64,000 nt of DNA, taken from Henriciella sp. AS95. Lineage in GTDB: Bacteria; Pseudomonadota; Alphaproteobacteria; Caulobacterales; Hyphomonadaceae. The translations under genes were made by a program, and so were the position numbers. Position 1 is the stretch's first letter, and each line of letters starts with the position of its first letter. Of this stretch, positions 1 to 64,000 are shown in pieces. The notes beneath the pieces were generated by a model. It saw nothing but the letters and a program-made list of their open reading frames with translations, was not told where the DNA came from and made no database searches. The stretch is taken from assembly GCF_038900055.1 (NCBI RefSeq), contig NZ_JBBMQM010000001.1:3596001-3660000 (forward strand), given 5' to 3'.

Positions 1-1038
1 TGTGACCTTCGCGAGGAAGGTAAAGTTGCCGCTGAGCGATACCATCGCGACAATAAGCGTGAACAGCAGGATGGCACGGTCCGGTGTCCGGAAATGGTCA
101 GAGACGTGGGCCAGCGTCTTCGGGAGCAGGCCGCGGTCCGCCATTCCATAGATGATGCGCGGTCCCGACACGAAGAAGGTGAGAGCGTTTGTCGTGATCG
201 AGAAAATCGCCGCAAGCGTCAGGATCACCACGCCGGTTTCGCCCATGACGGCGCCTGCAGCGGCTGCAAGCGGGGCGGCATTACCGGCGCTGCTGGGAGC
301 GCCGGCGGCGATATAGGCCCACTGGACGGCCATGTAGAGGACGATGATTGCCGCCAGCGACAGGAGCATGGAGCGCGGTAGCGTCCGGCGCGGATTTTTG
401 ATCTCTCCGGCTGAATACGTCGAATTGATCGTTCCCGAAAAGGCGAAATAGACCAGCAGGGCGACCGATTCAAACGTTCCGAAACTCGGCAGCTCGAAGC
501 TGACCGACAGGCCGCCAACGGCGAACGCGACCACGCAAAGCAGAAGGATGGGCGTCACCTTCAGGACGGTTCCCACCATGATTCCAGCGACCGCGTTGCG
601 CATGCCGGAAGTGGTCAGGGCGCTCAATGCGATCAGGAGGGCCAGGACCGCGAAGATCCGGGCCGGTCCATCCTGGAGAAACGGGAAGAAGACCGAAAGA
701 TAGGAGACGAGCACATGCAATGTGGCGGCCCGTCCGGCTGAAATGGCGATCACCAGCAGCCAGCCGACCTGAAAGCCGACAATGGGTCCGAACGCCGCCT
801 GCGCATAAAGCTGCACCCCGCCTGAGGAGCGGAACATCGCGGCCATGCGCGAGGCGACCAGGATGTTGCAGGAGAAGAGCAGCCCGAAGATCAGGAACAT
901 CCAGGGCGCAAAGTTGCCTGTCTCGGCATAGAGGATGGCCGGAAGCGCGAAAATGCCCGCTCCGATCATGCCATTGACGCTCATCAAGGTTGCGCCAATC
1001 GTACCGACCACCCTTGGCGGCCTGATCTCTTCTGTCAT
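1..1038 (-). CDS. APC-family amino acid permease (C-terminus cut off)
   Basis: The gene runs off the left edge; 346 codons of the N-terminal part are visible. The start is ATG at 1038, giving MTEEIRPPRVVGTIGATLMS. The stretch GATLMSVNGMIGAGIFALP is the conserved unwound TM1 region of APC-superfamily transporters (glycine-rich substrate site). Several hydrophobic segments follow, including a TM6-like FSGTINSTYSAGEIKNPRRT, where the S/G and E-x-x-N-P-R pattern is typical of amino-acid permeases. It is an inner-membrane secondary transporter, probably for amino acids or amines; the substrate cannot be read from the sequence. No partner gene is nearby. Confidence 0.88.
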   Translation of the reverse strand, partial: MTEEIRPPRVVGTIGATLMSVNGMIGAGIFALPAILYAETGNFAPWMFLIFGLLFSCNILVASRMAAMFRSSGGVQLYAQAAFGPIVGFQVGWLLVIAISAGRAATLHVLVSYLSVFFPFLQDGPARIFAVLALLIALSALTTSGMRNAVAGIMVGTVLKVTPILLLCVVAFAVGGLSVSFELPSFGTFESVALLVYFAFSGTINSTYSAGEIKNPRRTLPRSMLLSLAAIIVLYMAVQWAYIAAGAPSSAGNAAPLAAAAGAVMGETGVVILTLAAIFSITTNALTFFVSGPRIIYGMADRGLLPKTLAHVSDHFRTPDRAILLFTLIVAMVSLSGNFTFLAKVT

Positions 1039-1122
1039 GTTTTTCCCACCCGTTGGTGGAACGCTACATTAAACGGTGAGAACGGCAAACGTTTCTTGAT
1101 ATCAGTCCCGTTCGGGCGGGCC

Positions 1123-2007
1123 TCAGCGCTTCTTCAGCCGGTCGAGCAATGCGTCGGAGCGCGCCTGCATGTCCTTTCGCATGTCATCGATGGAGCTTCT
1201 TCCAGCGTCGAAGCTGGCAGGCAGGCTGGAGCCCTGATTGTGGCCCGCCTCTGCCGCCATCATGACAAACTCCTCGCCCGTGAACGTGTCGTGCGGGACC
1301 ATGTTTGGTGGCTTCAGCTCGCTCATCGGATCGATGGATAGCCCGGTCTCACCTTTGCCAAAGTCCATATCACCCGGTTGACCCTGCATCATCTGGTCGC
1401 CGGCCGGGGCCACATCGAACCCGTACGTCTGAACATCGACAACGCCCAGCTTGTTATTTCGCAGGCTGAGTTTCATCTTGACCGGGCCTGGCTTTTTCGG
1501 GCTGAGGCTCGTGATCATCTCGTTCCGGCCGCGGGGAAACAGCCGGAAAATCCCGCCATTGCTGCCATAAAACTCAACCACCAGGCTGTGATAGGGCGCA
1601 ACATTGGCAAAGCGCAGGCGCCAGGGCTGGCCAACCCGCGGCTTGGCACAATACAGCGTTGCAGCCTGTTTGCCTTGTCCCCCATCCCCAAAGCCCTGTT
1701 CCGGATTGGCAAAGCCGCCAGGGGCGCCGGCATCGGCATTGTCGAAGGCCGGGTCCTTGATGGTGATCGAGGTCGACGCGCTGTCCAGCGTATCGCCGAA
1801 CTTGTCGAGGGCGACGGCCGTCAAGGAAATCCGGCCTGCAAAACTGTGAGACAGCGTGACGGTTTTTCGCTGGCCGGACACCTCTCTTGCCTGGCCGAGC
1901 ATCCCGTCCTTGTCGATACGGAGCTTTTCGGCATTGCCGGGGATGTTGCTGATCTGGACCGTGAAGGATGACCCTTTATTGGCGCTGTCTGGCGCGTCGA
2001 TATACAT
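1123..2007 (-). CDS. hypothetical protein with Ig-like N-terminal region
   Basis: Not recognised. I chose ATG 2007 (MYIDAPDSANKGSSFTVQIS, 294 residues) because TGGAG lies about 9 bases upstream; a GTG 15 bases earlier would overlap that ribosome site. There is no signal peptide. Residues 1-90 look like a beta-sandwich (alternating S/T/V pattern, SITIKDP end). A Gly/Ala-rich linker (about 92-115) follows, then a second beta-rich part (about 118-200), then a polar Met/Gln-rich tail ending RSDALLDRLKKR. It is divergent from the lipoprotein at 2180 and may be functionally linked to it, but nothing shows this directly. Confidence 0.7.
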   Translation of the reverse strand: MYIDAPDSANKGSSFTVQISNIPGNAEKLRIDKDGMLGQAREVSGQRKTVTLSHSFAGRISLTAVALDKFGDTLDSASTSITIKDPAFDNADAGAPGGFANPEQGFGDGGQGKQAATLYCAKPRVGQPWRLRFANVAPYHSLVVEFYGSNGGIFRLFPRGRNEMITSLSPKKPGPVKMKLSLRNNKLGVVDVQTYGFDVAPAGDQMMQGQPGDMDFGKGETGLSIDPMSELKPPNMVPHDTFTGEEFVMMAAEAGHNQGSSLPASFDAGRSSIDDMRKDMQARSDALLDRLKKR

Positions 2008-2179
2008 GATGAAAGTCTCCACTACCTGATTTAAAAGGCGCAGAGATCGTGGAGTCCGGGTCAGATTTTGTGCCCGGCGAACGCAAAGCCCCGCCAGACT
2101 CCTCTCAAGCGAACGGCTTTGCGCCGGGATGAGACCGCGTCTAATGTCCCCTCAGGGACGAAACGGGGACGCAAGAGGC

Positions 2180-3268
2180 ATGAGACCTTTCACAAAAATT
2201 CTGCTGGCTGGCCTGACCAGCCTTGCCTTACTGGCCGGGTGTACGAGCCATCGGGGCGCAACAACGATCAGCCCGTCGGGCTATGCCTATAATGAGGCGG
2301 TCGCGACGACGAAGAGCGAGCAGCTTCTGCTCAATTTGGTGCGCCTGAAATATCGCGACCCGATCGTCTTCATGGATGTCGACGGGATCACGACGCAGCA
2401 TCAATATGTCTTCTCGCTGTCAGCCGAGAACCTCCTGCCCTTCCAGAACGCGTCCAATGGTTCATCGCTTGTCATTCCGGGCGCCAGCGTCAGCGAGACG
2501 CCGACCACCGTCTACAAGCCGCTCGACAGCAGCCAGTTTGCCCAGGACCTGCTCGCGCCGATCACGCCGGACACCATCGTGCTGCTGGCCAATTCCGGCT
2601 GGAGCGTGGAGCGGCTCATCTCGTGCTGCATTGAGCGGATCGGGCCGCTCTCCAATGCCGCCAGCGTGTCTGGCCCGACGCCAGCCGTCATTCCGGACAA
2701 TCATGAGTTCCGGGAAATGGCGGGCCTGCTGCGCGGCCTGCAACAGCAGGAACGGGTCTGGATCGACCGGATGAAGGGCGATGAGGGCGTCGGCACCTAT
2801 CTCGTCATCGATTCAGAGCGGGGCAATGCCTGCGCCCCGCTGCTTGAGCTCTTGAAAACGAGCGACTGCAAGATGGAGTTTCGTCTGGTTGCCAAGGATT
2901 CCGGGCGACAGGCTGACCCGCACTACGCCCAGACCCGCACCGTGCTCGGCGCGCTCTATGCGCTCTCGCACGCGGTGGACGTCCCTGAGACTCATCGCGC
3001 CGCCGGCCTTACCACGCAGAGCGCCATCACCTCGTCGCGGACCCCTGACTGGCCGACCTATCTTGGCGGCGTCTTCCAGGTCCGGTCCGGCACAAGCGAA
3101 CCGGCTGGCGCGGCAGTGAAAATCTACTATCGCGACCACTGGTTCTGGATCGATGACCGCGATCTCGATTCCAAGACCACGTTCAACCTCGTCACCTTCC
3201 TACTCGCGCTGCAGTCCGCCGCCAGCGACGGGGTATCGCCACTGCTGACGATTAATGCGGGCGGGTGA
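2180..3268 (+). CDS. hypothetical outer-membrane-type lipoprotein
   Basis: ATG 2180 gives a clean lipoprotein signal: MRPFTKILLAGLTSLALLAGC with lipobox L-A-G-C. An upstream in-frame ATG at 2129 would bury the signal. The mature part (about 340 residues) contains EQLLLNLVRLKYRDPIVF near residue 40, a motif I associate with uncharacterised proteobacterial lipoproteins, and polar, Ser/Thr-rich sequence after it. No enzyme motif is visible. The probable site is the periplasmic face of a membrane. It stands alone, divergent from the preceding hypothetical gene. Confidence 0.75.
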   Translation: MRPFTKILLAGLTSLALLAGCTSHRGATTISPSGYAYNEAVATTKSEQLLLNLVRLKYRDPIVFMDVDGITTQHQYVFSLSAENLLPFQNASNGSSLVIPGASVSETPTTVYKPLDSSQFAQDLLAPITPDTIVLLANSGWSVERLISCCIERIGPLSNAASVSGPTPAVIPDNHEFREMAGLLRGLQQQERVWIDRMKGDEGVGTYLVIDSERGNACAPLLELLKTSDCKMEFRLVAKDSGRQADPHYAQTRTVLGALYALSHAVDVPETHRAAGLTTQSAITSSRTPDWPTYLGGVFQVRSGTSEPAGAAVKIYYRDHWFWIDDRDLDSKTTFNLVTFLLALQSAASDGVSPLLTINAGG

Positions 3269-3301
3269 GCAGGGGAGTCGCAGATAGGCTAAATCAGCTG
3301 G

Positions 3302-3910
3302 CTATTGTGCCTGCTGCCGCGCGGCAAACATCTCTTCCCAGTCTGTGGGGCCTGCCGTGAAGCTGTTGTGCAAGGCACGTAGGGAATAGGCATTTCCTTC
3401 GACGAAGAACTCCCGCAACCGCTTTGACTCCTCGTCATCGCCATAGCCGACGCCGCTAATCGTGACGAGGGTCCGGGTGTCTGAAACCGGGTCGAATTCG
3501 AACACCGAGACCAGCCGGTCGAGCGTTTCCTGCGAGGCAAACCCGGGCGGCGCCTGAACCGTCTTCAGGACGAGTAACTCTTGCGGGAGATAGGCGAGGA
3601 TTTCGAGCTTGATATTGTCGCTCTCTCCGGCCTGAGCGTCGAGCTCGTAGCTGCTCTCTATCTGTCCGCCGATTTCAAGATCAATCACAGCAAACGGGGT
3701 CGCCCAGGCCATGTAGCCTTCTGATGTGGTGAACGCGTCCCAGACGTCAGAAACAGGCGCATCCACAATGATTGTCTGTTCCAGAATGTTTTCAGTCGTG
3801 ACGGTTTCGACGACACCAGATGGCAGCGCTGTTTCCTCGACAGGTGTTTCGGAAGACACGCAGGCGGCAAGCGCAAGCAATAGTGACGCAATGCTTATAG
3901 CAGGTTTCAT
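3302..3910 (-). CDS. SRPBCC (START/AHSA1-like) lipoprotein
   Basis: 202 residues. The N-terminus MKPAISIASLLLALAACVSS is a lipoprotein signal (L-A-A-C). The mature part has the START/AHSA1 pattern: TIIVDAPVSDVWDAFTTSEGYMAW followed by IGGQI and the C-terminal helix YGDDEESKRLREFFVEGNAY. SRPBCC proteins form a hydrophobic ligand-binding cup; the ligand is unknown. An exported, lipid-anchored member is less usual than the cytosolic ones but is seen in marine alphaproteobacteria. Monocistronic by spacing. Confidence 0.82.
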   Translation of the reverse strand: MKPAISIASLLLALAACVSSETPVEETALPSGVVETVTTENILEQTIIVDAPVSDVWDAFTTSEGYMAWATPFAVIDLEIGGQIESSYELDAQAGESDNIKLEILAYLPQELLVLKTVQAPPGFASQETLDRLVSVFEFDPVSDTRTLVTISGVGYGDDEESKRLREFFVEGNAYSLRALHNSFTAGPTDWEEMFAARQQAQ

Positions 3911-4030
3911 GAGCGCTCCTCCAAGACTGTACCCAGTTAGACTTGAAGGAAGGTGGCCGCGTCAACTGAAGTTAGGAAACAGGAGCTCTCTTGGGATTGC
4001 CCGAAATGCCGGCAAGAGCGCGCGGACGCG

Positions 4031-4366
4031 TCAGGCCGCTTCCATCTCGATGCCTTTTTCGGCCATGAAGGTCTTCAGCTCGCCGCTTTCGAACATCTCC
4101 TTGATGATGTCGCAGCCGCCGACGAACTCGCCTTTGACGTAGAGCTGGGGAATGGTCGGCCAGTCGGAATAGACCTTGATGCCTTCGCGGATCGCCTGGT
4201 CTTCCAGCACGTTGGTGGCGACATAATCGACGCCGAGATAGTCGAGCACCTGGACGACAACAGAGGAGAAACCGCATTGCGGGAAAGTCGGCGTGCCCTT
4301 CATGAAGAGCAGCACATCATTGCCTTTGACGGCCTGGTCGATGGCAGTTTGGGTGTCGTCGCTCAT
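4031..4366 (-). CDS. grxD: monothiol glutaredoxin, Grx4 family
   Basis: 111 residues, the usual length of single-domain monothiol glutaredoxins. The CGFS active site is present in FPQCGFSSVVVQVLDYLGV, followed by the glutathione-binding WPTIPQLYVKGEFVGGCDI (cis-Pro and GG-C-D motif). These proteins bind a bridging [2Fe-2S] cluster with glutathione and pass it to apo-proteins in the cytosol. The usual neighbour bolA is not found here: the 200 bases upstream hold no reading frame for it. Confidence 0.95.
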   Translation of the reverse strand: MSDDTQTAIDQAVKGNDVLLFMKGTPTFPQCGFSSVVVQVLDYLGVDYVATNVLEDQAIREGIKVYSDWPTIPQLYVKGEFVGGCDIIKEMFESGELKTFMAEKGIEMEAA

Positions 4367-4512
4367 GTCGGTCTCCGGATGGTCGGTTTACTCGAAACTA
4401 GATGAGAAGCATGCGGCGCCGCTTCAAGCCCCTGAATGTGGCGCCTCCCCATGCTTCATCCATGGGGTCCATCTCCCGATTCGTCACCAAGGTCTGGTGG
4501 CCGAAGATGGGC

Positions 4513-4531
4513 ACCACGGACAAGCCGTGGT
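4513..4531. repeat. short inverted repeat in the grxD-DUF1476 spacer
   Basis: ACCACGG and CCGTGGT form a 7-bp stem around a 5-base loop. Neither strand has a T-run after it, so it is not a convincing terminator. The rest of the 4367-4566 spacer shows no gene. Confidence 0.4.
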
Positions 4532-4566
4532 GAAGCGCTCAGCTGGTCAGCGGCAAAGGCTGACGC

Positions 4567-4896
4567 CTAGTCCTTCTTTTCTTTCATGATCTGCTCACGG
4601 GCGACCGCGACCAGTTCTGCCATGTGCTCACGGATGCGGGCATCGGAGCGGTCAACGCCCTTGGCGTCGAAATCGGCGCGCACCTTGCGGAACACATCCT
4701 CGTCGCCCGGCTCTTCCAGGTCAGACATGACGACCTCTTTGGCATAGGCTTCGGCGTCGGCGCCGTGCAGGCCGAGAAGGTCAGCGGCCCAGACGCCGAG
4801 CAGCTTGTTGCGGCGGTTCATGACTTTGAAGTCGAGCGCCGAATCATGGGCGTATTTCGCTTCTTCGGCGCGTTCGCGATCGTCGAATGTGCTCAT
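4567..4896 (-). CDS. ATPase inhibitor subunit zeta (DUF1476)
   Basis: 109 residues from ATG 4896 (MSTFDDRERAEEAKYAHDSA), preceded by AGGAAGG about 8 bases upstream; longer in-frame starts lack a ribosome site. The N-terminal DDRE-x-A-EEAKYAHD segment and the helical middle (LLGLHGADAEAYAKEVV) match the alphaproteobacterial zeta subunit, which in Paracoccus blocks ATP hydrolysis by F1-ATPase through its N-terminal inhibitory helix. It is cytosolic and monocistronic. Confidence 0.9.
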   Translation of the reverse strand: MSTFDDRERAEEAKYAHDSALDFKVMNRRNKLLGVWAADLLGLHGADAEAYAKEVVMSDLEEPGDEDVFRKVRADFDAKGVDRSDARIREHMAELVAVAREQIMKEKKD

Positions 4897-5134
4897 TGGC
4901 AAGCCTTCCTCGTGTTGCGGGCTTTTCATAATGGTCACGGGCATATAGAGCGGGCTGCATGCCGCGCGCAAGACCACTGCAGCGTTCCGCTCACAATACC
5001 ACTGGCGAATCGTACTGAATCATCATTTGTTTCGCCCTCTCGATGAGAGTAACACTGCGATTTGATTGTGGAGGCTGAATGCGGAGCCGTAATGGGCGCT
5101 GCGACTTTCAGTTCCATCTCCAGGGGAGGCTGCG

Positions 5135-5905
5135 ATGTCGCGCAGGCGGATGATTTACGAAGGCAAGGCCAAGATCCTTTACGAAGGACCGGAGCCGGGC
5201 ACCCTGATCCAGTATTTCAAGGATGACGCCACGGCGTTCAATGCCGAGAAAAAAGCCGTGCTTGATGGCAAGGGCGTGCTGAACAATCGCATCAGCGAGT
5301 TCATCATGACGCGCCTCGGCGCGATGGGCATCCCCAACCATTTCATCAAACGGCTGAACATGCGCGAGCAGCTGATCAAGAAGGTGGAAATCATTCCGCT
5401 GGAAGTGATCGTGCGCAATGTCGCCGCCGGGACCATGTCGAAACGCCTCGGGATTACCGAAGGCGAGGCCCTGCCCCGCGCCATTGTCGAGTTCTGCTAC
5501 AAGAAGGATGAGCTGGGCGATCCGCTTGTCTCCGAAGAGCATATCGCCGCCTTTGGCTGGGCGAGCCCGCAGGAGATGGACGAGATCATCGCCATGGCCC
5601 TGCGTATCAACGACATCCTGTGCGGGCTGTTCGCGGCTGTCGGGATCCGTCTTATCGATTTCAAGATCGAGTTCGGCCGTCTTTTCGAAGGCGAGATCGT
5701 GCGCACCATCCTGGCCGATGAGATCAGCCCGGATAGCTGCCGCCTCTGGGATTTCGAGACCAATGAGAAGCTCGACAAGGACCGGTTCCGCCGCGACCTT
5801 GGCGGGGTGACGGAAGCCTATGCCGAAGTCGCGCGCCGCCTCGGTATCATCAAGGAATCCGGTCAGGCGGCCGATATTCTGGACTTCAACAGTTCCGCGA
5901 AATAG
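5135..5905 (+). CDS. purC: SAICAR synthetase
   Basis: 256 residues. Phosphoribosylaminoimidazole-succinocarboxamide synthase joins CAIR and aspartate with ATP in purine synthesis. Family marks: [31 protein letters not shown] at the N-terminus, [19 protein letters not shown], and [15 protein letters not shown]. The start is supported by AGGGGAGG ending 5 bases before ATG 5135. It is followed 68 bases later by purS, a usual alphaproteobacterial pair. The upstream 238-base spacer has a small CTCTC-GAT-GAGAG palindrome at 5037-5049 of unknown role. Confidence 0.97.
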
Positions 5906-5973
5906 GCGCGTTCCAATGGACGCGCGAATGGGTTAAACGGGGCGCGACTCGCACACAGCCGGAGAGATTCGCC

Positions 5974-6216
5974 ATGAAAGCCATCGTCCATGTCGGCCTG
6001 AAACCAGGTGTTCTCGACCCGCAAGGCAAGGCCGTTGCCGATACGCTCGGCCGGATGGGCTATGACGAGGTGAAGGGCGCGCGCATCGGCAAGGTGATCG
6101 AGCTTGACCTCGACGGCGTCGAAGCCGGCACCGAAGAGGCCCGCGTCAAAGAGATGTGCGAAAAGCTGCTCGCTAACACCGTCATCGAATCCTATCGCTA
6201 CGAACTGGTCGACTAG
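5974..6216 (+). CDS. purS: FGAM synthase subunit PurS
   Basis: 80 residues, the normal length. PurS is the small subunit that bridges PurL and PurQ in the three-part formylglycinamidine ribonucleotide synthase. The sequence shows the typical beta-alpha-beta start (MKAIVHVGLKPGVLDPQGKA) and the KLLANTVIESYRYEL end. GGAGAG precedes the ATG. In many relatives purQ and purL follow directly; here the next gene is on the other strand and overlaps the purS 3' end by 35 bases, so purQ and purL must lie elsewhere. Confidence 0.95.
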   Translation: MKAIVHVGLKPGVLDPQGKAVADTLGRMGYDEVKGARIGKVIELDLDGVEAGTEEARVKEMCEKLLANTVIESYRYELVD

Positions 6217-6712
6217 GGCGGTCTTCTACATAGGCTTTCAGGCCTGACAGGAAGTCAGCAGTCTCTTTCTGGAGCGCTGAAATCTGCACACCATCGCAAC
6301 CGGCGAGCCAGAGTTTCTTCTGCAGGGCTGATGCGCGTTCAAAATCGTGAGAGCGCAAGTGCAGTTTTTGCGCTTCGCGAAGCAGTAGCAGGCATTCATG
6401 CGCGCGCAGCACGACCAGAAAAGCTCGCGACATCGGCTCGATCAGCGACGGATCAGCGCTCCAGCTCTGGCCCGGAAAATAGTGTTCGCTCACCCGCTGG
6501 CCCGCGCCCAGACAGTCAAACGTCACGCATCCACCAAAGCCAAGCGGCTCACGGTCTGAATGAATCCGGCAACCGGAGCAGCCGTCGAGATACGGGCAAG
6601 GTTCGCCAGATTTCTTGTCGATTGCAAACTGCTCGGAGCGGTCGAACGCCAGCGCAAGGCAGCACAGCGCAGCGCATCGCGCGCAGTCGGCGCGCAAGCT
6701 ATTGGTTTCCAT
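6182..6712 (-). CDS. cysteine-cluster protein (YkgJ-like), function unknown
   Basis: 176 residues, cysteine-rich in the first 90: RADCARCAALCCLALAF, then PCPYLDGCSGCRIH, then GGCVTFDCLGAGQ. The order C-x2-C-x3-CC ... C-x-x-x-x-x-C-x2-C-x-IH ... C-x4-DC resembles the putative metal-binding Cys module found in front of pentapeptide-repeat proteins in actinobacteria. Here no pentapeptide repeats follow; the C-terminal half is helical (LLLLREAQKLHLRSHDFERA). Zinc or Fe-S binding is plausible but not shown. The last 35 bases overlap purS tail to tail. Confidence 0.75.
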   Translation of the reverse strand: METNSLRADCARCAALCCLALAFDRSEQFAIDKKSGEPCPYLDGCSGCRIHSDREPLGFGGCVTFDCLGAGQRVSEHYFPGQSWSADPSLIEPMSRAFLVVLRAHECLLLLREAQKLHLRSHDFERASALQKKLWLAGCDGVQISALQKETADFLSGLKAYVEDRPSRPVRSDRIR

Positions 6713-7002
6713 TGTGAATGTTTCCCGCGGCGCAAATCTCGTTCGCGCCGGTCACTGCGACCGGGCCTGTTGAGTTTGCGTCAGGGAAAATTTCTGGGCC
6801 GAGACCAAGCCCGGCGAAGTGATTTGCTAATAAGCGCCCGTCCGGATTTGTCCAGACCGTGCGTAAAAAAGAGCGCGCCCATTTCTGGAAATGCAGACGA
6901 TGATGCGTCAGTGTCCGGTTAGAAAACGTGGGAGGACAAAATGATCAAACTGACATTTTGCCTGAAACGGCATCTGGCCCGAAACCTGCTAGTCTGTGGG
7001 CG

Positions 7003-7416
7003 ATGATCAGACTGTTCCTCTCCGGCGCACTTTTCGCGTTAACCAGCCTTGCGGCCTCTGCCGCCGGGGATGAGATCTGCCGTTCCGTTTCGACGAGCTG
7101 GCAGACTGAAGCAGGCCAGTCGATGCAGACCCGCATATCGACGCAGGCCGTTGATGGCTGCAAGCGCATCTTCCACGTGGTCGACGGCGTCGAAACCGAG
7201 GGCCGGGACTGCAATTGCGACCTCGTTGCTGACGGGATGGAGGCGCGGTTTTCCTCGCCCCGCTCGCTCTATCAGGCACGGCGCCTGCTTCAGACGTGCC
7301 ATGGGCCATCAACCAACCCGATTGCCGAGACGCCAGCCGTCGAGATTGTAACGTCTGCGCCGCGCCAGGCGACATCGAAAGCGCCGCAACAGCCTCGCAT
7401 TATTTTTGCGGACTAG
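7003..7416 (+). CDS. hypothetical secreted protein
   Basis: 137 residues from ATG 7003. The N-terminus MIRLFLSGALFALTSLAASA is a Sec signal with an Ala-Ser-Ala cleavage site. An in-frame start at 6928 would put 25 polar residues in front of it and is rejected. The mature part has four or five cysteines (ICRS, GCKR, CNCDL, TCHG) that could form disulphides in the periplasm. No known domain recognised. It ends just before the hairpin at 7421. Confidence 0.65.
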   Translation: MIRLFLSGALFALTSLAASAAGDEICRSVSTSWQTEAGQSMQTRISTQAVDGCKRIFHVVDGVETEGRDCNCDLVADGMEARFSSPRSLYQARRLLQTCHGPSTNPIAETPAVEIVTSAPRQATSKAPQQPRIIFAD

Positions 7417-7420
7417 GCGC

Positions 7421-7457
7421 AAAAAAGCCCCGCCCGGCATGACTGCCGGGGCGAGGC
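7421..7457. terminator. bidirectional rho-independent terminator
   Basis: CCCGGCA (7433-7439), loop TGAC, TGCCGGG (7444-7450). An A-run at 7421-7426 becomes a T-run for the minus-strand gene ending at 7476, and TTTTT near 7453 serves the plus-strand gene ending at 7416. Confidence 0.8.
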
Positions 7458-7475
7458 CCTGATTTTTCTGCCAGT

Positions 7476-7865
7476 CTAGTTGCTGACTTCGTTGCGGACT
7501 CTCACTTCCGCGCCTTCTGGAATGCCGAGTTCGGCAAAGGTCCAGACAAGCTCGACGCCTTCAGGCAGGTAGGCGCGGCAATAATCTTCCTTCTCGCGGA
7601 AGAAGCCGATGGAGAACCGGTCTTCGCCGGTCTTGCGCACGTCGGCACCGATGAAATCCTTCGTGGTGCAGCCATTCGAGGAGACACGTGCCGTCACGGT
7701 GTCTGCCGCGACGTCTGCGCCTTTCAGGGTTCCATATGTGCGATCAAGATCCCAGTCGGCGCGAAAGGCATCGTCTTCATCGGAATCGATAATGACACAG
7801 CCGCCGAGCACCGCTAACGAGGCTACAGCTGTAACAAACATTGGGAGGATGGATTTTCTGGTCAT
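7476..7865 (-). CDS. hypothetical lipoprotein
   Basis: 129 residues. MTRKSILPMFVTAVASLAVL followed by GGC is a lipoprotein signal, then an acidic linker IIDSDEDDAF. The mature part is about 105 residues with two conserved-looking Cys (NGCTTKD, YCRAYL) and a beta-rich pattern. No family recognised. It is divergent from the DUF2807 gene at 7978; the shared 112-base spacer carries the direct repeat CGATAAG (two copies, about 7889-7920). Confidence 0.7.
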   Translation of the reverse strand: MTRKSILPMFVTAVASLAVLGGCVIIDSDEDDAFRADWDLDRTYGTLKGADVAADTVTARVSSNGCTTKDFIGADVRKTGEDRFSIGFFREKEDYCRAYLPEGVELVWTFAELGIPEGAEVRVRNEVSN

Positions 7866-7977
7866 TTTTTGTCAAACCCTTATTGACTTACGATAAGATG
7901 ATGTATTGAATATCGATAAGGCCAAGTCAAGCCGAAAAATTCACGTTCAAGATCAAATGACTGCAAGGATTTTCCCC

Positions 7978-8667
7978 ATGTCCAAACTTATCGCTCCCCT
8001 CGCCATCGTATCGGCTGTCGCGCTCGCAGCGCCAGCCTTTGCGGAAACCCAATCCTATGATGTTCGCAATTTCGACGGCATCGATGTGTCCGCCGGCATC
8101 GAGGTGATCTTCGAAACCGGTGTGTCGCGCTATGTCACGGTGGAAAACGACAAGGGCGACTTCAGCGACATTATCGTCGAAGTCGACGATGGCGACCTCA
8201 TCCTGAAGCGCCCACGCAAGATGGGCTGGGGTAAAAAACGCACCCCATACACGGTTCGCGTCGGTGTTGAATCCCTGTCCGATATTGAAGCCTCCTCCGG
8301 ATCCAGTGTTGAAGGCGGCGGCATGAGCGGCGACGTCGATATCGACGTGTCCTCCGGCGCGGACGTCATTGTTGCGGGCATCAGTGCCGGCGAAGTCGAC
8401 CTGGAATCGTCCAGCGGATCGACTGTTGAGGTGGCTGGCAGCTGCACCACGGTCGAGGCCGAAGCGTCTTCCGGCGCCTCTATCGATGCGAGCAATCTGC
8501 AATGCACCGCTCTGGTCGCTGATGTGTCCAGCGGCGCCTCGATCCGCGCCTATGCAACCGACCGCGTCGATGCCGATGCCTCTTCCGGCGGCAGTGTCCG
8601 CGTTGGCGGCGGCGCCACAAATGTCACGATCGACAAGTCCAGCGGCGGCTCTGTTTCCGTCAGCTAA
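7978..8667 (+). CDS. GIN-domain (DUF2807) secreted protein
   Basis: 229 residues from ATG 7978, with AAGGA 8 bases upstream and signal peptide MSKLIAPLAIVSAVALAAPA-FA. The mature protein starts with the DUF2807 pattern (VRNFDGIDVSAGIEVIFETG ... DGDLILKRP) and then carries at least seven Ser-Ser-Gly motifs spaced roughly every 15-20 residues (SSGSS, SSGAD, SSGST, SSGAS twice, SSGGS twice), as expected for rungs of a right-handed beta-helix. Such putative autotransporter-adhesin-head-like proteins are cell-surface or periplasmic; the ligand is unknown. Confidence 0.88.
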   Translation: MSKLIAPLAIVSAVALAAPAFAETQSYDVRNFDGIDVSAGIEVIFETGVSRYVTVENDKGDFSDIIVEVDDGDLILKRPRKMGWGKKRTPYTVRVGVESLSDIEASSGSSVEGGGMSGDVDIDVSSGADVIVAGISAGEVDLESSSGSTVEVAGSCTTVEAEASSGASIDASNLQCTALVADVSSGASIRAYATDRVDADASSGGSVRVGGGATNVTIDKSSGGSVSVS

Positions 8668-8731
8668 GACAGGGATTGATGCGTGGGTCCTTGACCCTGA
8701 CCCAGTAATTCGACGCCCGAGCGCATCAATA

Positions 8732-8792
8732 GGCCCGCCCGGCTTCTGGTTGACCCAACATCAACCGGTCGCCTGGCGGGCCGCTTCTTTTT
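8732..8792 (+). terminator. terminator of the DUF2807 gene
   Basis: GGCCCGCC (8732-8739) pairs with GGCGGGCC (8775-8782); an inner GGTTGA/TCAACC stem sits in the loop; CTTCTTTTT follows. A nested two-stem terminator. Confidence 0.7.
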
Positions 8793-8804
8793 GGGGCTGG
8801 ACGT

Positions 8805-9632
8805 TTAGCTGAAATCAAAATCTTCTAGCTTGTGGCCGGGATCGGGCCATTCCAGGCCCATCTCTTCCATGGTTCCTCGCACGATCCGCGCAATGGCGGC
8901 ATTCCGGCGAGGGCGGCTGTCTGAGGGGATGACATACCACGGCGCCCATTCGGTAGAGCAGCGCTCGACCATGGTTTCATAGGCAGACATGAAGTCCGGC
9001 CAGAGCTTGCGATCTTCAAGGTCGCCCGGATTGAACTTCCAGCGCTTGTGCGGCTCGGTGATCCGCTCTTTCAGACGGATGCCCTGCTCTTCATGGCCGA
9101 CATGCAGCATGAATTTCAGGATCTTGGTGCCGTTCTCGGTGAGGTGTTTTTCGAACTGGTTGATCTGGTCATAGCGCTGCTCGACCGCGTCGGCGGGGGC
9201 AAAGTTGCGGACTTTCACGACCAGCACGTCTTCATAATGTGAGCGGTCGAAAATGCCGACAAAGCCCTTGCGGGGCGTGGCTTGATGCACGCGCCAGAGA
9301 TAGTCATGGCCGAGCTCGATCCGGGTCGGGGCCTTGAAGGCCTTCACCTTCATGCCGAGCGGGGAGGTGTCTGCGAAGACATTGCGGATCACGCCGCTCT
9401 TGCCGGAAGTGTCCATGCCCTGCAGCACGATGAGAAGGGCCTGCTCGCGCGTGGCGTACAGCAGGTCCTGCAGCTCGTCGATCGCACCGGCATCGGCCTT
9501 CAGGGACTTTTTCGCATGCTTCTTGTCGGGGAAAAGCTCACGGTCGCCTGAGTCGCGCGATGAGAGGTCGAACGTTTCGCCGGGCGGTGCGATGAAGCGC
9601 TCCCGCACCTCCTTGATGGATGGTTTGCTCAT
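8805..9632 (-). CDS. ppk2: polyphosphate kinase 2 family protein
   Basis: 275 residues, the usual single-domain length. Walker A in LIVLQGMDTSGKSGVIRNVF and Walker B/lid region in GFVGIFDRSHYEDVLVVKVR identify the PPK2 family, which moves phosphate between polyphosphate and (d)NDP or NMP in the cytosol. The conserved RWKFNPGDLEDRKLW lies near residue 205. Whether it prefers NMP or NDP cannot be told here. It lies downstream of rpsD, separated from it by a terminator, so it has its own transcription unit. Confidence 0.93.
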   Translation of the reverse strand: MSKPSIKEVRERFIAPPGETFDLSSRDSGDRELFPDKKHAKKSLKADAGAIDELQDLLYATREQALLIVLQGMDTSGKSGVIRNVFADTSPLGMKVKAFKAPTRIELGHDYLWRVHQATPRKGFVGIFDRSHYEDVLVVKVRNFAPADAVEQRYDQINQFEKHLTENGTKILKFMLHVGHEEQGIRLKERITEPHKRWKFNPGDLEDRKLWPDFMSAYETMVERCSTEWAPWYVIPSDSRPRRNAAIARIVRGTMEEMGLEWPDPGHKLEDFDFS

Positions 9633-9661
9633 AGTTGCGCGCTCCTCATGCCCTTAAAACC

Positions 9662-9694
9662 AAAAGAAAAAGCCGCGCCCAATGGAGCGCGGCT
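9662..9694 (-). terminator. rpsD terminator
   Basis: AGCCGCGC (9671-9678) and GCGCGGCT (9687-9694) with an 8-base loop; on the minus strand TTTTTCTTTTG follows the stem. Confidence 0.85.
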
Positions 9695-9723
9695 TGAACT
9701 GGTTCGCAAGTGCTTGTCGCGGC

Positions 9724-10341
9724 TTACGAGGAATAGAATTCGACGACCTGGGCCGGTTCCATCTTGACGGCGTAAGGCACGTCATTGAGTTCCGGTACGC
9801 GAACGAAGGTCGCGGTCATCGCTTTTGGATCGACGTCGATATATTCCGGCACGTCGCGCTCTGGCGAGCCGAGGGCTTCCAGGACGAGCGCGAGGTTGCG
9901 GGACTTTTCGCGGATTTCGACAACGTCGCCAGCTTTCAGGCGGACAGAGCCGATATTGGTTTTCACGCCGTTCAGTTTCACGTGGCCGTGGTTCACGAAC
10001 TGGCGGGCTGCGAAGATCGTCGGAACGAATTTCGAGCGGTAGACAAAAGCGTCGAGACGGCTTTCGAGCAGGCCGATCAGGTTCTCGGCGGTGTTGCCCT
10101 TCATCCGGTTGGCTTCATCGAACGTCTTGCGGAACTGCTTTTCCGTGATGTCGCCATAATGGAATTTGAGCTTCTGCTTGGCCATAAGCTGCATACCATA
10201 GTCAGAAACCTTCTGACGACGGCCCTGGCCGTGCTGGCCTGGCTTGGTTGGGCGCTTGTTGACCGGAGATTTGGGGCGACCCCAGATATTCTCACCGACA
10301 CGACGGTCGATCTTGTACTTCGTCGAGTGACGACGTGACAT
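9724..10341 (-). CDS. rpsD: 30S ribosomal protein S4
   Basis: 205 residues. Primary 16S rRNA-binding protein of the small subunit. The N-terminus [20 protein letters not shown] and the S4 RNA-binding domain ([34 protein letters not shown]) are clear. The N-terminal zinc cysteines of some S4 proteins are absent, as in the Cys-free type. Single gene with its own terminator. Confidence 0.97.
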
Positions 10342-10430
10342 AAGTGTCTTCCTTTTACGACGCGGGCCGGTGGAACGCCTTCATGGGTCCCACGATTTCA
10401 ACGGCGGCTCCGCACCACCCGTCTTGAAGC

Positions 10431-10454
10431 GGCGCTTTAAATGCTAAAAGCGCC
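10431..10454. other. hairpin between rpsD and the DEAD-box helicase
   Basis: GGCGCTTT (10431-10438) and AAAGCGCC (10447-10454) form an 8-bp stem directly after the helicase stop on the minus strand. There is no T-run outside the stem, so it may be a weak terminator or an mRNA 3' stabiliser. Confidence 0.4.
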
Positions 10455-10460
10455 TGATGG

Positions 10461-11738
10461 TCAAGTGGCGTGACTGTGCTGGGCTGCCTTGCTCTGACCG
10501 CGATGGCCATTCGACCGGCGGTTGCGGTTGCCATTGCGTGGCTTGCGGCGGCGCTGACCGTCTTTTGACGGGTGGAAACCGCTGGCTTCACGCTCATTGA
10601 CCGGTTCCTGATTGGCGCCGGCTTCATTGCCCGGCAGGCGGTTGCCGATCAGCTTCTCGATGTCACGCAGCAGCTTGCGTTCCTCGCTGTCACACAGCGT
10701 GATCGCGATGCCGCTTTCGCCAGCGCGGGCCGTGCGGCCGATACGGTGGACATAGGACTCCGGGACGTTGGGCAGCTCATAGTTCACGACATGGCTGACC
10801 TGGTCGATATCGATGCCGCGGGCGGCGATGTCTGTGGCAACCAGCACGGTGAGCTTCTTGGCCTTGAAGGCGTCGAGCGCCTTGGTGCGCTGGTTCTGGC
10901 TCTTGTTTCCGTGAATGGCGGCAGCGGCAAGGCCGGCCTGTTCCAAGTGGCGGCAGACGCGGTCTGCGCCGCGTTTGGTGCGGGTGAAGACGATGGCGCT
11001 ATCGACGGTCGGGCCGCGCAGGATTTTCGTCAGCACATCGCGCTTTTGCGGGTGCTGCACGAACTGCACGGACTGGTCGATGCGATCAACAGGCTTTGCG
11101 ACCTGAGCCACGGCGACACTGACCGGATCATCGAGGAACTGCTCGGCCAGCTTGCGGATATCTTTCGGCATCGTGGCGGAAAGGAGGGCCGTCTGGCGCT
11201 TTTTCGGAAGCTGCGTCAGCACTTTCCGGATCTGTGGCAGGAAGCCCATATCCATCATGTGATCGGCTTCATCGAGGACGACGGTGCGGATCTGGTCAAA
11301 CCGGATGGCGTTCTGGGACTTCAGGTCGAGCAGACGGCCAGGCGTTGCGACGACAATATCGACGCCGCGCTCCATGGCGCGAACCTGCTTGCCGATCTTC
11401 AGACCGCCAACGATGACGGTGACGGAAAATTTGCTGCCCTTGCCATAGGCACGGACGCTATCGGCGATCTGGGCTGCCAGTTCGCGGGTCGGGGCCATGA
11501 TCAGGGCCCGGCAGGATTTTGGCTGTGGCCGCTCATTGTCGAGAGACAGGGCATGCAGGACCGGCAGCACGAAGGCGGCGGTCTTGCCGGTACCCGTCTG
11601 GGCGGTGCCGAGAATGTCCTTTCCGGCAAGCATGGCGGGAATCACCTGCGCCTGGATCGGGGTTGGTTCGGTATATCCTTCGGCTTGAAGCGCACGAAGA
11701 ATGGGCTCGGCGAGGCCGAGATCGGAAAACTGGGTCAA
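10461..11738 (-). CDS. DEAD-box RNA helicase
   Basis: Two RecA-like domains with all classic motifs: Q motif (TEPTPIQAQVIP), I (AQTGTGKT), Ia (PTRELA), DEAD-type box II (VLDEADHMMDMGF), III (SAT), and VI (HRIGRTARAG). The C-terminus is a basic, disordered tail (RRRKPRNGNRNRRSN), typical of RhlE-like helicases. The start is TTG 11738 (MTQFSDLGLAEPILRAL), because homologues begin at this Q-motif lead-in; an ATG at 11969 would add 77 residues of non-helicase-like sequence. GAAAG lies about 9 bases before the TTG. Cytosolic RNA remodelling in ribosome assembly or mRNA decay. Confidence 0.93.
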   Translation of the reverse strand: MTQFSDLGLAEPILRALQAEGYTEPTPIQAQVIPAMLAGKDILGTAQTGTGKTAAFVLPVLHALSLDNERPQPKSCRALIMAPTRELAAQIADSVRAYGKGSKFSVTVIVGGLKIGKQVRAMERGVDIVVATPGRLLDLKSQNAIRFDQIRTVVLDEADHMMDMGFLPQIRKVLTQLPKKRQTALLSATMPKDIRKLAEQFLDDPVSVAVAQVAKPVDRIDQSVQFVQHPQKRDVLTKILRGPTVDSAIVFTRTKRGADRVCRHLEQAGLAAAAIHGNKSQNQRTKALDAFKAKKLTVLVATDIAARGIDIDQVSHVVNYELPNVPESYVHRIGRTARAGESGIAITLCDSEERKLLRDIEKLIGNRLPGNEAGANQEPVNEREASGFHPSKDGQRRRKPRNGNRNRRSNGHRGQSKAAQHSHAT

Positions 11739-11998
11739 AATTATTCTTTCAGTATGCCTGATGTGCGGCAGTCTGGCCGGCACGAGGCGCCAAATATCAA
11801 GCGCGGCAGACCATTCTGCCGCGTGCTCATGTTTGCGCTGTTCAGGGCTTTTTCGAGAAGGCAACGATCGGAAAGGAAAGTCGCTCGACCCGGACAGTAT
11901 GGCCGGATCACTTGATCGATGCCTGAGGCGTCTTGTCTGGTCAGATAAGGTGTTCGGCCTGAAACGCAATGGTTTTTTGCGTCAGCAAGGTATTTCGT

Positions 11999-12685
11999 TC
12001 AGTCGTCGACGTTTTCCAGATAGTCAGACATCTTCGTCTTGTCGCGCTTTTCGGCGCGCCAGGTCCACAGGGTCAGCGCGATGAACGACATGAGCAGCAA
12101 CGTCCCAAGTGCAAGCGTCAGCTGGCCTGGCGCCGGACCGATATGGGCCCGCTGAAACATCTGGTCGACGCCAACGGCCTCAATCGGATGGATCCAGAGT
12201 TTGGCGATATAAGACGCGTACTGGATGATGAAGACCCAGAGATAGTTGCGCCTCAGCCGCTGGCCGAGCGCCCGCGGCAAGGAAATACGATGGCGCGGGC
12301 GGACATAATCGTCCGACAGGGCCGTGCCGCGATCCAACGGGATGTCAGCGCCCTTCCCTTGCAGGATGGGCACCATCACCGCCAGCTCCATCATGCGCGC
12401 GCGAAATTTCCAGACGGCGAAATAGCGATAGCGCCGCGCTTCGAGGAAAAGGAACATGATGGTCAGCATACCGACCAGCGGGATGGGAAGCGGAGACGCG
12501 GTCGCGCTGGAAAAGCTTACCGAGAGGGCAATGCCGGTCGATACCACAGCCCAGTTGGTCGTCATGTCGAGTCGCTGTCGCCAGATGGTCGAGCGATAGA
12601 CTTCGGCGCGGTAGAGGTGCGCGAGCGCGCCGATCTCTTTCGAGCCTGCGATTGGCGGGGTGGTGTCTGAGACTGAATCGTCCAT
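11999..12685 (-). CDS. DUF2270 membrane protein
   Basis: 228 residues. The N-terminal cytosolic part AHLYRAEVYRSTIWRQRLDMTTNWAV leads into two adjacent membrane segments (near residues 45-85); two more lie near residues 150-165 and 190-210. The YRAE...W..RLD...NWA pattern fits the DUF2270 family of predicted integral membrane proteins. Function unknown. Transcribed on its own. Confidence 0.8.
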   Translation of the reverse strand: MDDSVSDTTPPIAGSKEIGALAHLYRAEVYRSTIWRQRLDMTTNWAVVSTGIALSVSFSSATASPLPIPLVGMLTIMFLFLEARRYRYFAVWKFRARMMELAVMVPILQGKGADIPLDRGTALSDDYVRPRHRISLPRALGQRLRRNYLWVFIIQYASYIAKLWIHPIEAVGVDQMFQRAHIGPAPGQLTLALGTLLLMSFIALTLWTWRAEKRDKTKMSDYLENVDD

Positions 12686-12862
12686 CGGTTTGCACTATAC
12701 ATGATTTGCGTGAGGGCGAAGATAAATTTGTATGTTTTTAAGGCGCAATCAGCGCATGCCTGCCTTGCGGTCATACGATGTCATGGTTAACGCGGATGCC
12801 CTTTAGCGGCGGGGCTGATCATGCCAAATGCCATGCCCCGAAAAATTCACAATTCAGCTATT

Positions 12863-12903
12863 GACCACAACTGTAATCGGTCGTAACGACTACAACCGTA
12901 GTC
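12863..12903 (+). promoter_or_regulatory. two tandem BlaI/MecI-type operators with promoter
   Basis: GACCACAACTGTAATC (12863-12878) and GACTACAACCGTAGTC (12888-12903) agree at 13 of 16 bases and start exactly 25 bp apart. Both fit the BlaI/MecI core (TACA-N2-TGTA-like), and the second is a dyad GACTAC-AACC-GTAGTC. TTGACC at 12861-12866 could be a -35 and TAACGA at 12884-12889 a -10, so repressor on both sites would cover the promoter. This implies autoregulation of the following pair. Confidence 0.8.
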
Positions 12904-12921
12904 AATAGGAATTCAGGTTCG

Positions 12922-13284
12922 ATGCAAATTACACCCGCAGAACTGGAAATCATGAACGTGCTCTGGGACCAGCCGGGCGTCGGTGCGAGTGAGATCGCCG
13001 AGGCCCTGAAGGCTGACAAGTCCTGGAATATCCGCACGATCAAGACGCTTGTGGGACGCCTTGTCGAAAAAGGCGCACTCGATACTGAACCCGATGGTCG
13101 GCGCTATCTCTATCGCCCGCTCATCAAGCGCGGCGACTATCAGAAGAAAGCCGCAAAACAATTTGTAGACCGCATGTTCGGTGGCCGGGCGGCCCCGCTC
13201 GTTGCACACCTGGCCGACGCAAGAGGCCTGAGTGCAGACGACATCGCCGAACTTGAAAAGCTTTTGGGGGAGCTGAAGAAATGA
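12922..13284 (+). CDS. BlaI/MecI/CopY-family repressor
   Basis: 120 residues. The winged-helix start MQITPAELEIMNVLWDQPGV and SWNIRTIKTLVGRLVEKGALD, followed by the wing DGRRYLYRPLI, are diagnostic. The C-terminal dimer region ends SADDIAELEKLLGELKK. It represses its own operon through the two operators just upstream and is inactivated in classic systems by the partner membrane protease, which follows with an ATGA overlap. Confidence 0.95.
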   Translation: MQITPAELEIMNVLWDQPGVGASEIAEALKADKSWNIRTIKTLVGRLVEKGALDTEPDGRRYLYRPLIKRGDYQKKAAKQFVDRMFGGRAAPLVAHLADARGLSADDIAELEKLLGELKK

Positions 13285-15380
13285 ACCCGTTTGAAAACAT
13301 GAACCCACTTCTCGCGAACAGCCTTCAGACGAGCCTTGCCGTTGCTGTTCTCTTCGCACTGGTTCTGGTCGTGCGCCGGCCATTTGCCCGCCAGTTCGGG
13401 GCGAAGGCAGCCTATGCGCTGTGGCTGGTCCCGCTGGCCCGGCTGTTCATGCCGCCCCTGCCGGCCAACTGGTCGCTATTCGGCGCCCTCGGCCCGGTTG
13501 AAGCGGCGCCAGAGCCTGTCATGGCCCCGCCGGTTGTGTTCCACCCTGCCCAGCCGAGCGATGTAAAGGTTGTTGTCAGCGACTTGCCGACGGCCCCTCC
13601 GGTGATCGAGTTTGCACAAGCGCCTGTCGCAGACGTGCCCGCTGAGCCGGGCATGCTGGACGCCGTGATGAGCGTGGCACCGCATCTGGTGGTTCCGCTC
13701 TGGCTGACGGGTATCGCCCTGATGCTGGGCCTCGCCTGGCGCCGTCAGGCGGTCTTCCACCGCCTGATCCGCGACGACTCCGCGCTGGCGTCGGACACGG
13801 TCAGTGAGATGGCCCACGAGATTGCCGCGCAGCTGAAAGTGCGCCGTGGTTTTGAAGTGCGCACCAGTCTCCTGAATGGCAGCCCTCTGGTGACGGGCCT
13901 CAAGCGCCCTGTGATCCTGCTGCCGGAATGGTTTGAAGCCGACTATTCACCCCGCGAACAGCGCGATGCGCTGACCCACGAGCTGATGCACGTGAAGCGC
14001 GGCGACCTCTTTGCCCTGCAGGCAGCCCAGATCGTGCTCGCGCTGCAGTGGTTCAACCCTCTTGCTTACCTGTCCATCCGCGCCTTCCGCGTGGACCAGG
14101 AAGCTGCTTGCGACGCTGATGTGCTTCGGGCGGGAACATCATCAGCGTTCTCCTATGGCCGTACCCTGATCAAGGCTGCACGCCTTGCCGGACCGGCTGA
14201 TAGCGCCTTCAGAGGCGCAAACCTCACCCTGGCGCATCCCATAAAAGAAAGACTAATCCTGATGCAGAACACCGCCCCAACCCTTCGCAAGCGCCTGCTT
14301 GGCACGACGCTGGCCATCACGCTCGGCTCTGCCGCGATCTTCACGACCGCGTCCTGCGCCGCCTCGGCCACCCCGCGTGACCAGTCATCGGCTGAACTGG
14401 CCGGCGGCGACGACAAGGTTGCAGACGTCGAGCGCGAGACCCGCGCCTACAGCTTCAGCTCGCACCATGACGATGATGACAGACAGTTTGTCATGCTGAG
14501 CGACCCGTTCGAGTCTTTGCAGCCGCGCCTCAGAAATCTCGATAATCTCGACCTGTCTGACCTTGAGCAGGAAATGCAGAAGCTCTCTATCGAGATCAGC
14601 CAGGTCGGCGAAATGGAAGCGATCAAAGCCATTTCTGAAATCGACTTCTCTGAACTGGCCGAGTTGAGCGAACTCTCTGGCCTTGCCGAGCTTGGCAATA
14701 TGAAGTTCGACTTCGATCTCGACCTCGATCTGGAAGGCCTCGAAGACTTCGACATCGAGACGGTCGAAACCGAAGATGGCGTGAAGATCATCATCCCGAA
14801 CCATGAGATTTTCATCTCCAAGCTCGATGAAGGCAAATTCGAGATCGAGATGGAAAAACTGGAAGCCATGGCAGAGGCTCATGCCGAACGCGCAGAAGCG
14901 ATGGCCGAAGTCTACGCCGAACGCGCCGAAGCAATGGCTGAAATGCATGAGCAGCGTGCAGACGCCTGGGAAGAAGCCAATGACCAGCGCATGGAGAAGA
15001 TGGAACTCGTCATCGAACGGGAAATCGAAAGCCGCGCCGACCGTATCGAAGAGCTCGGTGACCTGATGGAAATGCGCATCGAAGCGGCGTTTGAAGACGG
15101 TCTGGAAGATGATCTCGAAGCGGCTGGCGACGTCGTGGAAGAGCTGGCTGACCAGTGTGAAGACCGCGACGATGACCTCAATTCACCAGCCATCGTGTCG
15201 GCGCGGGGCGATGACGGCAAGACCTATCGCGCGCTCTGTGTGAATGGTGGGAGCGACCGCCTCAAAGGCCAGGATGTGAAGGACTTCGTCCAGAACCATC
15301 CAGAGCTGAGCGACGCGGAAAAAGAGCGCTTCAACCAGCAGCGCTCCTACTCATACGAATATTCCTGGTCTGAAGAATAA
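13281..15380 (+). CDS. BlaR1/MecR1-like M56 sensor protease with acidic coiled-coil C-terminus
   Basis: 699 residues, translationally coupled to the repressor (ATGA). N-terminal membrane segments and the zinc motif H233-E-L-M-H237 (LTHELMHVKRGDLF) with a downstream E-A-A-C-D motif place it in peptidase family M56, which relays a signal by cutting the repressor. After a membrane segment near 345-360 there is no penicillin-binding domain. Instead there is an acidic, Leu/Ile-rich stretch (about 380-510) and five consecutive 11-residue repeats at residues 528-582 (first ones EAMAEAHAERA and EAMAEVYAERA), then more acidic helix and a small Cys-containing end. The sensed signal is therefore not obviously a beta-lactam. 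Confidence 0.9.
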   Translation: MNPFENMNPLLANSLQTSLAVAVLFALVLVVRRPFARQFGAKAAYALWLVPLARLFMPPLPANWSLFGALGPVEAAPEPVMAPPVVFHPAQPSDVKVVVSDLPTAPPVIEFAQAPVADVPAEPGMLDAVMSVAPHLVVPLWLTGIALMLGLAWRRQAVFHRLIRDDSALASDTVSEMAHEIAAQLKVRRGFEVRTSLLNGSPLVTGLKRPVILLPEWFEADYSPREQRDALTHELMHVKRGDLFALQAAQIVLALQWFNPLAYLSIRAFRVDQEAACDADVLRAGTSSAFSYGRTLIKAARLAGPADSAFRGANLTLAHPIKERLILMQNTAPTLRKRLLGTTLAITLGSAAIFTTASCAASATPRDQSSAELAGGDDKVADVERETRAYSFSSHHDDDDRQFVMLSDPFESLQPRLRNLDNLDLSDLEQEMQKLSIEISQVGEMEAIKAISEIDFSELAELSELSGLAELGNMKFDFDLDLDLEGLEDFDIETVETEDGVKIIIPNHEIFISKLDEGKFEIEMEKLEAMAEAHAERAEAMAEVYAERAEAMAEMHEQRADAWEEANDQRMEKMELVIEREIESRADRIEELGDLMEMRIEAAFEDGLEDDLEAAGDVVEELADQCEDRDDDLNSPAIVSARGDDGKTYRALCVNGGSDRLKGQDVKDFVQNHPELSDAEKERFNQQRSYSYEYSWSEE

Positions 15381-15414
15381 TCCCTTCGAACCGGACTTCA
15401 GATCTGGAATTGGA

Positions 15415-15448
15415 AGGCCTCTGCTCCGACCCGGCAGAGGCCTTTTTC
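15415..15448 (+). terminator. terminator of the BlaI/BlaR1-like operon
   Basis: AGGCCTCTGC (15415-15424) pairs with GCAGAGGCCT (15434-15443), followed by TTTTTC. A 10-bp perfect stem. Confidence 0.9.
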
Positions 15449-16134
15449 TATTTCAGCAACCGCCCCTTGCTGATGCGCTGGACCAGCAGCGCAAAGCCAA
15501 ACAGCACCGTTGTCAGGCCAAGGAAGGCGAAAATTCTCAGCCACCATGTATCGAACCGGTCCTCGCCGGTCACATCCATGATGTGGAAGCGCCAGAGCAC
15601 ATCGAAGATGCGCCATTTCGGTGTGCGGACCGCGGTGACGCGCGCCGCTTCGGCATCAACCCAGAAGACGGCGCGGTCGAGACCCTCGAATTCGACGCGC
15701 CAGAGCGGCTTTGTGGAGAAGGCCTCGCGCGGTGGATGGTCGATCCGTTCCACCGTTGTGGCGTAACCGCGTCCAGCCCACGCCTCTTCAGCAATTCGGC
15801 GGACCGCTTTCTCGCCCAGCGGCGACAATTGCTCGCCCGTTGAGGCCTCATAGAGCGCCGTCCAGCCATCGCCGGAGACCTGCCAGACGGGACGGCCCAG
15901 GACCTGACGCAGCTCAGCTTTTTCAATGGCCTGCCCAACGTCTGGCGGCGTGATCTCGCCCAGCCCGGCAAGATCAACCGCCGGCGCGTCTGCCCGCAAA
16001 TGCTCACCGCGGATCTGTTCGATGGGGAAGAGCGTGAAGAACAGGCCGCTCGCCGTCCAGAACAGAAGCTGGAAGCCGACGACAAGGCCGAGCAGCTTGT
16101 GGACGCGGGCAACCCGCCGGGCATTCATGGCCAT
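15448..16134 (-). CDS. PepSY-domain membrane protein
   Basis: 228 residues with a membrane segment at each end (LLGLVVGFQLLFWTASGLFF near 13-32; IFAFLGLTTVLFGFALLV near 200-218) and a periplasmic region between. The N-terminal R-x-H-K-x-x-G pattern and the C-terminal FHIMDVTGED...WW plus membrane segment are those of small PepSY-associated TM proteins, sometimes linked to iron uptake or reductases. GAGGG precedes ATG 16134. The biochemical role is unknown. Confidence 0.82.
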   Translation of the reverse strand: MAMNARRVARVHKLLGLVVGFQLLFWTASGLFFTLFPIEQIRGEHLRADAPAVDLAGLGEITPPDVGQAIEKAELRQVLGRPVWQVSGDGWTALYEASTGEQLSPLGEKAVRRIAEEAWAGRGYATTVERIDHPPREAFSTKPLWRVEFEGLDRAVFWVDAEAARVTAVRTPKWRIFDVLWRFHIMDVTGEDRFDTWWLRIFAFLGLTTVLFGFALLVQRISKGRLLK

Positions 16135-16223
16135 CTGTTTCCCTCACTCTGGATCCTCCCCTTTGCCGGAAGGGGCCGGGTGATGTCGAGACTTTCGTGA
16201 AGACCCGTGCTCTGGCGGGTGCC

Positions 16224-16829
16224 TTAGTCGAGAAGGTGCCGCGCAATCTCTTCGGTCAGCTCTCCGCGCCGCGCGCGCTCCAGGGCCGTGAGAACCATAA
16301 GATGGGTGAAGCTGTCGGTGATCTCGCCGTTAAGGCAGCGATCGACAAGCGTCCGGACAGGCACCCGCTCGACTTTCAGCTCTTCGGACGGTTCGGGTGC
16401 AGCGTCCCCGGCGCGGAGCCCCCATGCGATATAGCCGAAGGCGCGCTCATCGGTGACTGAGTTGGACAAATGCCACTCGCCCAGCAGCTGCCAATGGGCG
16501 GCGCGCAAGCCGGTCTCTTCCTGCAACTCGCGCGCGGCGGAGATTTGCGGATCGATGTCCTTCGCGCCGCCGCCTTCGGGAAGTTCCCAGCCATAGGCAT
16601 CGAAAGTGAAGCGGTGCTGGCCGACGAGCCAGGTGTGGCCCTCCTCATCGATAGGCAGGACGCCGGTCGCGTAATTGGCGTAGCGCACCACGCCGTAAAT
16701 GCCGGGCGCGCCATTGGGATGGGTGACCTGGCTGGTTTCGACGCGGATCCAGGGGTTTTCATAAGAGAGCTCGGTCTCATGCACCTGCCATGGGCCGTTG
16801 CGCTCTGGATGCCGGGAATCATCTGCCAT
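16224..16829 (-). CDS. NUDIX hydrolase (ADP-ribose pyrophosphatase-like)
   Basis: 201 residues. The NUDIX box is in LPEGGGAKDIDPQISAAREL-QEETGL: the metal-binding R-E-L-x-E-E-x-G-L core is intact, while the first conserved Glu (eight residues before the Arg) is Ile. The beta-strand before it (HTWLVGQHRFTFDAYGWELP) is typical of the ADP-ribose/nucleotide-sugar branch. Hydrolysis of a nucleoside diphosphate derivative in the cytosol is expected; the substrate is open. Confidence 0.88.
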   Translation of the reverse strand: MADDSRHPERNGPWQVHETELSYENPWIRVETSQVTHPNGAPGIYGVVRYANYATGVLPIDEEGHTWLVGQHRFTFDAYGWELPEGGGAKDIDPQISAARELQEETGLRAAHWQLLGEWHLSNSVTDERAFGYIAWGLRAGDAAPEPSEELKVERVPVRTLVDRCLNGEITDSFTHLMVLTALERARRGELTEEIARHLLD

Positions 16830-16908
16830 GCGCAGACACTAGTCCGAGACGCTCCTGGCACAAGCGGGAGGCCTGTCAGTGTTCCGGAATCAGGCTAATC
16901 CAACCGCC

Positions 16909-17655
16909 ATGTCCTGGATCGCCGCCCTTGTCATCCTCATTGCGACGCTGATCACGGCTTTCATATCAGGCATTTTCGGCATGGCGGGCGGGCTCATCCT
17001 GATGGGGGTGTTAACCGCGGTGCTGCCCGTCGCGACAGCGATGATCGTGCACGGGGCGATCCAGATGGTGTCAAACGGATGGCGCGCCTGGCTGTTGCGA
17101 GGCCATATCGACTGGAAGGTGTTTGCCCGCTACCTCGCAGGGTCGGTCGTGGCCATCATCCTGCTGTTCCTGGTCGCGTGGCGGCCCGACAAGACGATGG
17201 TCTACCTGATGCTGGGGCTGATCCCGTTTCTGGTCTGGATCCCCAAGTCTTTGGTGGACCTTGATATCCAGAAGCCAGGTCAGGCCGAGGGGGCGGCAGT
17301 GGTGGTCCAGTCGCTGAACACGCTGGCCGGGGTATCAGGCCCGCTGCTCGACCTGATGTTCGTGCGCACGGACATGACCCGGCAGGCGATTGTCGCCACC
17401 AAGGCCGTTACGCAAGTCGTCGCGCATCTGGTGAAGATCGCCTTCTGGAGCGTGCCATTGCTGGCCGCGAGCGGGATATCGGCGATGCCGCCGGTCTGGT
17501 TGCTGGCGCTTGCCATACCGTTGTCGATGACGGGCACATGGCTCGGCGGGCTGGTGCTGGAGCGGATGAATGATGTCGACTTCAAGCGCTGGATGCGCTG
17601 GCTGGTGACGGTGATCGGCGCGGTCTATCTGGCGCGGGCGGCGGGATTAATCTAG
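16909..17655 (+). CDS. TauE/SafE-family sulfite/organosulfonate exporter-like protein
   Basis: 248 residues from ATG 16909. The paired hydrophobic repeats with FISGIFGMAGGLILMGVL in the first helix and a second half beginning near GVSGPLLDLMF give the inverted-repeat TauE/SafE topology with about eight membrane segments. An upstream GTG at 16879 is possible. The substrate is uncertain; members export sulfite, sulfoacetate or similar small anions. No sulphur-metabolism genes are near. Confidence 0.82.
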   Translation: MSWIAALVILIATLITAFISGIFGMAGGLILMGVLTAVLPVATAMIVHGAIQMVSNGWRAWLLRGHIDWKVFARYLAGSVVAIILLFLVAWRPDKTMVYLMLGLIPFLVWIPKSLVDLDIQKPGQAEGAAVVVQSLNTLAGVSGPLLDLMFVRTDMTRQAIVATKAVTQVVAHLVKIAFWSVPLLAASGISAMPPVWLLALAIPLSMTGTWLGGLVLERMNDVDFKRWMRWLVTVIGAVYLARAAGLI

Positions 17656-17685
17656 TTAAACGACAGTTTTCTTGGACGTGTGATG

Positions 17686-18090
17686 ATGCGATCTCTTCTA
17701 CTTATCGGGGTGCTAGGGCTCGCTTCTTGCGGCGATGCGGTCGAGCTGCCGGACATTTGCGCTGTCAGCGCGAAGGGCAACTTCTCGACCGCAAAATCGC
17801 TGAAGGTGCGCCATGTTGAGGTTACCGAATCGGAGCCTGAAATTGCTGACTTTTTTGAAAACCTAGCCGAACAGACCTTTCGAGATGACAAGCGAAATGA
17901 TGGCTTCGAGCCGAACGTTGCGCAATTCAGGGATGTCTGGGACGAATATGCAGAAAAGCTGCTAGAAAGACCTGGCGACGTATATTTTGCACGTCTTCAG
18001 ATTCAGCATTTCGACAAAAGAACCTCGCGTTACCGGTCCATGTGCTTCACCGGCGATGGCGGTTGCACCTGCCTTCATCTCGACCAATAA
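17686..18090 (+). CDS. hypothetical lipoprotein
   Basis: About 134 residues (ATG 17686; ATG 17683 and GTG 17680 are alternatives). MRSLLLIGVLGLASC is a short lipoprotein signal with lipobox L-A-S-C. The mature part begins GDAVELPDICAVSAKG and ends with a Cys-rich tail (MCFTGDGGCTCLHLDQ). No recognised domain. Codon use is slightly more AT-rich than in its neighbours. It ends into the shared hairpin at 18089-18125. Confidence 0.65.
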   Translation: MRSLLLIGVLGLASCGDAVELPDICAVSAKGNFSTAKSLKVRHVEVTESEPEIADFFENLAEQTFRDDKRNDGFEPNVAQFRDVWDEYAEKLLERPGDVYFARLQIQHFDKRTSRYRSMCFTGDGGCTCLHLDQ

Positions 18091-18125
18091 AAAAAACGCC
18101 GGCGCCCCTTTCTGGGACGCCGGCG
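18089..18125 (-). terminator. terminator of the 18153 beta-barrel gene
   Basis: CGCCGGCG at 18097-18104 and again (self-complementary) at 18118-18125, with an inner CCC/GGG; on the minus strand an eight-T run follows the stem. Confidence 0.88.
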
Positions 18126-18152
18126 CCTTGACGATATCGCGTCAGTTGAGTG

Positions 18153-18788
18153 CTAGAATTTGTAACCAGCACTGACCATCGCAGCGTGTGTGTCGGTATC
18201 GCCGAAGCCATACCAGGTATAGTCGCCGCGAAGTTCCCAGCTCTCGGTCAGGTCAAAATTGAGACCAGCACCAAGCGCTGCACCGTCTTCGGAGTCTTCG
18301 ATCGTGGTGATCGGCGTGCCACCCGGCGTCTGGATTTCAGCATCCAGGTCGACGAAGGCATAACCGGCACGGCCGAAGATATCGAGCCTGTCAGTGACCG
18401 GCATGGATGCGCGGCCATAGACACCAACGAGATAGTTGAGACCGATGTCGCCCGAAGCGGAAATCAGGTCATTGAAATCACCATCATTATTGTCGTCGAG
18501 GTCAAACTCGTCCTCGTCGACATTATAGTCGAATTCACCATCATCGATGCCGGACGTCACATCAGCTTCGAGGCTGAAGAACTTATTGAACTGATACCCG
18601 GCACGGGCGGTGATTGCATTGGTATCCACACCCGATTCAGCGCCATCGGGCTGAATGTCGAGATAGGAATAGCCGCCTTGCAGATAGAAGCCTGTGTCTT
18701 CGTCTGCATAGCCCTGAGCCTGCGCGCTCGCGCCGGCAAAAGTTAGGGCACCAGCTGCTGCAGTACCAATGAGCAATTGTTTCAACAT
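18153..18788 (-). CDS. outer-membrane beta-barrel protein (porin-like, 8-strand type)
   Basis: 211 residues from ATG 18788 (GAGGAA about 8 bases upstream). Signal peptide MLKQLLIGTAAAGALTFAGA-SAQAQ. The mature part alternates hydrophobic and polar residues (GFYLQGGYSYLDIQPD, ITARAGYQFNKFFSLEADV, FGRAGYAFVDLDAEI) and ends in YKF, the terminal aromatic of BAM substrates. One loop is extremely acidic (ideally FDYNVDEDEFDLDDNNDGDF). It resembles the protein at 47972 in design. Likely a small OmpA/Opa-like surface barrel. Confidence 0.87.
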   Translation of the reverse strand: MLKQLLIGTAAAGALTFAGASAQAQGYADEDTGFYLQGGYSYLDIQPDGAESGVDTNAITARAGYQFNKFFSLEADVTSGIDDGEFDYNVDEDEFDLDDNNDGDFNDLISASGDIGLNYLVGVYGRASMPVTDRLDIFGRAGYAFVDLDAEIQTPGGTPITTIEDSEDGAALGAGLNFDLTESWELRGDYTWYGFGDTDTHAAMVSAGYKF

Positions 18789-18990
18789 GGGAGGTTTCCT
18801 CATTCTGAGTTCGTTTTCTTGCCCCGACCCATAGCCGGAACTGGAGACCAAACGAGGCAGTTTAAAGGCACGTTCCACAGCGTGCTCACCACACGCTGCA
18901 CGTGTGCCATTTTGGCATCACTTTCTGTAATTTAATTTAACAAATACAAAAGGTTAACGCGGATCTTGCCATCCTCCGAAGCCGCCTGAT

Positions 18991-19452
18991 TCAGCGTCTC
19001 CGGGAGCGGAAAAAGTCCTTAAGCAACAAGGCGGAATCAGCGGCATGCGCTGTACACTGATAGACCTCCGGGCGCCAATGACAGATGGGCTGTTCGAAGA
19101 AGTTCGGGCCATGCATGACGGCGCCGCCCTTCTCATCCAGGGCTGCGATATAAAGGCGGTGGATTCGGGCAAAGCTGATCGCGCCAGCGCACATGGCGCA
19201 GGGCTCCAGCGTGACATAGAGATCGAGGCCCGGCAGGCGGTAATTGCCGACCCTCGCCGCCGCCGCACGGATGGCAACGATTTCTGCATGCGCGGTCGGG
19301 TCATGCGACGCGATGGGGCCGTTGCGGCCTTCGCCAAGGATGTCGCCTGTCCTGGGGTCCACGACGACAGCGCCGACCGGCACTTCGCCGGCGTCCGCGG
19401 CCTGCCGGGCGAGCTCCATCGCCCGTTCCATGTATTGCTCAACGCTCATCAT
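18991..19452 (-). CDS. tadA: tRNA-specific adenosine deaminase (A34 to I34)
   Basis: 153 residues. The zinc deaminase motifs are H-A-E (PTAHAEIVAIRAAA) and P-C-x-x-C (TLEPCAMCAGAISFARI). The protein makes inosine at the wobble position of tRNA-Arg(ACG). The start could be the first or second ATG (MMSVEQYM). Transcribed divergently from rsmD. Not to be confused with the pilus ATPase also named TadA (called cpaF here). Confidence 0.93.
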   Translation of the reverse strand: MMSVEQYMERAMELARQAADAGEVPVGAVVVDPRTGDILGEGRNGPIASHDPTAHAEIVAIRAAAARVGNYRLPGLDLYVTLEPCAMCAGAISFARIHRLYIAALDEKGGAVMHGPNFFEQPICHWRPEVYQCTAHAADSALLLKDFFRSRRR

Positions 19453-19513
19453 GACAGCCCATACACGCTAACGAACTTTCCTGCACCATCCGGCAGTGCT
19501 AAGGGCGCTGCCC

Positions 19514-20074
19514 ATGCGCATCATTTCCGGAAAATTCAAAGGCCAGGCGATTGCTGCCCCCAAAGGCCGCAATACGCGTCCAACGTCTGACCGGGCGCGC
19601 GAGAGCCTGTTCAATGTGCTGGCGCATGCGAGCTGGGCGCCGGAGCTTGAAGGCGCGCGGGTGATCGATCTCTTCGCTGGCTCTGGCGCACTCGGCTTTG
19701 AGGCGATGTCGCGCGGGGCGGCCTTCTGCCTGTTCGTTGAGACCGAGAGCAGTGCGCGCGGGGCCATCCGCGACAATGTCGAGACGCTGCAATTGTTCGG
19801 CAATACGCGCATCCATCGGCGCAGCGCCATTGATCTCGGCAACAAGCCCGCGGGCGTGGGATCGCCTTTCGACCTCGCTTTCCTCGACCCGCCCTATCAT
19901 CAGGGCCTGGTGACGCCGTGCCTGAAGACGCTGGTCTCTGGCGAGTGGATGGCCGACGATGCGCTGGCCGTGGTCGAGACCGACAGTTCCGAGACGTTCG
20001 AGCATGAAGACTGGGAGCTTGTCGACGAGCGCGAAGCTGGCAAGGCAAAGCTCACCATGCTGAAGCGGGTCTAG
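19514..20074 (+). CDS. rsmD: 16S rRNA (guanine966-N2)-methyltransferase
   Basis: 186 residues from ATG 19514. MRIISGKFKGQAIAAPKG and RPTSDRARESLFNVL are RsmD signatures; the SAM-binding loop is IDLFAGSGALGFEAMSRG and the catalytic D-P-P-Y is in LAFLDPPYHQG. It modifies G966 in the 30S subunit. The stop overlaps the convergent patatin gene by 4 bases. Confidence 0.95.
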   Translation: MRIISGKFKGQAIAAPKGRNTRPTSDRARESLFNVLAHASWAPELEGARVIDLFAGSGALGFEAMSRGAAFCLFVETESSARGAIRDNVETLQLFGNTRIHRRSAIDLGNKPAGVGSPFDLAFLDPPYHQGLVTPCLKTLVSGEWMADDALAVVETDSSETFEHEDWELVDEREAGKAKLTMLKRV

Positions 20075-21126
20075 CTCTCCACGCCGTCAAGAAACGTCTC
20101 GTGAATGTCGATGCTGGACTGTTTGCCGACATGGTGCAGGCAGGAGCCCAGCCATTCATCGGCATAGTCCCTGCCCTTCTCGCGCAGGTTTGAGAGGAAA
20201 GGCCAGCTCGTATCGTATTTCGTCTCAAGGCTTAGATCGCGCAGCATCTCGCCGCCGCGAATGGCATGGATGTTGAGCTTGCGGTAGCGGCTCTGCACCG
20301 CCTTTGAGAGCCAGTTCTGGCCGAGCAGCTTCTGCACGAAGGCGATGGCGCGAAGCTCTCCCAGCAGCGCGGCGTTGAAGGTGATCTCGTTCAGGCGGTC
20401 CTGGATCGCGCCGGCGGTTTTCGGCGTTCCCTTGCGCTCAAGCGGGTTGAGAATGACGAGCAGCACATCCCTCGGCGCATCGGTATAGAAGAGCGGAAAC
20501 AGCGATGGATTGCCGAGATAGCCGCCATCCCAATAAGGCACGTTATCGATCTCTACCGCCCGGAACGTGTTTGGCAGGCACGCCGATGCGAGGATGGCTT
20601 CGGAGGTGAGCTCTTCGCCCTCAAAGATACGGACTTTCCCCGTCTCCACATTGGTCGCCGCCACGAAGAGCTGGATGGGTGAGGCGCGCACGGCCTCGAA
20701 ATCAATCATCGTCTCGACGGTTTCGCGCAGCGGGTTGAGATCAAACGGGTTGAAGTCATAGGGGCTTAGAAAGGATGACATCGCCGTGGCAAAGCTGTGC
20801 GGCGTCCAGGCAAGAAGCGGATTGGAGCCGAGGACTTCGGTTGCAATGTGGTGCGGCTTCATCGAGTAGAGCGCTGCGCCGCGTCTGGAAATGTCCTGCC
20901 AGAAGTCCAGCAGGGCTTCGCGTGCGCCGGTTGAGCCGTTTTTCTGATAGCCGGAAATATACGCCGCAGCATTCATGGCGCCTGCCGAGGTGGCGGTGAT
21001 CGACTTGATCTCGATGTCTTCGCATTCAGTGAGCCGTTCGAGGACGCCCCATGTGAATGCGCCGTGTGCCCCGCCACCTTGCAAGGCAAGGCTAATGGGT
21101 CTGGATTTCTTCCGACTTCGAGCCAT
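20071..21126 (-). CDS. patatin-like phospholipase
   Basis: 351 residues. Oxyanion loop GGGAHGAFTWGVLERL near residue 17, nucleophile elbow in ITATSAGAMNAA (the serine of A-T-S-A-G replaces the usual G-x-S-x-G first Gly by Ala), and the dyad Asp in YWDGGYLGNPS. These form the Ser-Asp catalytic dyad of patatin lipid acyl hydrolases. No signal peptide, so cytosolic. AAGGAG precedes the ATG. Confidence 0.92.
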   Translation of the reverse strand: MARSRKKSRPISLALQGGGAHGAFTWGVLERLTECEDIEIKSITATSAGAMNAAAYISGYQKNGSTGAREALLDFWQDISRRGAALYSMKPHHIATEVLGSNPLLAWTPHSFATAMSSFLSPYDFNPFDLNPLRETVETMIDFEAVRASPIQLFVAATNVETGKVRIFEGEELTSEAILASACLPNTFRAVEIDNVPYWDGGYLGNPSLFPLFYTDAPRDVLLVILNPLERKGTPKTAGAIQDRLNEITFNAALLGELRAIAFVQKLLGQNWLSKAVQSRYRKLNIHAIRGGEMLRDLSLETKYDTSWPFLSNLREKGRDYADEWLGSCLHHVGKQSSIDIHETFLDGVES

Positions 21127-21173
21127 ACACTCTCCTTTGCTCTGCCGACTATTGAGGCCAACTCCCTAAGACA

Positions 21174-21632
21174 ATGCCAAACAAGCAATCTTCACCAGAA
21201 CTTGCCGAAGGGGTGCGCCCTCAGGCGGCGGTCGGCGTGGTCTGCGTCAGAGACGGGCAGGTCTTGCTCGTGCGTCGCGGCACACCGCCCATGACGGGTG
21301 AATGGTCGCTGCCGGGCGGGCGGATTGAACCTGGTGAACCCGTGAAGCTGGCAGCGCTACGGGAGCTGGCCGAAGAGACAAGCGTCACAGCAGAGCTGGT
21401 CGGCCTGATCGATGTCGTGGATGCGATCGTGAAGAACCGTGAAGGCACGCTGATCACCCGTCATTTTGTGCTCACGGATTTCGCTGCGGTGTGGACGGGC
21501 GGTGAGCCTGTGGCCGGAGATGATGCGGACGAGGCGCGTTTCTTCGCGATGGATGAGCTGGACGCGCTCGGCCTCTGGTCCGAGACGCTGCGCATCATAC
21601 AGGACGGCGCCCGGATGGTTGACCAACGCTGA
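21174..21632 (+). CDS. NUDIX hydrolase
   Basis: 152 residues. A complete NUDIX box: GGRIEPGEPVKLAALREL followed by AEETSV, with the leading strand PQAAVGVVCVRDGQVLLVRRG. In this short form (ADP-ribose/8-oxo-dGTP-like) the substrate is not predictable. It lies divergently from the patatin gene with 48 bases between; the Shine-Dalgarno is weak. Confidence 0.88.
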   Translation: MPNKQSSPELAEGVRPQAAVGVVCVRDGQVLLVRRGTPPMTGEWSLPGGRIEPGEPVKLAALRELAEETSVTAELVGLIDVVDAIVKNREGTLITRHFVLTDFAAVWTGGEPVAGDDADEARFFAMDELDALGLWSETLRIIQDGARMVDQR

Positions 21633-21708
21633 CCTTCCCTGCCGTCACTATTGATCTTGCCGGTCGGCTTAGCCTTTATGCGCGGGAATCAGAATGGAGG
21701 AATTTCAG

Positions 21709-22494
21709 ATGGCTTACGCACCTTTTGACCTGAGCGGAAAAGTGGCGCTCGTGACAGGCGGTAACAAAGGGATCGGCCTCGGCATGGCCAAAGGTCTGGC
21801 AGAGTCGGGCGCCCATATCGCGATCTGGGGCCGCAAGGAGGCCGACAACAAGGCGGCCGCCGAGACGCTCTCGAAGCTGGGCGGCGGCGAGGCACGGGCC
21901 TGGCAGGTCGATGTTTCAGACGAGCAGGCCGTAATTGAGGCAATGGCGGAGACGGTGAAGGCCTTCGGGCGGCTCGATAGCTGTATCGCCAATGCCGGCG
22001 TCGGCTTTGGCGCGAAATCCTTTCACGAAATGACCACCGAGATCTGGCGGAAGAACATGTCGGTCAATCTGGATGGGGCCTTCTGGACGCTGCGCGAGAG
22101 CGCAAAACACATGGTCGAACGGTCGAAGAATGGTGATCCGGGCGGCACGCTCATGGGAACGGCGTCCCTCGGTGCGCTGCAGGGCGCGGCGAGGAACGAA
22201 GCCTATACGGCAACCAAGGGCGCTCTCATCACACTGATCAAGGGACTGGCCGTCGAATATGCGCGCTATGGCATCCGCGCCAACACGATCCTGCCGGGCT
22301 GGATCGCGACGGACATGACTGTCGGCGCGCAGGACAATGAAAAGTTCCAGCAAAATGTGATTTCGCGCGTGCCCATGCGGCGCTGGGGTGAGCCTGAGGA
22401 TTTTGCCGGGGCGGCGATCTATCTCGTCTCCGACGCCTCGCGCTTTCACACGGGTGACACGCTGCTTATCGATGGCGGTTACGCGATCTTCTAG
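21709..22494 (+). CDS. SDR-family oxidoreductase
   Basis: 261 residues from ATG 21709, which has GGAGGAA 6 bases upstream (an in-frame ATG at 21694 has none). Classical short-chain dehydrogenase: T-G-G-x3-G-I-G (VTGGNKGIGLGMAKGL), N-A-G (CIANAGVGF), catalytic Ser in MGTASLGAL, Y-x3-K (AYTATKGAL). The first acidic residue after strand 2 is missing (AIWGRKEA with R/K), which favours NADPH. Substrate unknown. Confidence 0.92.
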   Translation: MAYAPFDLSGKVALVTGGNKGIGLGMAKGLAESGAHIAIWGRKEADNKAAAETLSKLGGGEARAWQVDVSDEQAVIEAMAETVKAFGRLDSCIANAGVGFGAKSFHEMTTEIWRKNMSVNLDGAFWTLRESAKHMVERSKNGDPGGTLMGTASLGALQGAARNEAYTATKGALITLIKGLAVEYARYGIRANTILPGWIATDMTVGAQDNEKFQQNVISRVPMRRWGEPEDFAGAAIYLVSDASRFHTGDTLLIDGGYAIF

Positions 22495-22506
22495 AGCGCA
22501 TCGTGC

Positions 22507-22848
22507 CTATTGCGGTGTCGGCTGGTCCGGCTCAGTCGCCGGCACCGTTTCAGGCATGCCGTCTTCTTCATTATCCGGGGTGAGCGTTGAGGTGTCGCCA
22601 TCCGGGCCGATGGTGTCGCCTTCGATATTTTCGGACGCGACGACGCCGTCATAGGGGTCTGTCGTGTCGGTCTGCAGCTCAGGCGCGACCGCCTCGGTCT
22701 CGTTCGTCGCCGCAACATCTTCGGTGCCGACATATTCGGACTGCGTCGGCGGGGCTGCATTGGGCTCGACGTCAGCGTCATGGTCATTGTCGCTGCACGC
22801 CCCCATGAGAATGGCGGAGCTTGCCAGGATCAAGATCTTGTAATTCAT
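22507..22848 (-). CDS. acidic low-complexity lipoprotein
   Basis: 113 residues from ATG 22848, with GGAGAA upstream. MNYKILILASSAILMGAC is the lipoprotein signal; the mature part is disordered, rich in Asp, Glu, Pro and Thr (AATNETEAVAPELQTD) and without a fold signature. Of uncertain function; possibly a surface or periplasmic linker protein. Convergent with the SDR gene. Confidence 0.65.
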   Translation of the reverse strand: MNYKILILASSAILMGACSDNDHDADVEPNAAPPTQSEYVGTEDVAATNETEAVAPELQTDTTDPYDGVVASENIEGDTIGPDGDTSTLTPDNEEDGMPETVPATEPDQPTPQ

Positions 22849-23019
22849 CAGATTTTCTCCAATCGCCAATGCCAGGGCGCGGTTGCTCAGGGTTCGGGGA
22901 GTAAATTCACAACCTCCCCTTCTGGTTCCAAACAGGCTGCGGCTTGCCCCAGCGAGACGGCTTGGCAAGCCGCTTCAGACGCCCTCATGATTGCCTGAAA
23001 GAACACTGGAGGACACAAG

Positions 23020-24003
23020 ATGAGCATCCACACCCCGCTTTGCGATTTCCTGGGCGTTGACTACCCGATCATGCTGGCCGGTATGGGCGGCGTGTCCTAC
23101 GCCGAACTTGCCGCCGCGATGAGCAATGCGGGCGGCTATGGCGTTCTCGGCATGGCCGGGACGACGCCGGACTTCATCGAGAGCCAGATGAAGCGCGTGC
23201 GGGAGCTGACCGACAAGCCATTTGGCGTCGATCTTCTGGCCGCCTCGCCAGAGAGCCTCGAAGAGTCTGTGGACGTGATCATCAATGGCGGGGCCGACAG
23301 CTTTGTCGCTGGGCTCGGCGTGCCGATGCCGATCATGGAGAAGCTGAAGAAAGCCGGGCTCAAGGTCATGGTTGTCGGCGGCGCGGTGAAACACGCCATC
23401 AAGGCTGAGCAGGCCGGATGTGATGCGGTGATCCTGCAGGGCGGTGAGGGCGGCGGTCATACCGGGCTGGTCGGCACGATGCCGCTGGTCGCGCAGGCGG
23501 TCGAGGCGGTGGATATTCCGGTCATTGCGGCGGGCGGTATCTATGATGGACGCGGGCTTGCGGCCTCACTGGCGCTCGGCGCGGTCGGCGTGTGGATGGG
23601 CACGCGTTTTATTGCGTCGGAAGAGGCGCATGCCGCCAACCTCTACAAACAGACCGTGGTAGGCGCGGGCGATACGGATACGACCCGTACGCGCTGCTAT
23701 TCCGGCAAGCCAATGCGCTGCCGCACGAATGAGTACATTCAGGACTGGGAAAGCCGGCCAGAAGACATCCAGCCCTTCCCGCAACAGGCCATCCACTCGA
23801 CCCGGACCGGCGTCATTGGCGGCATTGGCGGCATCACGGACGAGGCCAAGCTCGACGAAGATAAATCCTGCTTTGCCATGGGCCAGTCAGCCGGCGGCGT
23901 GCGCTCTGTCGAGCCGGTCGCGGCAATTGTCGAGCGGATCATGAGCGAGGCCGAGGCGAGTATCCGGAAGAGCCAGTCCTACCTCTCGAAAGCGACTACT
24001 TGA
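23020..24003 (+). CDS. NAD(P)H-dependent flavin oxidoreductase / nitronate monooxygenase
   Basis: 327 residues. TIM-barrel FMN protein of the 2-nitropropane-dioxygenase family: YPIMLAGMGGVSYAELAAAM at the N-terminus, the phosphate-binding GGEGGGHTGLVGTM, and IPVIAAGGIYDGRGLAASLALGAVGVWMGTRF. It oxidises nitronates or related compounds, or acts as an NADH-flavin enzyme; the exact reaction is open. GGAGGA precedes the start. Probably co-transcribed with the MpaB-like gene 51 bases downstream. Confidence 0.92.
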   Translation: MSIHTPLCDFLGVDYPIMLAGMGGVSYAELAAAMSNAGGYGVLGMAGTTPDFIESQMKRVRELTDKPFGVDLLAASPESLEESVDVIINGGADSFVAGLGVPMPIMEKLKKAGLKVMVVGGAVKHAIKAEQAGCDAVILQGGEGGGHTGLVGTMPLVAQAVEAVDIPVIAAGGIYDGRGLAASLALGAVGVWMGTRFIASEEAHAANLYKQTVVGAGDTDTTRTRCYSGKPMRCRTNEYIQDWESRPEDIQPFPQQAIHSTRTGVIGGIGGITDEAKLDEDKSCFAMGQSAGGVRSVEPVAAIVERIMSEAEASIRKSQSYLSKATT

Positions 24004-24054
24004 GCCGAGGCTGAGGAAAGCGGATACTGGAGCCTCATAGAACACCGAGGCTCC

Positions 24055-24975
24055 ATGGACCTTCCCAAAACCTATCTCGGCTGGAAGACTGATTTCACGG
24101 TGCCTGCCGGCGAGCCAGCCTATGCGGCGCCGGATTCGATGAGCTGGAAAGTGTTCAAGAACCCGATCGCGCTGGCGGTTGGGGGCGTGGCGGCGGTGCT
24201 GCTGGAGTTTGCCGATGCGCGGATACGCTCCGGCGTCTGGGACCATTCGGCGTTCAAGACAGACCCGATCGGCCGGTCTCAGCGCACGGGCATGGCAGCG
24301 ATGGTTGGCGTCTATGGCCCGGCGAGCGCCGCGCGGCGCGTGATCCAGGGCGTCACCAATATGCACGCCAAGGTCAGCGGCGAAACGCCGGGTGGTGAGC
24401 GCTATACGGCGATGGATGTCGAGCTGCTGGACTGGGTGGGTGCGACGGCGAGCTATGGCTTCCTGACGGCGTATGACCGGTTTGTGAAGAAGGTCTCTTA
24501 CGAAGACAAATGCCGCTTTTACGAAGAGGCTGTGCCGGTCGCGAAGCTCTATGGCGTTGAGGCGCCGCTGCGCAGGCCAGAAGACTTTGATGCCATGCTG
24601 GAGGCACTGCTGCCGCGCTTTGAGCCGCATCCGATCAACACCGAGTTCCTCGACATCATCAAGTCCGGACAGGCGGCGAGGGCCGTGCCGCGGGCGCTTC
24701 ACAGGACGCTCGCCAATGCGTCGGTCAGCATCCTGCCGGAAGCTGTGCGCGAGCGGCTTGAGCTTGGGCCGGACTATGATCTCTCCTATGCCGGGCGCAA
24801 GGCCGTCAAACTTGCCGGGCGGCTTGCCGAGCGCACGCCGATCAAGGGCAGCCCGCCTGCCGACGCGGCGATCCGGCTTGGCCTGCCCTGGACATTCCCT
24901 TGGAAGAGCGACGCGGCCAAGCGGCGGATCCTGTCTGAAAAAGCGCATCGGGATGTGCAGACGGCGGCGGAGTAG
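24055..24975 (+). CDS. MpaB-like oxygenase (DUF2236)
   Basis: 306 residues. VLLEFADARIRSGVWDHSAF and GVTNMHAKVSGETPGGERYTA, together with LLDWVGATASYGFLTAYDRFV, are the conserved blocks of the DUF2236 family (latex-clearing protein/MpaB oxygenases), which bind haem with a His and attack unsaturated or polyprenyl substrates. The His candidates are in DHSAF and NMHAK. Probably co-transcribed with the upstream flavin enzyme. Confidence 0.85.
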   Translation: MDLPKTYLGWKTDFTVPAGEPAYAAPDSMSWKVFKNPIALAVGGVAAVLLEFADARIRSGVWDHSAFKTDPIGRSQRTGMAAMVGVYGPASAARRVIQGVTNMHAKVSGETPGGERYTAMDVELLDWVGATASYGFLTAYDRFVKKVSYEDKCRFYEEAVPVAKLYGVEAPLRRPEDFDAMLEALLPRFEPHPINTEFLDIIKSGQAARAVPRALHRTLANASVSILPEAVRERLELGPDYDLSYAGRKAVKLAGRLAERTPIKGSPPADAAIRLGLPWTFPWKSDAAKRRILSEKAHRDVQTAAE

Positions 24976-24986
24976 CGTGACAGGAT

Positions 24987-25526
24987 TTAGTTTGCCGGGC
25001 GGGGCGCGAGGACCTTCACAGCCTGAATGGCATAGCCTGCCAGCGTGACGAGGGTGAGCGTGGCCGCCGCATAGATCAGCCCCTCTCCCAGGACGGCTTG
25101 CTGCGCCCAGAACGCCGGGGCCATCATCAGGCCAAGCCCGCCAAAAGCGAGCGCGATCTTCGCATGTTCGAACGTGGACGGCGTCAGCCGGTCCGGCCCG
25201 CCCAGCGCTTCGCCAAAGGTCGAGACGGTCTGGCAGCGGGCAATGAGGACGAGGGCCGCCATGCTCGCTGGAAGGCTGAGCGTGCCGGCGAGGATCAGCC
25301 CCATGACGGCGGCGAGGGTCAGCATCCGGTCGCCGAGCAGGTCGAGCATCGCGCCGAGGCGGGAGGTCTCACCGAGGTGGCGGGCGAGCTTACCGTCGAC
25401 GATGTCGAGCAGGCCGCAGGCGAGGAAAAGCCCCAGCGCCAGCCAGCCCGGCCCATTCAGTGCCAGCAGGGCGAAGAAGGGCAGCGTCAGCAAGAGGCGA
25501 AAAATGGTGACGGTGTTCGAGATCAT
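24987..25526 (-). CDS. CDP-alcohol phosphatidyltransferase
   Basis: 179 residues with several membrane segments. The full catalytic motif D-x2-D-G-x2-A-R-x8-G-x3-D-x3-D is present in LLDIVDGKLARHLGETSRLG with AMLDLLGDRM. The enzyme swaps CMP of a CDP-linked lipid or head group for an alcohol at the cytosolic membrane face. It ends the minus-strand run cdsA-like, plsC-like, CDP-alcohol transferase. AGGAGA precedes the ATG. Confidence 0.92.
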   Translation of the reverse strand: MISNTVTIFRLLLTLPFFALLALNGPGWLALGLFLACGLLDIVDGKLARHLGETSRLGAMLDLLGDRMLTLAAVMGLILAGTLSLPASMAALVLIARCQTVSTFGEALGGPDRLTPSTFEHAKIALAFGGLGLMMAPAFWAQQAVLGEGLIYAAATLTLVTLAGYAIQAVKVLAPRPAN

Positions 25527-25538
25527 GGCTGTGGTCTC

Positions 25539-26183
25539 CTAAAGCCAGCGAAGCGGTGGGGCATCGGCGCGCAGGGTTTCGATGGTCGCGCGCAGGCGCT
25601 CCATGAAGGCGTCCTTCTTGCCGCACCATGTGAACGGCGCGCCGAGAATGGCGCTGCAATTGAACGGCACGATGATCTTCGAGCCGCGCGGCAGGACCCG
25701 CCCTGCCCCCTGTATGTAGGCCGGAACGATCGGCGCTTGCGGGAAGGCTTCGGCAAGGCGCGCGATGCCGGATTTGAAGGCGCCCATCTCCTCGGCTTCG
25801 CCGCGGCTGCCTTCGGGAAAGATCACGAGGATCTCATTATTGGCGAGCGCGGCCTTGCAGCCGGCGAGCACATCCTCGCCCTCCTTCGCGCCCTGCCGGT
25901 TGACCGGGATGATGCCGATAACATTGCGCGAGAACCAGCTGGAAAGCCGCGTCTTGAGGAAGTGGTCGGCGGCGGCGACCGGGCGAACCTGTTTCAGCGT
26001 CTTCGACGGGAACAGGCTGAGCAGGAGCAGCGTGTCGATATGGCTGTTATGATTGGCCGCGATGATGGCCGGGCCCCTGGTGGGCAGATTGGCGCGCCCG
26101 CGCACATCAAGGCCGATGATCAGCATCGCATAAGGCTTGGCGATGAAGACGAGGATGAACCGTCGAATAAGCTGCCAGATCAT
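25539..26183 (-). CDS. 1-acyl-glycerol-3-phosphate acyltransferase (PlsC-like)
   Basis: 214 residues. The acyltransferase motif N-H-x4-D is AANHNSHIDTLLLLSLFP, followed by FPEGSRGEAEEMGAFKSGIA (motif III), with a membrane anchor at the N-terminus. It adds an acyl chain to lysophosphatidate or a related acceptor. The start overlaps the stop of the cdsA-like gene (TAATG), and the next gene is 12 bases downstream, so all three act in one operon. Confidence 0.92.
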   Translation of the reverse strand: MIWQLIRRFILVFIAKPYAMLIIGLDVRGRANLPTRGPAIIAANHNSHIDTLLLLSLFPSKTLKQVRPVAAADHFLKTRLSSWFSRNVIGIIPVNRQGAKEGEDVLAGCKAALANNEILVIFPEGSRGEAEEMGAFKSGIARLAEAFPQAPIVPAYIQGAGRVLPRGSKIIVPFNCSAILGAPFTWCGKKDAFMERLRATIETLRADAPPLRWL

Positions 26184-27133
26184 TAGAAACGCTCCAGTGA
26201 GAAATAGGCCAGCGCGTGCAGGAAGAGCGGCGCGGTGAACATCAGGCTGTCGAGACGGTCGAGGGCGCCGCCATGGCCAGGCAGGAGCTGGCTGGTATCC
26301 TTGACGCCGAGGTCACGCTTGATGGCGGACATGGTGATGTCGCCAAAGAAGCCGGCCACCGGCAGGACGAGGCCAACCATCACGCTCGGCCAGAAGGTGA
26401 GCGGCGTGAAGTATGGCGCGAGCAGCACAAAGATGAGCGTGGTCGTCAGGAAGCCGCCAATCGCGCCTTCCCATGTCTTGTTGGGTGAGACTTTCGGGCT
26501 GATCTTGTGGCGTCCGAACAGCTTGCCCCAGCAATACTGGGCGACGTCGTTAAACTGGGTCACGAAGATCAGGAAAAAGACGAGCCCGGCCGGGCCAGCC
26601 TCAGGCACTTCCTCAAGCGGGGTGCGCATCAGGAAGGCGACGTGGCCGAGGTTGAAGACGCAGACGATGATGCCCCATTGCATGATGCCGGCGGTCGCGA
26701 GGAATCCTTCGGTGCGGCCGAAAAAGGCCATGAGCATGGCCGTCGCGAGGAAAATGTAGACCGGCGGGATTACCAGGAAATAGGCGAAATTGTCGACCCA
26801 GACGGCCCAATAGGTGATCAGCACGCTCATATACACGAAGAGCACGACGAGCCGGTCTTCCTTGCGGGTCGGCGCGAGCGTGATGAACTCCCGCAGCGCG
26901 ATGAAGCTGATGAAGGCGAAGAGGATGGTGAAGGCCTGCCAGCCGAGCAGCAGCGCGCCGCCGACGAGGCCGCAGATCACCCACCAGCTCTTCATGCGGG
27001 GGCCGAGATCATCGGCAGCGCCGGGCTTTACCTTCGGCAGGATGATCGCGGCCAGCGAGCCGGCGACAAGCAATCCCAGAAGCGCTGCAAATCCGAAAAG
27101 AAGCGGAAGAGGTTGCGCTGAAATCCAATCCAT
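26183..27133 (-). CDS. cdsA: phosphatidate cytidylyltransferase (CdsA-like)
   Basis: 316 residues with about eight membrane segments. The C-terminal signature S-x-x-K-R-x4-K-D-x-S-x2-L-P-G-H-G-G-x-x-D-R-x-D is seen in SAIKRDLGVKDTSQLL followed by PGHGGALDRLDSLMF; SPNKTWEGAIGGFL is the second conserved block. It makes CDP-diacylglycerol from phosphatidic acid and CTP in the inner membrane. First gene of the minus-strand phospholipid operon. It may be a second copy, because a housekeeping cdsA usually sits near rseP or bamA. Confidence 0.92.
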   Translation of the reverse strand: MDWISAQPLPLLFGFAALLGLLVAGSLAAIILPKVKPGAADDLGPRMKSWWVICGLVGGALLLGWQAFTILFAFISFIALREFITLAPTRKEDRLVVLFVYMSVLITYWAVWVDNFAYFLVIPPVYIFLATAMLMAFFGRTEGFLATAGIMQWGIIVCVFNLGHVAFLMRTPLEEVPEAGPAGLVFFLIFVTQFNDVAQYCWGKLFGRHKISPKVSPNKTWEGAIGGFLTTTLIFVLLAPYFTPLTFWPSVMVGLVLPVAGFFGDITMSAIKRDLGVKDTSQLLPGHGGALDRLDSLMFTAPLFLHALAYFSLERF

Positions 27134-27183
27134 GGTCTAAGCCTTTTCGATATGTGAGCGTTTACTCACGTTGGAGGCTTTTG

Positions 27184-27609
27184 ATGCAAACAGGATCTAT
27201 TGTCAACAGGATTCTCAATCACACAGTGACCCATGTCGCAGGCGCGTTTCTCGCCATGGGCAGCTGGGCGGTGTTCGCCAATAGCGCTCACCCGCTGCCT
27301 GATATGCTGCTCGCCGGGCTGGTCCAGGGCACGCTGTCGGGGCTGATCACACTGGTCATGAAGAAGTGCCTTGAGGCGTTATCATCACAGTTTGCGCGCG
27401 CGGCGCCCGCCCTCACCATCCTCGCGCCGCCGCTGATTGTGTGTACCGTTTCAACCGCGGTTCTGATCGGCACGCATGCCCTGGCCGGGACGCCTGAAAT
27501 CCTTGCCACGATTGCCGTTCCGGCGAGCGTCGCTCTCACTTATGCCATCATTTATTCCTATAGTCTCTGGCATCAGCGAAAGGCTAAAGGGGAAAAGGTC
27601 CTCGCATGA
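27184..27609 (+). CDS. hypothetical multi-pass membrane protein
   Basis: 141 residues from ATG 27184 (GGAGG about 10 bases upstream). Four hydrophobic segments (THVAGAFLAMGSWAVFANSA; MLLAGLVQGTLSGLITLVM; LTILAPPLIVCTVSTAVLIG; TIAVPASVALTYAIIYSYSL). It is divergent from the cdsA-like gene and overlaps the next CDP-alcohol transferase by ATGA, so it is coupled to lipid-head-group synthesis. No family recognised. Confidence 0.75.
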   Translation: MQTGSIVNRILNHTVTHVAGAFLAMGSWAVFANSAHPLPDMLLAGLVQGTLSGLITLVMKKCLEALSSQFARAAPALTILAPPLIVCTVSTAVLIGTHALAGTPEILATIAVPASVALTYAIIYSYSLWHQRKAKGEKVLA

Positions 27610-28253
27610 GCAACGAACTTCTCGATATTCGCCGGCCGATCCGCTCGCGCAGTTCGGCCTGGGCCACGAAAAGCGCCAAATTCCTGGCGGCTAGGGGCAT
27701 CCAGCCGAACCAGATTTCCGTCGCGAGCATGGCGTTCGCCGCTGTCGGCGCGATGGCCTTTCTCCTGGTGCCGCATGTCACCGGCTTCCTTCGGGTCTTT
27801 GCACTCCTGGTTGCGATTGGCGGGATACAGGGCCGGCTTCTCTGCAACCTGTTCGACGGTATGGTCGCGGTCGAGCATGGCGCTGGCGGACCGGATGGTC
27901 CGTTCTGGAACGAATTTCCCGACCGGGTGTCGGACTTTCTCCTCCTGGCGGCGGCGGGTATTGCCTGCGACATGATCTGGGTTGGCCTCATGGCTGGCGC
28001 GCTGGCGATCTTCGTTGCCTATGTGCGCGAGCTTGGACGCGCCAACGCTCTGCCGGCCGACTATGGCGGCCCCATGGCCAAGCAGCACCGCATGGGCGTC
28101 CTGACCTTTGCAGCGGCTGTGTGCCTGTTCGAGCCGCTGTGGGGCGCAGGCACATTTGCGCTGAAAGCAGCCCTCATCATCATCACGCTTGGCTGTGCGC
28201 TGACCATCTATCTTCGCTCAAAGCGGCTTATCGAGGGGCTGAGAGCGCAATAA
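27606..28253 (+). CDS. CDP-alcohol phosphatidyltransferase with variant motif
   Basis: 215 residues with membrane segments. The catalytic region reads RLLCNLFDGMVAVEHGAGGP and GPFWNEFPDRVSD: relative to D1-x2-D2-G-x2-A-R-x8-G-x3-D3-x3-D4, D1 and D3 are Asn, the Arg is Val, and D2 and D4 remain. Proteins with DGMVAVE occur as a separate subfamily, so this may be a real variant rather than decay. Translationally coupled to the membrane protein before it. Confidence 0.85.
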   Translation: MSNELLDIRRPIRSRSSAWATKSAKFLAARGIQPNQISVASMAFAAVGAMAFLLVPHVTGFLRVFALLVAIGGIQGRLLCNLFDGMVAVEHGAGGPDGPFWNEFPDRVSDFLLLAAAGIACDMIWVGLMAGALAIFVAYVRELGRANALPADYGGPMAKQHRMGVLTFAAAVCLFEPLWGAGTFALKAALIIITLGCALTIYLRSKRLIEGLRAQ

Positions 28254-28338
28254 GGTCGCAACCTCCAGACTTGCCAAGCTTGCCGGGACCGTGTTGGAAA
28301 TCTCGCAACACTTGAATGTAGCGAACTAGGAGGAACTC

Positions 28339-29256
28339 ATGGGCGTTTTGGATGGAAAAGTCGTACTGGTCACGGGCGGCGGCAATGGCATTGGCAAGGA
28401 ATGTGCGCTGCTGGCCGCAAAGGCGGGCGCGAAGGTTGTCGTGAACGATCTCGGCGGCACGCTTTCAGGCGAGGACGCTGGCGACGCTGGCCCGGCCGAG
28501 AAAGTGGCGCAGGAAATCCGCGCGGCTGGCGGCGAAGCGGTCTCGAACTCTGACAGCGTGACCGACTACAAGGCGGTTGAAGGCATGGTCGAGCAGGCCA
28601 AGGACGAGTTTGGTGGGCTGCACGCCATCATGAACCCGGCCGGGATCCTGCGCGATGGCATGTTCCACAAGATGTCGGAAGAAGACTGGAAGGCCGTCAT
28701 CGACGTCCACCTGCATGGCACGTTCAACGTCACCCGCGCCTCGATCAACGAATTCCGCGACCAGGAAGACGGCGCATATGTGCTGTTCACATCCACGACC
28801 GGCCTGATCGGCAATATCGGCCAGGCGAACTATGGCGCGGCAAAGCTCGGCATCGCCAGCCTGTCGCACATCATCGCGATGGAAGGCGAGCGCAAGAATG
28901 TCCGCTCCAATGTCATCGCGCCGTTCGCCTGGACCCGCATGATCGCGTCCATCCCGGTGAAGGATGAGGCGGGCAAGGAACGCGTCGAGCGGATGAAGAA
29001 TGGCATGCGCGCCGACCAGGTGGCGCAGTTTGCTGTGGCCCTCTGTGCCGATGGCGCAAAGTCCACCAGCGGCCAGATTTTCTCGGTTCGCGGCAATGAA
29101 GTCATCCTGTTCAGCCAGCCGCGCCCGGTGAAATCGGTCGCCCGTCTGGAAGGCTGGACGCCTGAGACGCTGATCGAACAGGGCCTGCCAAGTATGGAAG
29201 GCAGCTTTACAGACCTCGGCCCGACGACGACAGTGTTTCCGTACGAACCGATCTAG
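28339..29256 (+). CDS. SDR oxidoreductase of the MFE-2/hydroxyacyl-CoA dehydrogenase type
   Basis: 305 residues. GGAGGAA precedes the ATG. VTGGGNGIGKECALLAAKAG, VVVNDLGGTLSGED (acidic residue for NAD after strand 2), the catalytic Ser in TSTTGLIGNIG and YGAAKLG. The VNDLGG motif and a C-terminal extension after the core are those of the peroxisomal-type multifunctional enzyme 3-hydroxyacyl-CoA dehydrogenase branch, suggesting a fatty- or bile-acid-like CoA substrate. Likely cytosolic. Confidence 0.9.
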   Translation: MGVLDGKVVLVTGGGNGIGKECALLAAKAGAKVVVNDLGGTLSGEDAGDAGPAEKVAQEIRAAGGEAVSNSDSVTDYKAVEGMVEQAKDEFGGLHAIMNPAGILRDGMFHKMSEEDWKAVIDVHLHGTFNVTRASINEFRDQEDGAYVLFTSTTGLIGNIGQANYGAAKLGIASLSHIIAMEGERKNVRSNVIAPFAWTRMIASIPVKDEAGKERVERMKNGMRADQVAQFAVALCADGAKSTSGQIFSVRGNEVILFSQPRPVKSVARLEGWTPETLIEQGLPSMEGSFTDLGPTTTVFPYEPI

Positions 29257-29269
29257 GGACACTTAATGC

Positions 29270-30718
29270 ATGCAGGGTGAAACCGCCCCGACCAGTGAAG
29301 TCCCCATCCTGAAGGAGTGTATTCTTCGGGATGGGGAAGAATTTTGCCGGACGGTTTCGCCCGATGGGGCTGAAAACGAAGCGGTGGCGCAGATGGATTA
29401 TCTCGCCTTTGCCCGCCCCTTTCTCGATGACCCGGTCGGCTGGACGAATGAGCATTTGCTCAATCTCGATATCCTTGTGCCGCTCAGCATTCAGGTCGGC
29501 AGCATCATCGCGGCCCTGATCGTCGGCGCCCTTCTGGCCCCCCCGATCAGAAAGCAGGTTCTCGCGCTGATCGGCAAGCTGCCGGACAATATCGCCCGGA
29601 ATGTCGAAGAGGCCGCGCCGACGCTGGTGCGTCCGGCGCTCTGGGCGCTGTTCATCTATATCGCGCTGACGATTCTCGCCGCCGTGGGTCAGGAAAGCGC
29701 GCTGGTGCGGATTGCATCTTCGCTGGCGCTGGCCTGGCTACTCATCCGGATTGTGACAACCTTCCTGCCGGATGCCGTCCGCAAACCGCTGGAATGGACG
29801 ATCTGGATCTTCGCGGTGTTCTACGCTTTCGGCGTGCTGGACGAGGTCATCGACTGGCTGTCGAATGTTGGCCCGCCCTATGCCGGTGGCCGGATCAGCC
29901 CGGTCTTCATTGTGCAGGCCATCGCGACAGCGGCGTTCTTCCTGTTCGTTGCGAACTGGATTGCGTCGCGCCTGAAGAGACGCGTGCATGCCCTGCCCCG
30001 CGTCGAGCCATCGCTGCGTATCCTCATGTCGAATGCGATGCAGATCGGCCTGTTCTTCGGGGCGGCTCTGCTGACGCTGGCGGGCCTCGGCATTCCGCTT
30101 TCGGGGCTTGCGGTGCTGGGCGGCGCGATCGGTGTCGGCCTCGGCTTTGGCATGCAGCAGATCGTGGCGAACTTCATTTCCGGCGTGATCCTGCTGACCG
30201 ACCGCTCCATCAAACCGAATGATGTGATCGAGGTGGATGACACCTACGGCGTCGTGAAATCGCTGGGCCTTCGCTATGCCTCCGTGATCACGCGGGACGG
30301 CAAGGAACACCTGATCCCGAACGAGATGCTGATCACCGACAAGGTGGTGAACTGGTCGTATTCCAACAAGGAAGTGCGGGTGAAGAAGAGCCTGCGCATC
30401 GAGTATGAGACAGACCTTCGTCAGGCTGTCGATCTTGTTGTCGAGGGCGCCAAGGCGACACCGCGCGTGCTGCATTCACCGGCGCCGGTCTGCCTCGTCA
30501 TGGAATTCGGCGATGAGGCCATCGAGCTTGAGGCCCGCTTCTGGATCAATGACCCCGAGAATGGCGTGGCAAATATCGCCTCGCAGGTGATGCTGAGCAT
30601 CTGGGACCGGTTCCGCGAGGCCGGGATCGATGTGCCGCTGCGCCATCAGGACATTCTGGTCAGCCCGGGATCGACGCTGCAGGTCGAGATGGTGCGGCCA
30701 AAGAAAAAAGACGATTGA
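29270..30718 (+). CDS. MscS-family mechanosensitive channel
   Basis: 482 residues with a long N-terminal membrane part and the MscS core: VLGGAIGVGLGFGMQQIVANF (pore helix TM3 with Gly pattern), FISGVILLTDRSIKPNDVIEV, and the beta domain with DGKEHLIPNEMLITDKVVNWS. It opens on membrane tension to release osmolytes. The region before residue about 60 is polar, so translation could start later (MDYLAFARPF, codon 42), but ATG 29270 is kept. Confidence 0.92.
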   Translation: MQGETAPTSEVPILKECILRDGEEFCRTVSPDGAENEAVAQMDYLAFARPFLDDPVGWTNEHLLNLDILVPLSIQVGSIIAALIVGALLAPPIRKQVLALIGKLPDNIARNVEEAAPTLVRPALWALFIYIALTILAAVGQESALVRIASSLALAWLLIRIVTTFLPDAVRKPLEWTIWIFAVFYAFGVLDEVIDWLSNVGPPYAGGRISPVFIVQAIATAAFFLFVANWIASRLKRRVHALPRVEPSLRILMSNAMQIGLFFGAALLTLAGLGIPLSGLAVLGGAIGVGLGFGMQQIVANFISGVILLTDRSIKPNDVIEVDDTYGVVKSLGLRYASVITRDGKEHLIPNEMLITDKVVNWSYSNKEVRVKKSLRIEYETDLRQAVDLVVEGAKATPRVLHSPAPVCLVMEFGDEAIELEARFWINDPENGVANIASQVMLSIWDRFREAGIDVPLRHQDILVSPGSTLQVEMVRPKKKDD

Positions 30719-30811
30719 TGCACGCTGCGAATAAGTGATGTCCGGCGCGGGCTCTGGATCAATGGCGGCGCTTAGCCATTTTACTGCCAGACACAACGCA
30801 TGGAGGTCGCA

Positions 30812-31507
30812 ATGATTGATATCCGCAGATTCAGTAAACTCGGCACCTTCCAGAATGAATGGCTGGATGCCCACTACCACTTTTCCTTTTCGCACTATTA
30901 CGACCCGTCCCGCATGGGTCACGGCAAGCTTCGCGTCTGGAATGATGACAGGATCCGCGCCCAGACCGGCTTTCCGCCGCATGGTCACCGCGACATGGAA
31001 ATCATCACCTATGTTCGCAACGGCGCGATCACGCATGAGGACTCGCTCGGCAATAAGGGCCGTACCGAGGCCGGCGACGTGCAGGTGATGAGCGCAGGCT
31101 CGGGCGTTCAGCATTCCGAATGGAATGCCGAAAGCGACGAGACAACGCTGTTCCAGATCTGGATCGAGCCGGCTGTCGCTGGCGGCGCGCCAGGCTGGGG
31201 CGCCCGCAAATTCCCAAAAGGCGACCGGTCCGGTCAATGGGCCGTCCTCGCCAGCGGGGATGAGCGCGATGATGCCCTGCCGATCCGGCAGAATGCCAAA
31301 GTGCTCGGCGCAACGCTTAAAGCGGGCGAAACGCTGGAATACACCGTTCCGGCGGGCCGCTATGGCTATTTCGTGCTGGCCGATGGCTCGGTGGAGCTGA
31401 ACGGCGAGACGCTGAACGCCCGGGACGGAGCGGCCGTCACCGGCGCCGAAACGCTCAGCTTCAAGGGCTTGGCAGACGCTGAGATCGTCTTCGTCGACAC
31501 AGTCTAG
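30812..31507 (+). CDS. pirin-family protein
   Basis: 231 residues from ATG 30812 (GGAGG 6 bases upstream). A double-cupin protein. The N-terminal metal site is in FPPHGHRDMEIITYVRNGAI with a further His in THEDSLGN and the EWNAE region. Members act as quercetin 2,3-dioxygenases or redox-linked regulators; the role here is not known. Alone in its unit. Confidence 0.92.
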   Translation: MIDIRRFSKLGTFQNEWLDAHYHFSFSHYYDPSRMGHGKLRVWNDDRIRAQTGFPPHGHRDMEIITYVRNGAITHEDSLGNKGRTEAGDVQVMSAGSGVQHSEWNAESDETTLFQIWIEPAVAGGAPGWGARKFPKGDRSGQWAVLASGDERDDALPIRQNAKVLGATLKAGETLEYTVPAGRYGYFVLADGSVELNGETLNARDGAAVTGAETLSFKGLADAEIVFVDTV

Positions 31508-31551
31508 GCGTCTTCACTGCCGGTTAAGACGGGTCGTGGCACTCTCACGCC

Positions 31552-31728
31552 ATGACCCGTCTTCTTGCCGTTTCGGCTCTCCTCGCCGCCTCTCTTGCCC
31601 TCAGTGGATGCATTGTCAGAACCGCCGTCGGCGTTGCCGGCGATGTCGCTGAAGGGGCCGTCAATGTGACCGGCGCTGCCGTTGGGGCGGTGATCCCTGA
31701 TGGCGACGATGACAAGGACAAGGACTGA
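31552..31728 (+). CDS. 58-residue lipoprotein
   Basis: A small gene: ATG 31552 to TGA 31728. MTRLLAVSALLAASLALSGC is a clean lipoprotein signal (L-S-G-C); the mature peptide IVRTAVGVAGDVAEGAVN... ends with an acidic Lys/Asp tail (DGDDDKDKD). Such tiny alphaproteobacterial lipoproteins resemble NF-type small hypothetical families. No clear ribosome site stronger than the spacer TCACGCC, so start confidence is moderate. It lies 45 bases downstream of the pirin gene. Confidence 0.6.
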   Translation: MTRLLAVSALLAASLALSGCIVRTAVGVAGDVAEGAVNVTGAAVGAVIPDGDDDKDKD

Positions 31729-31831
31729 GGCCAAAGCGCCTGCGCTGGCATCACGTCTCTGCGAGCAGATGCAACCGCGCTTTCACATGCCGCGTTTCTA
31801 ATGGTATATTTCCCCTATCAGGAGGATTACC

Positions 31832-32305
31832 ATGAGAAAGCTAATCATCGCGCTTGCCGCCGCATCGCTGGCACCACTGGCCCAAGCCGCTGAGATCAGT
31901 GTTGGCTATTCCGACGAGTTTCAGGAGAAGCTGACCGACGATTATGGTGCCCGCGAAGGCGAGAAGCTGGTTTCCGACATTCGCGAAGACATCGAACACG
32001 CGTTCAACAAGGCCGGTATCGACCCGGCGAAAGTGACCGTCACGATTGTCGACGCCAAGCCGAACCGCCCGACCATGAAACAGATGACCGACCAACCTGG
32101 ACTGGACATGCTGCGTTCCAAGTCGATTGGCGGCATGAAGCTGGTCGGCACGGCCTATGACGCGTCCGGCACGGTGCTCGGCGAGGTTGAGTATGACTGG
32201 TACGAGAGCGATATTCGCCAGGTTTACGCGGCCGGTGTCTGGCAGGATGCCAATCGCGCATCGCGCAACTTTGCCAGGCGCTTGGCAGAGCAGATTTCCA
32301 ACTAG
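31832..32305 (+). CDS. hypothetical secreted protein
   Basis: 157 residues with signal peptide MRKLIIALAAASLAPLA-QAA and AGGAGG 6 bases before ATG 31832. The mature part has alternating charged/hydrophobic segments (YGAREGEKLVSDIREDIEHA; VTVTIVDAKPNRPTMKQM; GTAYDASGTVLGEVEYDWYES) like a small alpha/beta periplasmic protein. Not recognised. The last 4 bases overlap the convergent queD. Confidence 0.75.
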   Translation: MRKLIIALAAASLAPLAQAAEISVGYSDEFQEKLTDDYGAREGEKLVSDIREDIEHAFNKAGIDPAKVTVTIVDAKPNRPTMKQMTDQPGLDMLRSKSIGGMKLVGTAYDASGTVLGEVEYDWYESDIRQVYAAGVWQDANRASRNFARRLAEQISN

Positions 32306-32745
32306 CCGCGAAGCTCCAGCGAGCAGCTTTCATTCAATGACGGCCTTGCCAGTGTCACTTTCGAGAGGCCTGGCAGGGCCGTTTTCAGTTCATTGGCAAC
32401 CCAGAGGCAAATCCGCTCCAGTGTCGGCACGGACAGGCCCTCGATATCGTTGAGGAGCATATGGTCGAGCAGGCCTGCGACGCGATTAAGCTCCGCCGTG
32501 AGGTGGCTGAAATCCTCAACCCATTCCTCGCCCGGTTTAACCGTCCCGCGCACGCTCGCTTCCAGCCGGAAGCTGTGACCATGCAGGTTACGGTATGGAT
32601 GGCCCTCGGGCTTTCCGCCCATGAAGTGGGCTGCCTCGAAGGTCACCGCCTTCGAGATCTCGAACACTTCGCCTGACGGGCTCAGGGCAGCCCGATCAGT
32701 TTGTGGGTTTGTAAGCTCAGTCGCCATTTTGGGTGCTTCATGCAA
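32302..32745 (-). CDS. queD: 6-carboxytetrahydropterin synthase family protein (QueD-like)
   Basis: 147 residues (an internal ATG at 32727 is an alternative start). Zinc ligands H in FEAAHF and H-G-H in RNLHGHSFRLE, the D-x-H relay in LLDHMLLND, and the terminal N-E-S-C-S-L-E are all there. But the catalytic Cys two residues before the R-N-L-H-G-H (E. coli H-K-C-G-R-L-H-G-H) is Tyr (GHPYRNLHGH). It is the third gene of queC-queE-queD, overlapping queE, in the 7-deazaguanine (queuosine) pathway that turns dihydroneopterin triphosphate into carboxytetrahydropterin. Confidence 0.9.
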   Translation of the reverse strand: MHEAPKMATELTNPQTDRAALSPSGEVFEISKAVTFEAAHFMGGKPEGHPYRNLHGHSFRLEASVRGTVKPGEEWVEDFSHLTAELNRVAGLLDHMLLNDIEGLSVPTLERICLWVANELKTALPGLSKVTLARPSLNESCSLELRG

Positions 32746-33335
32746 TAGGCCGCTGCGGCCTGAATATTGTCGGCCTGCCTGTTATCATCTTTGGGCTGCA
32801 GGAAAAAGTGCTCGAACTGCAGTGTTTCAAAGCGTTCAGGCTGCGCCTCTGCTTCGGTCTGCGGGTAGACGAGCTTCAATTCGTTACCCGTCTTCTGGAC
32901 AATGGCGGCATTCGCCTTTGGTGACACGCATATCCAGTCAAGCGCGCTGGGCGCCTCGAGCGTGCCATTCGTCTCTACGCCGACCTTGAAACCCGCCCCG
33001 TGAAGCGCATCGATCAGCGGGGTGTCGAGCTGCAGGAGTGGCTCACCGCCGGTACAGACGACATAAGCCTCCTGTCCAGCGACGCGCCCATCGGCCTGCC
33101 ACAGCGCGCGGATATGATCGACGAGCGCCTCGGGGCCGCGAAACTTGCCGCCATTCTCGCCGTCCGTCCCGACAAAGTCCGTGTCGCAGAACTGGCAGAT
33201 GGCGCTCGTGCGGTCACGCTCAAGCCCGCTCCAGAGGTTACAGCCGGCAAAGCGCAGGAAGACAGCGGCGCGACCGGTCTGCGCGCCTTCTCCCTGCAAG
33301 GTCACATAGGCTTCCTTGACCGAATAGGTCTTCAC
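32682..33335 (-). CDS. queE: 7-carboxy-7-deazaguanine synthase
   Basis: Radical-SAM enzyme converting carboxytetrahydropterin to CDG. The expanded cluster motif is [26 protein letters not shown] (C-x14-C-x2-C), and G-G-E-P is in [15 protein letters not shown] prefer GTG 33335 (217 residues, [17 protein letters not shown]) because AGGAG lies 9-12 bases upstream and the codon overlaps the queC stop (GTGA), giving coupling. A longer GTG 33353 has no ribosome site. Confidence 0.94.
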
Positions 33336-34039
33336 TGGAAGCGCTCCTGCCACTTCCTGTAGCCAGAGGCGCGCAGCTCACAGGCCGGGCATTTGCCACA
33401 GCCATAGCCCCAGTCATGCTTGCGGCCGCGCTCGCCGAGATAGCAGGTGTGGCTGTCATCCACGATGATATCGACCAGGGCCTGGCCGCCAAGATCCTTG
33501 GCGAGCTGCCAGGTCTCTGCCTTGTCGAGCCACATCAGCGGGGTCTCGATGGTGATGGTCTTGTCCATGCCGAGCGCGAGCGCTTTCTGTTGCGCGTCGA
33601 TCGTATCGCGGCGGCAGTCGGGATAGCCCGAATAGTCCGTCTCGCACATGCCGCCGATCAGGACGCTGATCCCCCGGCGCCAGCCGAGCGCGGCCGCCAT
33701 CGTCAGAAAGATCAGATTGCGACCCGGTACAAAGGTCGACGGCAGGCCATTCTCGCCCTCTGTGATGGCATCCTCGCGCGTGAGGGCGGTATCGCTGATC
33801 TCGCCGAGAACGCCGAGGTCAATCATGTGATCATCGCCCAGCCGGTCACTCCATTGGGGAAACTGCCTGCGAATGGCGCTCAGCACATTCTGCCGCGCCT
33901 CGAGCTCAACCTTGTGGCGCTGACCGTAGTCGAAGCCCAGCGTCTCGACGTGGCGGAAACGCTTGAGGGCCGACGCAAGGCACGTCGTGGAATCCTGGCC
34001 ACCAGAGAAAAGAACGAGAGCTGACGTCGGCTTATTCAT
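33332..34039 (-). CDS. queC: 7-cyano-7-deazaguanine synthase
   Basis: About 235 residues from ATG 34039 ([20 protein letters not shown]); an earlier in-frame ATG at 34108 only adds low-similarity residues. PP-loop [17 protein letters not shown] and the C-terminal zinc cysteines ([17 protein letters not shown]) are diagnostic. It makes preQ0 from CDG with ATP and ammonia. First gene of the que operon; no preQ1 riboswitch was recognised upstream. Confidence 0.95.
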
Positions 34040-34280
34040 AGGCGCGCCACTACCACTGGTCCTTGATACAACAAAGCGAAACCTTCCGTTACGGCAGTCA
34101 CGCGTCACCCAAAAAACACGTCACCGGACCAACTCTCCTTATGCGCGAGAAGCCATTGACAAATTGTCACGTCTGCCGCTGAGATGGTCTTTGAGGCATT
34201 CCCGGAAAACACGGGAAGCCCATGAGGAAACGCAAATAGTCGAGCAAAAACAACACAAGCTCGACACGGGAGGAGACACA

Positions 34281-37226
34281 ATGATTCCGAAAACGCACCA
34301 GAAGTATCTGATGCTCGCAGGCGCTTCGGCGGTCGCGATGGCCTGGACTGCGCCGCTGGCACTGGCGCAGGATGAGGGCGGCGACGTGCAGCGCAAGCTG
34401 GGCACGGTTCTCGTAACCACGCAGAAGACCGAAGAGTCCATCCAGGATGTTCCAATCGCCGTTTCGGCCTTCGACGAAGAAGCGCTCGACAAGCTGCAGC
34501 TGGCTGGCGGGCCGGATCTCGTAAAGTCCATTCCGAACGTCAACTTCACCAAGGGCAACTTTACCAGCTACAATTTCCGGATCAGGGGTATCGGCGTTGA
34601 CGCTGTCTCGACCTCCGCTGACGCCGGTGTCGGCGTTCACCAGAACGACGTCCCGCTGACCTCCAACAGCCTGTTCGAGGCCGAGTTCTACGATGTCGAG
34701 CGCATCGAGGTCCTGCGGGGCCCGCAAGGCACGCTGTACGGCCGGAACGCAACGGGTGGTGTGTTCAACCTGATTACCGCCAAGCCTGTGCTGGAAGAGT
34801 TCCAGGCTGACGCCAAGCTCACCTATGGCAACTACAACACCGTAAAAGCAAAGGGCATGATCAACGTTCCGCTCGGTGACCGGGCTGCCCTGCGTGTCGC
34901 CGGTTCGCTTCTGCAGCGCGACGGCTATGTTGATAATGTGACGACCGGCAATGATGTCGACGATCGTGACCTTTATTCAATCCGGGCCTCCCTGGCCTGG
35001 GAGCCGACTGACCGACTACGGACCTTCCTCAGCTATGAGCATTTCGAGGAAGACGATAACCGCATCCGGTCCGGCAAGCAGTTCTGTGCCAAGGATCCGA
35101 TCAAGACGAGCTTTGCTAATATTCCAATATCTGCCTTTGACCAGCTGATCACATCGCAGGGCTGTGTGGAGGCCCGGCTTGATGATCCGGCCTCTCTCGG
35201 CGGTGTAAACTCGGCCGGTACTTTGGGTGGCCAGTACGGCTTTCTCTCCGGTACAGTCGGCGGAATCGATCCGAATACCGGCAATGCCATAAACGTCGAT
35301 TCAAATACGAGCGGGATCATTCCAGACCTTCGCAAGACCGAGAGCTATTTCGATCCGACCTATGAAGGCTCGCAGGACCTGATCACCTGGAAAGCCGAAT
35401 TCGACCTCACCGACAGCCTGCTTCTGACCTATCTCGGCAGCTACAATGAGAACGAGGTCATTTCGCAGGAGGATTATAACGAGTACGCAGCGGATGTGGC
35501 GTTCAATACGAGCGCAAGCCCATTCGTCGGCCTGACAGCTTCAATCGACCCTGCACTGCCTGCTGGTTTCACCGCTCTCTATCCGCTGCTGTTTCCAGGC
35601 GGCGTCGTGGCTGACCCTCAGCTCGGCCCGACCAATGCTCTCGTCGCAGCCGATCTCTCGGGCGGATATTCGGAACAGACAACGCATGAATTGCGCCTGC
35701 AGTCGGACTTCGATGGCAAGTTCAACTTCAACCTCGGTGCCATCAGCGTCGACTATGAAACCAATACCGGCCCGAAGATACAGGAAAGCTACTATGTGTT
35801 CTTCAACACATCGTCGGCCTTCAACCGGCTTCTGAATGCGGCCCAGGGCGCTGAGGTTTTCCCGATCGAGGACCTCGCAGACGCTGGCGCTACGCCAATC
35901 GAGAACCTCGATGGCGTGTCGCGTCAGTATTTCCGTTCGATCACACCATACTGGCTTGATAGCTTCGCTGTGTTCGGTGAAGGCTATTACGACGTCACCG
36001 ATGACCTCACGGCCACAGTTGGTCTTCGGTACACGAAGGACGACAAGGAAGTGCTGCGCATTCCAACCTTCCTGTCGGAATCGATCGTCGATATTCCGGA
36101 CCCGCTCGCCGGGACCGGCAAGACGCAGGCAAGCTTCGAGGAAGTGACCGGCCGTGTCGGTTTCGACTGGGCGCCGCAGCTCAACTGGTCTGAGGACTCG
36201 CTGTTCTACGCCTTCTATTCCCGGGGCTATAAGGGCGGCGGTATCAACCCACCGCAGCCGGTCGGTTCAGTCAGCGCGTTCCCGGAACTGTTCGATCCTG
36301 AGTTCATCAACTCCTACGAAATCGGGACGAAGAACACGCTCAATGGCGGCGCGCTTCAGCTCAACGCCACTGGCTTCTACTATGACTATACCGGTTATCA
36401 GATCACGCAGATCATCAACCGCACGTCAGCCAACTTCAACGTCGATGCCGAGATCAAGGGCCTCGAACTTGAAACAATCTGGAACCCGACATCCACGCTC
36501 GTGCTGAACGCCAACCTTGGCCTTCTCGACGCACAGGTAAAGGATACCTACGGCGTTGACGTGCTCGATCGCACGAACGGTCGCGCGGATCTTGTCGTCC
36601 TCAAGCAGTTCCCGGGTGCCGCGAACTGCGTCGTATCGGCAGAGGGTTACGCCACCGTTCTGGGCGCAATTGCCACCGGTGCAATTAATCCATCGACGGG
36701 CCAACCGTTCGCACCGGGCTCAACCCTTGGTCTTTGCTCGGGTGCCTTCGCCGGTGCCGAAGCAGCCTTCGGCGTCGGCAGTGTCACCTACACTGACACC
36801 AATGGTCAGACCCAGACGATTGGCGGCCTCACGCCATTCGAGGGTGATGCCAAGGACCTCGACGGCAACAACCTGCCGGGTACGCCGGACACCACGCTCA
36901 GCATTGGTGCAGAGTACACATTCGAAGCCCTTGGTGGCGGCGGCTGGAACATGCGTTTGCGCGGTGACTACTACTACCAGGCCGATGCCTTCTCACGGGT
37001 CTGGAATACGGGCCGTGACGAGCTGGACAGCTGGGACAACATCAACCTGTCCATCCTGTTCTCGAATGACGAGATGGGCCTCGACTTCGAAATCTTCGGC
37101 AAGAATATCGGTGATGACGATGTGATCACCGGCTCTTATCTGACCGATGACTCCTCGGGTCTTTTCTCGAACGTCTTCCTGAACGAGCCAGCCCTTTACG
37201 GCGTCTCGATCAGCAAGCGCTGGTAA
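34281..37226 (+). CDS. TonB-dependent outer-membrane receptor
   Basis: 981 residues from ATG 34281, with GGGAGGAG 5 bases upstream and signal peptide MIPKTHQKYLMLAGASAVAM-AW...ALAQ. The plug starts with a TonB-box-like region then VLVTTQKTEESIQDVPIAVS, IRGIGVDAVSTSADAGVGV and the conserved VERIEVLRGPQGTLYGRNA; the barrel ends in SKRW. Such receptors take up siderophores, vitamin B12 or sugars by TonB energy. The adjacent sugar-dehydrogenase gene weakly suggests a carbohydrate substrate. Divergent from queC. Confidence 0.95.
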   Translation: MIPKTHQKYLMLAGASAVAMAWTAPLALAQDEGGDVQRKLGTVLVTTQKTEESIQDVPIAVSAFDEEALDKLQLAGGPDLVKSIPNVNFTKGNFTSYNFRIRGIGVDAVSTSADAGVGVHQNDVPLTSNSLFEAEFYDVERIEVLRGPQGTLYGRNATGGVFNLITAKPVLEEFQADAKLTYGNYNTVKAKGMINVPLGDRAALRVAGSLLQRDGYVDNVTTGNDVDDRDLYSIRASLAWEPTDRLRTFLSYEHFEEDDNRIRSGKQFCAKDPIKTSFANIPISAFDQLITSQGCVEARLDDPASLGGVNSAGTLGGQYGFLSGTVGGIDPNTGNAINVDSNTSGIIPDLRKTESYFDPTYEGSQDLITWKAEFDLTDSLLLTYLGSYNENEVISQEDYNEYAADVAFNTSASPFVGLTASIDPALPAGFTALYPLLFPGGVVADPQLGPTNALVAADLSGGYSEQTTHELRLQSDFDGKFNFNLGAISVDYETNTGPKIQESYYVFFNTSSAFNRLLNAAQGAEVFPIEDLADAGATPIENLDGVSRQYFRSITPYWLDSFAVFGEGYYDVTDDLTATVGLRYTKDDKEVLRIPTFLSESIVDIPDPLAGTGKTQASFEEVTGRVGFDWAPQLNWSEDSLFYAFYSRGYKGGGINPPQPVGSVSAFPELFDPEFINSYEIGTKNTLNGGALQLNATGFYYDYTGYQITQIINRTSANFNVDAEIKGLELETIWNPTSTLVLNANLGLLDAQVKDTYGVDVLDRTNGRADLVVLKQFPGAANCVVSAEGYATVLGAIATGAINPSTGQPFAPGSTLGLCSGAFAGAEAAFGVGSVTYTDTNGQTQTIGGLTPFEGDAKDLDGNNLPGTPDTTLSIGAEYTFEALGGGGWNMRLRGDYYYQADAFSRVWNTGRDELDSWDNINLSILFSNDEMGLDFEIFGKNIGDDDVITGSYLTDDSSGLFSNVFLNEPALYGVSISKRW

Positions 37227-37250
37227 GACCCACCTGACACATGAACGGAA

Positions 37251-37281
37251 AGGGCGGCTCGCGGGCCGCCCTTTTTATTTT
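37251..37281 (+). terminator. terminator of the TonB receptor gene
   Basis: AGGGCGGC (37251-37258), 6-base loop, GCCGCCCT (37265-37272), then TTTTTATTTTT. The next gene starts only 70 bases later. Confidence 0.88.
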
Positions 37282-37351
37282 TGCGCAGGATCGATTTGCG
37301 CAATCACGCATTGGCTTTACAGTCCCGGCTCTTGCTTATGGTGGACCCCAA

Positions 37352-38575
37352 ATGAGACTTTCAATCCTTCTGGCATCAACCGCCCTTCTCGCCGGCGCCT
37401 GCTCCGGTTCAGACGACGCGCCAGCAATGGGCGGCGCCGATGCTGGCGACACTGAAACGGCCAGTGAGGGCGACGAGTCTGGCCCGGCGAGCGCGGCCAA
37501 CGCGCTGACATCCGAAGACGGCTTCACGCTGACCCCTGTGGCGAGCGGCCTTTCCGTGCCTTGGGACATGGTGTTCCTGCCCGGCGGCGACATCCTGGTT
37601 ACAGAGCGCAGCGGTGCGATCCGCGTGATCCGCGATGGCGAGCTGTTGCCGGCCCCCGTCGCCGGCACGCCCGAGGCGCTTGTCGAAGGCCAGGGCGGCT
37701 ATTTCGCCATGGCGCTCGACCCCGATTTTGCGAGCAATCGCACGCTGTACCTGGCGTTCGCCAAGGGCGAGTCGGGCGACAACAAGACCACTGTCGTGAA
37801 GGGCGTTCTTTCCGATGATGCAAGCGAGCTCACCGACGTCGCCGAAATCTTTGCCGGAACTAGCCGCGAGACGACCTATCACTTTGGCGGACGGCTGGCC
37901 TTCCTGCCCGATGGCACGCTGATCGTCACGATGGGCGAAGGCTTCCGCTATATGGATGAAGCGCAAAACCCGATGAACTATCACGGCACCATTGCGCGGA
38001 TTAATTCCGATGGCTCGATCCCCGAGGACAATCCGTTTGCAGATGGCGCCGATGGCGCGCCGGCGGTCTGGACGTATGGCCATCGCAATGTGCAGGGCCT
38101 CGTCTATGACGCTGGCCGCGACATTCTGTGGGCGCATGAGCACGGCCCGAAAGGCGGCGACGAGCTGAACATCATCGAGCCGGCCAATAATTATGGCTGG
38201 CCTAGGATCACCTATGGCGTGAACTATGACGGCACGATCATCACAGAGGAAACCGAGGCCGAGGGCATGGAACAGCCGGTGGTGAAATGGGTGCCGTCCA
38301 TCGCGCCGTCAGGCATGGCGCTGGTTAGCGGCGATGTCTGGGCCGACTGGGACGGCGACCTCATCGTCGGCGGCATGAATGGCCCCAAGGGCAAGAAACT
38401 CGTTCACATCGAGCTGGATGAAGGTGGCGGTCTCATCGGCACTGAAGACCTGCTCGCCGATCTGGATCTACCCTATCGTGATGTCGCGATCAGCCCCGAT
38501 GGCCAGCTTTTCATCGCCACGGCTGAAGCCGAAGGCACGATCTACGAAGTGACCCGAACCGAAGCGCCGGAATAG
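37352..38575 (+). CDS. PQQ-dependent sugar dehydrogenase-like lipoprotein
   Basis: 407 residues from ATG 37352: MRLSILLASTALLAGAC is a lipoprotein signal, followed by a Gly/Ser/Asp-rich linker to about residue 55. Then the six-bladed beta-propeller of soluble glucose/aldose dehydrogenases (GLSVPWDMVFLPGGDILVTE; YGHRNVQGLVYD; HEHGPKGGDELNIIEPANNYGWP). Oxidises sugars in the periplasm with PQQ. Anchored in a membrane. Follows the TonB receptor but has the terminator in between, so probably separately transcribed. Confidence 0.9.
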   Translation: MRLSILLASTALLAGACSGSDDAPAMGGADAGDTETASEGDESGPASAANALTSEDGFTLTPVASGLSVPWDMVFLPGGDILVTERSGAIRVIRDGELLPAPVAGTPEALVEGQGGYFAMALDPDFASNRTLYLAFAKGESGDNKTTVVKGVLSDDASELTDVAEIFAGTSRETTYHFGGRLAFLPDGTLIVTMGEGFRYMDEAQNPMNYHGTIARINSDGSIPEDNPFADGADGAPAVWTYGHRNVQGLVYDAGRDILWAHEHGPKGGDELNIIEPANNYGWPRITYGVNYDGTIITEETEAEGMEQPVVKWVPSIAPSGMALVSGDVWADWDGDLIVGGMNGPKGKKLVHIELDEGGGLIGTEDLLADLDLPYRDVAISPDGQLFIATAEAEGTIYEVTRTEAPE

Positions 38576-38586
38576 GCAGGCCCGTC

Positions 38587-39207
38587 ATGATTACGCTGCA
38601 CCATCTGCGCATCGGCAGATCGATCTTCACGGTCTGGCTGCTGGAGGAGATGGGCCTCGACTATGAGCTGAAAGTCTATCACCGCAATCCGCAGACCTTC
38701 CGATCGCAGGACGACATCAAGCAGGCCACCCCGCTCGGCAAGTCGCCGACGCTGGAAGATGGCGACATCATGCTGACCGAGTCCGGGGCGATCGCGGCTT
38801 ATCTGGTTGATCGCTATGACACCGACCGCAAGCTCGCGCCGGACCGGACCGACTGGAAGGCTTATGCGGAGTATCTTCGCTGGCTGCACTATCCGGAAGG
38901 CTCGGTCTTTCTGCCGCTCTTCCTGCGCATGTTGCAGGCCCGCGAAGGCGACAATCCATCGCCGGTGTACAAGGCGTTTGCCGATGGCGAGGTGCCGCTG
39001 CATCTCGGTCTGCTCGACGAGCGGCTGGGTGAGATGCCCTACATTCTGGGAGACACATTCCAAGCGCCGGATATCGGTATCAGCTATGCGGCAAACATGG
39101 CCGAACGCGTCGGCGAGATCGGTCCTTACAAGAACCTCAAAGCCTATCTCGACCGGAATATGGAGCGCGAGGCCTGGAAGCGGGCGAAAGCGCGGGCGGT
39201 TGAGTAG
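38587..39207 (+). CDS. glutathione S-transferase family protein
   Basis: 206 residues. N-terminal thioredoxin fold: ITLHHLRIGRSIFTVWLLEEM (R-S-x-x-x-x-W-L-L-E-E is the bacterial GST active-site pattern) and TPLGKSPTLEDGDIMLTESGAIAAYL (cis-Pro and E-S motif), then the all-helical C-terminal domain. Cytosolic. It starts 12 bases after the sugar-dehydrogenase stop, so possibly co-transcribed. Paralogous in design to the lipoprotein at 45679. Confidence 0.9.
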   Translation: MITLHHLRIGRSIFTVWLLEEMGLDYELKVYHRNPQTFRSQDDIKQATPLGKSPTLEDGDIMLTESGAIAAYLVDRYDTDRKLAPDRTDWKAYAEYLRWLHYPEGSVFLPLFLRMLQAREGDNPSPVYKAFADGEVPLHLGLLDERLGEMPYILGDTFQAPDIGISYAANMAERVGEIGPYKNLKAYLDRNMEREAWKRAKARAVE

Positions 39208-39219
39208 ATTGCGCTGACC

Positions 39220-39298
39220 GGCTTCGTGGTTCGACTTCGCTCACCATGAAGCCTTCTGGCCTGCAGGAAACAGCCTTCATCCTCAGCGAAGTAGAAGG
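39220..39298. repeat. two interspersed palindromic repeat elements
   Basis: 39220-39253 has GGCTTC...GAAGCC ends and contains TGGTTCGACTTCGCTCACC (39227-39245), also found in the large inverted repeat at 43729-43805. 39274-39298 is CCTTC...GAAGG around CATCCTCAGCGAAGTA, a related element. Neither encodes protein. Confidence 0.65.
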
Positions 39299-39322
39299 AC
39301 GCGGCCGTTACGTGCAACGCAG

Positions 39323-39925
39323 CTACCGCCGCGAGCGCATCGCGGCCGCGAGCGTGCCTTCATCGAGATGGTCGAGCTCACCGCCATGCGGGACGCCCTG
39401 GGCGAGGCGCGTGATGGTGATGTCGAAATCTTCCAGCTGGTCCTTCACATAGTCGACCGTGATCTGGCCATCGAGCGTGGCGCTGAGGGCGAAGATCACC
39501 TCGCGGATACCGCCCTGCCTGATGCGGTCGACAAGCATGCCGATGGTGAGGTCTTCCGGCTCGACGCCGTCCAGCGGAGAGAGCACGCCGCCGAGAACAT
39601 GATAGCGCCCGCGAAAGGCGCTCGCACGCTCGAGCGCCCAGAGGTCCGGCACATCTTCGACCACACAGATCACACTCTCATCGCGGTTCGTCGACTGGCA
39701 GACCGCGCAGGGCTGCAGCGTGTCGAAATTCCCGCAGGTCTCGCAGCGCTCAATCTTGTGACCCGCATCAGCCAGCGCATCGGCGAGCGGCAGCAGCAGC
39801 TGGTCCTTGCGCTTCAGCAGGTGAAGCGCCGCGCGGCGCGCAGAGCGTGGCCCGAAGCCCGGAAGCTTCGCGATCAGCTCGATCATTTTCATTATTTCCG
39901 GGCCGGCGCTCTTCTGGCTCATCAC
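39323..39925 (-). CDS. recR: recombination mediator protein RecR
   Basis: 200 residues. Helix-hairpin-helix start [20 protein letters not shown], zinc finger C-x2-C ... C-x2-C ([20 protein letters not shown]), TOPRIM domain with the [19 protein letters not shown] motif. It works with RecO/RecF to load RecA at gapped DNA. Last gene of dnaX-ybaB-recR. Confidence 0.96.
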
Positions 39926-39938
39926 AGAAAGGCAGGCC

Positions 39939-40262
39939 TCAGAAAGGCAGTTTGAAGCCGGGGAGCATGCCGCCCATGCCGGAGGTCGCTTCCTTCATCG
40001 CCTTCTCGACTTCCTCGTCGAGGCGTTTGCGGGCATCGGAATGCGCCGCCTTGACGAGGTCTTCAACGATTTCGGCTTCGTCATCCATCAGGGATGGATC
40101 GATGGTCAGGCCGACCATTTCGCCCTTGCCGCGCAGGCGGACCTTGACCAGCCCGGCCCCGGCAATGCCTTCGGCCTCGACCTGTTCGATCTTTTCCTGG
40201 GCTTCCTGCATCTTGGCCTGCATCTGCTGGGCCTGCTGCATGATCTTTCCGAGGTCTTTCAT
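39939..40262 (-). CDS. YbaB/EbfC nucleoid-associated protein
   Basis: 107 residues. [20 protein letters not shown] (helix with Q/M repeats) and [15 protein letters not shown] ... [20 protein letters not shown] are the family signatures. Dimeric DNA-binding protein. It lies 14 bases upstream of recR and 10 bases after dnaX in the operon. Confidence 0.94.
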
Positions 40263-40271
40263 TGTGGGCCT

Positions 40272-42017
40272 TTAGCCTTTCTTTGAATTGGCGACGCGCA
40301 AGGGAACGACATTGTCGCCCGCAGGCTCGTCTTCAAGGGGCGCTTCGCGGCGCACCTCGATAATCTCCGCCCCCGGAATGGCTTCAAGAGCAGCCTTTAC
40401 GTCCGGATGGGTTTTGACTTGGTCGATCCGTTCCTGCTTCTGGCGGTCTTCGCGTTCCTTCACGGTCTCGCGGGTCGTCTGCGCCTTGCGCACATCCCAT
40501 TCCAGACCGGTGGAGATTTCGAGGAAGTCCGTCAGGCGGCGCAGCAGATCGACTGGCGCGCCGTCTTTGAGGTCACAGCTGATCGTGCCTTCGGCAAACA
40601 GGGCGGGGCGGATATAGGCCTTGGCCTCCCCCCAGAGCGTCGGCTCGCGCTCCTTCTCCAGAAGGTCCAGCACGTCCTCGAACTTGGACAGCTTGCCTGT
40701 CCCGCCGCCGCCCACGGGGACGACATTCGGGTCGGCCTTGCCGCCCCTGCCCTTTGCGTTGGATGGCTTGCCGCCGCCTTCCGCGATCATCCGGGCCGCA
40801 TCTTCCGGCGATGGCAGCCCGGCGGCTGCGACGAGGCGAAGGATGACCATGCGCAGCGCAACGTCGCTTTCCGGCGCGCTTTGCGTGTCGCGGTAGCCTG
40901 AGAGCAGGATCTGCCAGTTGCGCTGGGCCTGCGCCGGGGTGACGCTGTCGGCAATCTGGCGGGTGCGGCTCGTCCAGTCGGCCGGGCCGGGCAGCGTGTA
41001 ATTATCGCCCATGGCCTGGACTGTCGCGACATCGGCGGCGATCTCGAGCAGGTCTTTCATCAGGACGAGCGGGTCGGCGCCGATCTGGATCTGGTCGGTG
41101 ATCTCGTTGACCGCCTCTTTCGCCTTTCCGGTCACGGCATATTCGAACACGTCGAGCAGGCGGAGCCGGTCGCCGAGGCCGAGCATGTGGCGCACGGCTT
41201 CACCGCTGATCTCGCCGCCATCAAGGCCCTGCACGATGGCCTGGTCGAGAATGGACAGCCCGTCTCGGACAGAGCCTTCGGCGGCGCGGGCGATGAGGGT
41301 GATGCCCTCGTCGGAAATCTTTGCGCCTTCACGGGCACCAATTTTTGCGAGGTGCGCAGCGAGCTCGCCGGTGTCGAGGCGTTTCAGATCGAAGCGCTGG
41401 CAGCGGGAGAGAACCGTCACCGGCACCTTGCGGATTTCGGTGGTCGCAAAAATAAATTTCACGTGGGGTGGCGGCTCTTCTAGAGTCTTCAGAAGGGCGT
41501 TGAAGGACGCGGTCGACAGCATGTGAACTTCGTCGATGATGTAGACCTTGTAGCGCGCCGACTGCGGCGCATACCGAACGCCGTCCAGGAGGTCGCGCAT
41601 ATCGGCAACACCGGTGCGGCTGGCAGCATCAAGCTCCAGCACGTCGGGGTGGCGGCTTTCCATGATCGCCTTGCAGTGTTCGCCCGGCGGATCGAGCTTC
41701 AGGCTGGGGCCGTCATGGTCGTCGCTCTGATAGTTGAAGGCGCGGGCGAGCAGGCGGGCGGTGGTGGTTTTCCCCACCCCGCGCACACCGGTTAGCATGA
41801 AGGCGTGGGCGATGCGGTCCAGCTCAAACGCGTTGCGCAGGGTGCGGACCATCGCCTCCTGGCCGATCAGGTCAGAGAAGAGTTTCGGGCGATATTTCCG
41901 CGCCAGCACCTGATAGGATTTCTGATCGCCCTCCACGCCCATTTCCTCTTCCCCAAACATGGAGAAAGTCGCGTCATCGCGCTCGTCTTCGGGCTGGAGG
42001 TCACCATCATCGCTCAT
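40272..42017 (-). CDS. dnaX: DNA polymerase III subunit gamma/tau
   Basis: 581 residues from ATG 42017 (the frame stays open to 42272 but no homologous sequence precedes this codon). YQVLARKYRPKLFSDLIGQE, Walker A GVRGVGKTTTARLLARAF, sensor block VYIIDEVHMLSTASFNALLKTLEEPPPHVKF. Clamp-loader ATPase. Of the usual four zinc cysteines only one is seen (GEHCKAIMES), so the zinc module appears lost. A full tau-type tail is present; no clear slippery site for a gamma frameshift was noticed. First gene of the operon. Confidence 0.95.
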   Translation of the reverse strand: MSDDGDLQPEDERDDATFSMFGEEEMGVEGDQKSYQVLARKYRPKLFSDLIGQEAMVRTLRNAFELDRIAHAFMLTGVRGVGKTTTARLLARAFNYQSDDHDGPSLKLDPPGEHCKAIMESRHPDVLELDAASRTGVADMRDLLDGVRYAPQSARYKVYIIDEVHMLSTASFNALLKTLEEPPPHVKFIFATTEIRKVPVTVLSRCQRFDLKRLDTGELAAHLAKIGAREGAKISDEGITLIARAAEGSVRDGLSILDQAIVQGLDGGEISGEAVRHMLGLGDRLRLLDVFEYAVTGKAKEAVNEITDQIQIGADPLVLMKDLLEIAADVATVQAMGDNYTLPGPADWTSRTRQIADSVTPAQAQRNWQILLSGYRDTQSAPESDVALRMVILRLVAAAGLPSPEDAARMIAEGGGKPSNAKGRGGKADPNVVPVGGGGTGKLSKFEDVLDLLEKEREPTLWGEAKAYIRPALFAEGTISCDLKDGAPVDLLRRLTDFLEISTGLEWDVRKAQTTRETVKEREDRQKQERIDQVKTHPDVKAALEAIPGAEIIEVRREAPLEDEPAGDNVVPLRVANSKKG

Positions 42018-42116
42018 CGCGCGGATAATGGCAGGGACTCGGGGTTCTCCGCAATGGCGGGGCCCAGCTTTTCGCGGCCTTTGCCTGTGGGTGGATCGAT
42101 CTAAGTGTAAGCAGAG

Positions 42117-43610
42117 ATGTCTACCGCGCTCCTGATCTTCCCCCACCAGCTCTTCGACCACCACCCCGGCCTCGACAAGCGGCCGCGCCGGATCTGCCTC
42201 ATTGAGGACACGCTGTTCTTCGGGGATCGCCAGTATCCGATGCGCTTTCACAAGCAGAAGCTGTGGCTGCACCGCGCCTCAATGATGCGCTATGCCAAGC
42301 GGCTGGAGCGGCTGACACCGCAATTTGAGTATATCCGCTACACGCCCGGAAAGCCGCTGCTGGAGCCGACGATCAAGCGCCTCGCCGATGCCGGCATTGA
42401 CGAGATCATCGCCTGCGACCCGGTCGACTTCATCCTCGAAAAGCGCCTGCGCGCCTATTGCGAGGCCGAGGGGCTGGACCTCAAGCTGCTCAACAGCCCG
42501 ATGTTCCTCAACACGCCGGGCGAGAACCGGGCCTGGCGCGAGGACCATAAATCCTGGTTCATGGCCGAGTTCTACAAGCGCCAGCGCCGCCATTTCGGCG
42601 TGCTGATGGAGGGCGATGCGCCGAAGGGCGGCCAGTGGAGCTTTGACGAAGAGAACCGCAAGAAAGTCCCGAAAAAACGGCGTGATAACCCGCCGCGCCT
42701 TCGCCCGCGTGAGCCGAGCAAGCTGGAAGAGCAGGCCCGGCGCGAGATCGAAGAAGACTTCCCGGACAATTACGGCTCGCTGCGCGATATCTACTGGCCA
42801 ACCAGCCATGAAGACGCCGAAAGCTGGCTCGGCAAGTTCCTGTCAGAACGGTTCGAACTGTTCGGCCCTTATGAAGACGCGATCCTGGCGCGCGAGGGCC
42901 TGCTCTGGCATTCGGCGATCACACCCATGCTGAATATCGGCCTGCTGACGCCGAAACTGGTGCTGGATGCGGCGATGGCCGTGATCGAGGCGCGCGACAT
43001 TCCGATGAACTCGGCAGAGGGGTTCGTGCGGCAGGTCATCGGCTGGCGCGAATTCATGCGCGCGACCTATGAAGACCTTGGCGTGGACATGCGCAACGGC
43101 AATCACTGGGGTCATGAGCGGCCCCTGCCGGAGAGTTTCTGGACGGGCGAGACGGGCATCGGCCCCATCGATGACACGATAAAAAGGGTCCTGAAAACAG
43201 GCTATTGCCACCATATTGAGCGGCTAATGGTACTCGGCGGGTTCATGTTCATCTGCGAGATTGATCCCAAGGACATCTATCGCTGGTTCATGGAAATGTT
43301 CGCCGATAGCTATGACTGGGTCATGGTGCCGAATGCCTATGCGATGAGCCAGAATGCCGATGGCGGCCGTATCACGACGAAGCCGTATTTCTCCGGCTCG
43401 GCCTATATTCGCAAGATGGGCAACCATGAGACGGGTGAGTGGTGCGATATCTGGGACGGGCTCTACTGGCGCTGGATCTGGCGCAACCGGGAGACGCTGT
43501 CCGGCAATCCGCGCTGGGCGATGATGGTGTCCATGGCCGAGAAGATGGATGAGAAAACCTTACAAGGGCATCTTGAGACGGCGGCGAATTTCCTGCGGGG
43601 ATTCCGGTGA
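42117..43610 (+). CDS. cryptochrome/photolyase-related protein (PhrB/FeS-BCP branch)
   Basis: 497 residues. The N-terminus LLIFPHQLFDHHPGL, the middle GGQWSFDEENRKK, and the FAD part (ADGGRITTKPYFSGSAYI, WDGLYWRWI, MNSAEGFVRQVIGWREFMR) belong to the photolyase-related class that includes the (6-4) photolyase PhrB. In that class a Y-C-x2-C segment and later Cys bind a 4Fe-4S cluster; here that loop is shortened (RKMGNHETGEWCDIWDG) and only the last Cys is clear. Blue-light DNA repair or signalling. Divergent from dnaX. Confidence 0.87.
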   Translation: MSTALLIFPHQLFDHHPGLDKRPRRICLIEDTLFFGDRQYPMRFHKQKLWLHRASMMRYAKRLERLTPQFEYIRYTPGKPLLEPTIKRLADAGIDEIIACDPVDFILEKRLRAYCEAEGLDLKLLNSPMFLNTPGENRAWREDHKSWFMAEFYKRQRRHFGVLMEGDAPKGGQWSFDEENRKKVPKKRRDNPPRLRPREPSKLEEQARREIEEDFPDNYGSLRDIYWPTSHEDAESWLGKFLSERFELFGPYEDAILAREGLLWHSAITPMLNIGLLTPKLVLDAAMAVIEARDIPMNSAEGFVRQVIGWREFMRATYEDLGVDMRNGNHWGHERPLPESFWTGETGIGPIDDTIKRVLKTGYCHHIERLMVLGGFMFICEIDPKDIYRWFMEMFADSYDWVMVPNAYAMSQNADGGRITTKPYFSGSAYIRKMGNHETGEWCDIWDGLYWRWIWRNRETLSGNPRWAMMVSMAEKMDEKTLQGHLETAANFLRGFR

Positions 43611-43650
43611 TGTGGGGTGGGGGATGGATCGGCGTTTCGGGACGTGAATT

Positions 43651-43705
43651 GGCAGGCCGATTATAGGCCGATTTCAGGCCGATACTGGGTCGATTTTGGG
43701 TCGAT
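43651..43705. repeat. five tandem 11-bp units
   Basis: Contiguous units GGCAGGCCGAT, TATAGGCCGAT, TTCAGGCCGAT, ACTGGGTCGAT, TTTGGGTCGAT. All share the last three bases GAT and G at position 4 or 5; the period matches about one DNA turn. Located just after the photolyase-related gene. Confidence 0.75.
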
Positions 43706-43728
43706 GCATGTGAGCACGACCCACGAGA

Positions 43729-43805
43729 CGCCATGGTGAGCGAAGTCGAACCATGAAGAGGCCAGACGCGCCCGCCGCGATGGTTCGACTTCGCTCACCA
43801 TGGCG
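43729..43805. repeat. 26-bp perfect inverted repeat
   Basis: Arms 43729-43754 and 43780-43805 are exact reverse complements (right arm contains TGGTTCGACTTCGCTCACC) around 25 bases. A related element is at 39227. No T-run follows. It is an interspersed palindromic element rather than a simple terminator. Confidence 0.8.
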
Positions 43806-43834
43806 GCTTTGAGAGGCCGCGCCCCACCTCCGAA

Positions 43835-43856
43835 GATACCTGCGCAGGCAGGTATC
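43835..43856. repeat. 9-bp perfect palindromic hairpin
   Basis: GATACCTGC, loop GCAG, GCAGGTATC. It closes a cluster of repeat elements between the photolyase-related gene and the AT-rich island. Bases 43857-44026 hold no gene I can support. Confidence 0.6.
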
Positions 43857-44026
43857 CATGGGGTGACATCAAATCCAATTATGAGGTCACTGGCGCGCCA
43901 GGTATTGACGACGAACTTGTAAGGTCCGGCGGGTTATGTGTTTGATTTGGGAGTGCTCATTGGGCGAGGTAGCGGAGTGGCGGATACCCCGTCATTTCAA
44001 ACGATAAACCTGAAGCGGTGTCTGAA

Positions 44027-44323
44027 ATGAAGCGTGTCTTGTACAGACGTTTAGCAATCGTGAGCGGAGCGATTAACGCGATGTATTTTTTTCGCGCCTA
44101 TCCCGCCTCAGCGCTTGCAGGTTATTCGACTGAGCCAGTCCTGGTTCACAAGCTGCTACTGGTCTGGGCCCTGATTCTTATGGTCCTTACATTTATTTAT
44201 TCCGTCGTCCTGGCCAGGAATGAGATCCCGAATCTGGCGTATTTTGTACACATCGTGTCGGCGGGAAACATCTTCGTGTGTGCAATGCTTATACTAAGCC
44301 TGATCATCGGATTCAGGTTTTGA
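44027..44323 (+). CDS. hypothetical three-helix membrane protein
   Basis: 98 residues from ATG 44027 (GTG 44018 is a possible earlier start). Hydrophobic segments near residues 8-26, 42-62 and 70-95, ending in LILSLIIGFRF. No family recognised. Base composition drops here (A/T-rich codons), unlike the GC-rich flanks. First gene of the putative island containing the sigma-54-driven deaminase. Confidence 0.55.
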   Translation: MKRVLYRRLAIVSGAINAMYFFRAYPASALAGYSTEPVLVHKLLLVWALILMVLTFIYSVVLARNEIPNLAYFVHIVSAGNIFVCAMLILSLIIGFRF

Positions 44324-44452
44324 GATTTGAGAACAACATACGCCGTCCGCTTCTCGCAGACTATTTTACAACGTTATTCCGATAGATCGCCATCGTTTTG
44401 CGAAGCGTTTCGAGCCCGCAGGACTCTTCCGGGGTCATCAGTTTTGCGTGTC

Positions 44453-44523
44453 CGATCTGTTTCAGGCCGTCAAGGGCGCTTCGCGTCCGCAGGATTACAC
44501 CCTTGACGGCCTGAAACAGATCG
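44453..44523. repeat. 24-bp perfect inverted repeat, 23-bp spacer
   Basis: Arms 44453-44476 and 44500-44523 are exact reverse complements (left arm begins CGATCTGTTTCAGGCC). No T-run follows on the plus strand. Relative to the predicted transcription start at about 44619 it lies at -166 to -96, the range used by sigma-54 activator binding sites. Confidence 0.85.
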
Positions 44524-44539
44524 AAAAGGGCTGGCTATG

Positions 44540-44566
44540 GCCAAATGGCAGGGTCTGCCATTTGGC
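44540..44566. repeat. 11-bp inverted repeat
   Basis: GCCAAATGGCA (44540-44550), loop GGGTC, TGCCATTTGGC (44556-44566). Perfect stem between the 24-bp repeat and the sigma-54 promoter. Confidence 0.8.
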
Positions 44567-44592
44567 GTGAATGAATCAACCAAAAAGGGAAA

Positions 44593-44608
44593 TGGCACGA
44601 TTATTGCT
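44593..44608 (+). promoter_or_regulatory. sigma-54 (RpoN) promoter of the deaminase gene
   Basis: TGGCACG-ATTA-TTGCT is identical to the RpoN consensus TGGCACG-N4-TTGCW with GG and GC ten bases apart. The expected start is near 44619, 23 bases before ATG 44642. An IHF-like AATCAA-N4 site at 44574 lacks the TTR half and is only a weak candidate. Confidence 0.8.
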
Positions 44609-44641
44609 CTCGTCTCAGGATAACAACCGGAGATAGATAAT

Positions 44642-45217
44642 ATGGCAAATGAAACTGAATGGGATTTACGTTATCTGGAGTTGGCCCGACTTGTCGCAGG
44701 CTGGTCGAAAGACAAGGCCAAGGTCGGCGCAGTTCTAGTTCTCAACAATCGAGTGGTTGCAACTGGTTTTAACGGTTTTCCGACCAACGTTCTCGACGAT
44801 GAGAGGTTGAGTCTGAAAGCTATAAAGCAAATCATGGTAGTGCATGCCGAAGTGAACGCACTGCTTGTCGCGGGCGATAGAGCGCGTGGAGCCACCCTCT
44901 ACGTTCACGGCAAACCGATATGCTCTGGCTGCGCGGCGCTCATCATTCAAGCGGGAGTCGAGAGAATTGTTTCCCCAAGACCTGAACAGGCAAGTAATAG
45001 TAATGAAGAGCCCCAAGGCACCAAGGAACCTGGGGATATAGACTGGAACCACCGAGGCCTGGTCGCAAAAGAAATGTTCGCCGAAGCTGGAATCAAAGTT
45101 CACCACATCGAGGCTGAACCGACCCGAAAGGTCAAAACCACCGACGACGGTGCTCATGTTACGAAGTTGGCAAACGACGAAGCAAAAAGTGCTCGAAAGT
45201 CAGTCCAAAAGAAGTGA
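44642..45217 (+). CDS. dCMP deaminase-family protein
   Basis: 191 residues, GGAG 9 bases upstream. WDLRYLELARLVAGWSKDKA, VGAVLVLNNRVVATGFNGFP, zinc/catalytic H-A-E (MVVHAEVNALLVAGD) and P-I-C-x2-C (GKPICSGCAALIIQAGVERIV) are those of deoxycytidylate deaminases, which make dUMP from dCMP; the P-x-C-x2-C form is a known variant. After the core, WNHRGLVAKEMFAEAGIKV is typical, and a basic tail (AKSARKSVQKK) is extra. Regulated by the sigma-54 promoter. Probably acquired, given the AT-rich codons. Nucleotide-pool or phage-defence role is inference. Confidence 0.85.
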   Translation: MANETEWDLRYLELARLVAGWSKDKAKVGAVLVLNNRVVATGFNGFPTNVLDDERLSLKAIKQIMVVHAEVNALLVAGDRARGATLYVHGKPICSGCAALIIQAGVERIVSPRPEQASNSNEEPQGTKEPGDIDWNHRGLVAKEMFAEAGIKVHHIEAEPTRKVKTTDDGAHVTKLANDEAKSARKSVQKK

Positions 45218-45263
45218 CCATTTTCGCGGTGATTGGGCGCACGCCCGCGTCAAGAAAAGGACA

Positions 45264-45478
45264 GAGGTAGCTCTAAGGCTGTCACGGTTGCCCCTCGGGG
45301 TAGCCGGCCCTTGGCCGGGCCCTAAAGGACCGTTGCTCGGGCTGCTACCTCCCGATTTATGAACCTAACGGCTGCTATCCGCCGGTGAGGGACTCGCGTA
45401 ATCTTGCGAGGTAAGCCTCTTCCTCGTTCGTCCAAATGCCGCGTCGCCCGAGCCGTTAGCAATAGCAGTGCCTAGCAG
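45264..45478 (+). ncRNA. candidate structured RNA region
   Basis: No gene fits 45218-45678. Several complementary pairs occur in order: GAGGTAGC (45264-45271) with GCTACCTC (45344-45351); CCGGCC-CTT-GGCCGG (45304-45318) inside; CTAACGGCT (45365-45373) with AGCCGTTAG (45451-45459), enclosing CTCGC/GCGAG (45393-45410) and GAGG/CCTC. CTGCTA occurs twice and TAGCAG twice. A folded RNA or a recombination site is possible; the strand is assumed from the upstream gene. Confidence 0.35.
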
Positions 45479-45578
45479 CCGATGCGGTCATGAAGTTTAA
45501 GCATGTTATGCTCCTTCTTCATTGGAACTAAACATGAACACAGATTCGTTTCGAATGCAAGATGTTATTGCTTGAGAT

Positions 45579-45594
45579 CCCCGCCTTCGCGGGG
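45579..45594. repeat. short GC-rich palindrome (REP-like)
   Basis: CCCCGC, loop CTTC, GCGGGG. Single copy, without spacers, so not a CRISPR. It marks the right edge of the AT-rich stretch. Confidence 0.5.
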
Positions 45595-45678
45595 AAGATC
45601 GGAAGATTGATGCATCGCCATCCCCTCCCTGCCATGCTACGACCGCACCAATAACAATGGAGCTGGAGGAAAACGCTC

Positions 45679-46461
45679 ATGAGGATGATGTTTGCGGCGG
45701 GGCTTGGCCTTGCGATGTTGGGGGCGTGTGCGACGCCGGTTTCCGAAGAGGAAGAGGTGATTGTCATGACCGAAACACAAGCTGCCATGCCGATGCCGCC
45801 GCTGACCATCTATCACCTTGAGGGGCGCCGCTCTGAGCGGATTGTCTGGCTCATGGAAGAGCTGGAAATGCCCTATGAGCTTGAATATGTGCGCGGCGAT
45901 CTTGGCGCGTCGATGGCCAAGGTGCGCGCGCTCGGCCATGAGATGCCGATGGTGCCGACGGTCGTGCTGGGCGATGAGATCCTGGTCGAGAGCGGGGCGA
46001 TCATCGAAACGATCATCAACCGCTATGCGCCGGGCGAGCTGACGCCGGACATTGCCAGCCCCGACTATGCCAAGCACCTGATGTGGCTGCACTATGCCGA
46101 GGGCTCGCTGGCCGCGCGCCTGTTCAGCGATTACCGCGCCTGGATGGCCAATCCGCCGAAACAGCGCTCGCCGCTGGTCGATAGCGAGGCGGTGGTGAAC
46201 TATTCGGAGAATTACCTGGAAGAGCATGACTATTTCGGCGGGGCGGACTTCTCGTCGGCCGACATCATGATGTGGTTCCCGCTCAACGTGGCGACCAAGC
46301 TGAACCTTGTCGATGAGGCGCAATTCCCGAAGATCGCGGCGTGGAAAACGCGGGTCGAGGCACGGCCGGCCTATCAGCGCATGCTGGAGAAAGCGCGGCC
46401 GGACGGTATTCCGGGCATGCTGACCCCTGTGCCGCAACGGCCGCCGTCTGAGCGGGGTTAA
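45679..46461 (+). CDS. GST-fold protein with lipoprotein signal
   Basis: 260 residues, GGAGGAAAA just before ATG 45679. MRMMFAAGLGLAMLGAC is a full lipoprotein signal (L-G-A-C), then a short Glu-rich linker, then a GST: PLTIYHLEGRRSERIVWLME, the cis-Pro MVPTVVLGDEILVESGAIIE, and helical domain (LMWLHYAEGSLAARLF; FSSADIMMWFPL). GSTs are normally cytosolic; anchoring one in a membrane with the periplasmic space as its site is odd. Similar to the protein at 38587. Confidence 0.85.
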   Translation: MRMMFAAGLGLAMLGACATPVSEEEEVIVMTETQAAMPMPPLTIYHLEGRRSERIVWLMEELEMPYELEYVRGDLGASMAKVRALGHEMPMVPTVVLGDEILVESGAIIETIINRYAPGELTPDIASPDYAKHLMWLHYAEGSLAARLFSDYRAWMANPPKQRSPLVDSEAVVNYSENYLEEHDYFGGADFSSADIMMWFPLNVATKLNLVDEAQFPKIAAWKTRVEARPAYQRMLEKARPDGIPGMLTPVPQRPPSERG

Positions 46462-46498
46462 GGCGCGCGCGCCTCTTCGACGGACAGAGATTGACGAG

Positions 46499-46524
46499 CA
46501 CCCCGGCGAAAGTCGGGGTGTTTT
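46499..46524 (+). terminator. terminator of the GST lipoprotein gene
   Basis: CACCCCG (46499-46505), 8-base loop, CGGGGTG (46514-46520), TTTTC. The rest of the 46525-46710 spacer shows nothing else. Confidence 0.85.
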
Positions 46525-46710
46525 CGTTATGGCGCTGATTGTGCGGAAAAGCGGAGACTGGACAGTGACCCGAAGGGAAACTCGTTAGGGCTGCTTCGTT
46601 CCCGACCTGACCCAGTTGGCGAGGACTTCGTCCACCGCCAGCCTCCTGACGCCTATATCGCGATTTGAAACCGGGGTGACAAGGGGGCGGATGCTGATAG
46701 GTATCGGGGC

Positions 46711-47640
46711 ATGACGACCATCACGACAAATTCCGACCTTATCCCGCTTGGCTCACGCGCGATCGACCGCGCCGGCCACCACCGAACCGACCAGGCCTGG
46801 CTCGACGCAGCCTATAAGAGCGAGGAGGCGCTGGTCTTCATCCTGCAGGGCGGCCTGCCCCTGGTGACCGCAGAGGGCGGGCTCGTCTGGCTCGGCCCGG
46901 AAGTGGCGAAACTGGCGCCCGACGCTGAGCCGCTTTTCCTTGGCGTCGACAAGAATGGCACGCCGGTCTTTGCGGTGGAGATGCCGGGCGATTTCGATCT
47001 CAACTCGTCGCTGATCGCTGGCACGGGCGATTTCGGCGACCTGCGGACCAGCCTACAGAACATGCCGGAGATGGACGCCAACCTCGCCTCGACGGCGCGG
47101 AGCCTGTTCGAGTGGCATCGCTCGCATCGCTTCTGCGCGAAATGCGGGACCGAGAGCGTGCGCACGGACGCAGGCTGGAAGCGCGAATGCCCGGACTGCA
47201 AGGCGCAGCATTTCCCGCGCACCGACCCGGTGGCGATCATGCTGGCGGTGTCGGGCGACAAATGCCTGCTCGGGCGCCAGCGCATGTGGCCGAAGGGAAT
47301 GTGGAGCTGCCTGGCCGGCTTCATCGAACCGGGCGAGACGCTGGAACAGGGCGCGGCGCGCGAATTGCTGGAAGAGGCCGGCATCAAGTGCGACCCGGCG
47401 CAGGCCGAATACCTTTTCTGTCAACCATGGCCATTCCCGTCATCGCTGATGATCGGGCTGATCCTGCCGGCTGAGAACGAAGACATCACGATCGACCCGG
47501 ATGAGCTGGAACAGGCGATCTGGGTGACGCGGGAAGAGGCGCGGCGGATCCTGGCGGGCGACCACCCCGAGATCTATGCGCCCATGCGGTTTGCCGTGGC
47601 GCACCACATTCTCAATGAGTGGGCGACACGCGACGAATAG
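46711..47640 (+). CDS. nudC: NAD(+) diphosphatase / NADH-capped RNA decapping enzyme
   Basis: 309 residues. Zinc ribbon C-x2-C ... C-x2-C (RFCAKCGTESV; RECPDCKAQHFPR), NUDIX box GFIEPGETLEQGAAREL-LEEAG, and the NudC-specific QPWPFPSSLMIGL. It splits NAD(H) and removes NAD caps from RNA. The N-terminal third is the poorly conserved NudC domain. Cytosolic. Confidence 0.95.
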   Translation: MTTITTNSDLIPLGSRAIDRAGHHRTDQAWLDAAYKSEEALVFILQGGLPLVTAEGGLVWLGPEVAKLAPDAEPLFLGVDKNGTPVFAVEMPGDFDLNSSLIAGTGDFGDLRTSLQNMPEMDANLASTARSLFEWHRSHRFCAKCGTESVRTDAGWKRECPDCKAQHFPRTDPVAIMLAVSGDKCLLGRQRMWPKGMWSCLAGFIEPGETLEQGAARELLEEAGIKCDPAQAEYLFCQPWPFPSSLMIGLILPAENEDITIDPDELEQAIWVTREEARRILAGDHPEIYAPMRFAVAHHILNEWATRDE

Positions 47641-47730
47641 GCCGCGACGGGCTGGAGGTGCGCAAGAGGCGGGAGCGGAACAAGCGTCGCCTGGGCCGCG
47701 TTGTTTTCCTTTATTGGAGACACCCCCTCA

Positions 47731-47889
47731 ATGGATATTATCCGCATTATCTTTTCCGTGCTCATTCCACCGCTCGGCGTATTCCTGCAGGTCGGTATCG
47801 GCGCGCAATTCTGGCTCAATATCCTGCTGACGCTGCTCGGCTATATTCCGGGCCTCATCCATGCGGTGTGGATCATCGCGAAGGAATAA
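47731..47889 (+). CDS. Pmp3/YqaE-family membrane peptide
   Basis: 52 residues: MDIIRIIFSVLIPPLGVFLQVGIGAQ... with two hydrophobic segments and the PPLGVFLQ and LLGYIPGLIHAVWII motifs of PF01679. These small membrane proteins are linked to ion or salt stress. GGAG lies 15 bases upstream of the ATG. It stands between nudC and the beta-barrel gene. Confidence 0.92.
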   Translation: MDIIRIIFSVLIPPLGVFLQVGIGAQFWLNILLTLLGYIPGLIHAVWIIAKE

Positions 47890-47905
47890 CCGGCCCCGGC
47901 GGACA

Positions 47906-47940
47906 AGAAAAATCCGGCCAGGCGTGGTGCCCGGCCGGAT
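47906..47940 (-). terminator. terminator of the 47972 beta-barrel gene
   Basis: ATCCGGCC (47912-47919) and GGCCGGAT (47933-47940); on the minus strand TTTTTC follows. Confidence 0.82.
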
Positions 47941-47971
47941 CGTTCATCCCCTTCGCGAAGGGTGCCAGCGA

Positions 47972-48490
47972 CTAGAATTTCCAGACAGCTGCGATGGTGA
48001 AGGCGTCTGCTTCGAGATCTTCGATGTCGTAGCGGGTATATTCGCCGCGGAAGCCGAAGTCCGGCCCGACCATGAACTCGCCGCCGGCACCATAGCCGAT
48101 GCCCGTGTCGCTGCCGCTATCGTTGAAGCCAGCAATCGAGACCTCGATTTCCGCATTCACGGCGCCAGCGCGCGCGAACAGCGTTGCGCGATCGCTGATC
48201 GGCAGTTCGCCGCGCAGATACGCACCCACGACATAGTTCAGCTCCACATCAACATCGCCGACGAAGGTGTCGATCGTTTCGTCCTGTACGCCAACGCCAG
48301 CTTCACCCTCAACCGAGACGTACTCGTTGAAGTTGTAGCCGAGGTGACCGGTGATGGCGCCGAGGTCAGCGTCCACGCCATCCTCGTCAATGGAGATGAA
48401 CTGGTAGCCGGCATCGGCATACCAACCTTCGGCCACGGCGGGGCTGGCGAGGAGCGAAAGCGTCGCTGCAAGTGCTAGAGTTTTGGACAT
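47972..48490 (-). CDS. outer-membrane beta-barrel protein
   Basis: 172 residues. Signal peptide MSKTLALAATLSLLASPAVA; the mature part shows short beta strands with acidic turns (WYADAGYQFISIDEDGVDAD; YVSVEGEAGVGVQDETI) and the terminal aromatic pattern AVWKF. Predicted eight-strand surface barrel, similar in plan to the protein at 18153. Monocistronic with its own terminator. Confidence 0.85.
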   Translation of the reverse strand: MSKTLALAATLSLLASPAVAEGWYADAGYQFISIDEDGVDADLGAITGHLGYNFNEYVSVEGEAGVGVQDETIDTFVGDVDVELNYVVGAYLRGELPISDRATLFARAGAVNAEIEVSIAGFNDSGSDTGIGYGAGGEFMVGPDFGFRGEYTRYDIEDLEADAFTIAAVWKF

Positions 48491-48643
48491 TTATTTTCTC
48501 CTGTATGCCGCGTCCGTCCAGGGACGCGATGCGACAGGAATCGCAATCAATCGCTACCGAATTGTTGCTGGAAAACGGCTGAAAAATGGCCGCCAGAAAA
48601 TGTGCCTTTAGGGCAACAGAGCCTAAACCTAAGCGGGATGTAA

Positions 48644-48676
48644 AAGACCCTGCACGGAGGGGACGTGCAGGGTCTT
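48644..48676 (-). terminator. 13-bp terminator hairpin of the YHS gene
   Basis: AAGACCCTGCACG (48644-48656), 7-base loop, CGTGCAGGGTCTT (48664-48676). On the minus strand TCTTTTAC follows the stem. The remaining 48491-48726 spacer has no gene. Confidence 0.7.
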
Positions 48677-48726
48677 CAAGCCGGAAGAAACAGGGCGTGG
48701 GTGAGGGGAGGAGGGAATATGCCCTG

Positions 48727-49182
48727 TTACTTCAGAACCTCCGGCCAGTTTGTATCTGCATTAACAATGAACTTCGCCTGATCTAGTTCCCAGCGTTCCT
48801 GAATTTTTTTATTATAGTTGAGGTAAAGTTTTCCATCGACGATTTTCCAGTGGTCGGCATCGCCTTTCGCGGTCTTTCCTTCGGCCACGGCCCAGGCGCA
48901 ATAGCCGCCATATTGAGGGGCGTATCTGGCCGGATCCGCCTTGAAGGCGGCGAGGTTTTCAGCGCTCGAAAACTTGAATGTGGCGCCCTGATATTTAGTG
49001 GTGAAGTCGTTCGACCCCTTCACCGGTTTTCCCTCTGTGAAATAGGCGACGACATCATGGCCCTGAACGGCGGTGTCAGAGAAGGGGCCGGTATAGATGG
49101 GCGACTTGTCGGCATGGGCTGGCGCAGCGAAGGTGGCGGCGGACACACTCATAGCGAGCGCGACGGCGAGGGTCTTGAGCAT
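48727..49182 (-). CDS. secreted YHS-domain protein
   Basis: 151 residues from ATG 49182 (AAGGAG upstream). Signal peptide MLKTLAVALAMSVSAATFAAP-AHA; the YHS domain is VQGHDVVAYFTEGKPVKGS ... FKFSSAENLAAFKADPARYAPQYGGYCAWAVAEG. YHS domains often bind metal, typically with Cys/His; here a single Cys (GGYCAWA) stands out. Transcribed with the DoxX-like gene 28 bases upstream. Confidence 0.88.
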   Translation of the reverse strand: MLKTLAVALAMSVSAATFAAPAHADKSPIYTGPFSDTAVQGHDVVAYFTEGKPVKGSNDFTTKYQGATFKFSSAENLAAFKADPARYAPQYGGYCAWAVAEGKTAKGDADHWKIVDGKLYLNYNKKIQERWELDQAKFIVNADTNWPEVLK

Positions 49183-49210
49183 GGTTTGGCTCCTTTTAAG
49201 GGTCAGGGGG

Positions 49211-49735
49211 TCAGGCGTGTGACGCGCGCGGCGTGGGATGTGGCTGGCGCGTGCCCGCCCGTCCCGGCAGAAAGGTTGCGACAAGCCCCCGGCCGATCGC
49301 CGCGAGTTCCTTGCGGCGGATGAGGATGAGGACAATCGACGTCGCCAGGACGACGCACGCCATGAAGAACAGTCCGCCGCCATCATTGTTCGGGTCGATG
49401 CCGAGCGGCGTCCAGAGGTGGAAGTTCACCGCCCCGCTCATCACGGCGAAGGCAATCACCGCGCCAAGTGCCTGCAGGCGGCGAAGCGCCGGGTGTATGC
49501 CGAGGAGGAGCAGCGCCGCGGCAAAGAGCTCAGCGGTGCCGATCACATACTGGCTGAACAGCCCGGTCTGAGCGAAGAGGCCCCCTGCCCCGAAGCTCGC
49601 GGCCCAATTGTCGAGCCGGGTGAAGATCTCGATCGTCTCCGGCGCATTGGTGAACTTGAAGCGCAGGCTGTCGAGAAAGACGAGCGATGCGATGACGGCG
49701 ATCACATGCGGCGACCAGGTCTTGATCTTGTCCAT
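49211..49735 (-). CDS. DoxX-like membrane protein
   Basis: 174 residues from ATG 49735 (MDKIKTWSPHVIAVIASLVF); AAGGGG lies upstream, and the ATG at 49813 would add polar sequence before the first membrane helix. Four membrane segments, with the DoxX-like FKFTNAPETIEIF and GTAELFAAALLLLG. First gene of the operon with the YHS protein, divergent from the LysR gene. Quinone/redox role is inferred from the family. Confidence 0.83.
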   Translation of the reverse strand: MDKIKTWSPHVIAVIASLVFLDSLRFKFTNAPETIEIFTRLDNWAASFGAGGLFAQTGLFSQYVIGTAELFAAALLLLGIHPALRRLQALGAVIAFAVMSGAVNFHLWTPLGIDPNNDGGGLFFMACVVLATSIVLILIRRKELAAIGRGLVATFLPGRAGTRQPHPTPRASHA

Positions 49736-49801
49736 TGGTTCATCCCCTTGTCCGGTGGCATCGAGATACGCCTCAAGCGGCTCAACTGCGAACCACGCCT
49801 G

Positions 49802-49818
49802 CGTGATTGGCAATCACG
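49802..49818 (+). promoter_or_regulatory. LysR-box palindrome
   Basis: CGTGATTG-G-CAATCACG, a 17-bp palindrome containing T-N11-A, in the spacer shared by the DoxX/YHS operon and the LysR gene. It is a likely binding site of that regulator. Confidence 0.65.
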
Positions 49819-49911
49819 AACTGGTGAGGCTCTTCATCATACCAGAAAGCTCGAAAGCGCGCGCTGTGCTTCCTATATGGCGATAATGGGCGATGAGACG
49901 GGAGGCCTGAT

Positions 49912-50826
49912 ATGGACCGACTTGATGCGATGCGGCTTTTCCTGCGGGTGGCCGATACGGGGAGTTTTTCAAAGGCGGCGCTGGACCTGGGCATCGGGCA
50001 GCCGACCGTGTCGCGCCGGGTGCAGGATTTGGAAACGCAACTCGGCGCGGACCTTTTCCTGCGCACGACACGGGCCCTGAGCCTGACCGAGGCCGGCGAG
50101 AAGTTCTACGATCGCGCCAGGTCGATCCTCGAAGACTTTGAGGAAGCCGAAGCCGAAGTGCGCGGCCTCAAGAATGACGCTGTGGGCCAGCTGCGGATTT
50201 CTGTGCCGCACTCGCTTTCGCGGGTGGTCATCGCCCCAGCCCTGACGAGCTTCATGAAGCGCTATCCGGACCTCACTCTCGATGTGATCTCTGACGATAC
50301 GTATACCGACATCGTGCAGGAAGGCGTCGACCTTGCCTTCCGGCTGGGCGAGCTGTCGGATTCCAGCCTGATGGCGAAGCGGATTTCAGCGTCTGCGCGC
50401 CGGCTATTCGCCTCGCCGATCTATGCCGCGCAGGTCAAAAACCTGACGCGGCCGAGCGAGCTTGACCCGACTGACGCGCTGCATCTTCGGCACAAGAATC
50501 TTGGCGCCGAGTGGCAGCTGACCCATGCGGCGACCGGGGATACTGAAACACTGCGCGTGCATGGGCGTCTGCGCGCTTCATCCGGCGACATGCTGATCCA
50601 GGCCGCACAGGACGCGATGGGCTATATCCTCTCGCCGGACTGGCTGGTCTGCGAAAAGGTCCGCTCCGGCGATCTGGTCCAGATCTTCGAGGATTGGGAA
50701 GCGCCGCTGTTGCCGCTGCATGTCGTCTGGTCCGGCGGCAATCTGAAAGGCAAGACGAAGCTGCTGGCGGACTATATCGCCGAGGCGATGAAAGCGACCG
50801 AATTGAGAGAACCGGAAAAGGTCTGA
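49912..50826 (+). CDS. LysR-family transcriptional regulator
   Basis: 304 residues. N-terminal winged helix MDRLDAMRLFLRVADTGSFSKAALDLGIGQPTVSRRVQDLE, then the periplasmic-binding-like effector domain (LRISVPHSLSRVVIAPALTSF). Typically activates the divergent genes when an effector is bound. The effector is unknown. Its site is probably the palindrome at 49802. Confidence 0.95.
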   Translation: MDRLDAMRLFLRVADTGSFSKAALDLGIGQPTVSRRVQDLETQLGADLFLRTTRALSLTEAGEKFYDRARSILEDFEEAEAEVRGLKNDAVGQLRISVPHSLSRVVIAPALTSFMKRYPDLTLDVISDDTYTDIVQEGVDLAFRLGELSDSSLMAKRISASARRLFASPIYAAQVKNLTRPSELDPTDALHLRHKNLGAEWQLTHAATGDTETLRVHGRLRASSGDMLIQAAQDAMGYILSPDWLVCEKVRSGDLVQIFEDWEAPLLPLHVVWSGGNLKGKTKLLADYIAEAMKATELREPEKV

Positions 50827-50834
50827 GCCGCAAA

Positions 50835-50868
50835 GAAAAGCGGCCCCGCAACATGGTACGGGGCCGCT
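50835..50868 (-). terminator. terminator of the DUF885 gene
   Basis: AGCGGCCCCG (50839-50848) and CGGGGCCGCT (50859-50868); on the minus strand TTTTC follows. It also follows the LysR gene, but without a T-run on that side. Confidence 0.82.
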
Positions 50869-50892
50869 CGACATGTCGAGATAGTTCAGAGC

Positions 50893-52833
50893 TTACTCAG
50901 CCGGTTCCGTTTCGGCGGGCTCTGCTGTGTCGGCGTTCTCGGCCTTCACGTCAGCGATCCACTGGTCGACGCGGCGTTCGAGGATTTCGAGTGGCATGGC
51001 GCCGCCGCCGAGGATGGTGTCGTGGAAGGCCTTGATGTCGAAATCATCGCCGAGTTCGGCTTCGGCGTCGCGGCGCAGCTCCTGGATCTTCAGCATACCG
51101 ATCTTGTAGGCAGTCGCCTGCCCCGGCATCACGATATAGCGCTGGATTTCAGAGCGGGCCTGAGCCTCGGTGACAGCGGCATTGTTGACGAAGTATTCGA
51201 AGGCTTCTTCCTCGGTCCAGCCTTTTGAGTGCAGGCCGGTATCGACGACGAGGCGGATCGCGCGCCAGATTTCAGAGCCGAGACGGCCGAAATCGGAAAT
51301 CGGGTCGACATAGGTGCCGTCCATTTCCTTGGCGAGCCACTCTGAATAGAGGCCCCAGCCTTCGGAATAGGCGGTGAAGCCGGCCTGGGTGCGGAATTGC
51401 GGCAAGTCCTCGATCTCCTGCGCAATGGAGATCTGCATGTGGTGACCCGGAAGGCCCTCATGATAGGCGATCACTTCCAGCTCACGCTTCGGCATGGCGG
51501 TCATGTCGGAGAGGTGAGCGTAGTAGATGCCCGGGCGCGAGCCATCCGGCGTGCCACTGAAATAGTGCTGGGCGGCCCCGTCCTGCTCACGGAAAGGCTC
51601 CACGCGCTTCACGATGAGGTCGGCTTTCGGCAGGATGCCGAAATAGTCAGGCAGCATCGTCTTGATGTTCTCGATGGCGGCCGTCGCATCGGCAATATAG
51701 GCCTCAGCGCCGGCATCATTGTCCTCATAATAGAGGTCACGATTGTCTTTGCTTTCACGCAGGAAAGTGAAGAATTCCTGCAGGGTGCCATCAAAGCCGT
51801 AATCGTCCTTGATCTTCTCCATTTCAGCATGGAGGCGCTCGACTTCATCAAGGCCGATCTGATGGATCTCGTCGGCGGTCATGTCCGTCGTGGTCGAGGC
51901 GCGCAGGCGGTAATTGTAATAGTCCTGGCCATTGGGCTGGGTCGTGCCGACACCGCTCGGATTGGACGGCGCGGTCTCAAGCTCACCCTCTGCCCAGTCG
52001 ATGATGGCCTGGTAGCCGGGCTCAAAGTCCTCAAGAAGGGCTGCCTTGGCATCGGCGAGCAGGGTTTCGGCCTGCTCATCGTCGATCTTGTCGGCTTCCT
52101 GCAGGGTGGACACTTCGCTCTGGATGTCGGCCCAGATGTCGGATGGCTCACCGTCGGTGAAGGGCGCGCCCGTGATGATCTTGCGGGACTGGTCGATGAC
52201 GCCTTCCAGCGCAAAGTCAGGCGTCTGGACGCCTTTTTCCGAGGCGGTTTTTGCGTGCTCGAGCAACTGGCCGCCAGCGCGTCCGGCTTCCCGGATCCGG
52301 GAGATGTACGCTTCCATGTCTTCCAGCGTATCGACACGGTGGAACTGGATCAGGAAGGTGGCGATGAAGGCTTGCGGGCCATTCATCTGGTCGAAGGTGA
52401 AGCCGTTATAGAGGTAGTCCATTCCCTCTTTCTGGAGGTCGTACTGGTATTCCCAGATGTCCCAGGAGTTCTTCGCTTCGGGCGTCAGCTTGTCATAGTC
52501 GAAGGTCGATTTCATTTCCTCGACGGAGGCGGCCTTCCAGGCTAGCTGCTCTTTCATGGCCTCGACCGACATGTCGTCGATTTCGCCGTAACGGTCCTTG
52601 CGGCCGATGAAAGTGAGCTGGATCGGGCTCATCATCAGCTGCTCTTCGTATTTCTCGTCGAACCACTCATTCAGCGCAGCGGTTTCGGTCTCAACCTCTT
52701 CGGCCGTTGGCTCGGCTGTTTCGGTCGCCGAGGTTTCAGTCGAAGTTTCGCTGCTGGACGGGTCGGTGGTTTCGGTTGCGGTCGGGCCGCAGGCCGCGAG
52801 AACCAAAGCAAGGGCGGTAAGGCCAATACGCAT
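50893..52833 (-). CDS. DUF885 peptidase-like lipoprotein
   Basis: 646 residues. MRIGLTALALVLAACGPTAT is a lipoprotein signal; a Ser/Thr/Glu-rich linker follows to about residue 50. The zinc motif H-E-G-L-P-G-H-H (VIAYHEGLPGHHMQISIAQE, near residue 458) defines the DUF885 family, thought to be metallopeptidases or carboxypeptidase-like. Exported and membrane-attached, probably degrading peptides in the periplasm. Confidence 0.92.
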   Translation of the reverse strand: MRIGLTALALVLAACGPTATETTDPSSSETSTETSATETAEPTAEEVETETAALNEWFDEKYEEQLMMSPIQLTFIGRKDRYGEIDDMSVEAMKEQLAWKAASVEEMKSTFDYDKLTPEAKNSWDIWEYQYDLQKEGMDYLYNGFTFDQMNGPQAFIATFLIQFHRVDTLEDMEAYISRIREAGRAGGQLLEHAKTASEKGVQTPDFALEGVIDQSRKIITGAPFTDGEPSDIWADIQSEVSTLQEADKIDDEQAETLLADAKAALLEDFEPGYQAIIDWAEGELETAPSNPSGVGTTQPNGQDYYNYRLRASTTTDMTADEIHQIGLDEVERLHAEMEKIKDDYGFDGTLQEFFTFLRESKDNRDLYYEDNDAGAEAYIADATAAIENIKTMLPDYFGILPKADLIVKRVEPFREQDGAAQHYFSGTPDGSRPGIYYAHLSDMTAMPKRELEVIAYHEGLPGHHMQISIAQEIEDLPQFRTQAGFTAYSEGWGLYSEWLAKEMDGTYVDPISDFGRLGSEIWRAIRLVVDTGLHSKGWTEEEAFEYFVNNAAVTEAQARSEIQRYIVMPGQATAYKIGMLKIQELRRDAEAELGDDFDIKAFHDTILGGGAMPLEILERRVDQWIADVKAENADTAEPAETEPAE

Positions 52834-52928
52834 GTGATAGAGCTCCTGTCTTATCGATTGTCGCTAAAGAGCAGGATTTTGCCCGTGGCGCAAGGCTCAC
52901 CGCGCAGGTTTGCCCCCATCCTTGGAAA

Positions 52929-54290
52929 TCACGCATAACGCGTGCGCAGCATCGTCCACATGGCACGAAGCCCGCACGCCGCGCCGCCTTCCGGACGGCC
53001 GTATTTCCCAAGGCGCCAGCCCCAGACATCGAGGTGCACCCAGCGCCGGGCATCAACAAACTGCTTGAGGAAGATCGCCGCCGTGATCGAGCCGGCAAAC
53101 GATCCGCCAGCGTTCTGCATGTCGGCAATCGAGGATTTCAGCATCGACTTGTACGGGTCCCAGAGCGGCATGCGCCAGACCGGGTCACCCGATACCGCGC
53201 CCGCCGCGTTGATGGCGTCTACGAGGTCACCATCATCGGTATAGAACGGCGCGAGGTCCGGGCCGACGGCGACGCGGGCCGCGCCCGTCAGCGTGGCAAA
53301 GTCGATCAGCAGGTCCGGGTCGCTCTCGCACGCCCTGGTCAGCGCATCGCCGAGGATCAGACGGCCTTCAGCATCGGTATTGTCGATCTCGACGGTGAGG
53401 CCCTTGCGGGTCGAGAGGACATCGCCCGGCCGGAAGGCATTGCCATCGACGGCGTTCTCAACCGCCGGGACGTAAAGCTTCAAGCGGACAGGAAGGTTCG
53501 AGCTCATGACGAGTTTCGACAGGGCGATGACATGCGCCGACCCGCCCATATCCTTCTTCATCAGGCGCATATAATTGCCCGTCTTCAGATTGAGGCCGCC
53601 CGTATCGAAGGCGACGCCCTTGCCGACAAGGGCGAGCTCTGGATGGTCCGGGTTGCCCCATGTCAGCTCTATCAGGCGCGGGGCTTCAGGCGCGGCGCGC
53701 CCGACCGCATGGATCATCGGATAGTTCTGCTCGAGCAGCGCGTCGCCCTCGGTGACGACCACGTCAGCGCCGTGATCCTCCGCGATCTGGCGCACTGCAG
53801 CCTCGATGCCGGATGGGCCCATATCCTGGGCAGGCGTGTTGATGAGATCGCGCAATAGCGAGACCGCCGCCGCTTCCCGGTCGAGCGCGTCGGCATCCTT
53901 GTCCTCACCGATCACGAGGCGAGGGGGGGAGGCCTTGTCCTTCAGGTAGCGATCAAAGCGGTAGGCGCCATCGGCCCAGCCCGCCGCAATATGGGCGAGC
54001 GGCAGGCCGCCATCGGTCTCGATCTGATAATCACCCTCGGGGAGCTTTGCCGACAGCCCCGCGACGGCGAGCGCGTCGACCGCCTCGCCCAGACCGTACA
54101 GGACATGGTCTCGCGCGCCATCTGCGCCGCCGGAGACGACCAGCTCACCCGACTTGCCGGTAAAATCATTCGCACTGGCGAGATGGACGACGCTTTCCGG
54201 CAGCGCCTTCGAGACCTCCTCCCAGCCTGCTGGGCGCACGAGATGAACCTTGGCGGCAGATGAAGCGGCGGCGATGAAAGCGTTATGCAT
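52929..54290 (-). CDS. M17 leucyl aminopeptidase family protein
   Basis: 453 residues from ATG 54290 (MHNAFIAAASSAAKVHLVRP). The upstream in-frame extension to 54878 overlaps the TPR gene on the other strand and is not homologous. Metal-binding K-G-V-A-F-D-T-G-G-L-N and N-T-D-A-E-G-R-L (EIDNTDAEGRLILGDAL) are present, with DLLIDFATLTGAARVAVG. A cytosolic two-metal exopeptidase. Divergent from the TadD-like gene. Confidence 0.94.
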   Translation of the reverse strand: MHNAFIAAASSAAKVHLVRPAGWEEVSKALPESVVHLASANDFTGKSGELVVSGGADGARDHVLYGLGEAVDALAVAGLSAKLPEGDYQIETDGGLPLAHIAAGWADGAYRFDRYLKDKASPPRLVIGEDKDADALDREAAAVSLLRDLINTPAQDMGPSGIEAAVRQIAEDHGADVVVTEGDALLEQNYPMIHAVGRAAPEAPRLIELTWGNPDHPELALVGKGVAFDTGGLNLKTGNYMRLMKKDMGGSAHVIALSKLVMSSNLPVRLKLYVPAVENAVDGNAFRPGDVLSTRKGLTVEIDNTDAEGRLILGDALTRACESDPDLLIDFATLTGAARVAVGPDLAPFYTDDGDLVDAINAAGAVSGDPVWRMPLWDPYKSMLKSSIADMQNAGGSFAGSITAAIFLKQFVDARRWVHLDVWGWRLGKYGRPEGGAACGLRAMWTMLRTRYA

Positions 54291-54404
54291 GAAAGGTGGG
54301 GCTCCGTTGGTGAAATTGGTTAAGCAAATCCGTTGTTTTGTTAACTGATCCTTGACGGTCACAAGGGCAAGGTCATCGCTGACACTCTTCACCGGAGCGA
54401 CCAG

Positions 54405-55292
54405 ATGTCCAGAGCCCTGAAATTCGCCGTGCCGATCCTTTCTGCCGCCCTGCTCGGGGCCTGTGCAAGTTCGGGCAAGAATGACGAAGCCGCCGCGGCA
54501 GAGGCAGCGCTTGCTGCCAAGATGGCACCGGCTTCGGCCGAAGAGATTGCAGAGATGGACCGCGCAGACCCGCTGACGCGGGCCAATTTCTGGGCGGCCG
54601 AGTTCCGCAAAAATCCGGGCGACCTGGAAACGACGATCCGGTTCACCGAATCGCTGCGCGAAATTGGCAGCCATGAGCGTGCGATTGAAATCCTGTCGAA
54701 AACGATCCCGCTGCACCCGAAATCGGACACGCTGAATGTGATCATGGCGCGCGCGCTGATCAGCCAGGGCCGGCCGGGGGACGCGGCGGATGCCTTCTAC
54801 CGCGCCTCGGTGATCAATCCGCAGAATGCTTCCGCGCATGCCGGCCTCGGCCTCGCCCTCGACCAGCTGGAACGCCACTATGATGCGCAGGCCGCCTATG
54901 CAGCGGCGCTGCAGATCGAACCTGACAGAGTGTCGACCCTGACCAATTTTGGCTTGTCCCTTGCCCTGTCCGGGCAGCTGACCAAGGCCGAAGAGCGCTT
55001 GCGCTATGCCGCCTCACTGCCCGGCGCTGATGCGCGGGTCCGCCAGAACCTTGCCTTGATCCTTGGGCTGCAAGGCCGGTTTGACGATATGAGAGAGGTT
55101 GATCCGCATGCGCCGCAACGCACTGTCGACGCGAACTTGCAGGCGCTGAAGTCCATGCTGGCGCCGACCCGCGACTATGGCGCGCTGCGCGATGATGCGG
55201 GTACGGAGGATGATGCGGCAGAGGACGAACGGCCAGCGCAGGAAACGGCCGCAAACCCGCTGAAACTGCGCGGGTCTCTCGGTAGCGACTGA
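54405..55292 (+). CDS. tadD: TPR lipoprotein, TadD-like pilus assembly factor
   Basis: 295 residues. MSRALKFAVPILSAALLGAC is a lipoprotein signal (L-G-A-C). At least three TPR-like helical pairs are visible (RAIEILSKTIPLHPKSDTLN; DAADAFYRASVINPQNASAH; DAQAAYAAALQIEPDRVSTL). TadD is an outer-membrane-associated lipoprotein for tight-adherence pilus assembly; the position next to the pilus operon supports this. It is transcribed toward the operon from the other strand, sharing a terminator. Confidence 0.82.
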   Translation: MSRALKFAVPILSAALLGACASSGKNDEAAAAEAALAAKMAPASAEEIAEMDRADPLTRANFWAAEFRKNPGDLETTIRFTESLREIGSHERAIEILSKTIPLHPKSDTLNVIMARALISQGRPGDAADAFYRASVINPQNASAHAGLGLALDQLERHYDAQAAYAAALQIEPDRVSTLTNFGLSLALSGQLTKAEERLRYAASLPGADARVRQNLALILGLQGRFDDMREVDPHAPQRTVDANLQALKSMLAPTRDYGALRDDAGTEDDAAEDERPAQETAANPLKLRGSLGSD

Positions 55293-55322
55293 CGCTCTGC
55301 GCTTTTGAAGCGACGGCCCGAC

Positions 55323-55357
55323 AAGAAAAGGCCAGACAGGGATGTCTGGCCTTTATT
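55323..55357. terminator. bidirectional terminator between tadD and tadC
   Basis: AAAGGCCAGACA (55327-55338), loop GGGA, TGTCTGGCCTTT (55343-55354). A/T-runs at both ends, so it stops both converging transcripts. Confidence 0.9.
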
Positions 55358-55385
55358 CGTTGGCTGAAAGGTCAGGCCGGAAGCC

Positions 55386-56351
55386 TTATCCGTTCATTTC
55401 CTTGTACTTGATGTAGGCCGGGCCGAGGACGACCAGGAAGAGAACTGGCAGGAAGAACAGGATCATCGGCACGGTCAGCTTGGCCGGAAGCGCTGCGGCC
55501 TTCTTCTCGGCTTCAGCCATGCGCATGTCGCGGTTTTCCTTGGCCATGACGCGCAGCGCGTCACCGAGCGGCGTACCGTATCGTTCGGCCTGCATGAGCG
55601 CCATACAGACCGATTTCACGCCTTCATGGCCCGTCCGCTTGGCCAGGTTTTCATAGGCCTGCCGGCGCTCCTGCAAATAGGCGAGCTCTGCCGTGGTGAG
55701 CTGAAACTCTTCGGCCAGCTCTGGCGATGCGGTTCCGATTTCGGCGCCGACCTTGGCAAAGCCGATCTCGATGGACATGCCCGATTCCACGCAGATGAGC
55801 AGCATGTCGAGCGCGTCCGGGAAGGCTCTCATGATCGATTGCTGGCGCTTGGACGCAATGTTCGAAACGTAGAGGTTCGGCGCATAGAAGCCCGCAGCCA
55901 GACCGAAGATGACGGCACCGATCTTCATTTGCGGGCTGAGACCGTGATCATTGACGAAGAAGATGTAGAGGAAAACGCCCAGCGCACCGAAGAATGGCAG
56001 AATGAAACGGCAGAAGTAGAAGATCGCCAGCGGACGCGGGCCGCGCAGACCGGCCTGTACCAGCTTGGCCTGAACGTTCGGGTCTTCCAGCATCTTCTGC
56101 AGGTTCAGCCTGCCTGTGATATCGCTGATCGTGCCGGAATCGTCGCGCTTCAGGCCCTTTTTCTCGAGCGCGGCGCGGTTTGCCTTGCGCAGTTTTTCGC
56201 GTTGCGAGGTGACCTGTTTGAGGCGTGTTTCCAGCTTGTCGCCCTTGAGGGCGGGAAGCATGACGGAGGTGATCGTCGCGAACATGGCGACCGCCGCCAG
56301 GATCGACGCGATCGTACCGGGATCTCCAAGAGACTGTGCGAAGGCTTCCAT
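55386..56351 (-). CDS. tadC: pilus assembly protein TadC
   Basis: 321 residues. A GspF-like inner-membrane platform protein: an N-terminal membrane segment, then ARG-free IMRAFPDALDMLLICVESGMSIEIGFAKV (T2SS-F domain) and two membrane helices at the end (FFLPVLFLVVLGPAYI). It pairs with TadB to bind CpaF. Last gene of the operon, 14 bases after tadB. Confidence 0.95.
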   Translation of the reverse strand: MEAFAQSLGDPGTIASILAAVAMFATITSVMLPALKGDKLETRLKQVTSQREKLRKANRAALEKKGLKRDDSGTISDITGRLNLQKMLEDPNVQAKLVQAGLRGPRPLAIFYFCRFILPFFGALGVFLYIFFVNDHGLSPQMKIGAVIFGLAAGFYAPNLYVSNIASKRQQSIMRAFPDALDMLLICVESGMSIEIGFAKVGAEIGTASPELAEEFQLTTAELAYLQERRQAYENLAKRTGHEGVKSVCMALMQAERYGTPLGDALRVMAKENRDMRMAEAEKKAAALPAKLTVPMILFFLPVLFLVVLGPAYIKYKEMNG

Positions 56352-56365
56352 GGCGTTCGTTCCCC

Positions 56366-57397
56366 CTAGATGTCGAAGCTGATCATGCGCTTCATGACCG
56401 TGACACCGGTGAACATGAGGCAGACCGCCATGAACAGGATCATGTGTCCTGTCGAAGTCAGGAACAGCTCCATGATGTAGGCTGGCGTAGTCATGTAGAC
56501 CATGAGGCCCACGGCGAAGGGTAGCGAGGCAATGATGCCCGCGGAGGCCTTGGCTTCTGAAGACATGGCCTTGATCTTCTCACGCATCATCTTCCGCTCA
56601 CGGATAACCTTGGACAGATTGCCGAGCGCTTCGGAGAGGTTACCGCCAGACTTGGACTGGATGGTCAGCACGATGACGAAGAAGTTCACTTCCGGCAGCG
56701 GCACGCGCTTGAAGAATTGCTGAAGGGCGCGGTCCAGATTGGTGCCCATCTGGATGTTGTCGGTGAGCGTCTTGAACTCGGATCCGAGCGGGTCCGGGCT
56801 CTCCCTGGCGATGATGCGCAGACATTCGGCCAGCGGAAGACCCGATTTCACACCGCGCACGATGATATCGATGGCATCGGCGAACTGCGCGGTCATCTTC
56901 TTGTGGCGGCCCTTGGTCAGGAAACCGAGAATGAAGCGCGGAATACCGATAAAGCCGACAAAGGCCGCAATGGCGATCATTGCCGGGCGCGACTTGATCT
57001 CGATACCAGCGATCGGCGGCGGCCCCTCGGCACCGGAAACGAAAGTGAGGGCAGCGACAAGCACGCCCAGAACAGCCGACCCGATCCAGAACGCTTCGAC
57101 CGGCATGGAGAGGCCAGCCTGTACAAGCTTTGACTTGATGTCCTGCGGGATCAGGGACTTTCGGCGCTCTTCATCCTGCTTGCGCAGCTTTTTGAGCATC
57201 TGTTGCGTCTGGCGCTTGCGCTGGGAGTTGATGTCCTGCACATCGCCGCGGCCCTTGGCGCCGGACGCGCCCGCCTTGATCTGTCTGGCCCGCTTGGTCG
57301 CCGCTTCATTCGAGCCGCCCGTAAAGGCGAGGCCGATGCCGGCCATTGCGAGGAATGCGAGACCGCCGACGACGTAGATGAGCAAATCCTGGTTCAT
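56366..57397 (-). CDS. tadB: pilus assembly protein TadB
   Basis: 343 residues with the T2SS-F domain (QFADAIDIIVRGVKSGLPLAEC; VNFFVIVLTIQSKSGGNLSEALGNLS) and flanking membrane segments, a Lys/Arg/Gln-rich cytosolic region between the first helices. Inner-membrane platform of the Tad machine. It starts 4 bases downstream of cpaF. Confidence 0.95.
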   Translation of the reverse strand: MNQDLLIYVVGGLAFLAMAGIGLAFTGGSNEAATKRARQIKAGASGAKGRGDVQDINSQRKRQTQQMLKKLRKQDEERRKSLIPQDIKSKLVQAGLSMPVEAFWIGSAVLGVLVAALTFVSGAEGPPPIAGIEIKSRPAMIAIAAFVGFIGIPRFILGFLTKGRHKKMTAQFADAIDIIVRGVKSGLPLAECLRIIARESPDPLGSEFKTLTDNIQMGTNLDRALQQFFKRVPLPEVNFFVIVLTIQSKSGGNLSEALGNLSKVIRERKMMREKIKAMSSEAKASAGIIASLPFAVGLMVYMTTPAYIMELFLTSTGHMILFMAVCLMFTGVTVMKRMISFDI

Positions 57398-57400
57398 GAC

Positions 57401-58897
57401 CTAGGCCTCCAACGCGTCGATGGCCCTGGCGAGATCACCTTCCAGATTGTAGTACGAGGCGCGCTCCCAGAAGCGCGGACGACCAATACCGGTGCCGCGG
57501 TGACGGCCTTTGACCTTGCCATCATCATCTTCGCCATCGATCTCGAATTTGAGCACGTCCTGCAGGACGATCGTGTCGCCTTCCAGGCCCATGACTTCGG
57601 TCACACACATGATGCGGCGGGACCCGTCCCGCAGACGCGAGGCCTGAACGACAACGTCAATCGAGCCGACGATCATTTCACGGATGGTTTTGGCCGGCAA
57701 CGAAAAGCCGCCCATTGTGATCATGGATTCCACACGGCTGAGGGCTTCGCGCGGGCTGTTGGCGTGCAGCGTGCCCATTGAGCCGTCATGGCCCGTGTTC
57801 ATGGCCTGAAGAAGGTCAAACGCTTCGGGCCCGCGAACCTCGCCGACGATAATCCGCTCAGGGCGCATACGCAGACAGTTCTTCACAAGGTCGCGCATCG
57901 AGATTTCACCCGAGCCCTCAATATTGGGCGGGCGCGTTTCGAGGCGCACAACGTGCGGCTGCTGCAGCTGAAGTTCAGCGGAGTCTTCGCAAGTGATGAC
58001 GCGCTCGCCTGGCTCGATGAAGCCTGTGAGACAGTTGAGAAGCGTCGTCTTGCCTGAGCCGGTACCGCCGGAAATAAGGACGTTACAGCGCGCATGGCCG
58101 ATAATGCGGAGGATCTCGGCGCCTGCCTCGGAGATGGACCCGAAATTGACGAGGTCCTGAAGGCGCAGCTTGTCCTTTTTAAACTTACGAATGGTGAGCG
58201 TCGGGCCGTCAATGGCGAGCGGCGGCGCAATCACGTTCACACGAGAGCCATCAAGCAGACGCGCGTCACAGATCGGTGAGCTTTCATCGACGCGGCGGCC
58301 GACCTGCGACACGATCCGCTGACAGATGTTCATCAGCTGGGCGTTGTCGCGGAAGCGGATATTGGTCCGTTCGATCTTGCCGTTGACTTCGATATAGGTC
58401 GTGTCGGCACCGTTCACCATGATATCGGCGATGTCGTCGCGCGCCAGGAGCGGCTCGAGCGGGCCATAGCCCAGAACGTCGTTACAGATATCGTCGAGCA
58501 GGCGCTCCTGCTCGGAGATCGACATCACGACATTCTTGATGCTGATGATTTCGACGACGATGTCGCGGATTTCCTCACGCGCGCTTTCAGCGTCGAGCTG
58601 GGCCAGCTGGCCAAGGTCAATCGTGTCGATCAGTGCGTTGAAGATGGTGGTCTTCGTCGCGTAATACTCTTCAGAGCGGGTATCGACCTTGTGAACCTTC
58701 TCCGGCTGCATGTCTGTCGGCGGCTTCAGGGCGACGGGCTTGCCATCAGGTCCGGTTTTCGGCTTGGTCGCCGGCAGTGGTGGCGGCGCCGGTTTTTTGG
58801 CTTCAGATTTGGGCGCACTCGGCGCAGCAGGTTTCGGCGCCGGTCGCGATGTCGGCGCGGTCGCTGGTGCAGCTGCTGAACGTTTGCCAAATGCCAT
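57401..58897 (-). CDS. cpaF: pilus assembly ATPase CpaF/TadA
   Basis: 498 residues. Disordered Pro/Ala-rich N-terminus (residues 1-60), then the secretion-ATPase core: [16 protein letters not shown] (Walker A), Asp box [20 protein letters not shown], Walker [20 protein letters not shown], His box [16 protein letters not shown] hexameric motor that drives pilus extension and possibly retraction. In this operon it is between cpaE and tadB. Confidence 0.96.
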
Positions 58898-58916
58898 ACG
58901 TGTTACCTATCGATCC

Positions 58917-60275
58917 TTACTTTCCGAGAAGTTTCTTGAGCAGGGATTTCTGTGGCTGTGAGGTCTCGCGGCCCGACAGCATCGCCGCGAGATGATCAAT
59001 TGCGAGCGAAGGCTTGGCCTGCGGGTCGGCTTCAGAGATCATCTGCCCCTTGTTCGACGCCGTGCCGAAGAGCTGCGGGTCGAAAGGCAGAATGACTTCC
59101 GGCTCGGCACCCATGGCCGATGCGAAGTCCTTCACCGGAATTTCCGGACGTTTTGGAACACCGGCCATATTGATGATCAGGCGCGGCGGATTGTCGTTCG
59201 GACGCTGTGACTTCAGCTGGTCCAGCATGTTCTTGCCGTTGCGCAGGGAAGCAAGGTCCGGCTGGCAGACCAGAATGACCTCATCGGAGCCGACGAGCGT
59301 ATTGTAGATCCACTGCGACCAGCCATGCGGCAGATCGAGCACAACAAACGGCATAAGGCGGCGAACGCCTTCGATGACGGTGGAATAGGCCTCAGCGTCG
59401 ATATCCATCAGCTGGTTCACGCTGGCCGGCGCGGTGAACAGCGACAGCCGGTCTGTGGCCTTGGCCAGCAGGCGTCCGATCACGGCGTCATCAGCGCGCT
59501 CAGGGGCCATGAGCGCATCAGCGATGGTCTGCTGGGTCTCGTGGTTGAAGTCGAGCGATGTGGTGCCGAAGGAGAGATCGAGATCGACCAGCGAGGTATT
59601 CACGCGGGCATTTTCCGCTAGGGCCCAGGCGAGATTGTGCGCGATGGTGGAGGAGCCGACGCCGCCCTTGGCACCGATCACCGAGATCGATTTGCCAACG
59701 AATGGCGCATCCGGATCGGTGAACATATTGCCGATGGCGCGGACCATCTGGACCGGCTCGATAGGCGGCACGAGGTATTCATCAACGCCGCGGGCGACAA
59801 GCTGGCGGTAGAGCGAAATGTCGTTGGTCGCGCCGATCACCATGACCTGCACGCCCTCTTCGCACTGACCGGCAAGCTCATCAATCTGATTGACCATGGT
59901 GCCGGAAGAAGCCGAGGATTCAACGATCAGGAGGTTTGGCGTGGCGTTATGCGAGAGATGCTCGATGGCGGCCGGAATGCCGCCGGACATGACTTCGAGC
60001 GATGCATTTTGCATCCGCCGGTCAGCGGCGACCTTCTCGATCATGTCGCGGCTTGAGTCGTTCTCGTAGAAGGCCAGGATCGAGATGGCCGGGATCGCCC
60101 GGTCACCGCCATGTGCCATCGACATTGGCGGCAGCTCCACCCCTTCTTCCAGCTCCTTATACGGAGCATCAACCGGACCGGTAAGCTGGTCGACAAGTTG
60201 CTCGGCGGTCGCGTCTGGCGAGTCATCGAATTCCAGGTCGAAGTCTTCTTCGAAGAGTGCGTTCTCTTTACTCAT
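58917..60275 (-). CDS. cpaE: pilus localisation ATPase CpaE/TadZ
   Basis: 452 residues from ATG 60275. A receiver-like N-terminal domain (ISILAFYENDSSRDMIEKVA; DEYLVPPIEPVQMVRAIG) is followed by a MinD/ParA-like domain with a changed Walker A, GAKGGVGSSTIAHN, where the usual Lys/Thr are replaced by Ser, as known for CpaE. It places the Tad machine at the pole. An acidic N-terminal tail precedes the domains. 19 bases before cpaF. Confidence 0.93.
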   Translation of the reverse strand: MSKENALFEEDFDLEFDDSPDATAEQLVDQLTGPVDAPYKELEEGVELPPMSMAHGGDRAIPAISILAFYENDSSRDMIEKVAADRRMQNASLEVMSGGIPAAIEHLSHNATPNLLIVESSASSGTMVNQIDELAGQCEEGVQVMVIGATNDISLYRQLVARGVDEYLVPPIEPVQMVRAIGNMFTDPDAPFVGKSISVIGAKGGVGSSTIAHNLAWALAENARVNTSLVDLDLSFGTTSLDFNHETQQTIADALMAPERADDAVIGRLLAKATDRLSLFTAPASVNQLMDIDAEAYSTVIEGVRRLMPFVVLDLPHGWSQWIYNTLVGSDEVILVCQPDLASLRNGKNMLDQLKSQRPNDNPPRLIINMAGVPKRPEIPVKDFASAMGAEPEVILPFDPQLFGTASNKGQMISEADPQAKPSLAIDHLAAMLSGRETSQPQKSLLKKLLGK

Positions 60276-60303
60276 AAGCCCTGCCCTCAAATCCTCACTA
60301 AAA

Positions 60304-61008
60304 TCAGTTCACAGCCGTGGAGACTGAGCCGGTTTCGTCGTCACTGCGCTCGGCGCCGGTTGCCTCACCGGAGCGATAAAGTTCAAGCTGAACCAGCCGG
60401 CGGGCTGCATCGCCCGGCTCCAGCGGGCGGTCACCCAGAAGGTCGGCCGGATTGGAAATCATCGCCGCCATGTTGGTGCGCACCGAGCAGCCAAGAGACG
60501 GCATGTCATTATTGCTGCTGGCGTCAGAGAAGTCGTAGGCGGACTTTTGCAGGCATTCTGGCGCAATGGCCTTATAGGCGCGAAAGCCCAGCACGATCGG
60601 CGTATTGCGGCCGTTGGCCTCGAAGGCGCTACCGCTGATTTCCTGATAATCGACACCCGACGTCCAAGCGATTTCACGCGCTTCGGCGACAGCCTTGACG
60701 GCGAGCTCTTCATTCTCGTGGTTCTTCGGCAGCGACATGACCAGCGGGCCGACACCGCGATGCTTGTAGTCAGCGATGAAAGCCCGGATGCGCTCACGCT
60801 CGGACAGACGCAGGTGCGCCTCAGCCGGGTTCAGCTGGACTTCCAGATATTCGGTGGTTTCGGCCACCCGGATCGGGTTGCGGTCAAGCGAGGTGCCGAC
60901 AAGATATTCAGGCGGGACCGGGCCATATTTGCCGGTTGACGAACAGCCGGCCATGACAAGCGCCGATGCCAGACCGGCAGAAGCGATAAGACCTTTCAGT
61001 GCACGCAT
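60304..61008 (-). CDS. cpaD: pilus biogenesis lipoprotein CpaD
   Basis: 234 residues. MRALKGLIASAGLASALVMA followed by G-C is the lipoprotein signal. The mature domain has the CpaD pattern (NPAEAHLRLSERERIRAFIADYKHRGVGPLVMSLP; GCSVRTNMAAMISNPADLLG). Outer-membrane protein associated with the secretin CpaC. Starts 9 bases after cpaC. Confidence 0.92.
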   Translation of the reverse strand: MRALKGLIASAGLASALVMAGCSSTGKYGPVPPEYLVGTSLDRNPIRVAETTEYLEVQLNPAEAHLRLSERERIRAFIADYKHRGVGPLVMSLPKNHENEELAVKAVAEAREIAWTSGVDYQEISGSAFEANGRNTPIVLGFRAYKAIAPECLQKSAYDFSDASSNNDMPSLGCSVRTNMAAMISNPADLLGDRPLEPGDAARRLVQLELYRSGEATGAERSDDETGSVSTAVN

Positions 61009-61017
61009 GGCTGGCTC

Positions 61018-62577
61018 CTATTCCTCGATAAACCCGACAGGGGCGTTGTAATTGTCCTGGGTCAGACCTTCGCCATTCTTTCCGTACACAGCGTTCAGCT
61101 TTCCGAAGAAAATGGTTTGCGGGTCAGAGGCATTGGCATAGCCGTCTGCCGGTGTCCGCAGATTACCCTTGGCGGTCGGATCGACCAGGTATGGGGTGAT
61201 GATGACGACCAGTTCGGTTTCCTCATTGAGGAAGTCACGCGACTGGAAGAGCGCGCCGAGGATTGGCAGCTTCTTCAGGCCCGGAAGCTGGTCGAGGGCC
61301 TGGCGCGACCGGCTCTGGATGAGGCCGGCAAGCATCATCGATCCGCCGCTTGGCAGCTCGACCGTGCTCTCTGCGCGCCGCACACTCAGCGCTGGAATGG
61401 TCAGCGTCTGCGCGGTGATCACATTGCCCTGGTCATCGACACCGGCAACTGACTGGCCTTGGAAGGCGCCCTGATTGGTCAGCTCTGAAACTTCGGTCGA
61501 GACCTTCAGCGAGATACGGCCCTCGGAGAGGACCATCGGCGTGAAGCCGAGCCCGACACCGTATGGTTTGAACTCGATGGTGATGCGGCCATTATTGTCC
61601 TGGCCAACCGGAACCGGGAATTCGCCGCCTGCAAGGAATTTGGCGGACTCGCCGGAAATCGCGGAGATGTTCGGCTCTGCCAGCGTGCGGACAATACCGA
61701 CACGCTCAAGCGCATCAATGGCCGCGCCAGCCGACGACTGGAAGTCATCGCCGACATAGTTGGTATAGCCCACACCGCCCGAAAAGCCGCCGAGTGAGCT
61801 GCCGGCGACATTGTAGCCATTGGCGCTGGAGATGCTGGCATTGTTACTGAACGGAAGGCCCGGGACGAGCGCGGTTGTTTCGGCATCCACGGCAGGACCG
61901 CCGGGCGTTTCAGGAGCAAAAAGCTGCTTCTCGACGAGGTTTGCAAGGTCACCGAAATTCGTTGCGCCGGACAGATTGATGCCGAGCTGTTTGACCACGC
62001 TGCGCTGCATCTCGACGATGCGCACTTCCAGCATGACCTGGTCTTTTGCGGCGATCGACATCATGTTGACCGGCTCGAAGTCTTCCTGGCCGGAATAGGC
62101 CTTTACGAGACGAATGACCTGGTCCGACTGGGAAAGATTGTCGACCTGGCCGGTCAGGACGATATTGCCGCCAATGCTTTCGACGTCGACGCGCGCATCA
62201 GGAACGTAGCGGGCGATCAGCTTGCTGAGCGAGGCCATGTCGGCACCGACGACGATTTCCAGATTGAGCAGCGGGTCGCCATTGCGGTCGAACAGGAAGG
62301 CGTTCGTCTCACCGACCTTGATACCGCGGAAAATAAGACGCTGGGCGGTCTGAACCACCGCGTCGGCGATCTCCGGATTGGTGATGACAACATCCGCGAC
62401 AGGACGCTCGAGTTCAATGACGGTGGACTTGTTGAGCCCAAGCTTGATCGACTGGGAGACATTCGTGTCCCCGGGGTTCATGACCGAGACGCCCATCAGA
62501 TTCTGTGCGTGCGCCGAAAGCGGCGCCGCAAAAAGGCAGAGGGCTGCCAGTGCTTTATGCATGCGACCGGTGCTCAT
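61018..62577 (-). CDS. cpaC: outer-membrane secretin CpaC/RcpA
   Basis: 519 residues. Signal peptide MSTGRMHKALAALCLFAAPLSAHAQ. The N-terminal BON/STN-like part (NKSTVIELERPVADVVITNP; LNLEIVVGADMASLSKLI) is followed by the secretin beta domain (LAEPNISAISGESAKFLAGGE; LPSGGSMMLAGLIQSRSRQA; ELVVIITPYLV). Forms the pilus exit pore. The ATG overlaps the cpaB stop by one base (TGATG). Confidence 0.95.
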   Translation of the reverse strand: MSTGRMHKALAALCLFAAPLSAHAQNLMGVSVMNPGDTNVSQSIKLGLNKSTVIELERPVADVVITNPEIADAVVQTAQRLIFRGIKVGETNAFLFDRNGDPLLNLEIVVGADMASLSKLIARYVPDARVDVESIGGNIVLTGQVDNLSQSDQVIRLVKAYSGQEDFEPVNMMSIAAKDQVMLEVRIVEMQRSVVKQLGINLSGATNFGDLANLVEKQLFAPETPGGPAVDAETTALVPGLPFSNNASISSANGYNVAGSSLGGFSGGVGYTNYVGDDFQSSAGAAIDALERVGIVRTLAEPNISAISGESAKFLAGGEFPVPVGQDNNGRITIEFKPYGVGLGFTPMVLSEGRISLKVSTEVSELTNQGAFQGQSVAGVDDQGNVITAQTLTIPALSVRRAESTVELPSGGSMMLAGLIQSRSRQALDQLPGLKKLPILGALFQSRDFLNEETELVVIITPYLVDPTAKGNLRTPADGYANASDPQTIFFGKLNAVYGKNGEGLTQDNYNAPVGFIEE

Positions 62578-63410
62578 CAGCTTCTCCCGCTCATCGAACC
62601 GTTCTTGAAGACTTTGACACCGCCATCGCCGCTGTCCGAACCGGTCAGCAGGCTGGTATTCGCTGTGGCCCTGCCCTCATTCTCATCGGAGTCAGCGACA
62701 CTGCGCAGCGCCAGCGAGATGGCGCCGAGGCGGGAAGCATGCGCCAGGACTTCGGCCTGTTGCGGCTCAAGCGCCAGCGTGGCCGTAGAGCCTGTCAGGG
62801 CTGGTGCGCCATCCATTTCGCCGAACATCTGGTCAATCGCCAGGACACGCGCATTCTCGATGACGGTCTTGGTGATCGTCGTATCCTTCACGCCCTGTGC
62901 GGTGACGACTTCCACCTCATAGGTGAGGATCACGTCGACCTTGTCATCGGGAAGGATAAAGCCGGCAGAGGCGGTTTCAGGCGAAATCTCGACGGCGATG
63001 GCGCGCAGGCCCGGTTCGAGCAGCGCAGCCATGAAGCCTGTCTCGCCCTTCTTGACGATCTTTGAGCCGAGAATGGGCTCACCTGGCAGAAGCGCAATTC
63101 TTGCGACGCTGCCGGACAGTTCTTCGATCGCGTCAGGATTGGCGTCCTGGGTAAAGTAGCCGGCGTTGAGCGCTTTTTCCGGCCAATCGGACCATTCAAA
63201 ATCATCCGGGGTCAGAAGACTTCCGACGCGCATGTCTGTGCGTGCAACGAGCACTTTGGTCGAGGACACCTCGACTTCCTTTTCGATGACCACCGGGTCT
63301 CCGGATTCGGTCACCGGTGCTTCCCCGCCCGACATTCCCCTGACAAGGAGAGCCGCGCCAATCGCCGCGCCAGCGGCAACCAGTAGAATGATCAAACGAA
63401 TAGGCGACAT
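62577..63410 (-). CDS. cpaB: pilus assembly protein CpaB/RcpC
   Basis: 277 residues. A single N-terminal membrane anchor (LIILLVAAGAAIGAALLVRG) and an SAF domain (VLVARTDMRVGSLLTPDDFEWSDWP; LRAIAVEISPETASAGFILP; DKVDVILTYEVEVV). Periplasmic protein that may modify or stabilise the pore. Next to cpaC with a one-base overlap. Confidence 0.94.
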   Translation of the reverse strand: MSPIRLIILLVAAGAAIGAALLVRGMSGGEAPVTESGDPVVIEKEVEVSSTKVLVARTDMRVGSLLTPDDFEWSDWPEKALNAGYFTQDANPDAIEELSGSVARIALLPGEPILGSKIVKKGETGFMAALLEPGLRAIAVEISPETASAGFILPDDKVDVILTYEVEVVTAQGVKDTTITKTVIENARVLAIDQMFGEMDGAPALTGSTATLALEPQQAEVLAHASRLGAISLALRSVADSDENEGRATANTSLLTGSDSGDGGVKVFKNGSMSGRS

Positions 63411-63490
63411 ACGCCCCCCCTTCTCAACTCATTCCCCCAACAAAAGGGGAATCAACAGGGGGACATTTGCACTTACAGACTAAAGCATAG

Positions 63491-64000
63491 TTAACTTCCG
63501 AGGACGGTTGCCAAGTTTATCGACGTCAAGAGTGGAGACATCGGCGCCGCGTATATTGCACCGCCTGCAATGGCCACACCGTAGGGCACTCCATTTCCAG
63601 CCTGCATCGTCTCGGACGCAAAACCGGGCACGGCATGTGCAGGCACCAGCTTGCGGGCAAGTATGACGCATACGGCCAATCCGCCGCCGATGACAGCCAT
63701 GGTCATCACGAAGGGCATCGTCGCCTCGGGACCGAGCCACAACATCACGCCCGGGATCATCTTTGCATCGCCACCGCCAAACACACCGAAGGCGAAAAGG
63801 AAGATGGACACGACAAAAGCGATGGCGCCAGCCATCATGTGGCCGCCAAACACATCCCAGCCGGGCGCCGCGATGATGATGGCGGGAAAGAACAGGAAAG
63901 CGATGGTGAGGTTGAGGCCGTTGGTGATGGTCAGCGTCTCGATATCTCGCAGCGCCGCGTACACGCAAAGGCTGAGAAATGTCAGTGTAAATACGACCGT
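63491..64000 (-). CDS. cpaA: prepilin peptidase CpaA/TadV (5' part outside the window)
   Basis: The frame is open to the right window edge, so the start codon is not seen. Catalytic Asp in RDIETLTITN and in FGGGDAKMIPG are both present, plus four or more membrane segments. The enzyme cuts and may methylate the type IVb pilin, whose gene is not in this window. 80 bases separate it from cpaB. Confidence 0.93.
   Translation of the reverse strand, partial: TVVFTLTFLSLCVYAALRDIETLTITNGLNLTIAFLFFPAIIIAAPGWDVFGGHMMAGAIAFVVSIFLFAFGVFGGGDAKMIPGVMLWLGPEATMPFVMTMAVIGGGLAVCVILARKLVPAHAVPGFASETMQAGNGVPYGVAIAGGAIYAAPMSPLLTSINLATVLGS

Follow-up and report, generated by a model that had tools for sequence, protein, structure and literature searches.

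The window analysed here is a 64-kb stretch (64,000 nucleotides) of the genome of Henriciella sp. AS95, a marine bacterium of the Hyphomonadaceae. Within it, between a photolyase-related gene and the small SRP RNA gene, lie a small deaminase gene preceded by a sigma-54 promoter motif, a conserved non-coding segment directly downstream of it and a crowd of repeats. Positions are those of the window, with the strand given where one applies:

42117..43610, + strand: photolyase-related protein gene (DPRP), the conserved left flank of the region (PF04244, E=8.7e-49), found in 21/29 genus genomes
43653..43706: 11-bp tandem units (43653-43696), part of a dispersed repeat found at about nine other places in the genome
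43726-43754 / 43780-43808: 29-nt inverted repeat, a dispersed genomic repeat
43835..43856: 9-bp hairpin within a dispersed repeat
44018..44323, + strand: small membrane ORF, an orphan that may not be a gene
44436..44575: double hairpin element, dispersed in the genus, with matches in 14/29 genomes
44593..44607, + strand: exact sigma-54 (RpoN) promoter motif, TGGCAC-N5-TTGC
44642..45217, + strand: single-domain dCMP-type deaminase of 191 aa, with H68, E70, C94 and C97
45257..45520, + strand: predicted structured non-coding RNA, conserved, ends approximate, modelled core 45336-45502
45285..45306, + strand: RNA stem H2, whose bases differ in each species
45372..45468, + strand: RNA helix X, 45372-45378 with 45462-45468, CTGCTAT/ATAGCAG versus GGCCAT/ATGGCC
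45393..45410, + strand: RNA apical hairpin H3, 45393-45397 with 45406-45410, rebuilt in each species
45679..46461, + strand: GST-like lipoprotein gene of host-like composition, itself variable within the genus
46550..46646, - strand: small SRP RNA gene (ffs; RF00169, 58.4 bits), whose 3' end is the right border

The first-pass annotation had described an AT-richer island here, and the composition agrees: GC content is 52.1% in 43900-45500 compared to 60.4% for the 64-kb window, the 1.6-kb stretch poorest in GC across all 64 kb begins at 44001, and GC3 is also low (deaminase 0.51, membrane ORF 0.58, flanking genes 0.79–0.84). The proposed comparison with close relatives came out in the same direction, as the island is not shared by all of them and the gap is empty or otherwise filled in congeners. 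There is support, then, for a variable and compositionally foreign segment at 43.6–45.5 kb.

Comparison across the genus shows this segment to be acquired cargo of a Henriciella defence hotspot, which extends from the photolyase-related gene to the SRP RNA gene and stops at the latter's 3' end. In two genomes (G027, G028) ffs lies within ~30 bp of the photolyase-related gene and is followed by a NUDIX gene, while in other congeners the gap measures ~0.3–4.7 kb and differs in content. Since the sequences of the compared congeners switch right at the ffs 3' end (AAGCGGAGACTG), we place the borders of the variable region at 43610 and ~46549. One genome (G005) has an extra 75-nt, 85% identical copy of the ffs 3' part (L143, 3078-3152). 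This copy lies ~500 bp from the real SRP RNA gene (3619-3719), a layout that would result if an insertion at the ffs 3' end had pushed the original end aside.

Six congeners have known or candidate anti-phage genes in this gap, including one weak match: G006 has a complete CBASS (cyclase 3e-96, E2 1.9e-62, 2TM/Cap15-type effector 6.8e-63), G001 an AbiC/AbiP-like protein, G024 a methyl-directed restriction enzyme, G003 a DUF3644/PDC-S19 protein, G017 an HNH nuclease and G007 the weak match, which is AbiJ-like. The CBASS genes occupy L147 2879-5377, with the locus oriented so that the photolyase-related gene reads forward. Of ten control proteins run through PADLOC, drawn from the window genes flanking the gap and from the gap cargo of other congeners, none matched apart from a weak NUDIX match and, for one G026 gap gene, a subtilase. 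Because these six congeners carry anti-phage genes in the same gap, a defence context, which had been put forward as conceivable, is likely here by association, and this association is the chief ground for giving the window's cargo a defence role. In most of the defence-bearing congeners the defence gene abuts ffs; here the GST gene intervenes. With its conserved flanks, variable cargo and known defence genes in several genomes, the gap can be classed from these comparisons as a defence hotspot. Defence hotspots at the 3' ends of tRNA and other small RNA genes are known, and the Henriciella site resembles them in its conserved flanks, in cargo that varies from genome to genome, in junctions at the RNA gene 3' end and in the partial copy of that end in G005. 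It differs in using the SRP RNA gene and in having no integrase among the ORFs listed. No description of a defence hotspot at the SRP RNA gene was found in the part of the literature that our searches covered.

The repeats that the first-pass annotation had placed at the island edges are all present at those positions, among them a palindrome on the right side at 46460-46477. They do not mark its edges, however: the repeats on the left and the 44436-44575 hairpin have many further copies in the genome or genus, the hairpin element reaching up to 12 matches in a single one of the 29 genus genomes (the arms of one of its hairpins lie at 44453-44476 / 44500-44523). Its dispersal likewise rules it out as the left end of a mobile element bearing the deaminase, and its match to mir-310 in Rfam, which is under the gathering score, is an artefact of a perfect hairpin. 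Copies of the double hairpin in the window and in H. pelagia (L018 2001-2128) keep their arms through compensatory changes, and the loop in H. pelagia is the reverse complement of that in the window. The membrane ORF at 44018-44323, which had been drawn into a unit with the deaminase, was found nowhere else and that unit is not upheld; as it has neither a family nor a plasmid match, its status as a gene is uncertain.

The deaminase was correctly assigned from the letters to the dCMP deaminase family (PF00383, E=4.7e-16, 59 bits against a cut-off of 25), and its best family match is the phage dCMP deaminase phrog_174 (E=1.2e-36). Residues H68, E70, C94 and C97 are invariant in 16 aligned homologues, and the active site is intact. 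The predicted structure (mean pLDDT 81.5) has as its top Foldseek matches the dCMP or dCMP/dCTP deaminases of human, PBCV-1, T4 and S. mutans, and the modelled fold is that of dCMP/dCTP deaminases. The enzyme shares this fold and the catalytic residues with phage-type and cellular dCMP deaminases (PF00383; phrog_174; T4, PBCV-1, S. mutans, human), and differs from them in ~14–20 extra residues between 113 and 135, in a charged C-terminal extension absent from the 15 other aligned homologues, and in having a conserved RNA and a putative sigma-54 promoter next to its gene. Apart from the added loop and tail, it is an ordinary dCMP deaminase.

A search of 398 order genomes at E<=1e-20 found matches in this genome and H. 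aquimarina alone, and a GTDB scan with the deaminase protein gave no match. The H. aquimarina deaminase is 63% identical and contains one in-frame TAA, which may reflect recent decay or a sequencing error. Between the two genes pN is 0.26 while synonymous sites are saturated (pS 0.83), so purifying selection has acted on the deaminase. Two of its closest alphaproteobacterial homologues, at L090 and L111, adjoin a phage-like exonuclease gene, and at L111 also a helicase gene, on reading of the sequences by eye. Another Henriciella deaminase, ~37–41% identical, lies in G006 (L012, 587-1947) divergent from an apparent dCTP deaminase-type gene; the two form a second nucleotide-related pair in the genus.

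The exact RpoN motif that had been noted upstream lies 49 bp from the deaminase ATG here and 50 bp before the orthologue in H. aquimarina (L010). As the motif alone is not rare (8 occurrences in the genome versus 5 for the reversed control, not clearly above control), the case for a promoter is that of a conserved distance; the motif itself is plain, and we infer its activity. The genome has five strong matches to sigma-54 activators, which, assigned by reading the sequences, look like PspF, NtrC, NtrX and two response regulators, and the PspF-like activator adjoins apparent phage-shock genes. Control of the RtcR type was rejected, none of the five resembling RtcR when judged by reading rather than by profile search.

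Directly downstream of the deaminase gene and on the same strand is a non-coding segment of ~250 nt. The first-pass annotation had seen complementary stretches in it and left its conservation to be checked; 45257-45520 proves to be conserved in H. aquimarina LMG 24711 (G002; 83% over an aligned 237 nt) and H. pelagia LA220 (G008; 80% over 305 nt), with compensatory changes. A covariance model finds it in 3/398 order genomes, namely these two and the present one, at the same locus in each. Three stems (H2, helix X and H3) are made from different bases in the relatives, and the core alignment has four pairs changed on both sides versus 0–1 with the partners slid. Stem H2 leans on G-U pairs of the + strand and is weaker on the opposite strand in 3/3 sequences. 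Several invariant complementary segments could pair alternatively or as pseudoknots; the comparison comprises three sequences only, and support for structure is confined to H2, helix X and H3. Although the folding energy of the segment by itself is ordinary (z = -0.85), we consider the segment real because it is conserved with compensatory changes in two relatives. These changes establish the structure, the G-U pairs favour the strand of the deaminase, and we infer that the segment is transcribed.

Rfam 15 has no match to this RNA above the gathering score, only weak ones below it, and the RNA is an undescribed family of very narrow distribution. Phages yielded no match to the window copy and plasmids none to the H. 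pelagia copy. Viral contigs from two scans that share 15- or 17-mers with the RNA were ruled out, nothing being alike past the word, and a third scan of viral contigs gave one 17-mer match. A GTDB scan with the 5' motif GGACAGAGGTAGCTCTAA returned the two known Henriciella genomes and no others, and the RNA model had no match of note at 25 other deaminase loci. Two further order genomes gave weak model matches (E 0.02 and 0.07 per genome), which we put down to chance given the 398 genomes searched. Known classes of element were also considered. An AGCAGCC-like stretch raised the possibility of a diverged SRP RNA copy, which was rejected as local alignment scores fall inside the shuffled range and there is no SRP match by covariance model. 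An integron attC is ruled out by the right-end GTTRRRY core, which is not conserved (CCGTTAGC in the window versus CCGTCAGC in both relatives), and a housekeeping RNA by absence from 26/29 genus and 395/398 order genomes. Nor is the segment coding: its frames are short and in the window copy hold several stops, and indels distinguish the versions of the apical hairpin. In the 5' part (45285-45345) H. aquimarina and H. pelagia are more alike than either is to the window, unlike the photolyase-related gene, which places H. pelagia nearest the window; recombination within the RNA is possible on this pattern.

The RNA is kept in both relatives, in H. aquimarina together with the deaminase carrying the in-frame stop and in H. 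pelagia with the deaminase absent and an unrelated gene in that place pointing away from the RNA. This H. pelagia gene (L018 1061-1996) encodes a membrane/coiled-coil protein, for which no Pfam or PADLOC match was found, and its longest ORF overlaps the RNA in antisense. Presence of the RNA without a working deaminase fits an antitoxin that outlives its toxin and fits equally an RNA with a job of its own. The association of RNA and deaminase is not independent evidence, since it comprises three RNAs and two deaminases, all at one locus.

The closest known parallel that we considered is AvcID, a type III toxin-antitoxin anti-phage system consisting of the deaminase AvcD and the inhibitory RNA AvcI. 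The AvcI transcript is just under 300 nt, with a minimum of ~171 nt, and inhibits deoxycytidylate deaminase (PMC10511110). The Henriciella locus is alike in combining a zinc deaminase of deoxycytidylate type, with its active site at H68, E70, C94 and C97, and an adjacent structured RNA of a length similar to AvcI. However, the deaminase here has 191 aa compared to the 60-kDa AvcD, lacks the N-terminal NTPase-like half of AvcD and has a putative sigma-54 promoter, and the RNA lies downstream of the gene rather than beside its start. The PADLOC dCTPase model is covered only over 438-484 of 630, far under its cut-off, and the NCBIfam model antiphage_deaminase reaches 29.2 bits against a cut-off of 400 over a short active-site stretch only. 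Lacking that half of AvcD and with its RNA downstream, the Henriciella system is not a member of AvcID.

By analogy, the locus may nonetheless encode a small anti-phage system of AvcID-like kind, and this is the reading that we tentatively place first while holding it to be short of an even chance. The RNA would bind the deaminase and hold it back until a phage shuts off host transcription, or until a sigma-54 activator, for instance PspF, is switched on under stress; once the balance tips, the deaminase would drain dCMP/dCTP and phage DNA synthesis would fail, as in AvcID. Counted in favour of an RNA-restrained deaminase are its place among hotspot cargo, the foreign composition, the intact active site, purifying selection, the sigma-54 motif at a conserved distance, the conservation of the RNA with compensatory changes, its retention without a working deaminase and the precedent of AvcI. 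Counted against it are the missing N-terminal half of AvcD, the downstream position of the RNA, the GST gene between cargo and ffs, and the fact that an independent RNA would account just as well for an RNA found without deaminase. Because the retention pattern would also be expected of an independent RNA, another explanation ranks closely behind and is itself a serious if minority possibility: a nucleotide enzyme captured from a phage or prophage and placed under sigma-54 control for dUMP supply or stress, with the RNA as an independent regulatory neighbour. The phrog_174 match, the exonuclease genes beside the homologues at L090 and L111 (with a helicase gene at L111) and the persistence of the RNA in two relatives without a working deaminase all favour such a capture, whereas the position of the gene in a gap that congeners fill with anti-phage genes, and the nearly identical distribution of the RNA (3) and close deaminase homologues (2) in 398 genomes, do not.

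It is also conceivable, but improbable in our estimation, that the conserved 300 bp act as DNA, for example as an anchor for recombination or insertion whose hairpins function as DNA while cargo is swapped beside them. The abrupt left edge at AAGGACAG, past which the sequences of the three species are unrelated, would suit such an element, as would the change of neighbouring genes, with either the deaminase or an unrelated gene on the left and either GST or FAD monooxygenase on the right, but the dependence of stem H2 on G-U pairs, which leaves it weaker on the opposite strand in each of the three sequences, argues for RNA; moreover all copies lie at one locus with none elsewhere in the genome, and terminal repeats and an integrase were not seen. 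Least probable of all is a role for the RNA as long 5' leader or as regulator of the downstream GST lipoprotein gene. The two occur together in the window and H. pelagia, with 85% DNA identity, but in H. aquimarina the RNA precedes a convergent FAD monooxygenase gene rather than GST, and the GST gene of G004 has no RNA before it.

The RNA-restrained deaminase can be extended to a minimal RNA-controlled defence in which a single-domain dCMP deaminase and an undescribed RNA are gated by sigma-54, possibly through PspF, within a new hotspot at the SRP RNA gene; this fuller combination we regard as doubtful. If restraint by the RNA proved true, RNA-held nucleotide-depleting deaminases would extend past the two-domain AvcD family, and sigma-54 would represent a new way of arming such a system. 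Whatever the mechanism, an undescribed structured RNA stands, as does a variable site at the SRP RNA gene that gathers different anti-phage genes across one genus. This site may be mined for new defence genes, for example among the cargo of H. pelagia and G005.
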